Origin: Halomonas sp.
GTDB taxonomy: Bacteria > Pseudomonadota > Gammaproteobacteria > Pseudomonadales > Halomonadaceae
Assembly: GCF_020832045.1 (NCBI RefSeq)
Contig: NZ_JAFIFK010000065.1
Location: 1 to 64,000, forward strand
DNA: 64,000 bases
Direction: 5' to 3'
Shown: piece by piece, positions 1-64,000 of the stretch
Layout: each line of letters opens with the position of its first letter
How positions within the stretch are numbered: position 1 is the stretch's first letter
The notes under the pieces: model-generated
What the model saw: the letters and a program-made list of their open reading frames with translations, nothing else
What the model was told of the DNA's origin: nothing
Database searches by the model: none
Program-made: the position numbers and the translations under genes

Positions 1-37
1 TTGGTTGTGCACTGTCGAATCAGGAGTGAATTGAACC

Positions 38-298
38 ATGCCCATCTATGAATATCAGTGCAAGGCTTGCGGCCATCGTCTGGAAAAGCTCCAGAAGCTG
101 AGCGCCGCCCCCCTGACCGATTGTCCTGCCTGCAAAGCCCCTGAGCTAGGCCGACTGGTCTCCGCTGCAGGCTTCCGTCTGGCCGGTGGCGGCTGGTACG
201 AGACCGACTTCAAGTCCGGCAGCAAGAAGAACCTGGCCGGAGATTCCGCGGGTGGCAGCGAAAGCAAGGCGCCGGCGAAGGACGGCGCCGCGGCCTGA
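38..298 (+). CDS. FmdB-family putative zinc-ribbon protein
   Basis: An 86-residue protein whose N-terminal half is a zinc ribbon: a CKAC pair at residues 8-11 and a CPAC pair near residues 29-32 would bind one zinc. The remainder is Gly/Ser/Lys/Ala-rich and probably disordered. This matches the FmdB/CxxC_CxxC_SSSS family, which very often lies directly upstream of aspS, as here (54 bp gap). The family is named after a putative regulator of formamidase, but its molecular role is unknown. An AGGAG ribosome-binding site at about 22-26 supports the ATG at 38. Family call is confident; function is not established. Confidence 0.85.
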   Translation: MPIYEYQCKACGHRLEKLQKLSAAPLTDCPACKAPELGRLVSAAGFRLAGGGWYETDFKSGSKKNLAGDSAGGSESKAPAKDGAAA

Positions 299-352
299 CC
301 GCGACCGATACTGACACTTAATCGAAAACGCTTAACCGAAACAGGATACGAC

Positions 353-2131
353 ATGCGCAGCCATTATTGCGGCCAGCTCAACGAGACCCTGGTGGACCAG
401 ACGGTCACCCTGTGCGGCTGGGTTCATCGCCGCCGTGACCATGGGGGCGTGATCTTCCTCGACATGCGCGATCGCGACGGTATCGCTCAGGTCGTGGTCG
501 ACCCCGACACCGCCGAGGCCTTCGCCACTGCCGACCGCGCTCGCAGCGAGTACGTGCTGCGCATTTCCGGCCGCGTGCGTCTGCGCCCGGAGGGCACCCA
601 GAATCCCAAGATGCCCACCGGGATGATCGAGGTGCTGGCCAAGGACGTCGAAGTGCTGAACACGGCAGCCACACCGCCGTTCCAGCTCGACGAGCACGGT
701 AAGGTCGGCGAGGAGGTTCGCCTCAAGCATCGCTACATCGACCTGCGTCGTCCCGAGATGATCGAGAAACTGCGCCTGCGTTCGCGCATCTCGCATCACG
801 TGCGCGCCTTCCTCGAAGGGCAGGGCTTCCTAGACATCGAGACGCCGATCCTGACCCGTGCCACGCCCGAGGGCGCTCGCGACTACCTGGTGCCGAGCCG
901 CACCCACCCAGGCAGCTTCTTTGCACTGCCGCAATCGCCCCAGCTCTTCAAGCAACTGCTGATGGTCGCCGGCTTCGACCGCTACTACCAGATCGCCAAG
1001 TGTTTCCGTGACGAGGATCTGCGCGCCGATCGTCAGCCGGAGTTCACCCAGATCGATATCGAGGCCTCCTTCGTGGAGGAGAACGATATCATGGGCATCA
1101 CCGAGGCAATGATCCGCGAGCTGTTCCAGGACGTGCTCGACGTCGAACTTCCCGAATTCCCGCGTATGACCTGGGCCGACGCCATGGACCGCTACGGTTC
1201 CGACAAGCCCGATCTGCGCATTCCGCTGATGCTGGTCGATGTCGACGACCTGATGAAGCAGGTCGATTTCCAGGTCTTCTCGGGCCCGGCCAGTGCGGCC
1301 GATGGGCGCGTGGCGGCCTTGAAGGTACCGGGCGGGGCGAGCATGTCGCGCAAGGTGATCGACGACTATACCAAGTTCGTCGGCATTTACGGCGCCAAGG
1401 GTCTCGCTTGGATCAAGGTCAACGAGCGCGCCAAGGGTATCGAAGGCCTGCAGTCGCCGATCGTCAAGTTCATGGAGAACGTGATCGAGGAGCTGCTCGA
1501 CCGGGTCGGCGCGGCTGACGGCGACATCGTCTTCTTCGGCGCCGACAAGGCCAATGTCGTCAACGAGGCGCTCGGCGCACTGCGCGTCAAGCTGGGCGAG
1601 GATCTCGACCTCTATACCCGTGACTGGGCCCCGCTGTGGGTGGTCGACTTCCCCATGTTCGAAGCGGACGACAACGGCCGCCTGAGCCCGTTGCACCACC
1701 CGTTCACCTCGCCCTCATGCAGCCCCGAGGAGCTCAAGGCGAATCCGGCCGGCGCGCTCTCCCGTGCCTACGACATGGTGCTCAACGGCACCGAGCTGGG
1801 TGGCGGCTCGATCCGTATTCACGACCAGCAGATGCAGAGTACGGTATTCGAGATTCTTGGCATCGGTGAGGAAGAAGCCCGTGAGAAATTCGGCTTCCTT
1901 CTCGACGCGCTGCACTACGGTGCGCCGCCCCATGGCGGCTTGGCCTTCGGTCTCGACCGTCTGGTAATGCTGATGGCGGGATCGCGGACCATTCGCGAAG
2001 TGATTGCCTTCCCCAAGACCCAGAGTGCGGCCTGTCTGATGACCGACGCTCCCGGAGAGGTGAGTGGCGATCAGCTGCGTGAGCTCAACATCCGGCTGCG
2101 CCAGAAGGCCAAGGTGGAAGAGCAGGAGTAA
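353..2131 (+). CDS. aspS: Aspartyl-tRNA synthetase
   Basis: A 592-residue class II aminoacyl-tRNA synthetase that charges tRNA-Asp with aspartate in the cytosol. Visible parts in order: N-terminal OB-fold anticodon-binding domain (about 1-110), motif 2 with [16 protein letters not shown] (about 218-233), the bacterial GAD insertion (about 300-410), and C-terminal motif 3 with [12 protein letters not shown] near 530. The length is typical of bacterial AspRS. The start MRSHYCGQL is the usual family N-terminus. It follows the FmdB-like gene and precedes ruvC; the nudB and yebC genes often found between aspS and ruvC in relatives are absent. Whether it is discriminating or also charges tRNA-Asn cannot be told by eye. 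Confidence 0.97.
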
Positions 2132-2161
2132 CGTCCTGGCCTGCCCGAGCAGCATCTACCG

Positions 2162-2185
2162 AACCGGCGCCCCAGGGCGCCGGTT
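2162..2185 (+). terminator. Hairpin after aspS
   Basis: A perfect 10-bp inverted repeat (AACCGGCGCC / GGCGCCGGTT) with a CCAG loop lies 30 bp after the aspS stop. Only a short T run (TTTC) follows, so it may be a weak intrinsic terminator or an mRNA-stabilising hairpin ahead of ruvC. Confidence 0.6.
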
Positions 2186-2224
2186 TCATGAGGTATCCAC
2201 CTGGGCGAAGCTCGAGGAAGTGCC

Positions 2225-2764
2225 ATGTTGATTCTAGGAATCGATCCTGGCTCGCGCATCACCGGCTACGGCGTGCTCGATGTCAGCACACCCAAACCGC
2301 GCTATGTGGCCAGCGGTTGCATTCGCCTGCAGGATGTCGAGCTGTCGCAGCGCTTGGCACGCATCTATGCCGGCATCGCTGAGCTCATTTCCCTGCATCG
2401 TCCGGGCGAACTGGCCATCGAGCAGGTGTTCATGGCTAAGAATCCGGATTCCGCGCTGAAGCTGGGCCAGGCGCGCGGTGCGGCGATCGTCTGTGCTGCC
2501 AATCACGGCCTGGCAGTGAATGAATACGGGCCGCGTCAGATCAAGCAGGCCGTCACCGGCAGTGGGGCGGCGGCCAAGGCACAGGTACAGCACATGGTGG
2601 TGGCTATTTTGGGGCTCGATGGGGTCCCCCAGGCCGATGCCGCCGATGCGCTGGCCATCGCCCTGACTCACGCTCACGCCAGGCTGGGCCTGATTCATCA
2701 GGGTAGTTTCGGCGGTCATCGGGCGCGCCGAAGGGGCGGGTCATGGCGCGATTACCAACCCTGA
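2225..2764 (+). CDS. ruvC: Holliday junction resolvase RuvC
   Basis: A 179-residue endonuclease that resolves Holliday junctions by paired nicks, working with the RuvAB motor. The RNase H-like fold is evident: the first acidic residue in [13 protein letters not shown] at the N-terminus, the Glu in [14 protein letters not shown] (about 66-79), the GQARG segment, and the C-terminal acidic pair in [14 protein letters not shown] (about 139-152). A GAGGAAG ribosome-binding site precedes the ATG. It heads the ruvCAB cluster and is separated from ruvA by 134 bp that contain a small inverted repeat (CTGGTC at 2817 and GACCAG at 2835) but no LexA box that I can recognise. Confidence 0.96.
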
Positions 2765-2898
2765 AACGAGCGGGGTCAGGGGGATCGAATAATTGTCGAA
2801 CACCGTTTACTCTAGACTGGTCAGCCGCTTGAGCGACCAGTATAGTGGCGCCAGGAAGGCTTAGTAACCTGATGTTCTTGGATGGATAGTGGAGCCCC

Positions 2899-3513
2899 AT
2901 GATCGGACGCCTGCGTGGCACCCTGCTCGACAAGCAACCGCCCTGGCTGGTCGTTGACGTGGCCGGCGTAGGATACGAACTCGAGGCATCGATGACCACT
3001 CTGGTGGCGCTGCCCGGGGTGGGCGAAGCGGTTTCCCTCTACACGCACCTGACTGTGCGCGAAGATGCTCATCTGCTGTTCGGCTTCGCCCGTGAGCAGG
3101 AGAGGGCCCTGTTTCGTGCCCTGATCCGTGTCAATGGCGTCGGCCCCAAGCTGGCATTGGCCATTCTTTCGGGGATGGACGAATCGGCCTTCATCCGCTG
3201 CGTGATGGAGGACGATGTGAAATCGCTGACGCGGCTGCCGGGCGTGGGTAAGAAGACGGCCGAGCGACTGATCATCGAGATGCGCGACCGCTTTCCTCAC
3301 TGGGAGCATCCAGGTGAGCTTGGGCTTCCCGCCGTCTCGCAGGAGGCACAGGCGGGGGGCAGAAACCAGGATCCACTGGTCGATGCCGAGGCCGCGTTGG
3401 TCAGCTTGGGCTACAAGCCCACCGAGGCGGCGAAGATGCTTTCAGGGCTGGACGAAGGCCTGTCCACCGAGGCCATGATCAAGGCTGCCCTGACCAGGCG
3501 CATGGCTGGGTAG
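2899..3513 (+). CDS. ruvA: Holliday junction DNA helicase subunit RuvA
   Basis: A 204-residue junction-binding subunit that tetramerises on four-way DNA and recruits RuvB rings for branch migration. The N-terminal OB-fold domain begins MIGRLRGTLLDKQPPWLVVD. Two helix-hairpin-helix motifs are visible: VNGVGPKLALAIL (about 79-91) and LPGVGKKTAERLIIEM (about 114-129). The C-terminal domain III (about 155-204) ends with ALVSLGYKPTEAAKML, which contacts RuvB. Length is normal. It lies between ruvC and ruvB, with a terminator-like hairpin before ruvB. Confidence 0.96.
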   Translation: MIGRLRGTLLDKQPPWLVVDVAGVGYELEASMTTLVALPGVGEAVSLYTHLTVREDAHLLFGFAREQERALFRALIRVNGVGPKLALAILSGMDESAFIRCVMEDDVKSLTRLPGVGKKTAERLIIEMRDRFPHWEHPGELGLPAVSQEAQAGGRNQDPLVDAEAALVSLGYKPTEAAKMLSGLDEGLSTEAMIKAALTRRMAG

Positions 3514-3570
3514 GAGCAACGCATGGCATGCATCGGCCCAGCGCGTCCCCACCTCGACCAGAGCGAGGAT

Positions 3571-3595
3571 GGTGGCACCGCCACCCTGTTTTTTC
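3571..3595 (+). terminator. Intrinsic terminator-like hairpin between ruvA and ruvB
   Basis: GGTGGC / ACC / GCCACC forms a 6-bp GC-rich stem with a 3-nt loop, followed immediately by CTGTTTTTTC. Stem plus six-T tract is the classic Rho-independent layout. Its place inside the ruvAB cluster, 23 bp before the ruvB start, suggests partial termination or attenuation, so ruvB and the downstream genes may have their own promoter. Confidence 0.75.
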
Positions 3596-3617
3596 ATGAA
3601 CGCCATGAGTGTTCGAC

Positions 3618-4655
3618 ATGATGCAAAATGACCGTCTGATCGCCGCCGATGAGCGCGAGGGTGAAAGCCGCGTCGACCACGCGATTCGCCCCAAGAGCCT
3701 GGCCGAATACATCGGCCAGCCGCGCATGCGCGAGCAGATGGAAATCTTCATTCGTGCCGCTCGCGGGCGTGAGGAGAGTCTCGACCACACGCTGGTGTTC
3801 GGGCCGCCGGGGCTGGGCAAGACCACGCTCGCCAACATCATTGCCGCTGAAATGGGGGTGGGGCTCAAGTCCACCTCCGGGCCGGTACTCGAGCGTGCCG
3901 GCGATCTGGCGGCGATGCTTACCAACCTGCAGCCGGGCGATGTGCTCTTCATCGATGAAATCCATCGCCTGTCACCGGTGGTGGAGGAAATTCTCTATCC
4001 CGCCATGGAGGATTTTCAGCTCGATATCGTCATCGGCGAAGGGCCGGCGGCTCGCTCGATCAAGCTCGACCTCCCGCCTTTTACGCTGGTGGGTGCGACC
4101 ACCCGTGCGGGCTTGCTCACGTCGCCGTTGCGCGACCGCTTTGGTATCGTCCAGCGCCTGGAGTTCTACGCTATCGATGAACTCACCGAGATCGTGGCGC
4201 GCTCCGCCAGACTCCTCGGGGTCGAAGCCAATCTCGACGGCGCCCGTGAAGTGGCTCGGCGCTCACGAGGAACGCCGCGTATCGCCAATCGTCTGCTGCG
4301 CAGGGTGCGTGACTTCGCTCAGGTGCGCGGCAACGGTCGGGTGGACGCGGAGCTGGCCGATCAGGCACTGAACATGCTTCACGTCGACCATCATGGGCTC
4401 GATCATATGGACCGTCGCTTGTTGCTGGCCATGATCGAGAAATTCGACGGTGGCCCGGTGGGTATCGATTCGCTGGCGGCGGCCATCGGCGAAGAGCGCG
4501 ATACCATCGAGGACGTGATCGAGCCCTACCTGATACAGCAAGGACTGATGATGCGCACGGCCCGGGGCCGGGTCGTCACCCGTCAGGCCTGGCAGCATTT
4601 CGGCCTCGTGCCCAACGAGCAGGCACAAGATGCGAGCGGTGAGGTGCGTAAGTGA
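3618..4655 (+). CDS. ruvB: Holliday junction branch-migration ATPase RuvB
   Basis: An AAA+ ATPase of 345 residues from the chosen ATG; it forms hexameric rings that pump DNA through RuvA-bound junctions. Walker [10 protein letters not shown] (near residue 60), Walker B LFIDEIHR (near 110), sensor region [12 protein letters not shown] and the C-terminal winged-helix domain (about 265-345, with [13 protein letters not shown]) are visible. Start choice: a GTG at 3609 and ATGs at 3618 and 3621 are in frame; GAGTG at 3607-3611 gives sensible spacing to 3618. The last 4 bp overlap the GTG start of ybgC, implying translational coupling. Confidence 0.95.
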
Positions 4656-5047
4656 GTGAATTTCAGCTACCGCTGCGCGTTTACATCGAGGATACCGATG
4701 CCGGTGGCATCGTCTACTACGTCAACTATCTCAAGTACATGGAGCGGGCACGCAGTGAATGGCTTCGCCATCACGGCTTCACCCAGCGCGAACTGCTCGA
4801 TGCCGGCGTTCAGCTGGTGGTGCATCGACTGGAGTGTCGCTATGCCAAGCCCGCCCGTCTCGACGATCAGCTTTGCGCTACCGCAGCTATCGAATCGAGC
4901 GGACGCTGTCGATTGAGCTTTTGTCAGTCGGTGCAGCGTAGTGGGGAACCCTTATGCGAAGCGCGAGTCGACATCGCCTGTCTGGATGCGTCGCGCCTCA
5001 AACCCAGACCCTGGCCGCCGGCACTTGCCGCGGTTATCAATGCTTGA
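4652..5047 (+). CDS. ybgC: Tol-Pal-associated acyl-CoA thioesterase YbgC
   Basis: A 131-residue hot-dog-fold thioesterase. The active-site signature [20 protein letters not shown] at residues 10-29 carries the catalytic Asp found in the 4-hydroxybenzoyl-CoA thioesterase/YbgC family. It is the usual first gene of the tol-pal cluster and is thought to act on short acyl-CoA or phospholipid-related substrates at the inner membrane. The GTG start overlaps the ruvB stop (GTGA) and follows a GGTGAGG ribosome-binding site. tolQ starts 23 bp downstream. Confidence 0.94.
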
Positions 5048-5070
5048 ATGCAAGATCAGCGAGGATGCCC

Positions 5071-5760
5071 GTGAACGACTCCATGTCTATACCCCACCTG
5101 ATCATGAGCGCCAGCACCGTGGTGCAGCTGGTCATGCTGATCCTGGTGATAGGTTCGATACTCTCGTGGGTAGTGATTTTCCAGCGCACGTTCGTCATGC
5201 GCCGGGCGCGTGCCGCGCACCAGGCTTTCGAGGAGCGCTTCTGGTCAGGGGTAGATCTCAACGAGCTCTACCGTGAAACCCCCTCGGAGCAGGAAACTCA
5301 GGGCGCCGAGCAGGTCTTCCGTGCCGGTTTTCGTGAATTCAATCGCCTGATGCCCAAGACCAAGAGTGCCGATGCCATTCTCGACGGCGTGCAGCGCAGC
5401 ATGCGGGTCGCATGGTCACGCGAAGAGGAGCGCCTGACCCTGCACCTCGTTTTTCTGGCTACGGTGGCCTCGGCGAGTCCTTATATCGGCCTGTTCGGTA
5501 CCGTATGGGGCATCATGGGCTCGTTCCAGGCACTCTCCATGGCGCAGCAGGCCACGCTGGCTACCGTTGCCCCCTGGATCGCCGAAGCCTTGATCGCAAC
5601 CGCCATGGGCCTGTTCGCCGCTATCCCGGCAGTAATCTTCTTCAACCGGCTGTCGTCCGAGTCCGATCGCCTGCTGGGCAAGTACGAGGACTTTGCCGAG
5701 GAGTTTCACTCCATCCTGCACCGCAATCTGCAGGGTCGCAGCGAAGCCAGCACCGCCTGA
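5071..5760 (+). CDS. tolQ: Tol-Pal inner-membrane motor protein TolQ
   Basis: A 229-residue member of the TolQ/ExbB/MotA proton-channel family. It forms the stator with TolR that uses proton-motive force to energise TolA during outer-membrane constriction. Three membrane segments are visible: about 12-35 (VVQLVMLILVIGSILSWVVI), about 130-155 (VFLATVASASPYIGLFGTVW) and about 165-195 (IAEALIATAMGLFAAIPAVI). Start choice: the reading frame is open far upstream into ybgC, but GAGG at 5061-5064 is 6 nt from a GTG at 5071, giving MNDSMSIPHLIM, a family-like N-terminus. ATGs at 5065 and 5083 are alternatives. Confidence 0.94.
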   Translation: MNDSMSIPHLIMSASTVVQLVMLILVIGSILSWVVIFQRTFVMRRARAAHQAFEERFWSGVDLNELYRETPSEQETQGAEQVFRAGFREFNRLMPKTKSADAILDGVQRSMRVAWSREEERLTLHLVFLATVASASPYIGLFGTVWGIMGSFQALSMAQQATLATVAPWIAEALIATAMGLFAAIPAVIFFNRLSSESDRLLGKYEDFAEEFHSILHRNLQGRSEASTA

Positions 5761-5772
5761 GGGAGTCGCGAC

Positions 5773-6210
5773 ATGCATGGTCCGTTCAATCGCGGCGGTC
5801 GCCGCAAGCCGATGGGGGAGATCAACGTCGTCCCCTTCATCGATGTCATGTTGGTGCTGCTGGTCATCTTCATGATCACGGCGCCCATGTTGACCCAGGG
5901 TGTCCAGGTCGAGCTGCCCCAAGTCACGTCCGAGCCGCTCGAGTCGCAGGAAGACCGCGACCCCATCATCGTCTCGGTGGATCGGGAGGGGGGGTACTAC
6001 CTGTCGATCGGTGGCGAAGAGATGGCCGTCGACCTCCAGGAGTTGGGCGATCGCGTGCTCATCCTGCTCGAGCAGCAACCCGGCACGCCCGTCATGGTGC
6101 GCGGTGATCGTTTCGTGCCCTACGGGGAAATCGTGACCCTGATGAGCACGCTCCAAGTCTCCGGGGTTGCCAACGTGGGCCTGCTATCCGAGCCGCCAGC
6201 GCGTGATTAA
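5773..6210 (+). CDS. tolR: Tol-Pal motor protein TolR
   Basis: A 145-residue ExbD/TolR protein with a single N-terminal membrane helix and a periplasmic domain. The helix begins INVVPFIDVMLVLLVIFM (about 17-34), and its Asp is the conserved proton-carrying residue. The periplasmic part (about 45-145) has the TolR fold with DRDPIIVSVDREGGYYLSI. It pairs with TolQ and contacts TolA. A GGGAGTC ribosome-binding site precedes the ATG, 12 bp after the tolQ stop. Confidence 0.95.
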   Translation: MHGPFNRGGRRKPMGEINVVPFIDVMLVLLVIFMITAPMLTQGVQVELPQVTSEPLESQEDRDPIIVSVDREGGYYLSIGGEEMAVDLQELGDRVLILLEQQPGTPVMVRGDRFVPYGEIVTLMSTLQVSGVANVGLLSEPPARD

Positions 6211-6241
6211 GAGTCGCTTGATCAAGAGATTAGGAGACGTG

Positions 6242-7504
6242 ATGGCCCGACGTCAGCGCGGCCCTATGCCCGTCAATGATGGGCCTGTCGGCTATGGCGT
6301 GCCCACTTTACTAGCGATTGGCCTGCACGTACTGGTCGTGGTGCTCAGCTTGATCACCTTGCCCCAACGCCAGTCGGAGATACCCGAGTCGACCTCCATC
6401 GTCCAGGCAACGCTGGTGAGCACCGAAACCACGACCGATCAGGCCCAGCGTGCCGAAGAGGCGCGCGCACGTGCTGCGGCTCGCCAGGCTGAGGATGAGG
6501 CTCGCGAGGAAGAGGCGGCCCGGCAGGCCGAAGCCGAAGAGCAGGCCCGCGCGGAAGCTGAGCGTCAGGCTGCCGAAGAGCAGGCGCGCGAGGCCGAACA
6601 GCAGCAGCAGGCACGTGAAGAGGAGGCCCGTCGCCTGCAGGAGTCGCGCCAGGAAGCCGAAGCCGAAGCCCAGCGTCGTGCCGAGGAAGCCGAGCGCCAG
6701 ACGCGTCTGCGTGAGGAGCAGGAGGCCGAGCGTCAGCGTCAGCAGGAAGCGGCGGCGGAAGCCGAGCGGCAGCGTCAACTCGAAGCCCAACAGCGTGCTG
6801 AAGAGGAAGCCCAGCGCCAGCAGGAGGCCGAAGCCCAGCGTCAGCGCGAGGCCGAAGCCCAGCGTCAGCGCGAGGCCGAAGAGCAGCGTCGCCGCGAGGA
6901 GGAAGCTCAGCGCCAGCGCGAGGCCGAGGAGCAGCAGCGTCGTGAGCAGGAGGCACAGCAACAGCGCGAGGCCGAAGAGCAGCGTCGCCGCGAGGAGGAG
7001 GCTCAGCGTGAGCGTGAAGCCGAGGAGCAGCGCCAGCGCGAGGCGGAAGCCCAGCGTCAGCGTGAGGAGGAAGCTCGACGCGCCGCCGAGGCCGAGGCGC
7101 AGCGTCAGCGCGAGGAGGAGGCGCGGCGCGCCGCCGAAGCTGCTAGCCAGGGGCTGGACCGCGCCATCGAAGGCGAATCGGATGCGGTAGCCAATGCCCG
7201 TCAGGCGCAGGAAGCGGCCAATAGCTTCATCAATCTGGTTCGTCGTGCAGTGGAACAGGCCTGGGTGATTCCGCCAGGCTCCAGCGGTGGACTGGCGGCG
7301 ACGGTTCAGGTCCAGTTGGGCCCCTCCGGTGAGCTGTTTGGCGCTACCATTAGTCAGAGTAGTGGGGACGGCACCTTCGACCGATCTGCGCTACAGGCAG
7401 TGGAAGCCGCCGCACCGTTTAATGAACTGCGTCAGCTGCCAGCAGCGGCGCAACGTGACTTCCGACAGTTCAATCTGCGTTTCACACCGGGAGATGTACG
7501 CTGA
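6242..7504 (+). CDS. tolA: Cell-envelope integrity protein TolA
   Basis: A 420-residue TolA spanning the periplasm from the inner membrane towards Pal and TolB. A membrane helix at about 21-42 ([20 protein letters not shown]) is followed by a very long Ala/Glu/Arg/Gln-rich helical domain (about 60-305) and a C-terminal domain (about 330-420) with [16 protein letters not shown]-like sequence, which binds TolB and Pal. The frame is open upstream to 6167 inside tolR; TAGGAG at 6231-6236 selects the ATG at 6242. The helical region contains near-identical DNA repeats, so its length may vary between strains. The 3' end overlaps the tolB start (TGATG). Confidence 0.93.
6871..7008 (+). repeat. 96-bp-spaced direct repeat inside tolA
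   Basis: The 42 bp at 6871-6912 recur at 6967-7008 with a single mismatch, a spacing of 96 bp or 32 codons. Shorter copies of the same EAQRQREAE-type codon string surround them. The repeat keeps frame and heptad-like periodicity, as expected for internal duplication within the TolA helical domain. Confidence 0.85.
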
Positions 7505-8793
7505 TGAAAGCCCTGATGACTACCTGGCTAAGCGCCTTGCTGATCTTGTTCAGCTCGCTTGCCCAAGCCAACCTGACCATCGAGATCACCCGCGGCAGCG
7601 ACCGTGCAACCCCTATCGCGGTCGTACCGTTCTCAGCCGACGGGGAAAGCGTGCCGGAGGATGTGGCCCAGATCATCAGCGACAATCTCGAGCGCAGCGG
7701 TTACTTCGCTCCGCTCGAGCGCAATGCCATGTACGACCGTCCCAGCTCCGGCGATCAGGTCCAATATGGCCAATGGCGTGCGCTGGATGTGCGCTATCTG
7801 GTGGTGGGCCAGGTCAGCCGTGCCGCCGATGGCTATCGGATCCGCTACGAGCTGATGGATGTCAGCGGTCAGCGCCGCATGATTGGCGAAAGTGTCAGCG
7901 CCGGAGCCAATGAGTTGCGCGGCGGTGCCCACTACATCAGCGATCAGATCTTCGAGGCCGTCACCGGTATCCGTGGCGCCTTCTCGACGCGCATCGCCTA
8001 TGTGACGGCTCAGGGTGCCGATCAGGACATGCAGTTTGCTCTGTACGTAGCCGATGCCGATGGCCACAACAGTCAACAGGTACTGAGCTCACGCGAGCCG
8101 ATCCTGTCGCCGGCATGGTCGCCGGATGGTCGCAAGCTCGCCTACGTCTCCTTCGAGACTGAACGCCCCGCGATCTATGTCCAGGATGTCGGCACCGGGC
8201 AGCGCGCCCAGGTGGCGTCGTTCGACGGCATCAACGGCGCGCCTGCCTGGTCGCCCGATGGTCGCCAACTGGCCATGACCCTGTCCAAGGACGGCCAGCC
8301 CGATATCTATGTGATGGACGTGGGGTCGCGCAATCTGCAGCAGATCACCAACAGCTCGAGCATCGATACCGAGCCTGCCTGGGCGCCGGATGGTCGCAGC
8401 CTGATCTTCACCTCCGACCGCAGCGGGGGCCCCCAGATCTACCGGCATAATCTCAGCAGCGGGCAGTCCGAGCGCTTGACCTTTACCGGCAATTACAACG
8501 CTCGGGGTCGCTTGTCGCCGGATGGAGAGTCGCTGTTCTTGATCCATCGTAGCAACAGCGGTTTTCAGGTTGCACGCCAGGATCTGGGTTCCGGACGTCT
8601 GGTAGTAATCAGTGAAACGCGTTGGGATGAATCACCTAGTGTTGCACCCAACGGGACCATGGTAATCTTCGCCACCCAGCAAGGTAACAGCGGGGTGTTG
8701 GGGGCCGTGTCGGCCGATGGACGGGCGTCCTACCGGTTGCCGTCGGCGCGTGGTGACGTGCGTGAACCCGCATGGTCACCGTTCTTGAACTAA
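7504..8793 (+). CDS. tolB: Tol-Pal system protein TolB
   Basis: A 429-residue periplasmic protein with a signal peptide (about 1-22, cleavage after SLAQA). An N-terminal domain (about 25-160) precedes a six-bladed beta-propeller built from WD40-like PD40 repeats, visible as recurrent [26 protein letters not shown] and [13 protein letters not shown] motifs. The propeller binds Pal, and the N-terminal TolB box binds TolA. Its start overlaps the tolA stop. A normal-length member in the expected operon position. Confidence 0.97.
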
Positions 8794-8830
8794 TGGTACG
8801 TGTCATTCAAGTTCTTTGAGGAGTTTCACC

Positions 8831-9370
8831 ATGCAATTCAAGTCACATGCCAGAACTCTGGCAATTGCCCTGTCACTGGCCCTGATTGCCGGCTGTTCCA
8901 GCACCGGTGGCAGCCGTGACGGCTCCATGGATGGCACAACCCGCGCCGATGGCGGTGTCGGTACCGGCACTGCCGGCTCCGGCCAGGTCAGCGGCACCGG
9001 CGTCAATGGCGATCGCGCCGGCCAGCAAGCCGACGGTCGCATTCCGGAAGTCCGCACCATCTATTTCGACTATGACCGGGACAGCATCCGTTCGGAGTTC
9101 GAATCGGTGCTGGTGGCCCATGCCCGTTACCTGCGCTCCAACGGCAATGCCCGTGTCGTCCTGCAGGGCCACACGGACGAGCGTGGCACCCGTGAGTACA
9201 ACATGGCATTGGGCGAGCGTCGCGCCAATTCGGTCAAGCGCTTCCTCGAGGTGCAGGGTGTTTCCCCGTCACAGCTCCAGGTGGTCAGCTACGGCGAAGA
9301 GCGCCTGGCCGTCCGTGGCAACGGCGAAGATGCCCATGCACAAAACCGTCGCGTGGTCTTTGCCTACTGA
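8831..9370 (+). CDS. pal: Peptidoglycan-associated lipoprotein Pal
   Basis: A 179-residue outer-membrane lipoprotein. The signal peptide ends in a lipobox LIAGC (Cys at about 22). A Gly/Ser/Thr-rich linker (about 23-70) leads to an OmpA-like domain with YFDYDRDSIRSEF (about 78-90) and the peptidoglycan-binding signature GHTDERGTREYNMALGERRA (about 116-135). It anchors the outer membrane to peptidoglycan and partners with TolB and TolA. GAGGAG at 8818-8823 selects the ATG at 8831 over one 15 bp upstream. Confidence 0.97.
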   Translation: MQFKSHARTLAIALSLALIAGCSSTGGSRDGSMDGTTRADGGVGTGTAGSGQVSGTGVNGDRAGQQADGRIPEVRTIYFDYDRDSIRSEFESVLVAHARYLRSNGNARVVLQGHTDERGTREYNMALGERRANSVKRFLEVQGVSPSQLQVVSYGEERLAVRGNGEDAHAQNRRVVFAY

Positions 9371-9377
9371 GCGAACT

Positions 9378-9393
9378 GGCGCGTTCGCGCGCC
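9378..9393 (+). other. TTCG-loop hairpin between pal and cpoB
   Basis: GGCGCG-TTCG-CGCGCC forms a 6-bp GC stem closed by a UUCG-type tetraloop, an unusually stable RNA fold. It has no T tract, so it more likely protects the pal mRNA 3' end or acts as a processing site than terminates transcription. The cpoB ribosome-binding site follows at once. Confidence 0.5.
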
Positions 9394-9406
9394 TATGGAG
9401 TAATGC

Positions 9407-10177
9407 ATGAGACACAGTCTGAAAAGGCTGTGCGGCGCGGGAGCCCTGGTGCTCCCGCTGTCCGTGATGAGCCTTGTCGAAGCCCAGCAACGCCCCATCG
9501 TGGAAGACCGCAGCGGCCAGCCGCGGGGTTTCCTCGATCAGGCCGAAGTGCGTGAAGAGCCGGGCGGTAGCCTGGTGCTCTACAATCAGTTGCAGGAGCA
9601 TCAGCGCGAAATACAGCAGCTGCGCGGTCAGATCGAAGAGCTGCGTCATCAGCTCGAGCAGTTGCGTAACCAGACCCGCCAGCAATACATGGATCTCGAT
9701 GAGCGTTTGGCGGCCGGTAGCGCCGGTATCCAGACCGCTCCGGAGGTCGATCAGGAGTCGGCCCGCCAGGTTGCCCAGACCCCTTCGCCGAGCGGCACCA
9801 GTGCCGATGCCCAGGCTGCCTACCAGTCTGCCTTCGCCAAGGTGCAGTCGCGTCAATTCGCCGAGGCCATTGCCGCGTTCGATGCGTTCGTCGTCGAGCA
9901 CCCGGATACCAATCTGACGGCCAACGGTTACTACTGGTTGGGTGAGCTGCACTCAGCGGAGGCCAACCTGGAGCAGGCCGAGACCGCATTCCGGATGGTC
10001 ATCGACGACTATCCGCAGAGCAGCAAGGTACCCGATGCCCTCTACAAGCTGGGCCTGATCAAGGCGCGTCAAGGCGAACTCGAAGAGAGTCGTGGCCTGC
10101 TCGAACGGGTGCGTGAGGATTATCCCGATAGCAGTGCTGCCGGCCTCGCCAACGACTTCCTGCGACAATCCCTGTAA
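9407..10177 (+). CDS. cpoB: Cell division coordinator CpoB (YbgF)
   Basis: A 256-residue periplasmic protein. A signal peptide (about 1-26) is followed by a trimerising coiled coil (about 55-105: LQEHQREIQQLRGQIEELRH) and three TPR-like repeats from about residue 130 (SAFAKVQSRQFAEAIAAFDAF; NLEQAETAFRMVIDDYPQSS; GELEESRGLLERVREDYPDS). CpoB coordinates Tol-Pal constriction with PBP1B-driven peptidoglycan synthesis. It is the last gene of the tol-pal cluster; TATGGAG precedes the start. Confidence 0.93.
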   Translation: MRHSLKRLCGAGALVLPLSVMSLVEAQQRPIVEDRSGQPRGFLDQAEVREEPGGSLVLYNQLQEHQREIQQLRGQIEELRHQLEQLRNQTRQQYMDLDERLAAGSAGIQTAPEVDQESARQVAQTPSPSGTSADAQAAYQSAFAKVQSRQFAEAIAAFDAFVVEHPDTNLTANGYYWLGELHSAEANLEQAETAFRMVIDDYPQSSKVPDALYKLGLIKARQGELEESRGLLERVREDYPDSSAAGLANDFLRQSL

Positions 10178-10204
10178 CCGATTGGCCCTGATGAAGGACC
10201 CAAG

Positions 10205-10960
10205 ATGACCTGCAAGTTCGACTACGAGGCGCCCGCTGATTTGCTCCGTGACCGCATCATTCTCGTGACGGGTGCCGGCGACGGCATCGGTCGTGCGGCC
10301 GCTCTGACCTACGCTCGACACGGTGCTACGGTAATCCTGCTGGGACGAACCATTGCCAAGCTCGAGAAGGTCTACGACGAGATCGAAGCTGTCGGCGGGC
10401 CGCAGCCGGCCATCTTTCCGCTCAATTTCGAAGGGGCCACGCTCAAGGACTACCATGACATGGCCGAAACTCTCGACAAGGAGTTCGGCCGTCTCGATGG
10501 CATCTTGCACAATGCAGGTCTGCTGGGACGCATCACCCCTTTCGAACAGTACAATCCGGAGCTGTGGGAGCAGGTGATGCAGGTCAACATCAATGGGCCG
10601 ATCTGGATGACTCAGGCCTTGTTGCCGCTGCTGCAGGCTTCTTCCGATGCTTCGGTGGTGTTCACCTCATCGAGCGTCGGGCGCAAGGGGCGGGCCTTCT
10701 GGGGCGCCTATGCCGTGTCCAAATTCGCCACCGAAGGCTTTATGGAAGTGCTGGCGGACGAGGTCGAATATCTGGGCACGCTCAGGGTCAACTCGCTCAA
10801 TCCGGGGGCGACCCGCACCAAGATGCGGGCCAATGCCTACCCGGGGGAGGACCCCGAAACCCTGCGTACGCCCGAAGAGATCATGCCCACCTACCTGTGG
10901 CTGATGGGGCCCGACAGCAAGGGGTGTAATGGCCAGCGCTTCGACGCCCAGCCCAAGTGA
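10205..10960 (+). CDS. yciK: YciK-type short-chain dehydrogenase/reductase
   Basis: A 251-residue classical SDR. The nucleotide-binding TGAGDGIGRAAA lies near residues 22-33, HNAGLLG near 103, catalytic Ser in FTSSSVGR near 155, and Tyr-x-x-x-Lys in AYAVSKFA near 170. This sequence resembles E. coli YciK and P. aeruginosa PA3173, oxidoreductases of unknown substrate. In pseudomonads yciK is next to mupP and ubiG; here the same trio is present, but yciK faces mupP across a shared hairpin. Substrate is not predictable. Confidence 0.88.
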   Translation: MTCKFDYEAPADLLRDRIILVTGAGDGIGRAAALTYARHGATVILLGRTIAKLEKVYDEIEAVGGPQPAIFPLNFEGATLKDYHDMAETLDKEFGRLDGILHNAGLLGRITPFEQYNPELWEQVMQVNINGPIWMTQALLPLLQASSDASVVFTSSSVGRKGRAFWGAYAVSKFATEGFMEVLADEVEYLGTLRVNSLNPGATRTKMRANAYPGEDPETLRTPEEIMPTYLWLMGPDSKGCNGQRFDAQPK

Positions 10961-10972
10961 CAAATTGCTGTT

Positions 10973-10998
10973 AGCCTGCCTGGTCACTCAGGCAGGCT
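10973..10998. terminator. Symmetric hairpin between convergent yciK and mupP
   Basis: AGCCTGCCTG / GTCACT / CAGGCAGGCT is a perfect 10-bp stem with a 6-nt loop. It begins 12 bp after the yciK stop and includes the mupP stop codon on the other strand. No T run is present on either side, but the position between converging genes fits a bidirectional 3'-end element. Confidence 0.6.
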
Positions 10999-11653
10999 CC
11001 AGCAGGGCTTCCACCAGCGCTTCGCAGGTTTCGAACCAGAGGTCTGCCGGCCACTCTCGGTAGTCCTCGCCCTCTTCGATATAGCCGTAGCCCACTGCGA
11101 CGGCCACCATGCCGGCAGCGCGTGCCGCCTGCATGTCTCTCAGATGATCGCCGATGTACCAGCAATGGGCAGGGGAGACGTCCAGCCGTTCGGCCGCCAC
11201 CCACAGCGGCTCTGGCGCCGGCTTTCTCTGCGGAAGGTCATCGGCGCACAGCAGGGCGCCAGGCACCAGCCCCAGGCTCTCGATCAGCGGTGCCGCATAG
11301 GCGCGCGGCTTGTTGGTGACGATGCCCCACGGGCGCTGACTCTCTTCCCAGGCGTTCAACAGGCGGTCGAGATGGGGAAACAGGCAGCTTTCATCGGCCA
11401 CCGCTCGTCCATAGGCGTCGAGCAGGAACTCGCGTGCCTCGTCATGCCTCTGGTGCTCTTTGTCCCATCCCAGCGCGAGCGCGACCAGGGCACTTCCGCC
11501 ATTGGATACCTGCGCTCGGATAAGCGGATAGGGGAGCGGTTCGAGACCATGGTGAGCGCGCAGCGCATTCGTGGCGCGGGCTAGATCCGGCGCGGTATCG
11601 ACCAGGGTGCCGTCGAGATCGAACAGCAGGGCCTGGGGGCAGGCCGCCGTCAT
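10988..11653 (-). CDS. mupP: HAD phosphatase, probably MurNAc-6-phosphate phosphatase MupP
   Basis: A 221-residue HAD-superfamily hydrolase. Motif [18 protein letters not shown] at about 11-27, motif II in [11 protein letters not shown] (about 115), and motif IV near [16 protein letters not shown] (about 167) are present. By itself it would be called phosphoglycolate phosphatase (gph). However, the ubiG-mupP-yciK neighbourhood matches that of P. aeruginosa MupP (PA3172), which dephosphorylates MurNAc-6-phosphate in the AmgK-MurU cell-wall recycling route. I prefer MupP on context. The start overlaps the ubiG stop by 4 bp. Confidence 0.8.
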
Positions 11654-12369
11654 ACCAGCTCCCGACGGCAGTGCACCATGTAGTTGACCGAGACATCGCG
11701 TGATGACAGACGATAGCGGCGGGTCAGAGGGTTGTAGACCAGTCCGCTCTGCTCTCTTACCTCAAGCCCATGCTCGCGACACCAGCCGGCGAGTTCGGAG
11801 GGACGAATGAATTTGCGATATTCGTGGGTGCCGCGGGGCAGCATCTGCAGCAGATATTCTGCGCCGACGATAGCCAGCGCATAGGCTTTGGGGTTGCGGT
11901 TGATGGTGGAGAAGAACAGCTGGCCACCAGGCTTGACCAAGGCGGCGCAGGCTTGAACGACCGAGCCGGGATCGGGTACGTGTTCGAGCATCTCGAGGCA
12001 GGTCACCACATCGTACTCGCCCGGATGCTCGGCGGCCATGGCTTCGGCGCTGGTCTGCCGATACTCCACCTCGACGCCGCTCTCCAGAGCGTGCAGGCGG
12101 GCAACGGCCAGCGGCGCCTCACCCATGTCGATGCCGGTTACCTGTGCGCCACGATGGGCCATGGCTTCGGCGAGTATGCCCCCGCCGCAGCCCACGTCGA
12201 GCACCTTGCGTCCGGCAAGGCCACAGCGGGCATCGATGAAATCCAGCCGCAGCGGGTTGATGTCGTGCAGCGGCTTGAATTCACTCTGAGGGTCCCACCA
12301 GCGGCTGGCCAGGGCCTCGAACTTGGCGATTTCGCCCTGGTCGACGTTGTGGTGGAAGCTTGCGCTCAT
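11650..12369 (-). CDS. ubiG: Bifunctional 3-demethylubiquinol/2-polyprenyl-6-hydroxyphenol O-methyltransferase UbiG
   Basis: A 239-residue SAM-dependent methyltransferase performing both O-methylations in ubiquinone biosynthesis. The family N-terminus [20 protein letters not shown] is followed by the SAM-binding [16 protein letters not shown] at about 55-70, the acidic VTGID and the post-I segment [13 protein letters not shown]. The frame is open 42 bp further upstream, but GGAGAG just 5' of the internal ATG supports this start. It is the first gene of the ubiG-mupP pair and diverges from galU across 168 bp. Confidence 0.95.
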
Positions 12370-12537
12370 GTGATCTCTCCGTGTCAATTGGGTCAGGCAC
12401 CCTGGCAACATTATTTACCTTCGGTATCATGCACTATTGTACCCGTAGCGGCCTGGGCATTCCCATGACGGAATCAAGGACAGGCCAAGGGAGTTACTTT
12501 ACCGACCGACCATTCTCAAACCGACAAGGAAGGCACC

Positions 12538-13428
12538 ATGATTCGCAAGGCCGTTCTGCCCGTGGCTGGATTCGGCACTCGCTGTCTGCCGGCATCCAAG
12601 GCGATTCCCAAGGAAATGATCACCATCGTCGACCGCCCCGTGATCCAGTACGTGGTCAACGAAGCGGTCAAGGCCGGTATCCGTGACATCGTGCTGGTGA
12701 CCCATGCCAGCAAGAGCGCCATCGAGAACCATTTCGACAAGCACTTCGAGCTCGAAGCCACGCTCGAGGCCAAGAACAAGCAGGAACTGCTCGACGAGCT
12801 TCAGTCTATCGTTCCCGATGACGTCAACATCATAAGCATACGCCAGCCCGAGCCGCTGGGTTTGGGGCATGCCGTGCTCTGCGCGCGTCCGGTCATCGGC
12901 GACGAAGAGGCCTTCGCGGTGCTGTTACCCGACGTGCTGGTCGATGACGAGGGGCTGCCGCGTAACGACCTGGCCGGCATGATAGATGCCTACGAGTCCA
13001 CTGGGCGTTCGCAGCTCATGGTGGAGGAAGTGCCCTGGGAAAACGTGCACAAGTACGGCATCGTGAATCCCGATGGGAAGCCGCCGGCCGCCGGCGAGTC
13101 TTGCCGCCTGGCCGGTGTTGTCGAGAAACCCAGCCGTGAAGACGCCCCTTCCAACCTGGCCGTCATCGGACGCTATGTGCTTCCGGGCAGCATCTTTGCC
13201 CTGCTGGCCGAGACGCCGCCGGGAGCGGGTAACGAAATACAGTTGACCGACGCCATCGAGACCTTGCGTCAGCGTGACGGTGTGGATGCCTGGCGCATGA
13301 ACGGCAAGACCTACGATTGCGGCCATCAGCTCGGCTATCTCGAGGCCACGCTGGTCTACGCCCGTCGCCACCCTCGTTTCGGCGAGGGCTTTCGCGAATT
13401 ACTGTCGCGCTATAGCAAAGCGGAGTGA
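12538..13428 (+). CDS. galU: UTP-glucose-1-phosphate uridylyltransferase
   Basis: A 296-residue nucleotidyltransferase making UDP-glucose from UTP and glucose-1-phosphate, a precursor for surface polysaccharides and osmoregulated glucans. The N-terminal nucleotide-binding signature VLPVAGFGTRCLPASKAIPK (residues 6-25) has the invariant Gly/Arg/Lys positions; VEKP (about 199) and GNEIQLTDAI (about 229) are family landmarks. AAGGAAGG precedes the ATG. It is translationally adjacent to a degenerate UDP-glucose-dehydrogenase relative, an arrangement that mirrors galU-ugd pairs elsewhere. Confidence 0.96.
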   Translation: MIRKAVLPVAGFGTRCLPASKAIPKEMITIVDRPVIQYVVNEAVKAGIRDIVLVTHASKSAIENHFDKHFELEATLEAKNKQELLDELQSIVPDDVNIISIRQPEPLGLGHAVLCARPVIGDEEAFAVLLPDVLVDDEGLPRNDLAGMIDAYESTGRSQLMVEEVPWENVHKYGIVNPDGKPPAAGESCRLAGVVEKPSREDAPSNLAVIGRYVLPGSIFALLAETPPGAGNEIQLTDAIETLRQRDGVDAWRMNGKTYDCGHQLGYLEATLVYARRHPRFGEGFRELLSRYSKAE

Positions 13429-13433
13429 GTGCC

Positions 13434-14747
13434 ATGCGTATACAGATTCATGGCAGCGAGCTGGCAGCGGCCACGGCGGCCGCTGCCCTCTCCTGGGTCG
13501 GCCATCAGGTGCGCTGGGTGCCGCATGCTTCGATGCGCTGGCCCGCCCTCAAGACAGCGCACTGGCTGCGGCGCGAGCCCGATCTTCTCGAGCGTCTCGA
13601 AGAAGGCTTGGAGCAGGGCACCCTGAGCCTGGCCAACGGCGAGGGTGTCGATCCGGGCGGACGCCTCGATATTCTCTGGCTCGCGCTTTCGCCGGAGCAG
13701 CGCGAAGAGGCCGACGAGCTGGTAAGCGAGGTCGCTGACGGTCAGGATGGTGAGCTTGTTCTGGTCAATAACTCCACCTTTCCGGTCGGTGAAACCGAAC
13801 GCCTGGAAGGTCTCCTCGGTGGCAAGGGCCGACGCGCCGTCGCGCTGGTCGACATGATCGAAGAGGGCCGCGCCTGGGACAGCTTCACTCGTCCTGGCCG
13901 CTGGCTCCTGGGGTGTGACGACGAGCGTGCCGAGGCTCAGGTGAGGGAAGTGCTGCGCGCCTTCAATCGACGCCGGGACGTCATGCAGCTCATGCCGCGG
14001 CGTGCCGCCGAGCTGACCAAGCTGGCGACGATTGGCATGCTCGCCACCCGCATCAGCTACATGAACGAGATTGCCGGTCTTGCCGACAGTCTGGGCGTCG
14101 ATGTGGAATACGTGCGCCAGGGGATGGGGGCCGACTCCCGTATCGGCTACGAATACCTCTACCCGGGCTGTGGCTTCGGTGGACCGCATTTCTCCCGTGA
14201 CTTGATGCGCCTGGCCGATGTACAGGAAGCCAGCGGGCGTCATTCCGCGCTGATCGAACAGGTACTGGACATCAACGAGCAGAAAAAGGAGACGCTGTTC
14301 CGTAAGCTCTGGACCCATTTCCATGGCCAGCTCGAGGGCCGTACCGTGGCGATTTGGGGTGCCGCCTTCAAGCCGGGCTCCGCGCGTATCGACCATGCAC
14401 CGGTGCTGACCCTGCTGCGTGCGCTATGGGCGCAAGGGGTTCGTGTGCAGCTGCACGATCCTGCCGCCACCCCGGCACTTCAGGCCGAAGTGGGTGACCA
14501 CCCGCTGCTGACGCTGTTCGACGGTGACCCCTACGCTGCCTGCGAGAATGCCGATGCATTGATGCTCATCACCGAGTGGAAACACTATTGGAATCCTGAC
14601 TGGTCTCGGCTGGCCGGATCTCTGCGTGAGCGGCTGCTGCTGGATGGCCGTAACATCTATGATCCTGCCCATGTGGCCGGCTGGGGTTTGGTCTATCGCG
14701 GTATTGGCCGCCGTGCCGAGCCGACGGAGCAACCTGCGGCACGTTGA
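13434..14747 (+). CDS. UDP-glucose dehydrogenase-like protein lacking catalytic residues (probable pseudoenzyme)
   Basis: A 437-residue protein with the full UDP-glucose/GDP-mannose dehydrogenase architecture: N-terminal Rossmann-like domain, central dimerisation helix region (KLATIGMLATRISYMNEI, 196-213) and C-terminal UDP-binding domain (GRTVAIWGAAFKPGS near 303; ITEWKHYWNPDW near 380). Key residues are gone. The active-site loop GGSCFPKD reads GGPHFSRD, so the nucleophilic Cys is His252. The catalytic Asn after Lys196 is Ile200. The N-terminal GxGxxG is replaced by GSELAA, and the TDDMRxAP segment reads SARIDHAP. The frame itself is intact. GGAGTG selects ATG 13434; a GTG at 13425 overlaps galU. 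Role unknown; a non-catalytic partner of GalU or a divergent enzyme are both possible. Confidence 0.8.
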   Translation: MRIQIHGSELAAATAAAALSWVGHQVRWVPHASMRWPALKTAHWLRREPDLLERLEEGLEQGTLSLANGEGVDPGGRLDILWLALSPEQREEADELVSEVADGQDGELVLVNNSTFPVGETERLEGLLGGKGRRAVALVDMIEEGRAWDSFTRPGRWLLGCDDERAEAQVREVLRAFNRRRDVMQLMPRRAAELTKLATIGMLATRISYMNEIAGLADSLGVDVEYVRQGMGADSRIGYEYLYPGCGFGGPHFSRDLMRLADVQEASGRHSALIEQVLDINEQKKETLFRKLWTHFHGQLEGRTVAIWGAAFKPGSARIDHAPVLTLLRALWAQGVRVQLHDPAATPALQAEVGDHPLLTLFDGDPYAACENADALMLITEWKHYWNPDWSRLAGSLRERLLLDGRNIYDPAHVAGWGLVYRGIGRRAEPTEQPAAR

Positions 14748-14825
14748 GATGGTAGTGTGCGCGTAGGCACGCAACCTGCTTACAATGGTGAAGCGCCTGC
14801 CGCACCTGCCAACGAGGAGTTCGAC

Positions 14826-15761
14826 ATGCCCGAAGCGCGTCCTTCCGAGCGACGTCCCATCGTGCCCGATCCCGATACCAGCCTGACTAGGCCGCGACGA
14901 GCGTCCTACTCCCAGCCCCGTCTGTGGCCGCTGAAACTGACCATACTCCTCTTGCTGGCCATGCTGCTCGGTCTGGCTTGGTTTGGCTGGCAGGAGCGAG
15001 AACTCCTGAACCAACACCTGGCTCAAGTGACTTCCGAGATGTCGAACGTGCATGCCCGCTTCGATGCCGAAGAGGGCCGAGGGGACAACCTCCAACAGCT
15101 CGAATCTCGACTCTCTGCGCTGGCAGACCATGCCGAATCGCTCGTTGCTCGCATGGCGAGTCTGGAAGTCGAGGTCCAGCAGGTCACCGAGCGGGACGGT
15201 TCACGATTCGGGGCCGTCGATGAGCGCGTCGACGACATCGCTCAGCGCGTCGACGATCTCTCCCAGGGGGTCGAGCGTATGGTGACCGAAGCCGAGAATC
15301 GCGAAGCCGTGCTCCAGGCCGTTCGCTCCTCGCTGAATGCAATCGAACGGGCAGGCGAAGAGGGGCGTGTAGCCTTGGCGGCAAGAATCGATACACTAGC
15401 CGAAGGCGATCAAAGTGTTGTACAACTTGCTGAGGATCTGCAGAACGTTCAGGAAGCGCTGGCGGAAGAGCAGCGCAGCGTGAGAGCATCCTATGACGAA
15501 CGGCTCGAAGCCCTCGATCGACAAGTTGCACAACTCTTTGAGCAGCAGCGTGTCGAATTCGATGAGGCCATGCAATCGCGCGAAGCCGAATTGAGCGAGC
15601 GTCTCGACTCGCTGGAAGCTTGCATTGAAGCAGGTGCTGTCGACGATGCCTCTGAGGCGGTCGAAGCCCTGCAGGCCAGGTTGGCCGGCATTGAGACGGA
15701 GCTTCGCGAGCTGCGTCAGGAGCAGCTGTCGCTCAACGCAGGGCTGGAAGCCCTTAGGTAG
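14826..15761 (+). CDS. Single-pass membrane coiled-coil protein, function unknown
   Basis: A 311-residue protein I do not recognise. A basic/Pro-rich cytoplasmic N-terminus (1-40, with RPSERRPIVPDPD and TRPRRASY) leads to one membrane helix (about 40-60: LKLTILLLLAMLLGLAWFGW). The rest is an almost uninterrupted coiled coil rich in Glu, Leu, Arg and Gln, with repeats such as DERVDDIAQRVDDLSQGVE. It has no enzymatic motif. Topology would place the coiled coil in the periplasm. It sits between the galU pair and tamAB. GAGGAG at 14813 supports this ATG rather than the open frame start at 14757. Confidence 0.75.
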   Translation: MPEARPSERRPIVPDPDTSLTRPRRASYSQPRLWPLKLTILLLLAMLLGLAWFGWQERELLNQHLAQVTSEMSNVHARFDAEEGRGDNLQQLESRLSALADHAESLVARMASLEVEVQQVTERDGSRFGAVDERVDDIAQRVDDLSQGVERMVTEAENREAVLQAVRSSLNAIERAGEEGRVALAARIDTLAEGDQSVVQLAEDLQNVQEALAEEQRSVRASYDERLEALDRQVAQLFEQQRVEFDEAMQSREAELSERLDSLEACIEAGAVDDASEAVEALQARLAGIETELRELRQEQLSLNAGLEALR

Positions 15762-15814
15762 TATGGCCGGGGCTCGAGACGCTCCGGCGGTAGTCAAGAC
15801 GGGAAGCCGTAGAT

Positions 15815-17698
15815 ATGGAAAGAGGCGTGTTTGCACGCGTGATGGCGGCGGCCTTGGGTCTTGGCATAGCGCATGGCGCATTGGCCCTCGAGGCAAGGAT
15901 CGACGGTGTCGAGGGTGCTGTCGCCGAGAACATCAGCCACTATCTCAGTGAAGTGGATGCTGTTCAGTACGACCGTCGCCGTCTAGAAGGTGAAGTGATG
16001 CGCCGCACCCGTGAAGCCATGCGGGTGTATGGCTACTACGAGCCGAGGATCCAGCCCCGTCTCGACGAGCGCGAGCCACCGCGTTACGTCGACCTGGCCA
16101 TCGACTCCGGCCCGCAGGTAATCGTCGAGGTGCTCGAGGTGCGCCTCGAAGGCCAGGCTGCGCGGGATGAGCCCTTTCGTGACACCGTCGACAGCCTGAC
16201 ACTTCAGGTTGGCGATCCTCTGCTTCATGCGCCCTGGGATCGCATGCGCAGCCGCCTCGCCAATCTGGCGCTGGAGCGTGGCTACTTCGGCTGGCGTTTC
16301 ACCGATCGGCGCATGGAAGTGCGTCCTTTCGACGAGAGCGCCAGACTTTATCTGACCCTCGACAGCGGCCCGCGCTATACGTTCGGCAACATCACGCTGC
16401 GTGGCCACCATATCGTGGAAGAGCGTTTGCGCAACCTGGCGCCTTTCGAGCCTGGCGATCCTTACCTTGCCGGCCAGGTGGCCCTGTATGCCCAGCGCCT
16501 GGGACAGACCAACTGGTTCAGTTCGGTAAGCGTACGCCCTCGGCTCGATGCCAGGCGCGAGCTTGCCATCGCACCGCCGACTCTGGGCTGGTGGAACATG
16601 GTCGCCACCGAGGGCGAGGCGGCGCTGCCACAGGCGCCAACCATGCGGGCCGCCATGGCTAGCGGTCCAACGCTCTCTGCCATGGCACTGGCCGGCGTCT
16701 CGCGCCTGCATGCCCCAGAGCAACCCAACATGCCGATCGATGTGTCGCTGGTTCCGGCGGATCGTCACCAGTTCGAAACCGGTATCGGCTACGCCACCGA
16801 CGTCGGGCCACGCCTGCACTTCGGCTGGGATCAGCCTTGGATCAACCGCTACGGCCACAGCCTCGAGCACGATCTGTCTCTTTCACTGCCGGAGCAGCAG
16901 TTTACCGGCACCTATCTGATGCCCCTCGACGATCCCTTGCGCGACCAGTATCGGTTTCAGTACGGCTTGCGTCATCGTGACAACCAGGACACACGTACCA
17001 GCGAGCTGACCCTCGAAGGCGCTCGACGCTGGGAATTCGACAATCGCTGGGTGCAGACACTCTTCGTGCGTGCCACCTATGAGGACTTCACTCAGGGCGG
17101 CGAGGCCGAGAGCGTGTTCCTCTACTACCCGGGCGTAAGCTGGTCACGTACGCGAACCCGCAACCCACGCTTCCCCACCTGGGGGGATCGTCAACTCATC
17201 GCCTTCGAGTACTCCGATACGGCCTGGGGCTCTGACGCCACTTTTCTGCGCATGACGGGCAATACCGAATGGATTCGCATGTTCGGGGACAATCTGCGCT
17301 TCGTGTCCCGGCTCGCCATCGGGGCCATCGAAACCGATGATTTCTCTCAGATACCGCCTTCGCTGCGATTCTTCACCGGCGGCGATCGTTCGGTACGCGG
17401 CTACGGTTATGAAACCCTCGCACCACGCAATGAAGAGGGGCTGCTACGCGGCGGCCAGCAGATGCTGGCTGGCAGCCTCGAGCTCCAGCACCGCGTGCGC
17501 GGCAACTGGTGGGGGGCCGCCTTCATAGACAGCGGCGATGCGTTCGACAACTGGGGGCCGGATACGCTCAATACCGGCGCTGGCCTGGGCGTGCGGTGGA
17601 TCTCGCCTGTGGGCCCGGTACGCTTTGACATTGCTCACCCCTTCGATGACGAGGAGAACTCGTGGCGTCTGCACTTCGCCATCGGCCCGGAATTTTGA
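15815..17698 (+). CDS. tamA: Translocation and assembly module outer-membrane protein TamA
   Basis: A 627-residue Omp85-family barrel. A signal peptide (about 1-24, ending ALALEA) precedes POTRA domains (about 27-265; for example YTFGNITLRGHHIVEERLRNL near 188). The 16-stranded barrel domain carries the family signature RFFTGGDRSVRGYGYETL near 515 and ends in an aromatic residue (GPEF), typical of barrel termini. TamA pairs with inner-membrane TamB for insertion of some outer-membrane proteins and lipid homeostasis. tamB begins inside its 3' end. GGGAAG precedes the ATG. Confidence 0.93.
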   Translation: MERGVFARVMAAALGLGIAHGALALEARIDGVEGAVAENISHYLSEVDAVQYDRRRLEGEVMRRTREAMRVYGYYEPRIQPRLDEREPPRYVDLAIDSGPQVIVEVLEVRLEGQAARDEPFRDTVDSLTLQVGDPLLHAPWDRMRSRLANLALERGYFGWRFTDRRMEVRPFDESARLYLTLDSGPRYTFGNITLRGHHIVEERLRNLAPFEPGDPYLAGQVALYAQRLGQTNWFSSVSVRPRLDARRELAIAPPTLGWWNMVATEGEAALPQAPTMRAAMASGPTLSAMALAGVSRLHAPEQPNMPIDVSLVPADRHQFETGIGYATDVGPRLHFGWDQPWINRYGHSLEHDLSLSLPEQQFTGTYLMPLDDPLRDQYRFQYGLRHRDNQDTRTSELTLEGARRWEFDNRWVQTLFVRATYEDFTQGGEAESVFLYYPGVSWSRTRTRNPRFPTWGDRQLIAFEYSDTAWGSDATFLRMTGNTEWIRMFGDNLRFVSRLAIGAIETDDFSQIPPSLRFFTGGDRSVRGYGYETLAPRNEEGLLRGGQQMLAGSLELQHRVRGNWWGAAFIDSGDAFDNWGPDTLNTGAGLGVRWISPVGPVRFDIAHPFDDEENSWRLHFAIGPEF

Positions 17699-20600
17699 GA
17701 ACACGCCTGCTGCTCTGGTCGCTGCTGCGTCTGTTCATCCTGCTACCCCTGCTGGCTATCGGTGTGCTGTTCCTCGTGCTCGGCCTTGCGCTGTCGCCCT
17801 GGGGGGCCAGCCTGCTGCTGGAAGAAGGCGCCAAGCGCGGCTTCTATCAGTTGGAGAGTTTCGAGGGTGCACCGCTCGATCGCCTGGTGCTGCACGGCTT
17901 CCAAATCGAGGCGGGGCCTGCCGAGATAGCGGCCGAGCGACTCGAGCTCGTCTGGGCTGACGACTGCCTGTTGCGTGGCCGCCTGTGTATCGAGCGGCTG
18001 GTCATGCAAGGCGGGCAGGTGCGTCTGCAACCGGGCGAGGGTCAAGGCGCGACCACCGACGAGATGGAGCGGGAACAAGAGCCGGCCGAGGCGGGCGATC
18101 CCTTGCGGCTGCCGCTGCCCGTGGAGCTGCGCGAGCTGGTATTGGATGATACCCGAGTGCTGCTGGCTGACGGCACGCAGATCGACCTTGCCAATCTGAC
18201 CACGGCCGCACAGGCGGCGGGTTCTCGACTGGAGCTGGAGTCCACCCGCGCTGAAGGGCTGCGAGTCCGATTGCCCGCCAGTCCCGAAACGCCTGCTGAT
18301 CCCGTGGGACCCGCAGAAGAGACGGCACCGCGTCCCGCGCCGGTGGCACAGCAGGACGTTGGGCAGGAGATGACGCCTGCGCCGTTCCGTTTCCCCCTGC
18401 AGATAGAGGCCCACGAGCTCGACCTGAATGATGTGGCCGTGCGGCTGGGTGATGGTACGCAGATAGCGTGGCACACCTTACATACCGGCCTAGGGGCCGA
18501 AGGTGACCATCTGCAGCTGCTGCCGACTCGGCTGGAGCGGTTGCGTGTGGATATCCCGCTACGAGGACCGGAGCAGTTGGCTCTCGAACGGTCGGCAGAT
18601 GCGACGGTGTTGAGCCGGGAGGCGCTGGCATCGGCTCAGGCGGTTCAGCAGCCCGAAGCGGAAGTGCTCGAGGCGGAAACGCCGCTCGAAGAGCGTGAGC
18701 GCATCGAGCTGCCCGAGGTGACCTTACCGTTCAGCGTGTCCGCGCCGCGTATTCATCTGGAGGACATCGCAGTGCGCGGGCCGGTGGATTATGACTTGCG
18801 CCATCTGACTCTCGCCCTGGAAGCCGGTGGGCGAGAAGTCGAGATCTTCGCTCTGGAAGCGTCCAGCCTGGATGCGGATGTGAGCCTCAGCGCTCGTGTC
18901 GAGCTACACGGCGACTACCCGCTCGAGGCGCGTCTCGAAACGGCACTGTGGCTCCCGGAGCTACTCCCCGAACTGGCCGGGCAGCGTCTCGACTTGAGAC
19001 TGGATGGCACCCTGGCTCAGCTCGACGCCGAACTCATCGCACGCGGTCCGGTCGACGCTCGACTGACCGCGCAAGTGGACGCCTTGGCCCCCGAGCTGCC
19101 ATTCACCGCCAGGGCCGGCAGCGAACTCCTGCAGTGGCCGTTGCCTATGGCCATTGCCCATGCCGAAGACGATGAAGACTTCCGCGACCCCTTCGTGGTC
19201 GAGGACCTCGATGTGCGGCTCTCGGGCTCTCTGAGCGAGTATGCCGCGTCGCTGTCGATGCATGTCGAGGGACCCGATGTCCCCCTGACGAGAATTGCGC
19301 TCTCGGGCACTGGCGATCTTGGCCACTTCGCCTGGACACCGCTTTCGCTGAGCCTTGGCAACGCCTCGGTTGTCAGTCGAGGACGGGTGGAGTGGCAAGA
19401 TGGCCTGGCGCTGGATGCCACGGCGCGCCTCGACAACCTCAACCCGGGCCAATTTACCGATGCCATGGAAGGTCGTCTCAGCGGCAACCTGGATATCGCT
19501 TTCCGCCAGACGGATGAGGGTTGGCAGCTGCAGGTGCCTCGGCTGGCCATCGATGGAGAGCTGCAGGAGCTGCCGCTGTCGCTGCGGGCGCGGTTGGCCG
19601 GTGACAGCGATATGCGCTGGCAGGTCCGGGAGTTCGATTTTAGCCAAGGCCAGAACCGTATCACCGCCGAGGGCGCCATCTCGGAACAGCGCATGGACTT
19701 GAGCGGTGACATCTCCCTCACCGAACTTGGCAGCCTGCACGATGAGCTCAGCGGAAGCCTGTCCGGACGTTTCCGCACCGCGGGCACTGTCGAGAGGCCT
19801 CGCCTGGTTCTCGATCTTCAGGGCAGGGAGCTGGCATTTGCCGACAACCGCCTCGAAGCGCTGCAGCTCACCGGCAGCGTGCAGGGGCTGGACGACCCGG
19901 AACTCGACGTGAATCTCGCCATCGAGCGTCTGAATGCCGGCGGCCAGCGATTCGATGAGGTAACGCTGGCCTTGGGCGGTCGGCTCTCGTCGCATCGCGC
20001 CGAGCTGACGGCGATTGCCGGGCGGGGCATGCCGCTCTCGCGGGCTTCACTGGCTCTCGAAGGGGGCCTGAGCAGCGATAGCCAGCGCTATACCGGCCGC
20101 ATCGACCCGCTTGAAATCGATACCGACTACGGTGACATGCGCCTGGACGACCCGATCGCTTTCAGTGCCAATCTGACTACCGGCCGGGCTCAGGTACAGC
20201 CGTTCTGTCTGCGTCGCGAACAGGGCGGCCGACTATGCCTGGAGGATACTCTCCAGGCCGGCGCCGATCAGGGGCAGGCCAGCCTGACGTTGCGTGAGCT
20301 GCCCATGGAGATGCTCAATGAATGGCTGCCTGAGGATTGGCGTGCCAGCGGCCAGACCGACCTGCAGCTGCAGGCACGCTGGCGGCAGGGCGGCAACCAG
20401 TGGAACGTCGAGGCGGACCTCGCGAGCCGGCTGAGCCTCCAGGGAGTCGATATCTACGGCCAGCCCTGGACGATGCCGGAGAGCCGCCTCGAGATGCGAC
20501 TCGATGCCAGCCAGGCACGCACGGCGTTCAACCTCGACCTTGGACTCGGCGATGCCGGCCGCCTGCAGCTTGACATCGGGCTTGACGATCCGCTGGGCGC

Positions 20601-21969
20601 CGGTGAGCTCGAGGGGAGCCTGGTATTGGATCGCCTAGATCTGTCGCGCTATCGGACCCTGGCTGCCGGGCTCGACATGCTGGAAGGTATCGTCAGCGGC
20701 CGGGTGGACGTCTCGGGCAGCCGGGACAACCCGAGCCTCGACGGTGCGCTCGAGTTGACGGGCCTGCGTGCCTCGGGCCTCGATGTGCCGCTTATCGTCG
20801 AGGATGGCCGCATACGTATCGAATTCACCGGCGATGGGGCACGCATCATGGGTTTCGTCGCCAGCGATGAAGGGCGCCTGGTGATCGACGGTAATGCCAG
20901 CTGGCCGTCGCTCGACGACTGGCGCATTGCGGTCGACCTCGACGGTACACGCCGACCGCTGCTGGTGACTCTGCCTCAATTCGGCCGTTTGCGAGTCGCG
21001 CCGGAAATCGCCGTGCGCATCAACCCTCAGGCGCTGCAGGTACGTGGCGACGTCCGTGTGCCCTGGGCACGTCTTGAAGTCGGCGAAGCTCCCCCGGCGG
21101 CGGTCAGCCCCAGCCCCGACGAGATCATCATCACGCGTCGTGACGAGGCGCGGGCACAGCGGCAAGAGGAACTCGTCGCGACGAGCGGCGATGATGAAGC
21201 GGCGGCCGTTGCGCTGCGCGAAGCAGGCATGCAGATGGACGTGCTCATCGAGCTGCATCTGGGGCCGGACATGCTGCTCGCCGCCTCGGGCCTGGAGGCA
21301 GGCCTTGTCGGCACGCTTCAGGTGCGTCAACAGGACGGGCCGGTGCAGCTGTTCGGTGAAGTCAACCTGACCGATGGACGTTTCCGTGCCTTTGGGCAGG
21401 ACCTGCTGATTCGCCAGGGCCAGCTGCTCTTCAGCGGTCCCCCGGACCAGCCGCTGCTCGACTTCGAGGCGATTCGCAATCCGGACGTGACCGAGGATGG
21501 CGTCATTGCCGGCCTGCGGGTCACCGGATTTGCCGCTGAGCCGAGTCTGGCGATTTTCTCCGAACCGGCCATGGAAGAGGCCCGCGCGCTCTCCTATCTG
21601 CTGCGCGGGCGCGCTCCCAGGGATGGCGATGCCGATGGGGCCCTGACTTCGGCGCTGGTCGGTCTGGCACTGGGTCAGACCGGCGGTGTCGTCGGAGCCC
21701 TCGGCCAGGCATTCGGCATCGATGATCTGGCACTGGAGACCACCGGTGTGGGCGATGACAGCCAGGTGGTCGTCAGCGGCTACCTGACGGAGGATCTGCG
21801 TGTCAGCTATGGTGTAGGTATTTTCTCACCGATTGCGGAGCTGACGCTGCGCTACACGCTATGGCGCAACCTGTACGTGCAGGCCGTGTCCGGCGCCGCT
21901 CAAGCCGTCGACCTGGTCTACATATTCAGCCGTCCGGGGCGCCCGCCACGGCTGGACGGCGATCCATGA
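17662..21969 (+). CDS. tamB: Translocation/assembly module protein TamB (AsmA-like, DUF490)
   Basis: A 1435-residue protein anchored by an N-terminal helix (about 17-45: [20 protein letters not shown]) with a long beta-rich periplasmic body of the AsmA-like/bridge-type lipid-transport group and a C-terminal DUF490/TamB domain (last 350 residues; [20 protein letters not shown] and [12 protein letters not shown]). It spans the periplasm to TamA. The GTG start at 17662 has GAGGAG at 17651-17656 and overlaps tamA by 37 bp, so the two are probably translationally coupled. A run rich in Glu/Pro/Ala between about 130 and 245 and again near 330 looks like linkers specific to this lineage. Confidence 0.92.
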
Positions 21970-22003
21970 GCCCGTTCAGCGCGTCCAACACGAGGAAATC
22001 GCC

Positions 22004-22618
22004 ATGATCATCGATCCAGCCGAGGCTCTGCCCGGCCGCGACAAGCCGATTCGTATCTCCGCCGTCCATGCTGTCAGTGGGCGTTCGATGGCACCGCCAT
22101 TTCCTGAGGGCCACGGGGAGATCGTTCTTGGCCTCGGCTGCTTCTGGGGGGCGGAGCGTCTTTTCTGGCAGCTGCCGGGGGTTCATGTCACTGCGGTGGG
22201 CTATGCCGGTGGCGTGACACCCAACCCCACCTACGAGGAGACCTGCACCGGGCGGACAGGCCATGCCGAAGTGGTGCAGGTAATATATGACCCGCACGAG
22301 ATAGATCTCGACACCCTCCTCAGGGTGTTCTGGGAGGCGCACGACCCCACCCAGGGCATGCGTCAGGGCAACGATGTCGGCAGCCAGTATCGCTCCGCCA
22401 TCTACGCCAGCGACGATTCGCAGCTTGCTACCGCCAAGCGGAGCCGCGACGTCTACCAGGATTCACTGACCCAGGCCGGGCGGGGTCAGATCACCACGGA
22501 AATCGCCCCCCTGAAAACCTTCTACCTGGCGGAGGAGTACCACCAGCAGTACCTGCACAAGAACCCAGGCGGCTACTGCGGGCTGAAAGGCACTGGGGTC
22601 AGCTGCCCGATCGGCTGA
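22004..22618 (+). CDS. msrA: Peptide-methionine (S)-S-oxide reductase
   Basis: A 204-residue MsrA repairing methionine-S-sulfoxide in oxidised proteins. The catalytic motif [11 protein letters not shown] is at about 45-55 with its nucleophilic Cys46, and resolving cysteines lie in the C-terminal [28 protein letters not shown] and EYHQQYL are family landmarks. The 40-residue N-terminal extension is as in E. coli-type long MsrA. GAGGA precedes the ATG. Its last 20 bp overlap the convergent hydrolase gene. Confidence 0.96.
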
Positions 22619-23636
22619 GACGTGGCCCTGCGATGGTCGGCCAGGAAGGTCCCTTGTCGGCCCAGCATGTCAGCTCACCGGCGAGTCGCCGTGCCAGCCA
22701 GGGTTGAAGGCGGTGCCCGCGCCGTTCCATGAAGCCGACGTGTCCACCGTGGTGGGAGATCTCGAGACGAACCGCATCGGAGGGTGGCGGAAGCCGCTCA
22801 TAGAGGCCAGCCGGCATGAAGGGGTCGTCGTCGGCATGCAAGATCAGTGTCGGCAGCTCGATTTCACCTAGCAAGCGGCCGGCGGAGGCGCGCCGATAAT
22901 AATCGCCGGCGTCGCGAAAGCCATGCAGCGGGGCGGTAACTGCATCGTCGTACCCACGCAAGCTGTCGATGCGTGCCAGCGCCTCGGCATTCAGCGCCAG
23001 TGGCAGTTCGCCCCGGTCCAGCCGGGGGGCGACCTTGTCCTTCAGCGCGTTCAGCAGGTGGCGTTCGTAGACCCGAGCGAAGCCCTGGTGCAGGGTTTCG
23101 GCGCAAGCCGCGAGATCGAGAGGCGCACTGACGATGATAGCGCCGGCCAGGTCGAGGCCGCCGCCCTGTTCGGCTACCAGTTTCAGCAGCATATTCCCAC
23201 CCAGCGAGACGCCGGCTGCTACCTTCAGCGCCTTGGGGTAGCGCCTGGATAGCTCGCTGATCAGCCAGTAGGCGTCGGCGGTGTCGCCACTGTGGTAGGC
23301 ACGAGGCAGGCGATTCGGCAGACTGCCACAACCACGAAAGTGCATCAGCACGGCACGCCAGCCCATCCGGCTTGCGGTGTCGAGCAGCCAGCGGGCATAG
23401 GGGGAACGAAACGACCCTTCAAGCCCGTGAAACAACACGAAAAGCGGCGCGTCCAAAGCGGCTGGCCCAGGCTTGACCCAGTTGAGCTCGACGAAGTCGC
23501 CATCCGGTAATTCGAGATTTTCGATGTCACGAGCGAGCCGGGGATAGGGCAGCAGGCGCGGCAACAGGGTCTGTACGTGCGGGTTGCTCAATCCGCGCGG
23601 GGCAACAAAGTCGGCCTTCCGCTGCCGATGTCTCAT
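22599..23636 (-). CDS. YheT-type alpha/beta hydrolase
   Basis: A 345-residue alpha/beta hydrolase of the AB-hydrolase-4 family (E. coli YheT-like). The catalytic Ser is in GVSLGGNML (about 143-151), with an Asp in [11 protein letters not shown] (about 270) and His in [11 protein letters not shown] (about 297). The start [18 protein letters not shown] is typical of the family. Substrate is unknown; some relatives are esterases. It follows the M24 dipeptidase gene by only 5 bp and is probably cotranscribed with it. The stop lies inside the 3' end of msrA on the opposite strand. Confidence 0.9.
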
Positions 23637-23641
23637 TTCGC

Positions 23642-24949
23642 TTACTCGTTCTCTGCCGTCAGGTTTCGTGGCTGCGTTTGGGTGACGACCACGTTGTCCT
23701 CGATACGAATGCCGCCATGAGGCGCCAGGCGCTCGACCAGCTTCCAGTTGATCTCTCGCGCTGCAGGTTCACTCTTCAGTGGCTCGAGCAGCATGGGGGT
23801 GATGTAGAGGCCCGGTTCAATCGTGACCGCCATTCCCGCTTCCAGTTCCCGGGTCAGCCGCAGGGCGGGATGCGCGTTGGGCGGTGGCAGGGGGCTGCCG
23901 TCGGCCGCGATGCGACCGGCCACATCATGTACCTGGATACCCAGCAAGTGGCCCAGGCCGTGAGGACAGAAGGCGCGAGTGACGCCTTGCGTGACGGCAG
24001 CCTCGGCGGAGCCGATGACCAACTCGCTGTCCACCAGCAAGGCGCCGAGCAAACGGTGCATCTGTTCATGCAACTCGACGAAGCCGATGCCGGGAGCCAA
24101 GGCAGCGACCAGCTGCTGCTTGATCTCGTGCATGGCCGGTACAAGCGCAGCGAAGGCGGGGTCGGCATCCGGGCCCGGCCAGCTGCGCGTGATATCGGCA
24201 CAATAGCCTCGGTAACGGCACCCCGCATCGATCAGCAGACTCCGGCGCGAAGCAGGAGAAAGGTGGTCGTAATGCTGGTAGTGCAGTACCGCACCATGGG
24301 CGCCGAGTCCTATGATGTTGCCATACGGTACTTCGCTTTCACGCTGACGCGAGGCCTTGAGATAGGCCAGCTGTATGTCCAGCTCGCTATCGCCGGCGAG
24401 AAACGCTTCCCGGGCGGCCCGGTGCCCACGCAGCGCCATACGGTTGGCTTCGCTCAAGCAGGCAATCTCGTATTCGCTCTTGCGTACGCGACCCTCATCC
24501 AGCGCCTTCAGCAGGGCGGGCGGATTGCAATCGGCCCCGAGAGCGCTGACCATCTGAGGCGAGACGTCGCCGATCACGGCAAGCCGATCGACCTTCACCT
24601 CAGGCGCTGTATCGAAGCGGCCGGTGATCACCTCGAGATGTTCGACCCAGGCCTCATCGGGCAGGCTGGGTACCAGATGCCAGAAGTCGTCAGGGGCATG
24701 GAAAAAGCACACGGTAGGCCTGCCCGGCCTGACCAGCACCCAGCTGTGCGCGAGACCGGCCTGGCCGGTCCAGTGCTGGAAATGACCGTAACTCTGGAAG
24801 CTGGCGTGCTGGTCATCGCCGTAGTGCAGAGTTGGGTGGCCACTGTAGATGAGCACACCATCGTAGCCTAGGGCGTCGAGTCGATCGGCATAGCGTCGCT
24901 CGAGCGCCGCGAGGTGTTGTCGCTGAAGAGTTTCAAGTGCGTCGGGCAT
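23642..24949 (-). CDS. pepQ: Xaa-Pro dipeptidase (PepQ-like, M24B)
   Basis: A 435-residue metallodipeptidase that cleaves dipeptides with C-terminal proline. The dinuclear metal ligands of the pita-bread fold are present: Asp in LLIDAGCRYRGYCADITRSW (both Asp), His in FCPHGLGHLLGIQVHD, Glu in TIEPGLYIT and Glu in IRIEDNVVVT. Length and an insert before the HGLGH motif match PepQ rather than PepP. It lies upstream of the hydrolase gene with the carbonic anhydrase gene 67 bp before it, all on the same strand. Confidence 0.9.
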   Translation of the reverse strand: MPDALETLQRQHLAALERRYADRLDALGYDGVLIYSGHPTLHYGDDQHASFQSYGHFQHWTGQAGLAHSWVLVRPGRPTVCFFHAPDDFWHLVPSLPDEAWVEHLEVITGRFDTAPEVKVDRLAVIGDVSPQMVSALGADCNPPALLKALDEGRVRKSEYEIACLSEANRMALRGHRAAREAFLAGDSELDIQLAYLKASRQRESEVPYGNIIGLGAHGAVLHYQHYDHLSPASRRSLLIDAGCRYRGYCADITRSWPGPDADPAFAALVPAMHEIKQQLVAALAPGIGFVELHEQMHRLLGALLVDSELVIGSAEAAVTQGVTRAFCPHGLGHLLGIQVHDVAGRIAADGSPLPPPNAHPALRLTRELEAGMAVTIEPGLYITPMLLEPLKSEPAAREINWKLVERLAPHGGIRIEDNVVVTQTQPRNLTAENE

Positions 24950-25016
24950 GGAGGTTTCCGGCTAGGGACTTCGCTCCAGTGTATGACGTGAGGCGGCGTG
25001 CGACGAGAGGGCCGGT

Positions 25017-25673
25017 TCAGCAGCTGTCCGGCGTCGGCTGGAGGCGGTCGATGCGATACAGGGTGGCCACCTGATCCAGGCCCTCGACGGAGCAATCGAG
25101 ATCGGTGATGCGCCCATCGCCCAGGCCGTAGATCCAGCCGTGGACGGAAATCGGCTGGCCGCGCTGCCAGGCGAGCTGAAGGATCTTGGTGCGACACAGG
25201 TTGTTCACCTGGGCCTTGACGTTGAGCTCGCACATGCGGTCGATCTGCTGCTCCAGCGACAAGCCGGCCAGCGCCGAACGATGATGACTGTACAGCTCGC
25301 GTACCGAGTGCAGCCAGTAATCCACCATGCCGCAATCACCGCCCACCACGGCGGCTCGCACGCCGCCACAGCCATAGTGTCCTACCACCATGATATGCCT
25401 GACTTGCAGCACATCGACGGCATACTGCACGACGGAGAGTGCGTTCATGTCGTTGTGATGCAGAAGATTGGCGACGTTACGATGTACGAACACTTCGCCG
25501 GGGGGAAGCGAGACGATCTGGTTGGCCGGTACCCGACTGTCCGAGCAGCCGATCCACAGATAGTTGGGGTTCTGCTGGCGGGAAAGACGTGTGAAGTATT
25601 CGGCGTCCTCGTGACACATGCGTTCTGCCCATATCCGATTGTTCTCCAGCAAGCGATCGATTTCTGAGTTCAT
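25017..25673 (-). CDS. can: Beta-class carbonic anhydrase
   Basis: A 218-residue zinc enzyme interconverting CO2 and bicarbonate. Zinc ligands are in IGCSDSRVPANQI (about 40-52; Cys, with the Asp-Arg dyad) and GHYGCGGV (His and Cys, about 98-105). HRNVAN and ETLYRID-like regions are as in E. coli Can. The frame is open 57 bp further upstream, but MNSEIDRLLENNRIWA is the family N-terminus, so this ATG is chosen despite a weak ribosome-binding site. It is followed by the dipeptidase gene. Confidence 0.94.
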   Translation of the reverse strand: MNSEIDRLLENNRIWAERMCHEDAEYFTRLSRQQNPNYLWIGCSDSRVPANQIVSLPPGEVFVHRNVANLLHHNDMNALSVVQYAVDVLQVRHIMVVGHYGCGGVRAAVVGGDCGMVDYWLHSVRELYSHHRSALAGLSLEQQIDRMCELNVKAQVNNLCRTKILQLAWQRGQPISVHGWIYGLGDGRITDLDCSVEGLDQVATLYRIDRLQPTPDSC

Positions 25674-25854
25674 GGCTGAGTCCGTCAGGGGGTCAGGGCA
25701 GGGGAAGGGGCCGGCTCCTTTTACCGCCATGCACCGAAGCGGTCAACCGGCCTACGCAAGGGACACATCATCTCACACGGCCGTGTCGGCGCTGGTATGA
25801 TCTTGCGCTGAGACCGGGCACGCCATTTGGCCCGACGGAGACGAGGAGAAAAGC

Positions 25855-27216
25855 GTGTCAGACTTCGACTATGACCTGTTCGTGATTGGCGCTGGATCGG
25901 GAGGAGTGCGTGCTGCCCGCACTGCAGCTGCAACCGGCGCCAGAGTGGCCGTTGCCGAAGATCGCTACTTGGGCGGTACCTGCGTCAATGTGGGTTGTGT
26001 GCCCAAGAAGCTCTACTCCTATGCCGCCCATTTTCATGATGCTTTCCAGGATGCCCGTGGCTTCGGCTGGCAGCTGCCTCAGGCTCCGCGCTTCGACTGG
26101 GCCACCCTGCGAGACAACAAGACAAGTGAGATCAAGCGGCTCAATGAGATATACGGGAGGCTGCTGGACAACGCCGGCGTCGAGCTGATCAATGGCCGGG
26201 CGAGGATCGTGGATGCCCACCGTATCGAAATAGGAGGTACTACCTATAGTGCCGACAAGATACTGGTGGCCGTCGGCGGTTGGCCCTGGGTGCCCGACTT
26301 TCCAGGCCGCGAGCTGACCGTGACCTCGAACGAGGTATTCGACCTGGAGAGTATGCCCAAGCGCTTCCTGGTACTCGGCGGGGGCTATATCGCGGTGGAA
26401 TTCGCCAGCATCTTCAACGGCCTGTGCGGTGAGTCACATCTGGTCTATCGCGGCGAGCTCTTCCTGCGTGGTTTCGATCGTGAAGTACGCGAGTTCACTC
26501 GTGAACAGATGGCCGCCAAGGGCGTCAAGCTGCATTTCGAAACCAACATCGAGAGTATCGAGAAAGTCGAAGGCGGGCTTCTGGTGTCGCTGACCAACGG
26601 CGAGTCCCTGGAAGTGGATGCCGTGCTGGCCGCCACCGGTCGCAAGCCCAATCTCGAGGGAGTGGGCCTCGATGAGCTGGGCATCGAACTCAACCCCGAC
26701 GGCACCGTCAAGGTGAACGATCGGTTCGAAACCTCGGTTCCGTCGATTCTGGCGTTGGGCGACGTGACGGGTGGGCCGGAGCTGACACCCGTGGCATTGG
26801 CTGAGGCGATGCATTTGGTCCAGCATCACTTTGGCGATGCGCCACCGGCTCCTATGGACTATCGCAATATTGCCACGGCGGTGTTTTGTCATCCCAACAT
26901 CGGCACGGTGGGAATATCGGAAGAGCAGGCACGCAAGGAGTATGACGCAATACGGGTATACCGCACCGATTTCAGGCCGATGAAACACACCCTGTCAGGC
27001 AGCGACGAACGGTGCCTGATGAAGCTGATCGTCGATGATGCCAGCGACGTGGTAGTAGGCGCCCATATGGTGGGGGAAGAGGCCGGTGAGCTTATTCAGG
27101 GCATTGCGATTGCCGTCAGGGCTGGACTCACAAAAGCCGACTTCGATACCACCGTGGGTATCCATCCGACGGCAGCGGAGGAGTTCGTCACCATGCGCAC
27201 GCTCTCGCGACACTGA
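25855..27216 (+). CDS. gorA: Glutathione-disulfide reductase
   Basis: A 453-residue FAD-dependent pyridine nucleotide-disulfide oxidoreductase that reduces GSSG with NADPH. FAD-binding GAGSGGVRAAR is near residue 11, the redox-active GTCVNVGCVPKKLY near 41-54, the second dinucleotide motif LGGGYIAVEFASI near 172, and the C-terminal dimer-interface catalytic HPTAAEEFV near 438. It starts with GTG after a good GAGGAGAA site. A 12-bp-stem terminator follows. It diverges from the carbonic anhydrase gene. Confidence 0.95.
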   Translation: MSDFDYDLFVIGAGSGGVRAARTAAATGARVAVAEDRYLGGTCVNVGCVPKKLYSYAAHFHDAFQDARGFGWQLPQAPRFDWATLRDNKTSEIKRLNEIYGRLLDNAGVELINGRARIVDAHRIEIGGTTYSADKILVAVGGWPWVPDFPGRELTVTSNEVFDLESMPKRFLVLGGGYIAVEFASIFNGLCGESHLVYRGELFLRGFDREVREFTREQMAAKGVKLHFETNIESIEKVEGGLLVSLTNGESLEVDAVLAATGRKPNLEGVGLDELGIELNPDGTVKVNDRFETSVPSILALGDVTGGPELTPVALAEAMHLVQHHFGDAPPAPMDYRNIATAVFCHPNIGTVGISEEQARKEYDAIRVYRTDFRPMKHTLSGSDERCLMKLIVDDASDVVVGAHMVGEEAGELIQGIAIAVRAGLTKADFDTTVGIHPTAAEEFVTMRTLSRH

Positions 27217-27236
27217 ATACGCGCTGTGCAACCTTT

Positions 27237-27266
27237 GATCGGGCCGCCTCTTCAGGCGGCCCGATC
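27237..27266 (+). terminator. Intrinsic terminator of gorA
   Basis: A perfect 12-bp inverted repeat, GATCGGGCCGCC and GGCGGCCCGATC, with loop TCTTCA, 20 bp after the gorA stop and followed by the moderately T-rich TCGTTCT. It would insulate gorA from the ectoine operon. Confidence 0.8.
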
Positions 27267-27409
27267 TCGTTCTGGTAGCGGGTGAATCCTGGTCTAGACT
27301 AGTCGTCAGGAAGCGTCCTAATGCACTTCCTGTAGTAGCCACTGCGCCTCGGTAGGAAATTATTGATAATTTTTTGTTATGCAACTGTGCCCAAGTCATA
27401 ACGGCTGTT

Positions 27410-27437
27410 TTGATTTGTCGAAGAGCCCTGTTATCAT
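27410..27437 (+). promoter_or_regulatory. Candidate sigma70-type promoter of ectABC
   Basis: TTGATT at 27410-27415 and TATCAT at 27432-27437 are 16 bp apart and match the -35 and -10 consensus at 4/6 and 5/6. The -10 box ends 32 bp before the ectA ATG. The whole 27300-27469 stretch is AT-rich compared with the surroundings. A second weaker pair (TTGTTA 27374 and CATAAC 27397, 17 bp apart) lies upstream. In H. elongata, osmotically inducible sigma70- and sigmaS-type promoters are reported before ectA; this assignment is by eye only. Confidence 0.5.
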
Positions 27438-27469
27438 TATCAGCATCATCGCTACAGCGAAATTAGACA

Positions 27470-28048
27470 ATGAACATGACACCGCAGCCTTTCACTCCTT
27501 CCGCTGACCTGGCCCGCCCCAGCGTGGCTGACGCCGTGGTCGGCAGCGATGCTTCACCCTTGTTTATCCGCAAACCGAATCCTGACGATGGCTGGGGCAT
27601 CTACGAACTGGTCAAGTCCTGCCCGCCGCTCGACGTCAACTCCGCCTACGCCTATTTGCTGCTGGCAACCCAATTTCGTGATACCTGTGCCGTTGCCACC
27701 AATGGCGAGGGTGAAATCGTTGGCTTCGTCTCCGGCTATGTGAAAAGCAATGCCCCGGACACTTATTTTCTTTGGCAGGTTGCCGTGGGGGAGAAGGCTC
27801 GTGGCACAGGCCTGGCCAGGCGCCTTGCGGAAGCCGTGATGAGCCGTCCCGAACTGGCCGGCGTGCATCATCTGGAAACAACCATCACGCCCGACAACCA
27901 GGCTTCCTGGGGGCTCTTCCGCCGGCTTGCAGATCGCTGGCATGCGCCGCTCAACAGCCGCGAATACTTCTCCACGGATCAACTCGGCGGTGAACACGAC
28001 CCCGAAAACCTCGTGCGCATCGGCCCCTTCGATACGCGACGCATCTGA
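27470..28048 (+). CDS. ectA: L-2,4-diaminobutyrate acetyltransferase EctA
   Basis: A 192-residue GNAT enzyme catalysing step two of ectoine synthesis: acetyl-CoA plus diaminobutyrate to N-gamma-acetyl-diaminobutyrate. The hallmark segments FIRKPNPDDGWGIYELVKSC (27-46), acetyl-CoA loop VGEKARGTGLARRLAEAV (about 104-121) and LETTITPDNQASWGLFRRLA are nearly identical to my recollection of H. elongata EctA. The ribosome-binding site is weak; ATG codons at 27470 and 27476 are both possible starts. ectB follows after 81 bp. Confidence 0.97.
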   Translation: MNMTPQPFTPSADLARPSVADAVVGSDASPLFIRKPNPDDGWGIYELVKSCPPLDVNSAYAYLLLATQFRDTCAVATNGEGEIVGFVSGYVKSNAPDTYFLWQVAVGEKARGTGLARRLAEAVMSRPELAGVHHLETTITPDNQASWGLFRRLADRWHAPLNSREYFSTDQLGGEHDPENLVRIGPFDTRRI

Positions 28049-28108
28049 TTCCCACCGCTTTCCGCTGGACGTCCGGTCTGCTCGGCCGTCCCAGCTCGTT
28101 ACGCCTGA

Positions 28109-29395
<1,287 letters not shown>

Positions 29396-29415
29396 GCGGA
29401 GCCAGGGTTTTCCCG

Positions 29416-29431
29416 TGGCGGCAAGCTCGCT
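29416..29431 (+). promoter_or_regulatory. Degenerate sigma54-like -24/-12 element before ectC
   Basis: TGGCGGCAAGCTCGCT has the invariant GG (29417-29418) and GC (29429-29430) dinucleotides separated by 10 bp, as RpoN promoters require, though the -12 box is TCGC rather than TTGC. It ends 59 bp before the ectC ATG. A sigma54 promoter before ectC has been proposed in H. elongata, which raises the prior. No enhancer site was identified. Confidence 0.4.
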
Positions 29432-29490
29432 GTAATCGGCCGGCTGTAATGGCAGTCGGTCAGTCTATGGATTGTAGGGAGTGACATCTG

Positions 29491-29886
29491 ATGATCGTTC
29501 GCAATCTCGAGGAAGCACGCAAGACGGATCGGCTGGTCAAGTCGGAAAGCGGCACCTGGGACAGTACACGCCTGGTGCTGGCCAATGACGGCGGCGGCTT
29601 TTCCTTTCACATTACGCGGATCTACGAAGGTACCGAAACGCACATCCACTACAAGCACCACTATGAATCGGTGTACTGCATAGAGGGTGAAGGTGAAGTC
29701 GAAACCTTGGCCGACGGCAAGATCTGGCCGATCAAACCCGGCGACATCTATGTTCTCGACCAGCATGACGAGCATCTGCTGCGCGCACACAAGACCATGC
29801 ATCTAGCCTGTGTTTTCACGCCGCCGATCACAGGCAAGGAAGTGCATCGCGAAGACGGATCCTACGCACCGGCCGATGAAGGCTGA
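29491..29886 (+). CDS. ectC: L-ectoine synthase EctC
   Basis: A 131-residue cupin that cyclises N-gamma-acetyl-diaminobutyrate to the compatible solute ectoine, using a metal cofactor. The cupin motifs are [24 protein letters not shown] (about 47-70) and [17 protein letters not shown] (about 90-106). GGGAGTG precedes the ATG. No ask_ect aspartokinase or ectD hydroxylase gene is adjacent, so hydroxyectoine synthesis, if any, is encoded elsewhere. A textbook terminator follows. Confidence 0.97.
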
Positions 29887-29905
29887 TTCGACGCGACACG
29901 CATTT

Positions 29906-29940
29906 CGGACCCCGGTGCTGGCCGGGGTCCGTTGTTTTTA
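29906..29940 (+). terminator. Intrinsic terminator of ectABC
   Basis: CGGACCCCGG / TGCTGG / CCGGGGTCCG is a perfect 10-bp stem with a 6-nt loop followed by TTGTTTTTA, 20 bp beyond the ectC stop. A strong Rho-independent terminator closing the ectoine operon. Confidence 0.93.
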
Positions 29941-30011
29941 GCGTATGACGTTGTGTCGTATGCCATGTAAGTAGCCGCTTCGACCATCTGCTAGACCATA
30001 CCAGTAGTTCG

Positions 30012-30027
30012 CATAATGTATATTATG
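30012..30027. promoter_or_regulatory. AT-rich palindrome upstream of the retropepsin/transglutaminase/ligase operon
   Basis: CATAAT-GTAT-ATTATG, perfect 6-bp arms around a 4-bp centre, lies in a locally AT-rich stretch 150 bp before the lipoprotein start. It is a plausible operator or part of a promoter; no known regulator consensus is claimed. The rest of the 291-bp gap 29887-30177 holds the ectC terminator and no convincing gene. Confidence 0.35.
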
Positions 30028-30177
30028 TTAAATCGGCTTTTGGTCAGGACGTTGGACAAGCCCACCTTGAAATCCTTATCATTCCTCGTCATGCTCCGGC
30101 GCGTTCGATGCAAGCGCCAAATATCTCGTTCACCCTTGCTGCGCTCGTCCGTAGCCCCATCGGAGGCTGTCGAATCC

Positions 30178-31032
30178 ATGCAACCCAGAACGCTATCCGC
30201 CCCCCTCGCCTGGTTGCTGGGCTCGTTGCTGATCAGCGGTTGCGCCCTTGACCCCACCTCTCATTCTGCTCCTGAGCCTTCTTTGAGCCCTGAGGCCTTC
30301 GAGGCTCGTATGGGGCAGCTCGAAGACCAGATGGCCTTGCGCTGCGATCGAGCCGACTCCCACTTGATGCGTCAGGATCAACGCCAAGCCGAGTTTCTTT
30401 CGGAAATGCGCGACATGGGCCTGACATTGCGTCACCTGCGGGGAGACATCGAACGGCTCGAGCAGCGTGGCGAAGAACCGGTCGTGGTTCCCGCCGAGTG
30501 CAATAACGAACTGGACGAGTCGCTTTCCTCCAAGGAGTTGGTCGGTCGCGCCGAGTGGATTGGCCTGCCGGAAATCGGCACCTATCTTCGTGCACGGGTC
30601 GATTCCGGCGCCAACACCTCCTCACTGAGTGCCACGGACGTTACGCGCTTCGAGCGCGACGGTGAGGACTGGGTTCGCTTCAAGCTAGGCCTCACCGATG
30701 ACGACATCGTCGTCGAGAACGTGCGCGACGAGTGGATCGAGCGCCCTGTCGAGCGTCGCGTGCGCATCCTGCAGGCCGCCGGCAGTGAATCGCGCCCGGT
30801 GGTCAGCCTGCTGATGTCAATGGGTCCCATTCGAGAAACGGTGGAATTCACCCTCAGCGATCGCACCCATCTCGATTATCCGGTGCTGCTCGGACGCCGC
30901 TTTCTCATGGATATCGCGCTGATCGACGTTGCCGAAAACTACATCCATCCTCGCCCCGAATTCCCTGGTGGACGTCCTGCCGCCGAGGCGGCGGAGGATG
31001 AAATCAACGATCGCGATGAAGATGAAGGCTGA
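30178..31032 (+). CDS. Lipoprotein with retropepsin-like domain (RimB / ATP-dependent zinc protease family, PF05618)
   Basis: A 284-residue protein. Its signal peptide ends in a lipobox LLISGC with Cys at about 21, predicting lipidation. A short coiled coil (about 40-95) is followed by the Zn_protease/RimB-type domain: SKELVGRAEWIGLP (about 118), the aspartic-protease-like RARVDSGANTSSLSA with Asp142, and DYPVLLGRRFLMDIALID near 250. Despite its database name, the fold is retropepsin-like with one DSGA motif per chain, so a dimer would be needed. A highly acidic tail follows (residues 262-284). GGAGG at 30162 supports this start. First gene of a three-gene operon with the next two; substrate unknown, possibly the ligase product. 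Confidence 0.85.
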   Translation: MQPRTLSAPLAWLLGSLLISGCALDPTSHSAPEPSLSPEAFEARMGQLEDQMALRCDRADSHLMRQDQRQAEFLSEMRDMGLTLRHLRGDIERLEQRGEEPVVVPAECNNELDESLSSKELVGRAEWIGLPEIGTYLRARVDSGANTSSLSATDVTRFERDGEDWVRFKLGLTDDDIVVENVRDEWIERPVERRVRILQAAGSESRPVVSLLMSMGPIRETVEFTLSDRTHLDYPVLLGRRFLMDIALIDVAENYIHPRPEFPGGRPAAEAAEDEINDRDEDEG

Positions 31033-31067
31033 TCTCCAGCCTGTTGCCCTGTCTGCAAGGAAGAAAC

Positions 31068-32573
31068 ATGTCACGACTGCCCTTCTATCTCCTCGTGGGT
31101 CTGCTGATGGCGCTTGGCATCGGCACCAGCCTGCATCGGCACATTCAGATGGAGGTGCCATGGACCCCGGGAGAGCAGCGGCAGGTATGGGAAGTTGAAG
31201 CCATTGTCGACTTCACCGCGCTCGGCAATCCCGTACGCGTCGACCTGGCACTGCCCACACACCAGCGTGGCTACCGTATCCTGACCGAGAATACCGCCTC
31301 TCCGGGCTATGGTCTGTCGTTCCTTCAGGATGAGTCGGGGCGTCGGGCCCAGTGGTCCATTCGCAATGCAACGGGCAGCCAGCAGCTCTACTACTCGGTT
31401 CGTCTCCAGGTAACCGAGGACCGACGTCAGCGCCAGATGGTTCGTCCTGCGCTGCGTGAAGTGAGCTGGGATCGACCCTACGATACCGCCGCGGCTCAAG
31501 TCATCGAACGCGCCTGGATGCGGAGCTCCGATCCCTACACCTTTGCCCGAGAGCTGATTCATGACTTCAGCGAGGATCGTCAGGGCGAGAATGCACGCCT
31601 GTTGCTGACTCAGTTCGAGCGAACCCCCCTGCTGGTTCGGCTGCTCAATCAAGCCGGCGTGCATGCACGCGAGGTCAGCGGACTCGTGCTGGAAGATGGC
31701 CGTCGGCGCCAGACACTGACATCCTGGATCATGGTGTTCCACGATGAGGAAAACTGGGCGCTGTTCAATCCGCGCACTGCCGATCAGGGCCAGCCGGAAA
31801 ACCTGCTGCTGTGGGAGGCTGGTGGGCGCGCCGTGCTCGAAGTTCAAGGGGGAACCAACTCACGGGTTACGTTCTCCATGCTGTCGCGCAGTCAGCCGGC
31901 GGCGGCTGCCGTGCGTAGCCAGCTGGCCGAGGACACCCTGCTCAACTTCTCGATCCACAGCCTGCCCCTCGAAGAGCAGGCCATTTTCCAGACCATTCTG
32001 CTGATTCCCATCGGGGCGCTGGTGGTCGTATTTCTGCGCATCATGGTGGGTATCAAGACATCGGGTACCTTCATGCCCGTGTTGATCGCCCTGGCCTTCA
32101 TACAGACGACTCTGGCGACCGGGTTGATAGGCTTTTTGCTGATCGTCGCCGTGGGACTGGTGATCCGAAACTATCTCTCCTACTTGAACCTGCTGCTTGT
32201 GGCGCGAGTATCGGCGGTCATCATCACCGTCATCGCCATCATTTCAATCTTCTCCGTCCTCTCCTACCGTGTGGGCCTGAACGCCGGACTGACGATCACC
32301 TTCTTCCCGATGATCATCCTGGCCTGGACCATCGAGCGGATGTCGATCCTGTGGGAAGAGGAAGGACCCAAGCAGGTCTTGATTCAGGGCGGCGGGAGTC
32401 TTCTAACGGCGGTGCTGGCGTATCTGGCCATGAACAATCCCTGGATTCGGCACATCACCTTCAACTTCCTGGGCGTTCAACTCATCATCATGGCTCTGAT
32501 CATGCTGTTGGGTAACTACACGGGCTATCGTCTGCTCGAGCTGCGGCGCTTCAAGCCGGTCACCGAGGATTGA
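31068..32573 (+). CDS. Inactive-transglutaminase/7TM membrane protein
   Basis: A 501-residue membrane protein. An N-terminal anchor (about 5-20) is followed by a large extracytoplasmic domain (about 25-300) of the inactive transglutaminase family. The core helix ENARLLLTQFERTPLLVRLLNQAGVHAREV has no Cys where active transglutaminases carry the nucleophile. Seven hydrophobic helices fill the C-terminal 200 residues (from AIFQTILLIPIGALVVVFLR), with LLEEE-type soluble loop ILWEEEGPKQVLI between the last ones. AAGGAAG precedes the ATG. The stop TGA lies 5 bp before the next start. Likely a periplasmic peptide-binding membrane partner of the adjacent retropepsin lipoprotein and ligase. Confidence 0.85.
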   Translation: MSRLPFYLLVGLLMALGIGTSLHRHIQMEVPWTPGEQRQVWEVEAIVDFTALGNPVRVDLALPTHQRGYRILTENTASPGYGLSFLQDESGRRAQWSIRNATGSQQLYYSVRLQVTEDRRQRQMVRPALREVSWDRPYDTAAAQVIERAWMRSSDPYTFARELIHDFSEDRQGENARLLLTQFERTPLLVRLLNQAGVHAREVSGLVLEDGRRRQTLTSWIMVFHDEENWALFNPRTADQGQPENLLLWEAGGRAVLEVQGGTNSRVTFSMLSRSQPAAAAVRSQLAEDTLLNFSIHSLPLEEQAIFQTILLIPIGALVVVFLRIMVGIKTSGTFMPVLIALAFIQTTLATGLIGFLLIVAVGLVIRNYLSYLNLLLVARVSAVIITVIAIISIFSVLSYRVGLNAGLTITFFPMIILAWTIERMSILWEEEGPKQVLIQGGGSLLTAVLAYLAMNNPWIRHITFNFLGVQLIIMALIMLLGNYTGYRLLELRRFKPVTED

Positions 32574-32578
32574 GCACC

Positions 32579-33574
32579 ATGTGGGCATGGCCAAGCCAGC
32601 TGAGTAGTCGCGGCATCATCGGCATGAACCGGCGTAACATCCGCTACATCGGGCGTTACAACAACCGTCGCCTCTACCCACTGGTGGACGACAAGTTGAA
32701 GACCAAACTGCTGGCGGAGAAGTATGGCATCACCACCCCGGCGCTGATCGGTACGGTTACCACCCAGTTCGAGGTCAAGCATGTCGATGAGATGATTGCC
32801 GGGCACGACGGTTTCGTCATCAAGCCTGCCAAGGGTAGCGGTGGCAAGGGTATCCTGGTCATCGAGCGCGTCGACGGCGATGCCTTCATCAAGCCCAGTG
32901 GCGCCCGTCTCAGCCTGACGGATCTGCATCGCCACATCTCCAATATCCTCTCGGGACTCTACTCGTTGGGGGGAACACCGGACGTTGCGATGATCGAGGC
33001 GCTGATCAATTTCGACGAAAAACTCTCCGAATACACCTACGAGGGCGTGCCTGACATTCGGGTGATCATCTTTCGTGGTTATCCGGTAATGGCGATGATG
33101 CGTCTCTCCACCGCTGCCTCCGACGGCAAGGCAAACTTGCATCAGGGAGCCGTCGGCGTGGGACTCGACATCGCCACGGGGACCGCGGTACGCGGCGTTC
33201 AATTCGACCGCTCACGTCTCGATCATCCGGATACCGGCCACGAACTCTCCAGCCTGCTGATTCCCGACTGGAGCGGCCTACTGGAGCTGGCCGCAGGCTG
33301 CTACGAGATGACCGGCCTGGGCTATCTTGGCACCGACATGGTCATCGACCGCAATCTGGGCCCCATGCTGCTCGAGCTCAACGCGCGTCCCGGCCTTGCC
33401 ATACAGATGGCCAACGGGGAGGGATTGCGGCCGCGTCTGGACCTGGTGGAGAAGCAGCCTGAAGGGCTTGACGTCAAGCAGCGGGTCGCCTTTGCACAGC
33501 GCCATTTCGCTCGTCGGGGCGTGCTCAAGAACCGCTCGGAACCCGAGCTGGCTCCGTCCAGCCTCAGCACGTAG
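32579..33574 (+). CDS. RimK-like alpha-L-glutamate ligase-family ATP-grasp protein
   Basis: A 331-residue ATP-grasp ligase related to RimK, which adds glutamates to ribosomal protein S6. ATP-binding FVIKPAKGSGGKGILVIE (about 77-94), DIRVIIFRGYPV (about 158), ANLHQGAVGVGLDIATG (about 183) and the metal-binding MLLELNARPGLAIQ (about 262) are all intact, so it should be enzymatically active. The N-terminus is short and atypical (starts MWAWPSQ). The acceptor is unknown. Start: GAGGA at 32565-32569 is 9 bp before this ATG; an in-frame TTG lies at 32570. Tight spacing to the 7TM gene implies one operon. Confidence 0.85.
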   Translation: MWAWPSQLSSRGIIGMNRRNIRYIGRYNNRRLYPLVDDKLKTKLLAEKYGITTPALIGTVTTQFEVKHVDEMIAGHDGFVIKPAKGSGGKGILVIERVDGDAFIKPSGARLSLTDLHRHISNILSGLYSLGGTPDVAMIEALINFDEKLSEYTYEGVPDIRVIIFRGYPVMAMMRLSTAASDGKANLHQGAVGVGLDIATGTAVRGVQFDRSRLDHPDTGHELSSLLIPDWSGLLELAAGCYEMTGLGYLGTDMVIDRNLGPMLLELNARPGLAIQMANGEGLRPRLDLVEKQPEGLDVKQRVAFAQRHFARRGVLKNRSEPELAPSSLST

Positions 33575-33576
33575 AA

Positions 33577-33589
33577 TGAACGCTGTTCA
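33577..33589. promoter_or_regulatory. Small inverted repeat before zur
   Basis: TGAAC-GCT-GTTCA is a perfect 5-bp inverted repeat directly after the ligase stop and 18 bp before the zur start. It could be an operator for the zur-hisI-yidD unit. It does not match the usual Zur box, so the regulator is unassigned. Confidence 0.3.
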
Positions 33590-33607
33590 ATACTTATCGG
33601 CTCAACC

Positions 33608-34084
33608 ATGTCCGACGCTAACGCCCTGCTTGCGCAGGCTGAACGACAATGCCAACTTCGCGGTGTTCGATTCACTCCGATAAGGCGACGAGTCCTCGAG
33701 ATGATTGCGGGGGCCAGTGGCGGCCTGAAAGCCTACGAGCTGCTTGACCGACTGGCCCTCGAGCATGCCGCGGCCCGCCCGCCGACCATTTATCGTGCCC
33801 TCGAATTCTTGATCGAACAGGGCCTCGTCCATCGTATCGAGTCGCTCAATGCCTACGTGGCCTGCCCCTGCCCCGAGCATGCACATGGCTTTCAGCTATT
33901 GATCTGTCGCCATTGTGGACGCGTAGAGGAGCTGCACCTGGACGACGTCAACGCTCAACTCAGTGCCAAGGCGCGCGACCTGGGCTTTCGCGTCGAACGC
34001 CAGACCATCGAACTACTGGGCAGTTGCGACATCTGTCTTTGCGCTCCGCCGCAAGCCAAGCCTGCCACAACGGAAACGCCATGA
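33608..34084 (+). CDS. zur: Fur-family zinc uptake regulator Zur
   Basis: A 158-residue Fur-family repressor. The winged helix spans about 10-85 (GVRFTPIRRRVLEMI; ARPPTIYRALEFLIEQGLVHRIES). Zinc ligands include ACPCPEHAHGFQLLICRHCGRV (about 87-108) and the C-terminal SCDICLC. The CP-C-PEHAHGFQLLIC pattern and short length favour Zur over Fur. No zinc transporter gene is adjacent here. The stop overlaps the hisI start (ATGA). Confidence 0.88.
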   Translation: MSDANALLAQAERQCQLRGVRFTPIRRRVLEMIAGASGGLKAYELLDRLALEHAAARPPTIYRALEFLIEQGLVHRIESLNAYVACPCPEHAHGFQLLICRHCGRVEELHLDDVNAQLSAKARDLGFRVERQTIELLGSCDICLCAPPQAKPATTETP

Positions 34085-34533
34085 CCGATACCTTCAAGGA
34101 ACTCGAACGTGCCGAACTCGATAGCCGCCTGCCCATCGAGCGGGTTCTCGCCGCGGTGCGCTACAATGCCGACGGTCTGATCCCGGCCATTGCTCAGCAG
34201 CACGATACCGGCGAAGTGCTGATGATGGCCTGGATGAACCGCGAGTCGATCGAAGAGACGCTGAGCAGCCGTCGTGTCTGCTACTGGTCGCGCTCGCGGG
34301 GCAAACTCTGGCGTAAGGGCGAGACGTCCGGTCAGCAGCAGCTGCTGCGCAGCGCCAGTCTGGACTGTGACGGCGACACCCTGCTGTTGCAGGTCGATCA
34401 GAAGGGTCCGGCCTGTCATACCGGACGCCGTAGCTGCTTCTATGTGGCGCTCGAGGAGGGTGAGGCGCGTATCAGCAGCGAGCCGTTGATCGACCCCGAC
34501 ACGCTCTACCGCAAGCCCTCCGTGGAGCGCTGA
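34081..34533 (+). CDS. hisI: Phosphoribosyl-AMP cyclohydrolase HisI
   Basis: A 150-residue zinc enzyme opening the PR-AMP ring in histidine biosynthesis. HDTGEVLMMAWMN (about 41-53), CYWSRSRGKLWRKGETSGQ (about 67-85) and the zinc-binding LDCDGDTLLL and GPACHTGRRSCF (about 109-120) are present. Only the cyclohydrolase domain is encoded, without a HisE fusion. It overlaps the zur stop by 4 bp and precedes yidD by 3 bp. Confidence 0.95.
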   Translation: MTDTFKELERAELDSRLPIERVLAAVRYNADGLIPAIAQQHDTGEVLMMAWMNRESIEETLSSRRVCYWSRSRGKLWRKGETSGQQQLLRSASLDCDGDTLLLQVDQKGPACHTGRRSCFYVALEEGEARISSEPLIDPDTLYRKPSVER

Positions 34534-34536
34534 GGC

Positions 34537-34884
34537 GTGGGTAAGCTCACGCTCTGGCTGCGACGCCCTGTCAGGCTGCTGCGTGGCGCCCTGAGCATGA
34601 TATTGATTGGACTCGTCAAGATCTACCAGCTGGTGGTCAGCCCCCTGCTGGGACCTCGCTGCCGCTACTGGCCCAGTTGCTCACACTATACGGTGGAAGC
34701 CATTCAGGTTCACGGCCCCCTGCATGGGGGTTGGCTGGCCTTCAAGCGTATCGTGCGCTGCCATCCCGGCAGCGAGGGCGGCATCGACCCCGTGCCGGGC
34801 GGGCCAAGCGAGCAGCTGTGCCGCGAAGACCCCGAGCTCGATGAACACTTTCGCTGCCGTGAAGGAAGCTGCAGCAAACACTGA
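34537..34884 (+). CDS. yidD: Membrane protein insertion efficiency factor YidD
   Basis: A 115-residue member of the YidD family (PF01809). The signature [52 protein letters not shown] spans about 26-77, with the amphipathic helix and conserved cysteines. It helps insertion of membrane proteins with YidC. It starts with GTG 3 bp after hisI. Unusually, it is here linked to zur-hisI rather than to rnpA-yidC; the rpmH-rnpA region is outside this window, so a second copy there cannot be excluded. Confidence 0.92.
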
Positions 34885-35057
34885 AGCCTTCCCTGCCGCC
34901 CGCGCTCCAACCACGCCGGTTTCGCGTCACCTATCTCCCCCCTGTATTTTTCTTTGTCTGCTCGTCTGTAGTAGCCCGCTACCACCCTCTTTCGGCCAAG
35001 TCGTGCCAGAGTGCAAAAGGCACATTCCAACATAACGAGCCGATGAGGAGACACGCC

Positions 35058-35639
35058 ATGTCCGCCAAGCGACTGCTTTTGCTGTGCGGCGACTTCGCCG
35101 AAGACTATGAAACCATGGTGCCCTTTCAGGCCCTTCAAGCCGTCGGCCACCGCGTAGATGCGGTGTGTCCCGACAAGCGGGCCGGAGACAGCATTGCTAC
35201 CGCCATTCACGACTTCGAAGGCGACCAGACCTACAGCGAGAAGCCCGGGCACCGCTTTACGCTCAACGCCGATTTCGCCGAGGTCGACCCGTCCGACTAC
35301 GACGGCCTGGTGATCGCCGGCGGACGCGCTCCTGAATACCTGCGCCTGAACTCACGAGTGATCGAGGTCGTGCAACACTTCTTCGGCAACCACAAGCCGG
35401 TGGCGGCGATCTGCCATGGCGCTCAGCTGCTGGCAGCAGCTCGCGTACTGGAGGGACGTACATGCTCCGCCTACCCAGCCTGCCGCCCGGAGGTCGAGCT
35501 TGCCGGTGGTCGTTACGCCGACATCGCGGTGGACGACGCCATCACCGATGGCAATCTGGTTACGGCCCCCGCCTGGCCCGCTCACCCTGCCTGGCTGTCT
35601 CAGTTCCTCGTGGTGCTGGGTACGCGCATCGAGCTTTGA
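35058..35639 (+). CDS. DJ-1/PfpI-family protein
   Basis: A 193-residue class I glutamine amidotransferase-like protein. The nucleophile elbow [13 protein letters not shown] (Cys about 117) and the preceding [16 protein letters not shown] are typical of the DJ-1/PfpI superfamily; an acidic residue near the N-terminus ([13 protein letters not shown]) would complete the site. Members include glyoxalases/deglycases and chaperone-like proteins, and I cannot choose among them. GAGGAG precedes the ATG; an in-frame ATG lies 15 bp upstream. Monocistronic by position. Confidence 0.85.
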
Positions 35640-35727
35640 CCCCACTGTACAGCCGCCTTGCCGTTGGCCGCGGTCGACGCCATGATGGATAAAGTGTCGG
35701 CCGGGCCATTCGAGGGAGGAGAGAGGC

Positions 35728-36129
35728 ATGTGCAGACTGTTCATCGGCGCCGAGCCGGAGCTTTGGGAGCCCCAGACTCGCTCCATGCGCCTCGATGGGG
35801 TTTCCACCAGCGTGCGTCTGGAGCGTTTTTTCTGGGAAGTGCTCGAAGAGGTGGGCAAGCGTGATGGCCTGACCCTCGCTCAGCTGGTATCGAAGCTAGC
35901 CAGGGAGTCCGCCGAAGCCGGGCACGACCCCACCAACTTCGCTTCCTTTCTCCGGGTCTGCTGCGGGCGCTATCAAGCGCTGCAGCTGGCAGGCGATATC
36001 CCGCTAGCGCAGGATGTGGCCATCGCCAGCCTCGATGCCGCAGCGATACTCGAGAGAGAGCGGCGCAGGCAGATTGCCAGTCGCCCCGCGGCCCGGTGTC
36101 AAGCGGCTTCCCTTTCGGCAACCTCATAG
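35728..36129 (+). CDS. Ribbon-helix-helix domain protein
   Basis: A 133-residue protein. The segment TRSMRLDGVSTSVRLERFFWEVLEEVGKRDGLTLAQLVSKLARE (about 17-60) fits the RHH_4 domain, a small DNA-binding-like fold, followed by FASFLRVCCGRYQALQ. The C-terminal third (RERRRQIASRPAARC) is basic and less ordered. GAGGAGAGAGGC precedes the ATG. Its 3' 31 bp overlap the convergent sufE gene. Target and function are unknown. Confidence 0.78.
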   Translation: MCRLFIGAEPELWEPQTRSMRLDGVSTSVRLERFFWEVLEEVGKRDGLTLAQLVSKLARESAEAGHDPTNFASFLRVCCGRYQALQLAGDIPLAQDVAIASLDAAAILERERRRQIASRPAARCQAASLSATS

Positions 36130-36524
36130 ATCTTCGCCAGCATGGCATGCAGGCCGTTGCTGCGCGTAGGCGATAAATGCTTGTCGAGCCCCAGGTCCTG
36201 CATGAAATGCGGGCTGGTCGCGCGTATTTCAGCGGGTGGGCGGCCGTTGTAGATACGCATCAGCACAGCAATCAGCCCGGAAACGATGGCGGCATCCGAT
36301 ACTGCATCGAAGTGCAGCACTCCGCTTTCGCAGCGGTGGTGCATCCAGACATTCGATTGGCAGCCCTGGATCTTGAGTTCCGGCGTTTTCCACACCTCGG
36401 GAAATGCCGGCAGCTGCTTGCCCATGTCGATGATGTACTGGTAGCGGTCCATCCAGTTGTCGAACATCTCGAACTCTTCCCGCAATGCCTGCTGCGCCTG
36501 CTCGGCCGTGGCTTCGGTGGTCAT
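36099..36524 (-). CDS. sufE: SufE-family cysteine desulfuration protein
   Basis: A 141-residue SufE/CsdE protein that accepts persulfide sulfur from a cysteine desulfurase for Fe-S cluster assembly. The acceptor Cys lies in IQGCQSNVWMHHR (about 54-66). FEMFDNWMDRYQYIIDMGKQLP at the N-terminus and LHAMLAKIYEVA at the end are typical. The open frame extends upstream into the intergenic region, but GGGAGGCAAC before the internal ATG sets the start. No sufS, sufB or csdA is adjacent. It lies downstream of the recombinase gene on the same strand. Confidence 0.93.
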   Translation of the reverse strand: MTTEATAEQAQQALREEFEMFDNWMDRYQYIIDMGKQLPAFPEVWKTPELKIQGCQSNVWMHHRCESGVLHFDAVSDAAIVSGLIAVLMRIYNGRPPAEIRATSPHFMQDLGLDKHLSPTRSNGLHAMLAKIYEVAEREAA

Positions 36525-36552
36525 GTTGCCTCCCGTGATGACATGGCCTTCA

Positions 36553-37713
36553 TTATACCGGCTCCGGCGCCCTGCCGGGCAAACCGTGTATTGACTGCTG
36601 ACGATGCCACTCTTCGTCCTCGTTGTGCAGATAGCGTGCCGTGGTGTCGAGCCGCGCATGACGTGCGGTGCTTGCCAGGTAACGCAGCTCGACCCCGGCC
36701 TGGGCCTGGTGAGTCAGCGAGGTGTGCCGCAGCCAGTGCGGTGTGGCGGCTCGGAGTCGCGCCGCCTGAGCGATAGCGTGGTCGCCGGCCTGAGCTTCCA
36801 GAGCATCCGCCGCTTCATGAAAGGTAGCGCGGATCAGACGGTAAAGCTGGTTGTCGCCCAGTTGGCGCTTCGCATCCAGACCGCGCAGCAGCGGGCCCTC
36901 TTCCAGAGCCTGTGGTTCTGCCGGCAGGCCCAAGGCCTGTCGCCAGTGACATAGCAGTATCACCAGATCGGGCGGGACCGGAATGCGAGCAAGTTTGTCG
37001 CCCTTCCCTACCACTCGCCACCACCAGCGACCTTCACGTTTGAAGAAGTCGCTCATTTGCGCAGCGGCCATTTCACTGATACGCGGGGCCATCAGATAGG
37101 CGAAGCCGAAAATCATGCGCCGACGCTGCCAGAGGAAGCGCTCGCGGCGAGTGGTGTCGCTGCCGAGCGGCTGAGTCAGCCACTCCCAGAGCCACTCCCA
37201 CAGCGGGCGCTCCAGGTAGCGCTCTATGCCGACCTGTCGATTGTCCAAACGCCGTCGCTTGTCGCGCATCAGTCGGAAAGGATTGTGCGCGACCCACCCC
37301 GCTTCCACCAGCCAAGCGAACATGCCTTGCAGAATGATCAGACTCTGACGACGGCTGCTGGGCGACAGCGAGCCGCGAAAGGGACGCCAATCCGGCGAGT
37401 GGCGCGGGCGCGGCGGCCCTATCCATTGCTCCCGCGGCGAGGGGAAGGCGAGAAAGGACTCGTAGGCGTCGAGATCGCGGCGGCGTAGCTGGGCAAGGTC
37501 CCGCCCTTGGTGCTCCAGCCACAGCAGCAGTCGTTCGGCCTCTCGACGATAGGCTCGCAGGGTTTGCGGGCTACCCCGGTATTCGCCAAGCCAGCTTGCC
37601 ACGGCCTCGGCATCGCTCGTCGCCGCAATGGTGGCCTCAGTGGGCATTGCCGTGCGCTTCTGCTGCGCGGGCCGTGTTTCCGTTACTACGCTGACCTTTT
37701 TCGTATCGATCAT
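36553..37713 (-). CDS. Tyrosine recombinase/integrase, all catalytic residues present
   Basis: A 386-residue site-specific recombinase. The N-terminal SAM-like core-binding domain (about 30-150: GSPQTLRAYRREAERLLLWLEHQG) is followed by a catalytic domain with Arg211 (APRISEM), Lys240 (GKGDKLARIPV), His326 and Arg329 (PHWLRHTS), His352 (ARHARLDTTARYLH) and nucleophilic Tyr361. A 35-residue polar N-terminal extension and an insert (about 170-200, LERPLWEWLWEWL) distinguish it from XerC/XerD. GAGGAG at 37724-37729 supports this start; the open frame continues upstream without support. It diverges from the KfrA-like gene. No attachment sites or cargo were found, so it is probably a resident, not phage, recombinase. 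Confidence 0.88.
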   Translation of the reverse strand: MIDTKKVSVVTETRPAQQKRTAMPTEATIAATSDAEAVASWLGEYRGSPQTLRAYRREAERLLLWLEHQGRDLAQLRRRDLDAYESFLAFPSPREQWIGPPRPRHSPDWRPFRGSLSPSSRRQSLIILQGMFAWLVEAGWVAHNPFRLMRDKRRRLDNRQVGIERYLERPLWEWLWEWLTQPLGSDTTRRERFLWQRRRMIFGFAYLMAPRISEMAAAQMSDFFKREGRWWWRVVGKGDKLARIPVPPDLVILLCHWRQALGLPAEPQALEEGPLLRGLDAKRQLGDNQLYRLIRATFHEAADALEAQAGDHAIAQAARLRAATPHWLRHTSLTHQAQAGVELRYLASTARHARLDTTARYLHNEDEEWHRQQSIHGLPGRAPEPV

Positions 37714-37833
37714 GCCCCGACTATCTCCTCGATCCTGGCTTCGGCGCGCCATGCAGAGAAGTGTCGGCCTTGGCAGGTAAAAATTCAAGATAATGCGGGT
37801 AATCATGAATTTATCAATATCAGTGTATCGTAT

Positions 37834-37857
37834 ATTACGTAAAGCACATAACGTAAT
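37834..37857. promoter_or_regulatory. Inverted repeat in the recombinase/kfrA-like divergent promoter region
   Basis: ATTACGT at 37834-37840 and ACGTAAT at 37851-37857 are perfect 7-bp arms with a 10-bp spacer, about one helical turn centre to centre plus a half. They lie in the most AT-rich part of the 269-bp gap (37780-37865) between two divergent genes. KfrA proteins autoregulate by binding repeats in their own promoter, so this is a good operator candidate. Confidence 0.5.
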
Positions 37858-37982
37858 TTCCTTTCTCAAGGCTTGCAAACCGGCTATGCTGAGCAAACTA
37901 GCGGGCGCAAGGCATAGCAAGAACAAGTGTCGCCCGCCGCGTGAGGCATGGAGCAGCCGCCACACCACCAGGGAGAACCGAC

Positions 37983-39032
37983 ATGGCACGCAGCGGTGTG
38001 CAATACGAGGATGTTCAGAGCGCCATCGAGGCCCTTCAAGCCAAGGGAGAAGCACCCAGCGTTCAGAAAATTCGCGAAGTGCTGGGTACCGGCAGCTTCA
38101 CCACGATCAGCGATCATCTACGTGAGTGGCGTTTTCGGCGTGAGCACAGCCGAGAACTCCCCGCCTCGCAGGCCATGCCCGACCCGGTGCTGCGCTTGGC
38201 TGAAAACCTCTGGCACAAGGCTCGAGAGGCGGCTGGCGAGGCGTTGGCGAGCTATCGGGAGCAGGCCGACCAGCGTGTTGCCGAGGCCTTGCACGCGATG
38301 CAGGATGCCCAGCGTCAGGTCGAGGATGCCGAGCAGCGTGAAGCCGCCTTGTCGGCTCATCTGGCAGGCACCGAGCAGCGCCTCGAGTCCCGTAGTGCTG
38401 CTCTGGCACGGATCGAGAGCGAGCGCGATCAATTGCAGGAGCGTGCACGCCAGTTCGAGGAACGGCTGGCCCGCGCCCTGCAACAACTCGACAAACTCCA
38501 GCAGGAGAACGAATTACAGGCCCAGACGCAGCAGCAGGTGCTGGCAGAGCGCGAGGCTCAGCACTTGGCTCGCCTGAACCAGGAAGAGCAGCGGCATGAG
38601 GCAGCCGAGGCACGGCTGATGGCGCTGCTCGACGAGGCGAGGCAGGAACGCGTGTCAGCCGAAAAGCGACACAGTGCCACGCTGCAGCAGCTCGACAAGC
38701 GACACGAGAACCAACAGCGACAGCTTAACGAGACTCAGGCGGCCTTGGCCCGTGAGGAAAAGCAGCATCGCGAGACCCAGTGGGCCAGAAGCCGTGCCGA
38801 AGAGCGTATCGATACGCTGCGTCACGAGCAGTCACTGCTGCAGGCGCGTATCGATGACCAGAAACGCCACATCGAGGAGCAGGCAGCGCGGCTGCGCACG
38901 CTGGAGGCGGAAATGATGCGCCGCACCTGGCAGCCAGGCGAAGAACACGCCGAAGCGCGTCGCGCGAGCAAGGAGGCCAGGCCGGAAATGCAGGAAGGCT
39001 CCGCCGTGGAGCCTTCCGAGGGTGCTCGCTGA
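37983..39032 (+). CDS. KfrA-like coiled-coil DNA-binding protein
   Basis: A 349-residue protein. Residues about 1-115 match the KfrA N-terminal DNA-binding domain: VQYEDVQSAIEALQAKGEAPSVQKIREVLGTGSFTTISDHLREWR. The rest (about 90-330) is a very long Gln/Glu/Arg/Ala-rich coiled coil, as in plasmid KfrA proteins that dimerise and organise DNA near the partition locus. AGGGAGAA precedes the ATG. On a chromosome, beside a divergent tyrosine recombinase, it is unlikely to serve plasmid partition; a role in regulating or shaping recombination is inference only. Confidence 0.85.
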   Translation: MARSGVQYEDVQSAIEALQAKGEAPSVQKIREVLGTGSFTTISDHLREWRFRREHSRELPASQAMPDPVLRLAENLWHKAREAAGEALASYREQADQRVAEALHAMQDAQRQVEDAEQREAALSAHLAGTEQRLESRSAALARIESERDQLQERARQFEERLARALQQLDKLQQENELQAQTQQQVLAEREAQHLARLNQEEQRHEAAEARLMALLDEARQERVSAEKRHSATLQQLDKRHENQQRQLNETQAALAREEKQHRETQWARSRAEERIDTLRHEQSLLQARIDDQKRHIEEQAARLRTLEAEMMRRTWQPGEEHAEARRASKEARPEMQEGSAVEPSEGAR

Positions 39033-39055
39033 ATAGAGGCTGCGCTTAGCGAGGT

Positions 39056-39081
39056 GTGACGCGTCTATCCCGTCGCGTCAC
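39056..39081. terminator. Hairpin between convergent kfrA-like gene and nfuA
   Basis: GTGACGCG at 39056-39063 and CGCGTCAC at 39074-39081 form a perfect 8-bp stem with a 10-nt loop between two convergent genes. No clear T run; a bidirectional 3'-end element is likely. A second 8-bp stem (AAGGCTCC/GGAGCCTT, 38995-39015) lies inside the 3' end of the kfrA-like gene. Confidence 0.5.
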
Positions 39082-39110
39082 CTACTCTGCTCGTGTGCAA
39101 AGCGTTGCGT

Positions 39111-39701
39111 TCAGCGATAATAGGCATTCGTCGTGTCGGAGTGGTCGGTCACATCGCGGATGCCGGCCAGTTCGGGAATACGCTCCATCAGCGTCTTTTC
39201 CACACCTTCCTTGAGCGTCAGGTCGACGGCTGCGCAGCCTTGGCAGCCGCCACCGAACGCCAGCACCGCAACCTGTTTGTCGGTCAGCTCAACCAGCTTG
39301 ATCTCCCCGCCGTGGGCAGCCAAGCCAGGATTGATTTCGCTGTAGAGGATATAGTTGATGCGATCTTCCAGCGGACTGTCGGCGTTGACCTTGGGCATCT
39401 TGGCGTTGGGCGCCTTGATGGTGAGCTGGCCACCCATGCGGTCGGCATTGAAGTCGACCACAGCCTCTTCGAGGAAAGGCAGGCTGTTCTTGTCCAGCAG
39501 CACAGCAAACTTGTCGAGTTCCAGACGCTCGTCGGTGGGCTCTTCCTCACCGGGCCGGCAATAGGCCAGGCAGGTCTCGGCATAGGGCGTACCCGGCTGG
39601 GTAATGAAGATACGCACCGCAATACCTTCGACGTTCTGCTTCTCGAGCAGCTCGGCAAGGTAGTCCTGGGCGCTGTCGGTAATCCGAATGCTCTCGCTCA
39701 T
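39111..39701 (-). CDS. nfuA: Fe-S biogenesis protein NfuA
   Basis: A 196-residue carrier that delivers [4Fe-4S] clusters, especially under oxidative stress. An A-type-like N-terminal domain (about 1-95; [19 protein letters not shown]) is degenerate and non-binding, as in E. coli NfuA. The C-terminal Nfu domain has the cluster ligands in [17 protein letters not shown] (CxxC near 151-154). The upstream in-frame ATGs lack support; GAGAA precedes this one. It converges on the KfrA-like gene and is 243 bp from the divergent metH. Confidence 0.95.
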
Positions 39702-39944
39702 GGTGTTCTCGCTGGTCGGGCACGGCGTTTGGCCGTCCATATGTGACATGTCATCATGGTAAGCAAAAGCCCGCTCCGAGACAATCCCGACTGTTTTGGT
39801 CGGTTTTTGACCAACCCTGCCCTCAAGCCGCTGGTTTTGCTACCATGTCGAGCCCGATACGACCGCCCTGCCCAGAAGCCGACAAGAATCAACGGGGCGG
39901 CATAGATTCCTGGACGTGACTTTCGCTGGAGACCGACCCGACCC

Positions 39945-43658
<3,714 letters not shown>

Positions 43659-43666
43659 GGTCATGG

Positions 43667-43695
43667 CCGGCCGTGTCCCGTATGGGCACGGCCGG
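43667..43695 (+). terminator. Strong hairpin after metH
   Basis: CCGGCCGTG at 43667-43675 pairs with CACGGCCGG at 43687-43695, and inner CCC/GGG extends the stem across a single bulged T. It starts 8 bp after the metH stop. There is no T run, so termination may be partial or Rho-assisted. Confidence 0.6.
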
Positions 43696-43789
43696 AGGCA
43701 CCGGCAGCCAGCCCGTCGTGCCTCATGGCAGCGCTAACGGGCCTAGCCTTGATCCTTATATGTCTTTACGTATAAAAAATATGAATATT

Positions 43790-43806
43790 TATTCTTTCAA
43801 AGAATA
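43790..43806. promoter_or_regulatory. 17-bp palindrome upstream of cysI
   Basis: TATTCTTT-C-AAAGAATA is a perfect palindrome with 8-bp arms, 63 bp before the cysI start in a strongly AT-rich block (43755-43810). A GGGGC/GCCCC hairpin (43812-43829) follows it. Position and composition suit an operator for a LysR-type regulator such as CysB or another sulfur regulator, but CysB sites are poorly conserved, so this is only a candidate. Confidence 0.45.
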
Positions 43807-43868
43807 TGCCAGGGGCGTTATGGTGCCCCCTGACGCTTCGCCATTCCCCCAGCAGCAGGACCGGCTGA

Positions 43869-45521
43869 ATGTATCGCTATGACACCCATGACCAGGCTCT
43901 GGTCAATGAACGCGTCGCCCAGTTTCGCGACCAGATGGACCGTTATCTGGCCGGACGACTGAGCGACGAAGAGTTTCTGCCGCTACGCGTGCAGAACGGT
44001 CTCTATGTCCAGCGCTACGCGCCCATGCTGCGTATCGCCATTCCCTACGGCATGCTGGCCTCTTACCAGCTGCGCAAGTTGGGCGATCTGGCCCGCGATT
44101 ACGATCGCGGCTATGGCCACTTCACCACGCGCACCAATTTGCAGCTGAACTGGCCGAAGCTGGAAACCGTACCCGACATGCTGGCCGAGCTCGCCAGCGT
44201 GCAAATGCACGGCATTCAGACCAGCGGCAACGATATTCGCAACACCTCCACCGACCAGTTTGCCGGTATTTCCGAAGACGAGGAGGTGGATCCGCGGCCC
44301 TGGTGCGAGCTGATCCGCCAATGGTCGACGTTCCACCCCGAATTCACCTATCTGCCGCGCAAGTTCAAGATCGCCGTGACCGGCGCCTCGGAGGACCGCG
44401 CCGCCATCCAGGTGCACGATGTAGGCCTGCGCTTCTGGCGCGACGACCACGGCGAAGTGCGCGTCAAGGTACTGGCTGGCGGTGGCCTTGGCCGCACGCC
44501 GATGATCGGCGAGGTGGTACGAGACGACCTGCATTGGCAGCACCTGTTGACCTACCTGGAGGCTCTGGTTCGCGTCTATAACCAGTTCGGCCGCCGCGAC
44601 AACAAGTTCAAGGCGCGTATCAAGATCCTCGTCAAGGCACTGGGTGTCGAGGAGTTCCGCCGCCGCGTCGATGCCGAGTGGGCCCACCTCAAGGACGGGC
44701 CTCAAACGTTGACGCGTGAAGCCGTCGAGGCGATGCAAGCGCATTTCGTCGATCCCGATCGCCGCCCCGTCAGCGAGGAGGCGGTCGCCGAATTCGAGCG
44801 CCTGCGGAGCGAGAACCGCGCCTTCTCCCGCTTCGTCACCAATAACGTCCACGGCCACAAGGTACCGGGCTACAAGGCCGTCACGCTCTCTCTCAAGCGC
44901 AGCGGCCACTCACCGGGCGACCTCACCTGGGAGCAGATGCATCAGGTCGCCGATCTCGCCGATGAATTCAGCTACGGCGAGATCCGCGTTACCCACGAGC
45001 AGAATCTGGTACTGGCCGACGTAGCCGTGGATCGCCTGGAAGAGCTTTGGCATCGCCTGGAAGCGCTCGGTCTGGCCAATCCCACCGTGGGCACCCTCGC
45101 CGATCTGATCTGCTGCCCGGGAGGCGATTACTGCGCCTTGGCCAATGCCAAGTCGATCCCGGTGGCCCAGGCTATCCAGGAGCGCTTCGAAGACATCGAC
45201 TTCCTCTACGATCTGGGGCCGCTCGATCTCAATATTTCCGGCTGCATGAATGCCTGCGGTCATCACCATGTGGGCCACATCGGTATTCTCGGCGTCGATA
45301 AGAAAGGCGAGGAGTGGTACCAGATCTCCCTCGGCGGCGCTCAGGGCAACGCCTCATCGCTGGGCAAGATCCTCGGCCCCTCGTTCGACCGCGAGAGCGT
45401 TCCCGAGGTCATCGACAAGGTGTTGCAGGTCTATGTCGGCGAGCGTGCCGACGGTGAGACCTTCATCGAGACCTATCGCCGTATCGGCCTCAAGCCATTC
45501 AAGGAGCGGGTATATGCCTGA
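43869..45521 (+). CDS. cysI: Assimilatory sulfite reductase, siroheme/[4Fe-4S] subunit
   Basis: A 550-residue nitrite/sulfite reductase-family hemoprotein that reduces sulfite to sulfide for cysteine synthesis. Two ferredoxin-like halves (FTTRTNLQLNWPKLE and FSYGEIRVTHEQNLVLADV) and the siroheme-[4Fe-4S] cysteines are visible: CCPGGDYC (about 416-423) and NISGCMNACGHHH (about 455-467). The single-gene form followed by a DUF934 gene matches pseudomonad cysI and suggests a ferredoxin-type or otherwise separate electron donor; no cysJ is nearby. The 3' end overlaps the DUF934 gene by 8 bp. Confidence 0.94.
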   Translation: MYRYDTHDQALVNERVAQFRDQMDRYLAGRLSDEEFLPLRVQNGLYVQRYAPMLRIAIPYGMLASYQLRKLGDLARDYDRGYGHFTTRTNLQLNWPKLETVPDMLAELASVQMHGIQTSGNDIRNTSTDQFAGISEDEEVDPRPWCELIRQWSTFHPEFTYLPRKFKIAVTGASEDRAAIQVHDVGLRFWRDDHGEVRVKVLAGGGLGRTPMIGEVVRDDLHWQHLLTYLEALVRVYNQFGRRDNKFKARIKILVKALGVEEFRRRVDAEWAHLKDGPQTLTREAVEAMQAHFVDPDRRPVSEEAVAEFERLRSENRAFSRFVTNNVHGHKVPGYKAVTLSLKRSGHSPGDLTWEQMHQVADLADEFSYGEIRVTHEQNLVLADVAVDRLEELWHRLEALGLANPTVGTLADLICCPGGDYCALANAKSIPVAQAIQERFEDIDFLYDLGPLDLNISGCMNACGHHHVGHIGILGVDKKGEEWYQISLGGAQGNASSLGKILGPSFDRESVPEVIDKVLQVYVGERADGETFIETYRRIGLKPFKERVYA

Positions 45522-46047
45522 TCAGACCACCACCCTGCCCCCCTTCATTCGTGGCGGCAAGCCGGCCGAAGACCGTTGGGTACTGGTACGTGAAGACGAC
45601 GCCCCGCTTCCGGACAGCCCCGCCATCGTGCCCCTGGCACGCTGGCAGGAACTGGAAGGCAGCCGTGAGCTGGCACCATGGCTGCCCAGTCATACCGAAC
45701 TCACGCCTGAATTGGCCGAGGAGCTTGGCGGCGCCCCGCTGATTGCCATCGACTTTCCCAAGTTCACCGATGGCCGCGGCTACAGCCTGGCGCGATTGCT
45801 GCGCGAGCGCTATGGCTACGAGGGTGAAATTCGCGCTATCGGGGACGTGCTGGTCGACCAGGTATTCTTTCTCACCCGCTGCGGCTTCGATGCCCTGTCG
45901 CTGCGTGAGGATCAGTGGCTGGAAGACGCTCTGCGCGCCTTGAATACCTTCAGTCGTGCCTATCAACCCGCCGTCGACGTGGACGAGCCGCTGTTTCGCC
46001 ACCGCATGCGTGAAAGTGTAAAGCAAGTCCAGCCGGCACTGGTCTAG
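45514..46047 (+). CDS. DUF934-family protein linked to sulfite reductase
   Basis: A 177-residue protein of the DUF934 (PF06073) family, recognised by IAIDFPKFTDGRGYSLARLLRERYGYEGEIRAIGDVLVDQVFFLTRCGFDAL (about 83-135). The family regularly follows cysI in proteobacteria lacking a typical cysJ, and is assumed to assist sulfite reduction, but no reaction is established. AAGGAGCGG precedes the ATG, which lies inside the cysI 3' end, implying coupled translation. A strong bidirectional terminator follows. Confidence 0.9.
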   Translation: MPDQTTTLPPFIRGGKPAEDRWVLVREDDAPLPDSPAIVPLARWQELEGSRELAPWLPSHTELTPELAEELGGAPLIAIDFPKFTDGRGYSLARLLRERYGYEGEIRAIGDVLVDQVFFLTRCGFDALSLREDQWLEDALRALNTFSRAYQPAVDVDEPLFRHRMRESVKQVQPALV

Positions 46048-46076
46048 ACAGCGGCTGACGTTGCCAGCCAAACGCT

Positions 46077-46101
46077 AAAAGCCGGCCTCGTGCCGGCTTT
46101 T
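46077..46101. terminator. Bidirectional intrinsic terminator
   Basis: AAAAGCCGGC / CTCGT / GCCGGCTTTT forms a 10-bp stem with T runs on both strands, between the DUF934 gene and the convergent Smr gene. A classic bidirectional Rho-independent terminator. Confidence 0.93.
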
Positions 46102-46114
46102 TCAGGGTTACGCT

Positions 46115-46708
46115 TCAGCCACGTCGCTTCTGTTGGCGTTCACGATTTGCCGCTTTGGCGCGCTCGCTCTTGCGCAGCATGACCCACGTAGCCCCTAGCC
46201 CGCCGTCTGCCTGCTGGGCGGAGACGTACGCCTGCACTTCCTCAAACTGAGCGAGCCATTTGGCCAGGTAGGAGCGCAACACGTTGGCGGGGCTGTCGAT
46301 CTCCTGCCCACGGCCGTGCACGATGAGTATCGAACGCAAGTCGTGGGCATAGGCCTCGTGAATGAAAGGCGGCAGCATGCGGCGGCATTCCGCCAAGGGT
46401 CGGCGCAGCAGGTGCAGGCGCGACTGGACTGAGTAGCCACCGTGGCGCAGACGGTCGACGACGCCCTGCTGGATACCGTCGCGGCAAAACGCGACAGGAT
46501 CGTAGGGTGGCAGCAGTTCGACGAAATCGTCCGATAGAAAGCTGTCCTGAGCGAGCTCGGCCTGGGCACTTTCTCGGCGGGCCAGTTGAGCCTCGGTCGG
46601 CCGACTGCGGCGCGCCCCCGGGTTGGCCCGATTGGTGCTCCTGCGCAGCGGTCTCACATCCCCCATCAATGCGCTGAAGTCCTGATCCTCGTGTGCTGAG
46701 TGAGTCAT
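46115..46708 (-). CDS. Smr-domain protein (YfcN/SmrB-like)
   Basis: A 197-residue protein. A basic, disordered N-terminus (RRSTNRANPGARRSRPTEAQ) precedes a Smr domain (about 95-180) with the family's SRLHLLRRPLAE and the SILIVHGRGQ motif. Smr domains are nucleases related to the MutS2 C-terminus; E. coli SmrB cleaves mRNA between collided ribosomes. Canonical LDLHG is here reduced to SRLHLL, so catalytic identity is less certain. It diverges from the gamma-glutamylcyclotransferase-like gene. Confidence 0.85.
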   Translation of the reverse strand: MTHSAHEDQDFSALMGDVRPLRRSTNRANPGARRSRPTEAQLARRESAQAELAQDSFLSDDFVELLPPYDPVAFCRDGIQQGVVDRLRHGGYSVQSRLHLLRRPLAECRRMLPPFIHEAYAHDLRSILIVHGRGQEIDSPANVLRSYLAKWLAQFEEVQAYVSAQQADGGLGATWVMLRKSERAKAANRERQQKRRG

Positions 46709-46828
46709 GGCACCCTCCGCTGTGGTCGAGCCTCGACTTCATCCTATCAGAGCCCAGCGGCGGCGGAGAACCGGACAGCCGCTCTTTGCCGTGGCAGGAT
46801 GTGCATCTACGCATCCGATGGAGTAGAC

Positions 46829-47278
46829 ATGCGCCTGCGTCATTGTGTTCTCGGTGTGCTCGTTGCCTTGGCAGTCATACTGAGTTGGCTGTGGTTCACC
46901 ATGCTTAGCCCCCTCACCTACGACCGGCCTGCCCACCTTCCACCCATCGAGCAGGGCGAGCATGCGGTATTCGTCTACGGCACGCTGCGCTTCGCCCCCG
47001 TGAGGTGGGTGGTCATGGGCCGAGCCGGAGAAACGGAAGCGGCCATCCTCGATGGATTTCGTCGCGAGGGCCTCGATCTCACCGAGGCCCCCGGTGAGCG
47101 AGTGGAGGGCGAGGTCATCGTGGTCGATGCCGACGAGCTCGAGCGCCTCGATCGCTATGAACGCCTTGGCATACGCTACCAGCGGGTGCCCATGCGGCTG
47201 ACGGATGGCCGCGTGGCCTGGATCTACCGCCGCTTGAACGAGACCGCTCGCTCCCCCCAGGTCGATGCAAGCGACTGA
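46829..47278 (+). CDS. Membrane-anchored gamma-glutamylcyclotransferase-like (AIG2/GGCT) protein
   Basis: A 149-residue protein with an N-terminal membrane helix (about 4-25: HCVLGVLVALAVILSWLWF) followed by a GGCT-like domain: the substrate-loop HAVFVYGTLRF (about 47-57) and VEGEVIVVDADELERLDRYE (about 92-111), whose Glu would be the general acid/base. Typical bacterial GGCT-like proteins (YtfP) are soluble and about 110-120 residues, so the anchor is unusual and points to an extracytoplasmic face. GGAG before the ATG supports the start. Substrate unknown. Confidence 0.8.
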   Translation: MRLRHCVLGVLVALAVILSWLWFTMLSPLTYDRPAHLPPIEQGEHAVFVYGTLRFAPVRWVVMGRAGETEAAILDGFRREGLDLTEAPGERVEGEVIVVDADELERLDRYERLGIRYQRVPMRLTDGRVAWIYRRLNETARSPQVDASD

Positions 47279-47370
47279 TCGAAGCGGACATTTCCACGGG
47301 CCACGGTTGTGGCGACCCTGGCGCGCCTTCTACAATACGGACCAGCCTTCCAAGGATCGAGGAGTCTCAC

Positions 47371-48769
<1,399 letters not shown>

Positions 48770-48982
48770 CGGGTGAAACATGCGCTGTCCCAGGGGGAGC
48801 ACTCGAAGGGGGCTGAGCCATCCCATGCCCTTAATGCCCCGCTATCTATCGTGTTAGGTACCGGCTGCTGGGTGATGGTGCACCTGGGGGTGGCCACGGG
48901 TTGAGCGTTACCGATTTTGCCGTGGGTGTTGTGCTGCTTCCCTTCTACGGCGACCATAGAATGAAAAGACGAGGAGTACGCC

Positions 48983-49624
48983 ATGACACGCAACATTGCC
49001 GATATAAGGCGGGACTACGAGGGTGGCCGGCTCGAGGAAGGCATGGTGCCCGGCGAGCCCATGGTGCTGTTCGACGAGTGGCTGACGCTGGCATTGGATG
49101 CCGAAGGCCAGGACGGCAATGTGATGACGCTGGCCACGGTCGACAGCCAGGGCCTGCCCCACGCTCGCATTGTGCTGTTGAAGGGCTTCGATGAGCGCGG
49201 CATGGTGTTCTACACCAACTACCACAGCCACAAGGGCAGCGAACTGGCCAATGTTCCCCAGGCCGCACTGGTTTTCTGGTGGCCCAGCTTGGGGCGCCAG
49301 GTGCGTATCGAGGGGCGCGTGGAACAGGTGGGTGAAGCCGAGTCGGATGCCTATTTCAACAGCCGCCCTCGCGCCAGTCAGCTGGGGGCCTGGGTCGCGA
49401 CTCAGAGCGTCGTGATTCCCGATCGGCACTGGATCGAAGAGCGTCAGCATCGCTTCGAGCAGGCCTATGAGGGCCAGGAGATCCCTCGGCCCGTGCATTG
49501 GGGCGGCTATCGGGTAGTGCCGGATATGATCGAGTTCTGGCAGGGCCAGCCGAGCCGGCTGCATGACCGCATCCGCTACGAATTCCGCGACGAAGCCTGG
49601 CGCTCTTTCCGCCTGGCTCCGTGA
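48983..49624 (+). CDS. pdxH: Pyridoxamine 5'-phosphate oxidase
   Basis: A 213-residue FMN enzyme that oxidises PNP or PMP to pyridoxal 5'-phosphate. Family landmarks: DIRRDYEGGRLEE at the N-terminus, LPHARIVLLKGFDERGMVFYTNYHSHKGSEL (about 56-86), RQVRIEGRVEQV, YFNSRPRASQLGAWVATQS (about 124-142) and the C-terminal PSRLHDRIRYE. GACGAGGAG precedes the ATG. A 12-bp-stem hairpin lies between it and the convergent acetyltransferase gene. Confidence 0.96.
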   Translation: MTRNIADIRRDYEGGRLEEGMVPGEPMVLFDEWLTLALDAEGQDGNVMTLATVDSQGLPHARIVLLKGFDERGMVFYTNYHSHKGSELANVPQAALVFWWPSLGRQVRIEGRVEQVGEAESDAYFNSRPRASQLGAWVATQSVVIPDRHWIEERQHRFEQAYEGQEIPRPVHWGGYRVVPDMIEFWQGQPSRLHDRIRYEFRDEAWRSFRLAP

Positions 49625-49646
49625 GTCGTCTCTAATCGATTCTGCG

Positions 49647-49673
49647 CAGGCGCCGATGCCACATCGGCGCCTG
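49647..49673. terminator. Hairpin between convergent pdxH and pat-like gene
   Basis: CAGGCGCCGATG / CCA / CATCGGCGCCTG is a perfect 12-bp stem with a 3-nt loop, 22 bp after the pdxH stop and 13 bp from the end of the opposing gene. Only weak T tracts flank it, but the position fits a shared terminator. Confidence 0.75.
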
Positions 49674-49686
49674 TCGGTTGCCTGCC

Positions 49687-52434
49687 CTAATCGGGGAGAC
49701 TCTCCAGCCGGTGGCGCTGCCACTCGCTTTCGGGTTCGTTGAGGCGCAGTACCGCATCGACTACCTGCTCCTCCATGTTGTAGCGGCAACGGAAGCCGAG
49801 ATGCTTCATCAGCGCCCGCATGGGATGGTTGTCGACCATGATCTTACCGATCATTTCCAGCGTACCCACGCTGCGGCAGTAACCGATCATCTTCTTCATC
49901 AGCAGGCTGCCAAGCCCCTGCCCCGCCATGTCGTCACGCACGATGATGGAGAATTCGGTGCGGATGTTATCGGGGTCGTTCCATACCCGCACCACGCCGA
50001 GCATTTCCTTACTCCCGTCATCCTTCTGGTGCTCGGCGATGAAGGCCATCTGACGGTCGTAGTTGATGTGCGAAAGGATCGACAGGTCTCGCTGGCTGAG
50101 ATCGGATTTGTTGTGAAAATAGCGAAAGCGAATGCTCTCTTCCGATAGCTGGCTGTGGAAGCTGGTGATCAAGGGTGCATCTTCGGCGCGGATGGGGCGC
50201 ACTTCGACCCGCATGCCATTGTTTAGCGTTACCCACTCCCGCAGCTCCTCCGGGTACGGCATGATGGCAAACCGTGCCGGGGTGCCGAGATCGAGAGCAA
50301 AATCCAACGCCACCATGCCGTCCCGGTTGAGCAGCAGCGGGTTGAGCTCCAGGCCACGCAGTTCAAGCAGGTCCGTGGCCATCTGCGACAGCTTGACCAA
50401 TAGCTGGCACAGTCTCTTGAGGTCGCGATCGGGCTCGCTGGAGTGTTCGCGAATCAGCCGGGCGGCATGGGTACGGCCGACCACATCGGCTGCCAGGGTC
50501 ATGTTCAGCGGCGGTAGCGCCACCTGCCGGTCGGCCAGAATATTGACCTTGTAGCCGCCGATACCGAACACGATCAAGGGACCGAATACCGGGTCTCGGG
50601 TGATCCCGGCACAGATCTGCATCGAGTGCTTGCCGCGCTGCATCGACTGCAGGCAGTACTCGCGAATTTTCACCGGCGGGAATTTCTCGTGAATCTTGTG
50701 GCCGAGCCGGGTCAGCCCCTCCGCCACCTGATGCGGTTCATGAAGATCCTGGAGCAACCCGGCCGAGAGGCGATGGGGATGCTTGCGATAGCGAAATGGG
50801 CGGCAGTTGCCGTCGTGTACCACCTTGAGTGCCCAGGGGCCTTCAAGCTCCTGTGCCGCGGCGGCGGCCTCCTCAGGCGTATGAACGTAGCGGCTGGACG
50901 CCACCGGAATACCGTAGGCTTCGAGCACCTGGGCAGCCTCGGAGTGCGAGAGGGTCTCGCGTCCCTCTGCCCGAGCCTGTTCGATCAGGGTGTGGCAGCG
51001 CGCTCGAATGTCCGCCGTGGTGCTGAACGGCAAGCTCGGTGGCGTTTCCTGCAGCAGTGCTTGCACACGTTGATAGTCGACCATGTGCATGAACGCCTTG
51101 ACCGCCTTCTCAGGTGAGACGTAGGTCGGTATTCCCGCCATGCTGCATTCATGGCGGGCGTAGAGCGCGCCCTCCAGCCCCATCCAACTGGTCAGCAGGT
51201 TTCGCTTGAAACGCTTGCGATTGGCAATCAGTGCCTGGGCCGTGACCTTCGAAGGAGCCAGACGCGTGGGGGCGTGTACCACCAGCACAGCGTCGACCCC
51301 GGGGTCGGCAGCGACGATTTCCAACGCATCGACGAAGCGTTCCGGCGTGGCATTGCCGCCCAGATCTACCGGGTTCTCGCCAGGCTTGCTCATGTCTAAG
51401 ACACCCTTGCGCAGTGCATTGCGTGTCTCTTCGTTGAAGTTAGCCAGCGTGCCGCCCGCACTGACCAGCTTGTCAATGGCAAGCATGGCAGGTCCCAGCC
51501 CGTTGGAGACAATGGCGAGACGGTCGCCTTTCAGCGGGCGCATCTGCGACAGGGTCATCAGCGCATCGAACAACTCGTCGGAGTCGTTCACCCTCACTAC
51601 CCCGGCGCGTGACAACGCGGCATCGAAGACCACGTCGCGATTGGCGATACCGGGGGTCGGCGGCATCCCGGACAGGTCCGACTGTGGCGTTCGCCCGCTC
51701 TTGATAGCCAGTACCAGGCGGTGACGCGATGCGTCGCGCAGGGCGGTCATGAAATGCTGGGAATCGTTTATTCGCTCGAGGTGCAGCAGGATGGCCTGGG
51801 TGGGAGCGAACTGGTTGATGTAGTCGATGAGATCGGGAAGCATCACGTCGACGCTGTCGCCTACCGTGATCAGGTGCGAAAAACCGATGCCCCGCCCTGC
51901 CGCCCAGTCGATCATGGCGTTGCCGAGCATGCCCGACTGCCCCAGATAGGCGACCTTGCCGGCCTTGACCGGCTGGCTGGAATAGGAGGCATTGATGCGG
52001 CGCCCCGGCACGATCAGGCCCATGCACTCCGGTCCGAGTACCCGTATGCCCGATTCTCGAGCGGCGGTCAGCATGCGCTCGCGTATAGAGCCCGAGTCGT
52101 TTTCCACATCATCCAGATGCGCTCCCCCGGTCAGTACCAGAGCCGCCTTGACGCCAATCCGTCCTAACCGAGAGATTACCTTGGGAAGCGTGTCGGCGGG
52201 CGTACACACGACCGCCAGATCCGGCGTTTCCGGCAGCTCCGCTATCCGCGGGAAACAGGGCTGCTCGAAAACCGACTCATAGCCCTTGCGATTGACCGCC
52301 CACAGCGTTCCTGGGAAGCCCGCCTCCTGCAAGTTGCGAATCACGATGCCGCCAATGGAGTGGGGCTTTTCGGAGGCGCCTATCACCGCGATGGTGCGCG
52401 GCTCGAAGAAGTGGCGCAGGAACCGGGTACTCAA
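49687..52434 (-). CDS. Pat/YfiQ-type protein lysine acetyltransferase (acyl-CoA synthetase-like plus GNAT)
   Basis: A 915-residue fusion. Residues about 1-460 form the CoA-binding/ligase domains of NDP-forming acyl-CoA synthetases (RTIAVIGASEKPHSIGG; YLGQSGMLGNAM), about 490-720 an ATP-grasp domain (PWALKVVHDGNCRPFRYRK), and about 745-905 a GNAT domain (RPIRAEDAPLITSFH; acetyl-CoA loop MAGQGLGSLLMKKM). The phospho-carrying His of active synthetases appears replaced by Pro in GMPPTPGIANRDVVF, as in Salmonella Pat, so the synthetase part probably senses rather than makes acyl-CoA. It likely acetylates metabolic enzymes such as Acs. It diverges from a deacetylase-family gene. Confidence 0.88.
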   Translation of the reverse strand: MSTRFLRHFFEPRTIAVIGASEKPHSIGGIVIRNLQEAGFPGTLWAVNRKGYESVFEQPCFPRIAELPETPDLAVVCTPADTLPKVISRLGRIGVKAALVLTGGAHLDDVENDSGSIRERMLTAARESGIRVLGPECMGLIVPGRRINASYSSQPVKAGKVAYLGQSGMLGNAMIDWAAGRGIGFSHLITVGDSVDVMLPDLIDYINQFAPTQAILLHLERINDSQHFMTALRDASRHRLVLAIKSGRTPQSDLSGMPPTPGIANRDVVFDAALSRAGVVRVNDSDELFDALMTLSQMRPLKGDRLAIVSNGLGPAMLAIDKLVSAGGTLANFNEETRNALRKGVLDMSKPGENPVDLGGNATPERFVDALEIVAADPGVDAVLVVHAPTRLAPSKVTAQALIANRKRFKRNLLTSWMGLEGALYARHECSMAGIPTYVSPEKAVKAFMHMVDYQRVQALLQETPPSLPFSTTADIRARCHTLIEQARAEGRETLSHSEAAQVLEAYGIPVASSRYVHTPEEAAAAAQELEGPWALKVVHDGNCRPFRYRKHPHRLSAGLLQDLHEPHQVAEGLTRLGHKIHEKFPPVKIREYCLQSMQRGKHSMQICAGITRDPVFGPLIVFGIGGYKVNILADRQVALPPLNMTLAADVVGRTHAARLIREHSSEPDRDLKRLCQLLVKLSQMATDLLELRGLELNPLLLNRDGMVALDFALDLGTPARFAIMPYPEELREWVTLNNGMRVEVRPIRAEDAPLITSFHSQLSEESIRFRYFHNKSDLSQRDLSILSHINYDRQMAFIAEHQKDDGSKEMLGVVRVWNDPDNIRTEFSIIVRDDMAGQGLGSLLMKKMIGYCRSVGTLEMIGKIMVDNHPMRALMKHLGFRCRYNMEEQVVDAVLRLNEPESEWQRHRLESLPD

Positions 52435-52541
52435 AGCGTTACCTCCACCAGAAGAATATGCTTCCCTGTGTACGACTTATTGACACTGTTGTGCAAGGGC
52501 TTAGGCGCATTAAGGTGACCTCAGTCACTCTGGAGATCCGT

Positions 52542-53471
52542 ATGATCACGTCATTCATCTCGCATCCTGACTGCGATCTTCACCATATGGGTCCGGAGCA
52601 TCCAGAAAGTCCCCTGCGCCTTGAAGCCATCAAAGCTCGTCTCGCCCTCAGCGGCCTCCTGCAGCAGACGATGCAGTCGGAAGCACGCCCGGCCAGTGAA
52701 GAGGAGTTGGCAAGGGTCCATCCACTGCGACACCTTCGTGCCTTGGACAAATGCGTCCCCGAGGCCGGCATCGTCACGCTGGACAGTGACACTATGATGA
52801 ATCCGGACAGCCTGAGTGCCGCTCGCGTGGCGGCTGGTGCCGTCATCCGGGGGGTCGACCAGGTGTATCGCGGCCAGGCAGACAACGTGTTCTGTGCCGT
52901 TCGCCCCCCCGGCCATCACGCGGAAGCCACCGATGCCATGGGGTTCTGCTTCTACAACAACGTCGCCGTAGGGGCCGCTCACGCCCGCTCCCACCATGGC
53001 GTCAAACGCATCGCCATCCTTGATTTCGACGTACACCAGTGCAATGGCACCATCGATATCTTCAAGGACGACCCGAACATTCTGATCTGCACCAGCTTTC
53101 AGTTCCCCTTCTACCCGTGGCGCTACCTGCGCAGCGAGTGGCAAAACGTGGTCAATACACCGCTGGAGGCCGGCACCGACAGCGTCGCGTTTCGCAAGGC
53201 AATCGAGGACGACTGGCTACCCGCCCTGCACGCCTTCAAGCCCGAGCTGGTACTGATTTCGGCCGGTTTCGATGCCCATCGCGAAGACCCCATGGCCGAG
53301 CTGTGCCTGGAAGACGAGGATTATTACTGGGTCACCCGTCTGGCGATGGACATTGCCACACTCTATGCCGATAACCGCCTAGTGTCGGTGCTGGAGGGCG
53401 GCTACGACCTGGATTCCCTGGGGCGTAGCGCGGAGGCCCATATCAAGGCACTTCTCGGACTGCCCTTCTAA
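52542..53471 (+). CDS. Histone deacetylase-family amidohydrolase
   Basis: A 309-residue zinc-dependent deacetylase of the HDAC/AcuC/APAH superfamily. His125-His126 in RPPGHHAEA, zinc ligands Asp163 and His165 in DFDVHQCNGT, and Asp244 in SAGFDAHRED are intact, so it should be active. The usual DVHHGNGT reads DVHQCNGT. Substrates could be acetyl-lysine proteins or acetylpolyamines. GGAGAT precedes the ATG; the open frame extends 84 bp upstream without support. Divergence from a Pat-like acetyltransferase suggests an acetylation/deacetylation pair, analogous to acuA-acuC. Confidence 0.9.
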   Translation: MITSFISHPDCDLHHMGPEHPESPLRLEAIKARLALSGLLQQTMQSEARPASEEELARVHPLRHLRALDKCVPEAGIVTLDSDTMMNPDSLSAARVAAGAVIRGVDQVYRGQADNVFCAVRPPGHHAEATDAMGFCFYNNVAVGAAHARSHHGVKRIAILDFDVHQCNGTIDIFKDDPNILICTSFQFPFYPWRYLRSEWQNVVNTPLEAGTDSVAFRKAIEDDWLPALHAFKPELVLISAGFDAHREDPMAELCLEDEDYYWVTRLAMDIATLYADNRLVSVLEGGYDLDSLGRSAEAHIKALLGLPF

Positions 53472-53548
53472 GGCTGAAAAGGTCGTCGTCGTCACGCACG
53501 TCAGAGGCGCCCTAAGCAATGCAGGGAGCGCCTTCTGTGGTACGCTTT

Positions 53549-53563
53549 GGAAACTCTGTTTCC
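53549..53563. promoter_or_regulatory. Inverted repeat before the XRE-cupin gene
   Basis: GGAAAC-TCT-GTTTCC is a perfect 6-bp inverted repeat 16 bp upstream of the chosen start. Many XRE-cupin regulators repress their own gene, and this is the best operator candidate in the 108-bp gap. Confidence 0.45.
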
Positions 53564-53579
53564 GATAGTGAACTCATCA

Positions 53580-54212
53580 ATGCCCGCCAATACCGATCAG
53601 CAGGCCGCGCTGCGCATCGCCTCGGGACGCAAGCCGTTCGTCGAGCCCCTGCGTCTCGGCGAACGACTCAAGGAAATTCGCCTCTCCAACCAGTGGACGC
53701 TTGAGGATGTCAGCCAACGTACGGGATTGGCACGCTCCACGCTTTCCAAGATCGAGAACGATCAGATATCACCGACGTTCACTGCCGTGCAGAAACTGAT
53801 CAACGGACTTGGCATCGACCTGCCGCAGTTGCTGACGCCACCCAAGATCCAGCCGCGCACCATGGGCCGCCGCGACCTGACTCGTCAAGGCGAAGGCCAG
53901 CGTCACCCGACACCCACCTACGAACACGAATTGCTCAGCTGCGAACTGGCTCAGAAGCGCATGATCCCGTTCAAGACCATCGTTCGTGCTCGCAGCTTCG
54001 ATGAATTCAGCGAGTGGGTACGCCACGATGGCGAAGAATTCCTGATGGTGCTGGAGGGCGAGATTCGTCTCTATACCGAGTTTTACGAACCGTTGCAGCT
54101 GTCACGCGGCGACAGTATCTATTTCGACAGCGACATGGGGCATGCGCTCGTCTCCATCAGCGATGACGACGCGGTCGTATTATCGGTCTGCACCCGTGGC
54201 GAAGTCGTCTGA
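53580..54212 (+). CDS. XRE-family regulator with C-terminal cupin sensor
   Basis: A 210-residue protein. The helix-turn-helix (about 29-80: RLKEIRLSNQWTLEDVSQRTGLARSTLSKIENDQISPTF) is followed by a cupin domain (about 135-205: HDGEEFLMVLEGEIRLYTEFYEPLQLSRGDSIYFDSDMGHAL). Such regulators (PuuR-, SutR- or AlgQ-like groups) sense small metabolites and control catabolic or polyamine/amino-acid genes. Start is uncertain: ATG 53580 lacks a good ribosome-binding site, and GTG 53568 or TTG 53547 are in frame. Neighbouring deacetylase gene is a possible target. Confidence 0.87.
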   Translation: MPANTDQQAALRIASGRKPFVEPLRLGERLKEIRLSNQWTLEDVSQRTGLARSTLSKIENDQISPTFTAVQKLINGLGIDLPQLLTPPKIQPRTMGRRDLTRQGEGQRHPTPTYEHELLSCELAQKRMIPFKTIVRARSFDEFSEWVRHDGEEFLMVLEGEIRLYTEFYEPLQLSRGDSIYFDSDMGHALVSISDDDAVVLSVCTRGEVV

Positions 54213-54271
54213 TCCGTCAACCAGTTATGTCTTTTTTGTTATCCTGAGGCGACACAACCAGGAGCCTACGT

Positions 54272-54592
54272 ATGCAGCATCTCGACGACGCCACACGCAC
54301 CCAGCTCGAGGCCGCCGCCTTCCGTCGCCTGCTTCAGCATCTGGATGCCCACAAGGAAGTGCAGAACATCGACCTGATGATTCTTGCCGACTTCTGCCGT
54401 AACTGTCTATCCAAGTGGCTTGTATCCGCTGCCGACGAGCACGGGGCCGAACTCGATTACGAGGCGGCACGCGAATACGTCTATGGCATGCCTTACGGGG
54501 AGTGGAAGGACAAATACCAGCCCAAGGCTACTCCGGAGCAGCTTGCCGCCTTCGAGCAGCGCCAGGCCCGCAAGCGGGAGTCGGGCTCATGA
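54272..54592 (+). CDS. DUF1244-family protein
   Basis: A 106-residue small protein recognised as DUF1244 (PF06844) by VQNIDLMILADFCRNCLSKWLVSAADEHG (about 31-60) and YVYGMPYGEWKDKYQ (about 69-83). A CRNC pair is conserved. Function unknown. CAGGAGCC precedes the ATG. The ATGA overlap couples it to moaB, an association that might reflect shared regulation only. Confidence 0.88.
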   Translation: MQHLDDATRTQLEAAAFRRLLQHLDAHKEVQNIDLMILADFCRNCLSKWLVSAADEHGAELDYEAAREYVYGMPYGEWKDKYQPKATPEQLAAFEQRQARKRESGS

Positions 54593-55110
54593 GTGAGTCG
54601 ATGATCCCGCTGAAAATCGCGGTGCTGACCATTTCCGATACCCGCGACTTCAACAGCGATCGCAGCGGCGCCCTGCTCGCCGAGCGACTTACCGAGTCCG
54701 GGCATGAGCTGGCCGAGCGCCGCATCGTGGTCGACGATATCTACCGCATTCGTGCCGCGGTTTCCGAGTGGATCGCCGCTTCCGATGTGCAGGTGGTTCT
54801 GACCACCGGCGGGACCGGCTTCACCGGCCGAGATTCCACCCCAGAGGCGGTATCGGTGCTGCTGGACAAGCGGATAGAGGGATTCGGCGAGCAATTCCGC
54901 CAGCTCTCCTGGCATGAGATCGGCAGCTCGACTATCCAGAGCCGTTGCTTGGCCGGCCTTGCCAATGCCACTGCGATCTTCTGCCTGCCCGGGTCGAGCG
55001 GCGCCTGCCGCACCGCATGGGACGGCCTGCTTGCCGAGCAGCTCGACAGTCGCCACAAACCGTGCAATTTCGCCAACCTGGTCATCCCCGGGCGAGGCCA
55101 GCATGGCTGA
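54589..55110 (+). CDS. moaB: Molybdenum cofactor biosynthesis protein MoaB
   Basis: A 173-residue MoaB/Mog-family protein, adenylating molybdopterin ahead of molybdate insertion. The signature VVLTTGGTGFTGRDSTPEA (about 66-84) is the MPT-binding loop; AIFCLPGSSGACRTAWDGL (about 127-145) is the C-terminal landmark. Its ATG overlaps the DUF1244 stop, and its end overlaps moeA by 8 bp. GTTGCTTG-type trimeric fold residues are as in E. coli MoaB. Confidence 0.93.
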   Translation: MSESMIPLKIAVLTISDTRDFNSDRSGALLAERLTESGHELAERRIVVDDIYRIRAAVSEWIAASDVQVVLTTGGTGFTGRDSTPEAVSVLLDKRIEGFGEQFRQLSWHEIGSSTIQSRCLAGLANATAIFCLPGSSGACRTAWDGLLAEQLDSRHKPCNFANLVIPGRGQHG

Positions 55111-56311
55111 GCTGCAGTCCGTCGAATCCGCACTGACCGCTTTGCTCCAGGGCGTCGATGCTGTCGAAGCACACCTTGTCAGCTGCAGCGAGGCCGGGGG
55201 CCGGGTATTGGCCGACGACATCATCGCACGACTCGACGTGCCCCCCTTCGACAACAGCGCCATGGACGGCTACGCCCTGCATCACGAGGATGCCGGCCGG
55301 CGCCTGCCGATTGCCCAGCGTATCGCCGCGGGGGTCAAGGCGCGACCGCTCGCGCGTGGTACCTGCGCTCGCATTTTCACCGGGGCCGAACTGCCGGAAG
55401 GGGCCGACTGCGTCGTCATGCAGGAGAAAGTCGATGTCTTCGATGACGAGGCCGAAATTCCGGCTCAAGCGACGGTACACGACAATGTGCGACACCGTGG
55501 TGACGACGTTACCGCAGGCGCAGAGCTGCTCAGCGCCGGCCACCGCCTGGATGGTGCTGCGCTGGGGCATCTGGCCAGCCAGGGAATCGTCGACGTAGCG
55601 GTACGCCGGCGCCCAAGGGTTGCTCTGCTGACCAGTGGCGATGAAATCGTCGAACCGGGTCAGCCGCTGGCGCCTGGGCAGATCTATAACAGCAATCGCC
55701 CCATGTTGAAGGAGCTGCTGGAAGGGTTCGGCGCCGAGGTGTCCTTAATCGCCTCGCTACCCGACGATGCCGACAGCACCCGGGACATGCTGGCACGTGC
55801 CGCCGAGCAGGTCGATGTGGTGGTGACAACGGGCGGTGTCAGCGTCGGCGAAGAGGATCACGTCAAAGCCGCCATCGAGGCCATAGGTCAGCTGGATGTC
55901 TGGCGGCTGGCGCTCAAACCGGGCAAGCCGCTGGCCCTGGGCCGACTCCTTGCCAGTGGCGGACGCGAGGTGCGCTTCGTCGGCTTGCCCGGCAATCCCG
56001 TTTCCAGTTTCGTTGCCGCCTGGCTTTTCCTGCGCCCGCTGATGGGCGCCCTGCTCGCCTGCCCCAGCCTGGCGAGCCTGCCGAAGTTGAGTGCACGGGC
56101 CGGCTTCGCTACCAGCACCGGGCCGCGGCGGCACTACATGAGAGTCTCGCTCGCCATGCAGCAAGACGGCTTGAGCGCACACGCTTTTGCCAATCAGGGC
56201 TCCGGCGTTCTCTCATCCTGTGTATATGCTGATGCGCTGGCGGTGATACCGGCCGATACGCAAGTCAGCGAGGGCGACAGGGTCGAATGCCTGTGGCTCA
56301 GGGCCGATTGA
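55103..56311 (+). CDS. moeA: Molybdopterin molybdotransferase MoeA
   Basis: A 402-residue enzyme that ligates molybdate to molybdopterin-AMP. Domain I/III sequence PPFDNSAMDGYALH is at about 47-60, the molybdate-site loop FTGAELPEGADCVVMQE at about 92-108, and domain III VVTTGGVSVGEEDHVKAAI at about 237-255, with KPGKPLALGRL following near 272. The start lies within the last 8 bp of moaB, after a GCGAGG site. Only moaB and moeA are here; the remaining moa, mob and mod genes are elsewhere. It converges on acpH, 10 bp between stops. Confidence 0.95.
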   Translation: MAELQSVESALTALLQGVDAVEAHLVSCSEAGGRVLADDIIARLDVPPFDNSAMDGYALHHEDAGRRLPIAQRIAAGVKARPLARGTCARIFTGAELPEGADCVVMQEKVDVFDDEAEIPAQATVHDNVRHRGDDVTAGAELLSAGHRLDGAALGHLASQGIVDVAVRRRPRVALLTSGDEIVEPGQPLAPGQIYNSNRPMLKELLEGFGAEVSLIASLPDDADSTRDMLARAAEQVDVVVTTGGVSVGEEDHVKAAIEAIGQLDVWRLALKPGKPLALGRLLASGGREVRFVGLPGNPVSSFVAAWLFLRPLMGALLACPSLASLPKLSARAGFATSTGPRRHYMRVSLAMQQDGLSAHAFANQGSGVLSSCVYADALAVIPADTQVSEGDRVECLWLRAD

Positions 56312-56321
56312 GGCAGCTGAC

Positions 56322-56894
56322 TTACCCCGTGCGAGGGACTTCCAGGGCATGCAGGACGGCCGGCCACAGTCGATGGAAGTCCGCTTCCAAGCCGGCATAG
56401 TCCGCCTTGAGCCAAGGCACCGATGCCGCCAGACGATTGGGGCCCGACAACCGCCGACCAATGCCGGATATTGCATCGCAGGTGAAGGAAAAGTCGGCAT
56501 AGCGATGCAGCCAGTCCTGCGCAACCAGCGCAGGTATCATGCTTTCCAGGCGGGCTGGGGCAGGTCTGTGGCTGAGCACCTCATAGCTGCGCAGTACCAG
56601 AAGAGACTGCTGTCGCCCCAGGTTGAGTTCTCGTGCTACGAAGTGATCCCACACCAGATCCAGTGCAATGCCTGCGTAGCGTCGGCATTCGGCAGGCGCT
56701 CGGCAGCGAGCCGAGGCCACGGTGGGATGGCTATCGACGAAGGCGTCGACCCGTCGATGATGACGAATGCCGCATGCCACCTCCGTTGGCCAGCCGGAGA
56801 GGTCGCTGCCCTTCACGCCATCGGCGATCAGATTGCCGTACAAGAACTCGTCGCTGCCACCACGGGCAAGCCAGGCATGAGCCAGGAAGTTCAT
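56322..56894 (-). CDS. acpH: Acyl carrier protein phosphodiesterase AcpH
   Basis: A 190-residue member of the ACP phosphodiesterase family (PF04336), removing the 4'-phosphopantetheine arm from ACP. The N-terminal MNFLAHAWLARGGSDEFLYGNLIADGVKG and the HD-like HHRRVDAFVDSHPTV (about 46-60) and LDLVWDHFVARE (about 77) segments match. It is 10 bp downstream of tusE on the same strand and may be cotranscribed with the tus genes, an arrangement I regard as unusual. Confidence 0.88.
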   Translation of the reverse strand: MNFLAHAWLARGGSDEFLYGNLIADGVKGSDLSGWPTEVACGIRHHRRVDAFVDSHPTVASARCRAPAECRRYAGIALDLVWDHFVARELNLGRQQSLLVLRSYEVLSHRPAPARLESMIPALVAQDWLHRYADFSFTCDAISGIGRRLSGPNRLAASVPWLKADYAGLEADFHRLWPAVLHALEVPRTG

Positions 56895-56904
56895 GCCTAC
56901 CCCT

Positions 56905-57258
56905 TCACAGACAGTTGGCGGGCTTTGGCAGGCCCGCCAGGCGCGCCGCCACCTTGGCGGGACTGTCGGGAAAAAGGCGCATCAGATGCAACGAGCGGCC
57001 CTTCTCCGACCCCAATGTCTGCCCCACCGCCTTGACCAGCGGACGCATGGCCGGCGAGGCCTGATAGCGAGAATAGAAGTCACGAAGCACCTCGATCACT
57101 TCCCAATGCTCTTCACCAAGCTCCCGGCCCTCTTCAGCAGCCAGGGCCTCGGCTACGCCCGGCGTCCAGTCGGAGAGCTCAATGAGATAGCCTTCGGGAT
57201 CCAGAGCAATACGCCTGTCGTCGACGATCATGTAACGCGCAATCTCGGTAGAGGCCAT
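56905..57258 (-). CDS. tusE: Sulfur relay protein TusE (DsrC family)
   Basis: A 117-residue DsrC/TusE protein that accepts persulfide from TusBCD and passes it to MnmA for tRNA 2-thiouridine synthesis. The conserved ALDPEGYLIELSDWTPGVAEALA (about 17-39) and the penultimate Cys in the C-terminal PANCL are present; the second Cys typical of dissimilatory DsrC is absent, fitting the TusE role. The start overlaps the tusB stop by 1 bp. The frame is open upstream, but MASTEIARY fits the family. Confidence 0.93.
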   Translation of the reverse strand: MASTEIARYMIVDDRRIALDPEGYLIELSDWTPGVAEALAAEEGRELGEEHWEVIEVLRDFYSRYQASPAMRPLVKAVGQTLGSEKGRSLHLMRLFPDSPAKVAARLAGLPKPANCL

Positions 57259-57548
57259 CAGAACCAGCTCACCGTCTTGTCTGCCTCTTCGGTAAGAGTA
57301 ACGAAGCCGTCCACATCGACGACCTGAACGGAGGCGTCGCATTGACCGTCGAGACCGCGGGCAACCAGGTCTTCGCGCAGGGCGAAAAGACGATCACCCA
57401 CCTGCTGGAAATGGCGCACCTGAGACGTCAGCGCCCCGAGCACGCCATCCTCGATCAGTAACAGCCGGTCGGTACTGCCCATGGCCGCGAGAGCCTCGCG
57501 GTACACCAAGCTCGTACTGGGCGGTCGGTTGAGAATATGCAGTATCAT
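57258..57548 (-). CDS. tusB: Sulfur relay protein TusB (DsrH family)
   Basis: A 96-residue DsrH/TusB subunit of the TusBCD hexamer. MILHILNRPPSTSLVYREAL and LLLIEDGVLGAL are recognisable. The family has weak overall conservation, but its place between tusC and tusE is diagnostic. A GTG at 57554 is also in frame; GAGAGTGCTC just before the ATG favours the start chosen. The next gene overlaps by 1 bp. Confidence 0.87.
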   Translation of the reverse strand: MILHILNRPPSTSLVYREALAAMGSTDRLLLIEDGVLGALTSQVRHFQQVGDRLFALREDLVARGLDGQCDASVQVVDVDGFVTLTEEADKTVSWF

Positions 57549-57576
57549 GAGCACTCTCGCAGTGGTATCGAAACCT

Positions 57577-57954
57577 TCAGAACGTCAGTATCTGCCGATG
57601 TCCGGCCATCAGCTCGGCAATCGCCTCGGCCTCGAGCCCAGCGGCGGGAAGCATGAGGTCTTGCTGGGCGAGCCCGAATTCCGCGAGGGCGTCATTGGCC
57701 ACGAACAGCGACTCGATATCGTACATGGCCAGCATGTCCATGGTTGCCGCCGTACCCTTCTGTCCCAACGGACCGGCCTGCTGCCCCTTGGCCAGAGCCA
57801 GGACTCCATTGGCCATGAACAACAGCGTCACCGACTGACCGAAGGCGGCAGCCACCAGCGCCGCGTCGAGTCCCTCACGCAACCAGCTGCTGCCATGGGG
57901 CGAATGGCGCAGGATGACCAGCAGGTCGCCTTCTACAGGGACAGGTGTCGTCAT
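57577..57954 (-). CDS. tusC: Sulfur relay protein TusC (DsrF family)
   Basis: A 125-residue DsrF/TusC subunit. The DsrE-like fold is indicated by LVILRHSPHGSSWLREGLDAALVAAAFGQSVTLLFMANGVLAL (about 11-53) and ESLFVANDALAEFGL. It contributes to the 2-thiouridine sulfur relay with TusB and TusD. GGAGAG before the ATG sets the start; the frame is open through upstream tusD sequence without support. tusD lies 26 bp before it. Confidence 0.9.
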   Translation of the reverse strand: MTTPVPVEGDLLVILRHSPHGSSWLREGLDAALVAAAFGQSVTLLFMANGVLALAKGQQAGPLGQKGTAATMDMLAMYDIESLFVANDALAEFGLAQQDLMLPAAGLEAEAIAELMAGHRQILTF

Positions 57955-57980
57955 CGCTCGCTCTCCTCCAGGTGCAACGA

Positions 57981-58373
57981 TCATGGCGCAAAGGTCACGA
58001 GGCGGTCGACCTCCTGCCCCAGGTCGATCAGCTGGCCGAGGCCGGTGAGCTCGAATGGCGGCTCCACGCAGTGACCGGACTTGCCATGCCGGTCGGCCTC
58101 GCGGGCATCGAGCATCCCCCGCCGCAGGGCTGCGGCAATGCAAACCTGCAACTGCGTGCCGTGCTTGGCATTCAGCGCGCACCAGGCATCGTAAAGGTGT
58201 GGCTCGTCCTGAGGCGGCGCGGCGAGGCGTGCTGCATTGAAGACACCATCATGATAGAAGAAGACACGCTCGAGGCGGTGCCCCCGGGCCAGTAGCGCCG
58301 AGGCGAAGCGCAGGGCGGAGTGGGCGGCCTGGCTACTGTAGGGCGCCCCTTTGACGAGTAGACCATAGCGCAT
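57981..58373 (-). CDS. tusD: Sulfur relay protein TusD (DsrE family)
   Basis: A 130-residue DsrE/TusD protein that takes sulfur from IscS/TusA. MRYGLLVKGAPYSSQAAHSALRFASALLARGH is the N-terminal hallmark, VFFYHDGVFNAA (about 37-48) follows, and the active Cys is in LQVCIAAALRRGM (Cys about 77). The start is the ATG giving the family N-terminus; an open extension of nine codons has no support. First gene of tusDCBE-acpH. Confidence 0.93.
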   Translation of the reverse strand: MRYGLLVKGAPYSSQAAHSALRFASALLARGHRLERVFFYHDGVFNAARLAAPPQDEPHLYDAWCALNAKHGTQLQVCIAAALRRGMLDAREADRHGKSGHCVEPPFELTGLGQLIDLGQEVDRLVTFAP

Positions 58374-58445
58374 GTGACGGTTCCTGCTATGCAAACGCAC
58401 AGGCCCCGCATGAGCGGGGCCTGGCGATACCCTCGTGTTCGGTTA

Positions 58446-59114
58446 TCAGTCGTTGCTCATGATACCAAGCAGTGCCAGAAGACTGACGAACAGGTTGTAG
58501 ATGGAGACATACAGCGTGATGGTGGCAAGAATGTAGTTGGTCTCGCCGGCGCGATGGACGATCTCGCTGGTTTGATAGAGGATGGCGGCCGAGGCGAACA
58601 GCACGAAGCCAGCTGACACCATCAGCATCAGCGCCGGGATCTGGAAGATCAGTCCCGCGACCATGGCGAGAATCAGCACAATGGCGCCTGCCATCAGGAA
58701 GTTGCCCAGGAAGCTGAAGTCCTTCTTGGTTACCAGTGCCACAGCAGAGAGACCGATGAAGGTCAGACCGGTCATGGCCAGAGCGTTCATGATCAGTGCG
58801 GCGCCGTTGGGCAGAGCCAGATAGGCACTGAGAATAGGCCCGAGAGTGAAGCCCATGAACCCGGTGAAGGCAAACGTCGCCAGCAGACCGGTAGCCGAGT
58901 TGGCAGTCTTGTGGACCAGGAACATCAAGCCGTACGCGCCGATGAAGAACACGAAGATGTTCATCCGTTCGACGCCCATGGCCATGGCGGCACCCGCCGT
59001 CACGGCGGAGAACAGCAGGGTCATCGCCAGCAGCGCATAAGTATTGCGCAGTACCTTGTTGGCACTGACGGCTTGGGTCGAATGCTGGGCCACATGTGTA
59101 TCGTGATAGGCCAT
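58446..59114 (-). CDS. yccA: Bax inhibitor-1/YccA-family membrane protein
   Basis: A 222-residue inner-membrane protein with seven hydrophobic helices from about residue 25 (TYALLAMTLLFSAVTAGAAM) to 215, ending in ASLL-like LLALLGIMSND. E. coli YccA modulates FtsH-dependent proteolysis of SecY, and related BI-1 proteins leak calcium. AGGGAGC precedes the ATG. The tusDCBE-yccA-tRNA-Ser neighbourhood resembles tusE-yccA-serT of E. coli. The 327 bp between it and the tRNA (59115-59441) hold several short GC hairpins and no gene I can support. Confidence 0.93.
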   Translation of the reverse strand: MAYHDTHVAQHSTQAVSANKVLRNTYALLAMTLLFSAVTAGAAMAMGVERMNIFVFFIGAYGLMFLVHKTANSATGLLATFAFTGFMGFTLGPILSAYLALPNGAALIMNALAMTGLTFIGLSAVALVTKKDFSFLGNFLMAGAIVLILAMVAGLIFQIPALMLMVSAGFVLFASAAILYQTSEIVHRAGETNYILATITLYVSIYNLFVSLLALLGIMSND

Positions 59115-59398
59115 TGATCCAGAGCTCCCTGTAGTTGATCTTGGTTGATCTCAGCAGTGGACCAAGGATGCCGTCGGTTGGTTCCCGACGCAAGTCCTTA
59201 GTTCTGCAAGGCTCAACGAAGCTTCATCGCGACATTGCCGGTTGCTTCCGGCCGACCGGCCTCTAGCCGGGCTAGCGCAACGCACCGCTCGGTTCCAGTT
59301 GCACCCCTACCACCCGCGAGGAACGCGTGAAAAATGCCGACATCCAGGGCTGCTACGTCGCGGGTTGCGATTGCCCGGCAGGTACCTCGCCGTTGCCC

Positions 59399-59426
59399 TT
59401 GACCTTATGCGCATAACTGGTAATAT
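59399..59426 (+). promoter_or_regulatory. Promoter of tRNA-Ser
   Basis: TTGACC at 59399-59404 and TAATAT at 59421-59426, 16 bp apart, end 15 bp before the mature tRNA 5' end. The -35 box matches consensus at 5/6 and the placement is as expected for a tRNA gene. Confidence 0.6.
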
Positions 59427-59441
59427 TCGCCCCCGTGAGCC

Positions 59442-59531
59442 GGAGGGATGGCAGAGCGGTTGAATGCACCGGTCTTGAAAACCGGCGTAGGTGAGAGCCT
59501 ACCCAGGGTTCGAATCCCTGTCCCTCCGCCA
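59442..59531 (+). tRNA. tRNA-Ser (anticodon UGA)
   Basis: The 90-nt gene folds as a class II tRNA: acceptor GGAGGGA pairs with TCCCTCC, discriminator G is followed by an encoded CCA, the anticodon loop CTTGAAA reads TGA, a long variable arm (TAGGTGAGAGCCTA) marks serine, and the T arm has GGTTCGAATCC. The encoded CCA and downstream terminator are typical. It is the only tRNA in the window, next to yccA as serT is in E. coli. Confidence 0.97.
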
Positions 59532-59542
59532 CCCAGCTTACG

Positions 59543-59567
59543 AAAACCCGCCCTAGTGGCGGGTTTT
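59543..59567 (+). terminator. Intrinsic terminator of tRNA-Ser
   Basis: AAAACCCGCC / CTAGT / GGCGGGTTTTT forms an 8- to 10-bp stem ending in a five-T tract 11 bp after the tRNA CCA. Confidence 0.92.
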
Positions 59568-59631
59568 TGCGTTGCCGCACATATACTCCATCTTCAGGCG
59601 TAACTTCCTACCCCTGCGAATAATTTTCATC

Positions 59632-59646
59632 TATTGCAGCGCAATA
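59632..59646. promoter_or_regulatory. Inverted repeat upstream of nhaD
   Basis: TATTGC-AGC-GCAATA is a perfect 6-bp inverted repeat in an AT-rich stretch 56 bp before the nhaD start. It may be an operator for salt- or pH-responsive control. No specific regulator is inferred. Confidence 0.4.
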
Positions 59647-59702
59647 TCGAGTGAAAAATAGCATCGGTTTTCCTCCCCCTACTCCATTCCAGGAACACAT
59701 CC

Positions 59703-61187
59703 ATGCCTATCGGCTTTTGTTCCCTCGCCAAGCGCCGGGGTCTCTCCCGGTGGCTGGGCATTGCCCTGCTCGCAACTCTCTCGTTACTGTTCAGCCCGTC
59801 GGTCTTCGCCGTTACGGGCAGCCTTGCCATGACAGGCTCGGCCGTCGGGTTTCTCGCAGTCATGATCTTCGTCCTGGCCTATGCGCTGGTCATGGCCGAA
59901 GAAAAGCTGCATATGCGCAAGTCGAAACCGGTGCTGGTGGCCGCCGGCTTGATCTGGGCGATGATAGGTTGGGTTTACGTTCAGGCCGGTATGCCCGAGC
60001 AGGCCGAGCACGCCTTTCGAGAGACGCTGCTCGAATTCACCGAACTGATGCTCTTCCTGCTTGTGGCGATGACGTATATCAACGCCATGGAGGAGCGCCG
60101 AGTCTTCGACGCTCTGCGCTCATGGATGGTGCGCAGGGGCTTCAGCTACAAGCAGCTTTTCTGGCTGACGGGCGTTCTTGCCTTCCTGATTTCCCCCATC
60201 GCCGACAATCTGACCACCGCCATGCTGATGTGTGCCGTGGTTACCAAGGTGGCCGAGGGAGACAAGCGCTTTATCAACCTTTGCTGCATCAATATTGTCG
60301 TTGCTGCCAATGCCGGTGGCGCATTCAGCCCCTTTGGGGACATCACCACCCTGATGGTGTGGCAGGCAGGGATCGTACAGTTCTACGAGTTCTTCACGCT
60401 GTTGGTCCCCTCGCTGGTCAATTTCCTGATCCCCGCGGGGGTGATGAGCCTCTTCATCAACAACCGCAAGCCAGAGGGGGTCTATGAAGACGTATGGCTG
60501 AAGCGCGGTGCACGCAGGATCATTGCCTTGTTCCTGCTCACGGTTGCCACGGCGGTCGCCTGCCACACCCTGCTTCACTTGCCGCCGGTACTGGGCATGA
60601 TGACTGGCCTGGGCTATCTGCAGTTCTTCGGCTACTACCTGCGCCGCAGCCTGCCTGTATCACTCGAGCGCAAGCGTGCCCGATACACCGCTCGAGGGGA
60701 CGAGCGCAAGCTGGCTCAGCTGGGCAGCGTGGTACCCTTCGACGTGTTCAACCGTGTGGCACGTGCAGAGTGGGATACCCTGCTGTTTTTCTACGGTGTC
60801 GTGATGTGCGTCGGTGGGCTGGGCTTCATGGGCTACCTGGGTCTGGTATCGGAAGCCCTCTACAACGGCTGGAATCCTACTGGGGCCAACATCGTGCTGG
60901 GACTGGTCTCTGCAGTGGTGGATAACATACCGGTGATGTTTGCCGTTCTGACCATGCAGCCCGAAATGTCGCATGGGCAATGGTTGCTGATAACACTGAC
61001 GGCCGGCGTAGGCGGCAGCGTACTGTCGATTGGTTCGGCCGCCGGGGTCGCCCTGATGGGTCAGGCACGCGGAAATTACACCTTTATGGGCCACCTGCGC
61101 TGGGCACCCGTTATCCTGCTGGGGTATGCGGCGAGCATTGCCGTACACCTGTGGCTCAACGCCTCGAGTTTTACTGTCGCGAGCTGA
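59703..61187 (+). CDS. nhaD: Na+/H+ antiporter NhaD
   Basis: A 494-residue ion-transporter-superfamily antiporter exporting Na+ (and Li+) for protons, typical of halophilic and marine bacteria. A signal-like first helix (about 17-37) is followed by about 12 membrane segments. FLISPIADNLTTAMLMCAVV (about 162-181) and AANAGGAFSPFGDITTLMVWQAG (about 201-223) carry the conserved polar and charged membrane residues, mirrored by LVSAVVDNIPVMFAV near 405. CAGGAAC precedes the ATG. It converges on a small peptide gene and nhaP2. Confidence 0.93.
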   Translation: MPIGFCSLAKRRGLSRWLGIALLATLSLLFSPSVFAVTGSLAMTGSAVGFLAVMIFVLAYALVMAEEKLHMRKSKPVLVAAGLIWAMIGWVYVQAGMPEQAEHAFRETLLEFTELMLFLLVAMTYINAMEERRVFDALRSWMVRRGFSYKQLFWLTGVLAFLISPIADNLTTAMLMCAVVTKVAEGDKRFINLCCINIVVAANAGGAFSPFGDITTLMVWQAGIVQFYEFFTLLVPSLVNFLIPAGVMSLFINNRKPEGVYEDVWLKRGARRIIALFLLTVATAVACHTLLHLPPVLGMMTGLGYLQFFGYYLRRSLPVSLERKRARYTARGDERKLAQLGSVVPFDVFNRVARAEWDTLLFFYGVVMCVGGLGFMGYLGLVSEALYNGWNPTGANIVLGLVSAVVDNIPVMFAVLTMQPEMSHGQWLLITLTAGVGGSVLSIGSAAGVALMGQARGNYTFMGHLRWAPVILLGYAASIAVHLWLNASSFTVAS

Positions 61188-61266
61188 GCCGATTGCATCA
61201 TCCATTCGCACATCATGGTTAAATCGACCACGCCCGGCTTCGGCGGGGCGTCGTCATGACGGCCAC

Positions 61267-61353
61267 TCAGAAGATCAGCATCAGAAGGCCTATTACCACG
61301 ATAAGGCCGATGAGAAAGATGATTCCCGCCGTGCTAGCTAAGAACTTGAGCAT
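61267..61353 (-). CDS. 28-residue single-pass membrane peptide
   Basis: A very short open frame, ATG at 61353 to TGA at 61267, reads MLKFLASTAGIIFLIGLIVV and then IGLLMLIF: a Lys at residue 3 and an otherwise uninterrupted hydrophobic helix rich in Ile, Leu and Gly. GGGAG 10 bp before the ATG is a good ribosome-binding site. It lies alone in the 359-bp gap between nhaD and nhaP2. A GC hairpin (ACGCCC 61230, GGGCGT 61246) follows it. Such peptides often bind and tune transporters or respiratory complexes. No family is recognised. Confidence 0.55.
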   Translation of the reverse strand: MLKFLASTAGIIFLIGLIVVIGLLMLIF

Positions 61354-61546
61354 GTCCAAACACTCCCTGTCGATGTGATACATCCTGTCGATACGAGCCA
61401 TCGAAGCAAGATACTGCCCCGGCGTCTGCTCCAAGAGCGAGAAGCGAGGTTACCAGCAAGATAGTTGTCGTTTGCAGGTGCAGCAAGGGACGATACGGAC
61501 TCGTTACCAGAGCGAGACGCAAGACAACCTGGGGATACGCGATTTT

Positions 61547-63253
61547 TCAATAAAGCCTAAGACCTACCCGGGTCACTCGATTGCCATCCATTTCACTTAC
61601 GACCCAATGTATACCGTGCCAGTCTACGTCATCCCCCACCACAGGGTGACCGCCCACCCTCAGAGAGACGAACTCGGCGAGTGTCATCTCGCTTTCGCCC
61701 GGGCTAAGTGTCAGGCCGTAAACACCTGCGATGTCCTTCATCAAGGCGTCACCGTCGAAGGTGAAGGTACCGAAGAAGGCCCTCTCTCGCTTGAGCTTTG
61801 CATCGCCGCTGAACAGTCGATTGAGCGCAGGAAGATCCTCGCTACGTCCGATGACGCAAATCACATCGCCCGGCTTGAGGCGCGTGCTGCCCTTGGGGTG
61901 CAGCATGGCGTGCTCCCGGAAAAGGGCTGAGATCACCGCCCCCGAAGGAAAACGCAAAAGGCGAATGGCAACGTCATTCAGGTCTTGGTTGTCCACCTTG
62001 TAGACGAACATTTCATAATCGTTTTCCGGCAAGATACCTAGCGGCCCCCGGTGGTTTGGCGTCACGCCGATGGGTATTTCGACTTTTGTCCAGCGTGCCA
62101 TGAGTGGAAGCGTTCCGCCCTGAATCAGCAGCGAAAACAGTACTACGGCAAAGGCAACGTTGAAGTAGAGAGCCGCGTTTTCCACCCCGCCAATAACCGG
62201 GAAAATGGCCAGCACGATAGGCACCGCTCCTCTCAGGCCGACCCAAGAGATGAAGCCGATCTCTCGCCAACGGAAGCGAAAGAAAGGCTTTACCGTGAGC
62301 AGGACAGCGACGGGGCGTGCAACGAAAATCAGTACCAGTGCCACCAATGCGGCCGGCAGGGCAAACTCAAGCAGCCCTGACGGGCTGACCAGCAAACCCA
62401 GGATGAGGAACAGCCCGATCTGGCTCAGCCAGGCCAGGCCGTCGTGTACGGGTAGAATGAAGTTGAGGTGCCTTCCTGGCTGGTTGCCGATCATCAACCC
62501 GGTGAGATAAATCGCCAGAAAACCGCTTCCACCGAGGAAGCTGGTGGCGCCGAAGACTCCGAAGCCCAGACCCAGTGCCAAAAGCGAATAGAGTCCGGGC
62601 GCAAGGTCGAGTGATCGGAGCAGCTTGGCACTCAGCCATCCGCCGCCCAGGCCGATCACCAGGGCAAGACCGAATTGCAGCACCATGAACATGATGGTCG
62701 AACCAATCCCGCGGATATCGCCTACCAGGATCTCGACGAGCAGTACGGTGAGGAAGATGGCCATGGGGTCGTTGGTGCCGGATTCGATCTCGAGGGTTGC
62801 ACTGACCCGCTCGTTGAGATGCAGGCCGCGACCGCTAAGCATCGAGAACACCGCTGCGGCATCGGTGGAGCCGACGATGGCACCAACAAGCAGCCCTTGT
62901 ATCAGCGTGAGGTCGAACACCCACATGGCAAACAGCCCCACCAGGGCACTGGTGACGAAGACGCCGAGCGTGGCAAGAGACAAAGCCGGCTTGAAGCCGA
63001 CTCGAAACGTCTTGAGGCGAGTTCGCAGGCCGCCATCGAGTAGAATCATGGCTAGGGCCAGGTGGCCGATGAAAAAGGCCATGGAATAATCATCGAACTG
63101 GATGCCCAGAACGCCCTCTTCACCTGCCAGCATGCCCAACCCGAGGAAAATAAGAAGCAGCGGCAGGCCCACCATCGATGAGATACGGCTCGCAACGACG
63201 CTGAGCGCGATCAAGAAGCCGGAAAGTAGAAAAAGGGTGTTGATGGTGTCCAT
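61547..63253 (-). CDS. nhaP2: K+(Na+)/H+ antiporter, NhaP2/CvrA type
   Basis: A 568-residue CPA1-type antiporter. About 12-13 membrane helices fill residues 1-390, including the ion-site region GAIVGSTDAAAVFSML (about 122-137) and SGTNDPMAIFLTVLLVE (about 154-170). Cytoplasmic C-terminal parts follow: a TrkA_C-type domain (about 410-480: FPSGAVISALFREHAMLHPKGSTRLKPGDVICVIGR) and a CorC/HlyC-like domain (about 490-568). This architecture matches NhaP2/CvrA K+/H+ antiporters, important for osmotic adaptation. GCGAGG precedes the ATG. Confidence 0.92.
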   Translation of the reverse strand: MDTINTLFLLSGFLIALSVVASRISSMVGLPLLLIFLGLGMLAGEEGVLGIQFDDYSMAFFIGHLALAMILLDGGLRTRLKTFRVGFKPALSLATLGVFVTSALVGLFAMWVFDLTLIQGLLVGAIVGSTDAAAVFSMLSGRGLHLNERVSATLEIESGTNDPMAIFLTVLLVEILVGDIRGIGSTIMFMVLQFGLALVIGLGGGWLSAKLLRSLDLAPGLYSLLALGLGFGVFGATSFLGGSGFLAIYLTGLMIGNQPGRHLNFILPVHDGLAWLSQIGLFLILGLLVSPSGLLEFALPAALVALVLIFVARPVAVLLTVKPFFRFRWREIGFISWVGLRGAVPIVLAIFPVIGGVENAALYFNVAFAVVLFSLLIQGGTLPLMARWTKVEIPIGVTPNHRGPLGILPENDYEMFVYKVDNQDLNDVAIRLLRFPSGAVISALFREHAMLHPKGSTRLKPGDVICVIGRSEDLPALNRLFSGDAKLKRERAFFGTFTFDGDALMKDIAGVYGLTLSPGESEMTLAEFVSLRVGGHPVVGDDVDWHGIHWVVSEMDGNRVTRVGLRLY

Positions 63254-63387
63254 GCAAGACCTCGCGCCGGAATGGCGCCATTATGCCACGCTTGCCCTCT
63301 TATCGCAGAACGAGACCTGCTAGCCATCCCCGGTAGGACAGCGATAAACTCCCCGCTAACCGAAGATTACATTTGCTTTGGAGTGAC

Positions 63388-64000
63388 ATGTCCAAGCCTG
63401 ATCGCAGCATCATGAATTGCAGTATTGCAGGCATGTTACTCACTACCCTGCTGTTGTTACCTCTTTCGCTATGGGCCCAATCCGACACGGACGATGGCGA
63501 TCCCATGCCCGCGCCTTCACTCGAGCTAGACACCAGCGTCAGGGTATTTCCCCCCTTGAAAGCGACCGAGCCATTGGCGCCGGACGGCGATAGGCCCTTG
63601 GCCGAAGTGCCACCCGTGGTCCAAGGGCCAAGATTTCTCGAATATCTGCTTCCCCGCCTGGTGAAGCCGAGCGCACCGATCGATTCAATTTCCATCGAGC
63701 CGCTACCTGAAGTGCCTACGGTCGTCAGTGAGCCCGCCGAGCCTATCGCCCCGCCGCCCACCATTCATCTGCGTATCACGCTGGACTGGTATCTCAACCC
63801 CCAGCATGCCGCCCTGCTGGTGGCGCGAGAAAAAGGCATGTTCCTGCGTCGTGGCCTGGAGGTGAGTCTGGATATTCCGGCAGACCCCACTGTTCCGGCC
63901 AAACTGCTGGCCGCCGGTAGAACCGATCTCGCCGTGGGCCGTCAAGCGCAGCTACACCTGTTGGCTCACGCTGGCGTACCGGTAATGCGTATCGCCACCC
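63388..64000 (+). CDS. NMT1/ThiY-type ABC transporter substrate-binding protein, 5' part only
   Basis: The frame is open from ATG 63388 to the window edge (204 complete codons). A signal peptide (about 9-31, ending LSLWAQ) is followed by an unusually long acidic and Pro-rich stretch (about 32-125). A typical NMT1/THI5-like domain then begins: TLDWYLNPQHAALLVAREKGMFLRRGLEVSL near 132 and VPAKLLAAGRTDLAVGRQAQL near 170. ThiY-type proteins bind thiamine precursors such as formylaminopyrimidine; taurine/sulfonate binders share the fold. GGAG precedes the ATG. The linker is longer than usual. No TPP riboswitch was recognised upstream. The 3' end is outside the window. Confidence 0.85.
   Translation, partial: MSKPDRSIMNCSIAGMLLTTLLLLPLSLWAQSDTDDGDPMPAPSLELDTSVRVFPPLKATEPLAPDGDRPLAEVPPVVQGPRFLEYLLPRLVKPSAPIDSISIEPLPEVPTVVSEPAEPIAPPPTIHLRITLDWYLNPQHAALLVAREKGMFLRRGLEVSLDIPADPTVPAKLLAAGRTDLAVGRQAQLHLLAHAGVPVMRIAT

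Follow-up and report, generated by a model that had tools for sequence, protein, structure and literature searches.

In the 64,000-nucleotide stretch of Halomonas sp. DNA that was analysed (the window), three co-directional, closely packed genes on the + strand (30178-33574) constitute the rlo operon (rloA-rloB-rloC), which is known from Pseudomonas aeruginosa. What the sister systems of RloB and RloC add is a concrete hypothesis for these three unusual proteins, namely that an ATP-grasp enzyme makes an amide polymer and a membrane protein lets it pass. We give slightly less than an even chance to the reading that RloB-RloC is an ATP-grasp-driven synthase and exporter of a glutamate-rich chain in the inner membrane, with RloA as its trimmer in the periplasm.

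The rlo operon of the window

A 2025 study of P. aeruginosa (PMC12239564) described the rloA-rloB-rloC genes, and the earlier note on this DNA, made from its letters alone, was therefore out of date in calling the operon uncharacterised. Its account of the locus was otherwise accurate: open reading frames and domain profiles confirmed in place the three gene families, their tight spacing and their common strand (Table 1). As the text of PMC12239564 describes for P. aeruginosa, one operon combines an exported retropepsin with a D-[ST]-G motif, an inactive transglutaminase domain joined to a 7TM domain, and an ATP-grasp enzyme. The gap between rloA and rloB is 35 bp, and 5 bp lie between the rloB stop and the ATG at 32579, the likelier start of rloC. 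The rloC frame is also readable from a TTG at 32570, a start that would overlap rloB by 4 bp and from which the RloC residues below are numbered.

Table 1. Features of the rlo locus and of the DNA upstream of it (window coordinates)
Feature	Position	Strand	Description
Intrinsic-terminator-like hairpin after ectC	29906..29931	+	11 pairs, 9 G-C, then TTGTTTTTAG
Weak sigma-70-like site upstream of rloA	30053..30082	+	TGGACA-18-TATCAT
rloA	30178..31032	+	284 aa; retropepsin-like aspartic peptidase, predicted outer-membrane lipoprotein
rloA PF05618 domain	~30541-30954	+	Carries D-S-G-A
rloB	31068..32573	+	501 aa; N-terminal TM helix, transglutaminase-like domain without Cys/His/Asp (PF14400), 7TM (PF14402)
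rloB PF14402 7TM domain	~31830-32561	+	
rloC	32579..33574	+	RimK-related ATP-grasp ligase (PF14397, TIGR02291)

The order A-B-C in one co-directional cluster, by which the rlo family is recognised, is present in the window, and all but one of 80 named loci have it too, again on a single strand. The 80 are the best of 582 confirmed matches under a cap, which weights the set towards close relatives, and the exception (L104) begins inside rloB. An order kept in 79 of these best 80 loci marks the three genes as a unit far beyond chance.

RloA matches PF05618 (130.5 bits, E 5e-38, Pfam) and, like other members of the rlo family, has in addition a D-[ST]-G motif and, as judged by motif, an export signal. 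The latter is a lipobox (LISGC, with Ala at +2) behind a hydrophobic stretch, which sets the protein apart from cytosolic retropepsins of the RimB type. These features predict that RloA of the window is an outer-membrane lipoprotein with a spacer of about 90 residues. Such a spacer-bearing lipoprotein is new, in contrast to the short RloA of several other groups: the NCBI model of RloA1 is only 178 positions long, and the main text of PMC12239564, on the P. aeruginosa operon, does not contain the word “lipoprotein”. The named NCBIfam cut-offs are not reached by RloA of the window (RloA3, 121.6 of 210 bits; RloA2, 106.9 of 250; RloA1, 86.4 of 280), nor is the RloB cut-off by its RloB (333.9 of 900 bits), and the two proteins fall under none of the named RloA1, RloA2, RloA3 and RloB. 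The same genome carries elsewhere an RloA3 above the NCBI cut-off (G000:C89) and a RimB-like gene below the NCBI RimB cut-off (G000:C63).

RloB matches PF14400 with an E value of 4e-56 and PF14402 with one of 3e-109 (Pfam). As is typical of the rlo family, a transglutaminase-like domain without the catalytic Cys is fused to a 7TM domain; the absence of the Cys bears out the earlier note, and the alignment shows that His and Asp, too, are missing at the columns where triad-intact relatives have them. The full model of RloB has a pLDDT of 77 and a pTM of 0.53, and the predicted transglutaminase-like fold matches the putative cysteine protease 3isr (Z 13.6, rmsd 3.8 over 214 residues). For the 7TM region (pLDDT 62.6 when modelled on its own) the best fold match was an Rnf subunit with a Z of 7.7, which is within what the tool terms a “common arrangement”. 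An alignment of the 7TM domain against solved structures by sequence gave no match, and neither sequence nor fold comparisons tied the domain to a known transporter or polymer exporter.

The best Pfam family of RloC is the ATP-grasp family PF14397 (E 1e-94). As expected of an rlo ligase, the protein also scores above the cut-off of TIGR02291, “alpha-L-glutamate ligase-like” (444.8 vs 314.2 bits); the RimK family PF08443 matches weakly (E 1.9e-6).

RloB relatives and their neighbouring genes

The relatives of RloB were compiled in a table of 98 rows, from which G590 was excluded (Pfam hit below the cut-off, no RloB by our own profile). In the RloA-type loci (n = 81), RloC follows RloB in 78 and RloA precedes it in 77, which upholds the co-occurrence across genomes on which the earlier note had staked its proposal. 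RloA is missing from the locus in four of the 81. The locus of G485 has neither RloC nor RloA, its contig begins inside rloB, and no PF05618 match was found anywhere in this 99% complete genome.

Eleven of the 98 loci retain the Cys-His-Asp triad of transglutaminases, and the three proteins of this group that were scanned all match Transglut_core (PF01841) with E values of 6e-15 to 1.5e-18. All 11 have RloC after RloB or fused to it, and none has RloA adjacent; a PF05618 gene is located elsewhere in two of the six triad-intact genomes checked (G096 and G499). A single open frame encodes Transglut_core, 7TM and ATP-grasp domains in both G499 (845 aa) and G688 (853 aa), and the RloC of G548b is divided between two overlapping frames. 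The exchange of RloA for an active triad has a Fisher p of 2.5e-11 if counted naively, but the triad-intact group is one clade (support 98/96, with a warning of long branches there by the tree tool) and the exchange is thus a single evolutionary split. The division into RloA-type and triad-intact loci was made on one alignment column per residue. G747 and G703 were too short for the tree, and four divergent 7TM proteins without an adjacent RloC (G569, G643, G721 and G703) were counted separately. At least 10 of the RloA-type rows still have a His beside the His column.

Downstream of the triad-intact genes, 11 of 11 operons contain a TPR gene and 9 of 11 a barrel-like gene, as first seen by clustering and then with profiles that were built from the same proteins, leaving out the TPR protein of G096 and the TPR and barrel proteins of G275. 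The assignment of the barrels is weak: the single one that was run against NCBIfam resembles the polysaccharide outer-membrane protein EpsL below the cut-off (E 4e-6, 26.1 of 275 bits), that of G060 matches BBP2_2 with an E value of 0.06, and that of G499 is just under the cut-off. Hits of the TPR protein spread over many unrelated TPR families, all below the cut-off (PrsT best, then MamA, PilW and others, with BcsC and PgaA far weaker than PrsT), and its family therefore says little. Two minimal loci encode a bare 7TM protein without a transglutaminase domain, followed by RloC in both, and also carry a signal-peptide gene weakly similar to the barrels (E 0.0019 and 0.0051 in the larger set); one of these barrel-like proteins matches DUF481 with an E value of 0.026. 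Across all three architectures, K85, E269 and N271 belong to the RloC residues with a conservation of at least 97% in 92 rows, among which the genome of the window appears twice, and R273 is His in both minimal rows.

The searched stretches of RloA-type loci yielded neither a TPR nor a barrel gene, and the window gave no match to either profile at E 1e-3; an exit of the product from the cell would thus not apply to the window. The triad-intact clade, the RloB-RloC fusions, the TPR and barrel-like neighbours and the minimal 7TM loci are new. A literature search found no paper on an RloB-RloC fusion or on the TPR/barrel form; part of the rlo system may have been predicted by Iyer et al. in 2009.

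Proposed synthesis, export and trimming of a glutamate-rich chain

From these arrangements we infer the identity of the chain, its synthesis by RloC and its transport by RloB. RloC, in the cytosol, would use glutamate, or a unit rich in it, to build an amide-linked chain on the cytosolic side of RloB, and the 7TM domain of RloB would carry the growing chain across the inner membrane. With one N-terminal TM helix plus seven, the C-terminus of RloB should lie in the cytosol, which is where the ligase is fused. In the periplasm, the transglutaminase-fold domain of RloB would handle the chain and RloA would cut it to length; the lipid anchor and long spacer of the window's RloA could let it meet RloB across the periplasm. 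In the sister systems, the catalytically intact transglutaminase domain would process the chain instead of RloA, and the chain appears to be passed on via a TPR scaffold and an outer-membrane barrel.

This reading is consistent with the published work on P. aeruginosa, where RloA cleaves polyglutamate in vitro in runs of at least 8 Glu and where deletion of rloB or rloC fully restores the low-osmolarity growth of a triple rloA mutant and partially rescues its other defects, single rloB and rloC mutants having mild defects of their own (PMC12239564). Such a rescue is as expected if an uncut product is harmful. The epistasis and the cleavage of Glu in vitro also support the earlier note, which saw combined in one unit an enzyme for amide bonds, a possible peptide cutter and a membrane partner. 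As a possible substrate of RloA, the authors name free poly-alpha-glutamate (PMC12239564).

Their discussion also names post-translationally glutamylated substrates, which fits an alternative that we consider rather unlikely, an envelope counterpart of RimK/RimB in which RloC would glutamylate a protein or a lipid-linked precursor, RloB would hold or flip it and RloA would remove the Glu tail, with no free polymer. RloA and RloC are indeed related to RimB and RimK by profiles and according to PMC12239564, and RloA cuts RpsF with eight C-terminal Glu in vitro (PMC12239564). Like rlo, the RimB-RimK system, which glutamylates S6, pairs a retropepsin with an ATP-grasp glutamate ligase, but it is cytosolic and has no membrane partner. 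Since RloC is cytosolic and RloA exported, a target would have to cross the membrane once modified. The sister systems, with TPR and barrel-like genes beside them, suggest a bulk product instead, and no shared target gene shows in their surroundings: beyond RloB/RloC, TPR and barrel genes, none recurs in more than 3 of the 10 triad-intact neighbourhoods compared.

The latter result also argues against a modification of glycans, which we regard as distinctly improbable. Here, the acceptor to which RloC attaches an amino acid would be a polysaccharide or a lipid-linked glycan, RloB and the TPR and barrel proteins would export the modified glycan, and RloA would trim peptide side chains. PF14397 is named for its association with sugar transfer (“sugar-transfer associated ATP-grasp”), so that the acceptor of RloC need not be a peptide, and the EpsL-like barrel of one sister operon points the same way; the rlo operon of the window, however, contains no sugar enzyme of its own.

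In P. aeruginosa, rlo affects biofilm, tolerance of cell-wall antibiotics, cell shape and survival at low osmolarity (PMC12239564). The cell-shape, antibiotic and osmolarity defects of the mutants, together with the fold match to 3isr, would suit a sensor or regulator of peptidoglycan or turgor, in which the dead transglutaminase domain binds wall peptides, RloA cuts RloB or a partner and RloC makes a small signalling peptide. The triad-intact RloB-RloC fusions with their TPR neighbours fit catalysis better, and we hold a sensor to be very unlikely.

The proposed synthase and exporter has parallels among known systems. The polyglutamate systems PgsBCA and CapBCA-CapD work with a cytosolic amide ligase, a small polytopic membrane protein and a cutter outside the membrane; PgsB is an enzyme of the Mur-ligase type, whereas RloC is an ATP-grasp enzyme. 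A homology of the RloB 7TM domain to CapC/PgsC, suggested by eye, did not reach significance in the comparisons made: with hhalign, a PgsC sequence written out by hand scored 21.9, one of 60 column shuffles scoring higher (24.6), the comparison with the CapC repeats of one bacterial class was not significant, and the Pfam hits of 21 RloB members did not include CapC. One candidate bridge between the families, the PF14102 hit of G214, was dropped as its sequence reads like that of a CtaA-type haem synthase. Loci with tandem CapC (L034 and others) were likewise set aside as rlo relatives, no link to an ATP-grasp gene being seen in the one locus scanned (L049), where the next two genes have no Pfam match and the preceding gene encodes a CHASE2 protein.

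Synthase-dependent exopolymer secretion usually relies, for its outer half, on a TPR protein and an outer-membrane barrel, as in the exopolysaccharide systems with BcsC, PgaA or AlgK/AlgE. The sister operons share these TPR and barrel-like proteins but have an ATP-grasp ligase instead of a glycosyltransferase, and the operon of the window differs in having neither a TPR nor a barrel gene. The Zetaproteobacterial stalk cluster sfz was discarded as a candidate; its genes are described otherwise, and the text of PMC8250860 contains neither “transglutaminase” nor “ATP-grasp”.

We propose, tentatively, that RloB-RloC forms the inner-membrane core of synthases and exporters of amide polymers that are driven by an ATP-grasp enzyme and constitute a class not yet described. 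It would occur in at least three builds: the periplasmic, RloA-trimmed one of the window; one with an active transglutaminase that would secrete across the outer membrane by way of a TPR protein and an EpsL-like barrel, with the synthase and the membrane channel sometimes joined in a single protein; and a minimal one of 7TM protein, ligase and barrel. If this is true, there is in Gram-negative bacteria a pathway, so far unrecognised, by which a peptide-like polymer is made and exported.

The ectoine neighbourhood

The start of rloA is 291 bp past ectC, and the earlier note was right that the operon adjoins ectABC; “directly after” does not hold, since a terminator-like hairpin lies in between (Table 1). 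As for a promoter of rloA, there are two sigma-70-like sites in 29700-33700 against a shuffle mean of 1.4, which is no evidence for one. Among the named loci (the best 80 of 582), EctC is encoded upstream within the stretch examined in 23, all Halomonadaceae by genus name, and not in the other 57, which include all non-Halomonadaceae; Vibrio, Aeromonas, Photobacterium and Psychromonas have the rlo operon without EctC. The hairpin and this patchy occurrence led us to reject a co-operon with the ectoine genes, and the ectoine link of rlo is one of neighbourhood only.

An ectoine-linked osmoprotectant operon specific to halophiles, for which the short distance to ectC and the 23 Halomonadaceae loci would speak, is hardly credible in view of the hairpin, the 57 loci and the known phenotype. 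The osmotic role at which the earlier note had hinted does not follow from the ectoine genes; an osmotic phenotype of rlo exists, but at low, not high, osmolarity (PMC12239564).

The operon and its known counterpart

The gaps between the three genes (see table) are 35 bp for rloA-rloB and about 5 bp for rloB-rloC; coordinates and domains agree with the earlier note, which had described three tightly spaced genes. It had also called them uncharacterised. However, the same three genes form the rlo operon of P. aeruginosa (PMC12239564), and the window operon is already known in kind as an rlo operon. P. aeruginosa RloA cleaves runs of at least 8 Glu in vitro, and the authors name glutamylated proteins and free polyglutamate as substrate candidates. 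A triple rloA mutant fails to grow at low osmolarity; removing rloB or rloC restores this growth fully and relieves the other defects partially (PMC12239564).

Coordinates of features in the window, in the window's genome (G000) and at surveyed loci
Feature	Position	Strand	Description
End of ectC	29886		5' of rloA
Terminator-like hairpin	29906-29931		strong; between ectC and rloA
Promoter-like match	30053-30082		upstream of rloA; not above chance expectation
Gene 1, rloA	30178-31032	+	284 aa; lipobox; PF05618 retropepsin-like domain with D-S-G-A
Gene 2, rloB	31068-32573	+	PF14400/PF14402; one N-terminal helix, transglutaminase-like domain, 7TM domain
Gene 3, rloC	about 32579-33574	+	ATP-grasp; top Pfam match PF14397; NCBIfam TIGR02291 above cut-off
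Fur-family regulator gene	33608-34084		downstream of rloC
G000:C89	L059 7462-8133		RloA3, PF05618; 246.7 bits (NCBIfam cut-off 210)
G000:C63	L060 7205-7663		RimB-like, PF05618, without signal; 117.9 bits (cut-off 200)
L045 (G131)	2674-6919		in a row: RimB, RimK, barrel-like exported protein, 7TM-only RloB, RloC
L049	5344-15112		region with a tandem double-CapC protein and its neighbouring genes

Conservation and gene neighbourhood

A scan with an RloB profile gave 582 confirmed matches, of which the best 80, a set that favours close relatives, were analysed. Among these named loci, the closest relatives are Billgrantia. RloC was present in 80/80 loci, RloA in 79/80, and the order A-B-C on a single strand was found in 79/80; in the RloA-less locus, the sequence stretch begins inside rloB. 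The co-occurrence across genomes raised in the earlier note is thus seen in these best 80 matches. EctC lies upstream in 23 of the 80 loci, all of them among the 34 Halomonadaceae loci (family assigned from genus name), and the same 34 carry a Fur-family gene downstream. The ectoine neighbour is therefore a family habit of Halomonadaceae, outside the rlo system itself, and does not bear out the osmotic role that had been hinted at from gene position.

In 73 of the 79 RloA genes of these loci, the domain is preceded by a lipobox with a hydrophobic lead and then by a spacer with a median length of 90 residues (range 79-119); the remaining six comprise five whose lipobox was recognised by eye and one whose N-terminus is unreadable. 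The residue at +2 of a lipoprotein predicts inner versus outer membrane sorting (Lol rule). Since Asp at +2 occurs in 0/73 lipobox-bearing RloA, these proteins are predicted to be located at the outer membrane. From other groups, eight RloA ORFs were sampled: six of these are short and spacer-less, a seventh combines a lipobox with a spacer, and the eighth, with a lipobox-like start, is cut by the end of the sequence stretch. Judged by sequence, RloA of the window and its named relatives appears to differ in build from most sampled RloA of other groups. The window's genome holds two PF05618 genes besides rloA.

Groups of RloB loci

Four PF14402 searches over overlapping samples of 200, 78, 240 and 274 genomes had hits in 34, 5, 12 and 57, and yielded 98 RloB loci from 97 genomes, one weak hit being left out. 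These sort into 81 RloA-type, 11 triad-intact, 2 minimal and 4 divergent loci.

RloA-type proteins lack Cys at the aligned column. RloA is directly upstream in 77/81 and RloC directly downstream in 78/81. The loci without adjacent RloA are in G193 (whose genome carries two PF05618 genes at other places), G674, G631 and G485, whose contig starts in rloB and whose genome has no PF05618. RloC is missing in G747 and G625, both cut by contig ends, and in G485, where, unlike in these two, the absence is real.

Triad-intact proteins have Cys, His and Asp all in place, and PF01841 matched above cut-off in 3/3 scanned, unlike the window RloB, which it did not match in a Pfam scan. RloA is directly upstream in 0/11 of their loci, and PF05618 is absent genome-wide in 4 of the 6 genomes checked. 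RloC occurs in 11/11, twice fused to RloB in a single open frame with intact triad (845 aa in G499, L153/L191; 853 aa in G688, L198). G548, a bin with 6% contamination, has one RloA-type and one triad-intact locus; in the triad-intact one (G548b), RloC is split across two frames. A TPR protein gene continues all 11 operons, followed in nine by a barrel-like protein gene (372-412 aa in the first eight read, mostly with a signal-peptide-like start); G688 has none, and the G096 contig ends there. Both were found by clustering ten loci, and the profiles were built from those same proteins, so that only the G096 TPR, G275 TPR and G275 barrel are independent finds. The profiles had no match at E 1e-3 in the best 80 of 582 loci, whose sequence extends no further than about 4 kb beyond RloC, nor in the window or in four wide loci of the RloA type. 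The G060 barrel matches BBP2_2 (Pfam, E 0.06) and, far below cut-off, EpsL (NCBIfam, E 4e-6); the G499 barrel matches OMP_b-brl just below cut-off (E 3e-6). The G060 TPR protein has matches below cut-off to many TPR families, with PrsT ahead of the others and weaker scores for BcsC and PgaA.

Small related membrane proteins lie just 5' of triad-intact rloB in L055, L056 and L047; of these, the L047 protein was scanned and has a weak PepSY_TM match (E 1.6e-4, below cut-off). A different gene, related among the loci concerned (cluster 3 of the clustering), precedes triad-intact rloB in L194, L195 and L197; the L197 copy has a lipoprotein-like start.

The minimal RloB lack the transglutaminase domain. 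Directly before each is a signal-peptide protein with a weak match to the barrel profile (E 0.0019 in one locus, 0.0051 in the other; 4,377 background ORFs and 17 loci searched); beyond profile members, the G275 barrel, these proteins and duplicate copies of these places, nothing reached E 1. One of the two, L045, also has RimB and RimK just upstream (see table). The divergent transglutaminase-7TM loci, L199 (G569), L200 (G643), L201 (G721) and L203 (G703), have no RloC beside them. In G643 and G703 the neighbouring gene on the opposite strand is RloA-like, and G721 has an RloA-like gene elsewhere in the examined stretch.

A tree was built from 96 7TM domains; both fusions have long branches in it, and the tool warned that such joins may be false. 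The triad-intact rows form a single clade (98/96). Replacement of RloA by an active triad can therefore count as no more than a single evolutionary split, and the Fisher test on RloA versus triad is not to be taken as 11 independent cases.

A putative product and its fate

The 7TM domain and RloC are common to all three builds. What differs between the builds is located beyond the inner membrane: one has a retropepsin, another an active-looking transglutaminase domain together with TPR and barrel, and the third only a barrel-like protein. This is as expected if RloB and RloC make and move a product whose fate the remaining components would decide. The fusions suggest that ligase and membrane part act as one machine, and the known RloA specificity points to a Glu-rich chain as candidate product. 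The rescue genetics (PMC12239564) suggest that uncut product would harm the cell. We hold this combination of a putative Glu-rich product, its transport and outer parts that fix its fate as a tentative reading, just short of an even chance. The main rival would be an envelope tagging system of the RimK/RimB kind. Many amidoligase systems were reportedly predicted by Iyer et al. in 2009.

Homology of the RloB 7TM domain to CapC was tried by sequence comparison and not shown. Tandem double-CapC proteins with a long C-terminal part occur in L034-L038 and L049, in the same class as triad-intact RloB. In L049, such a protein is preceded by a gene for a CHASE2 protein, and neither of the two genes after it has a Pfam match.
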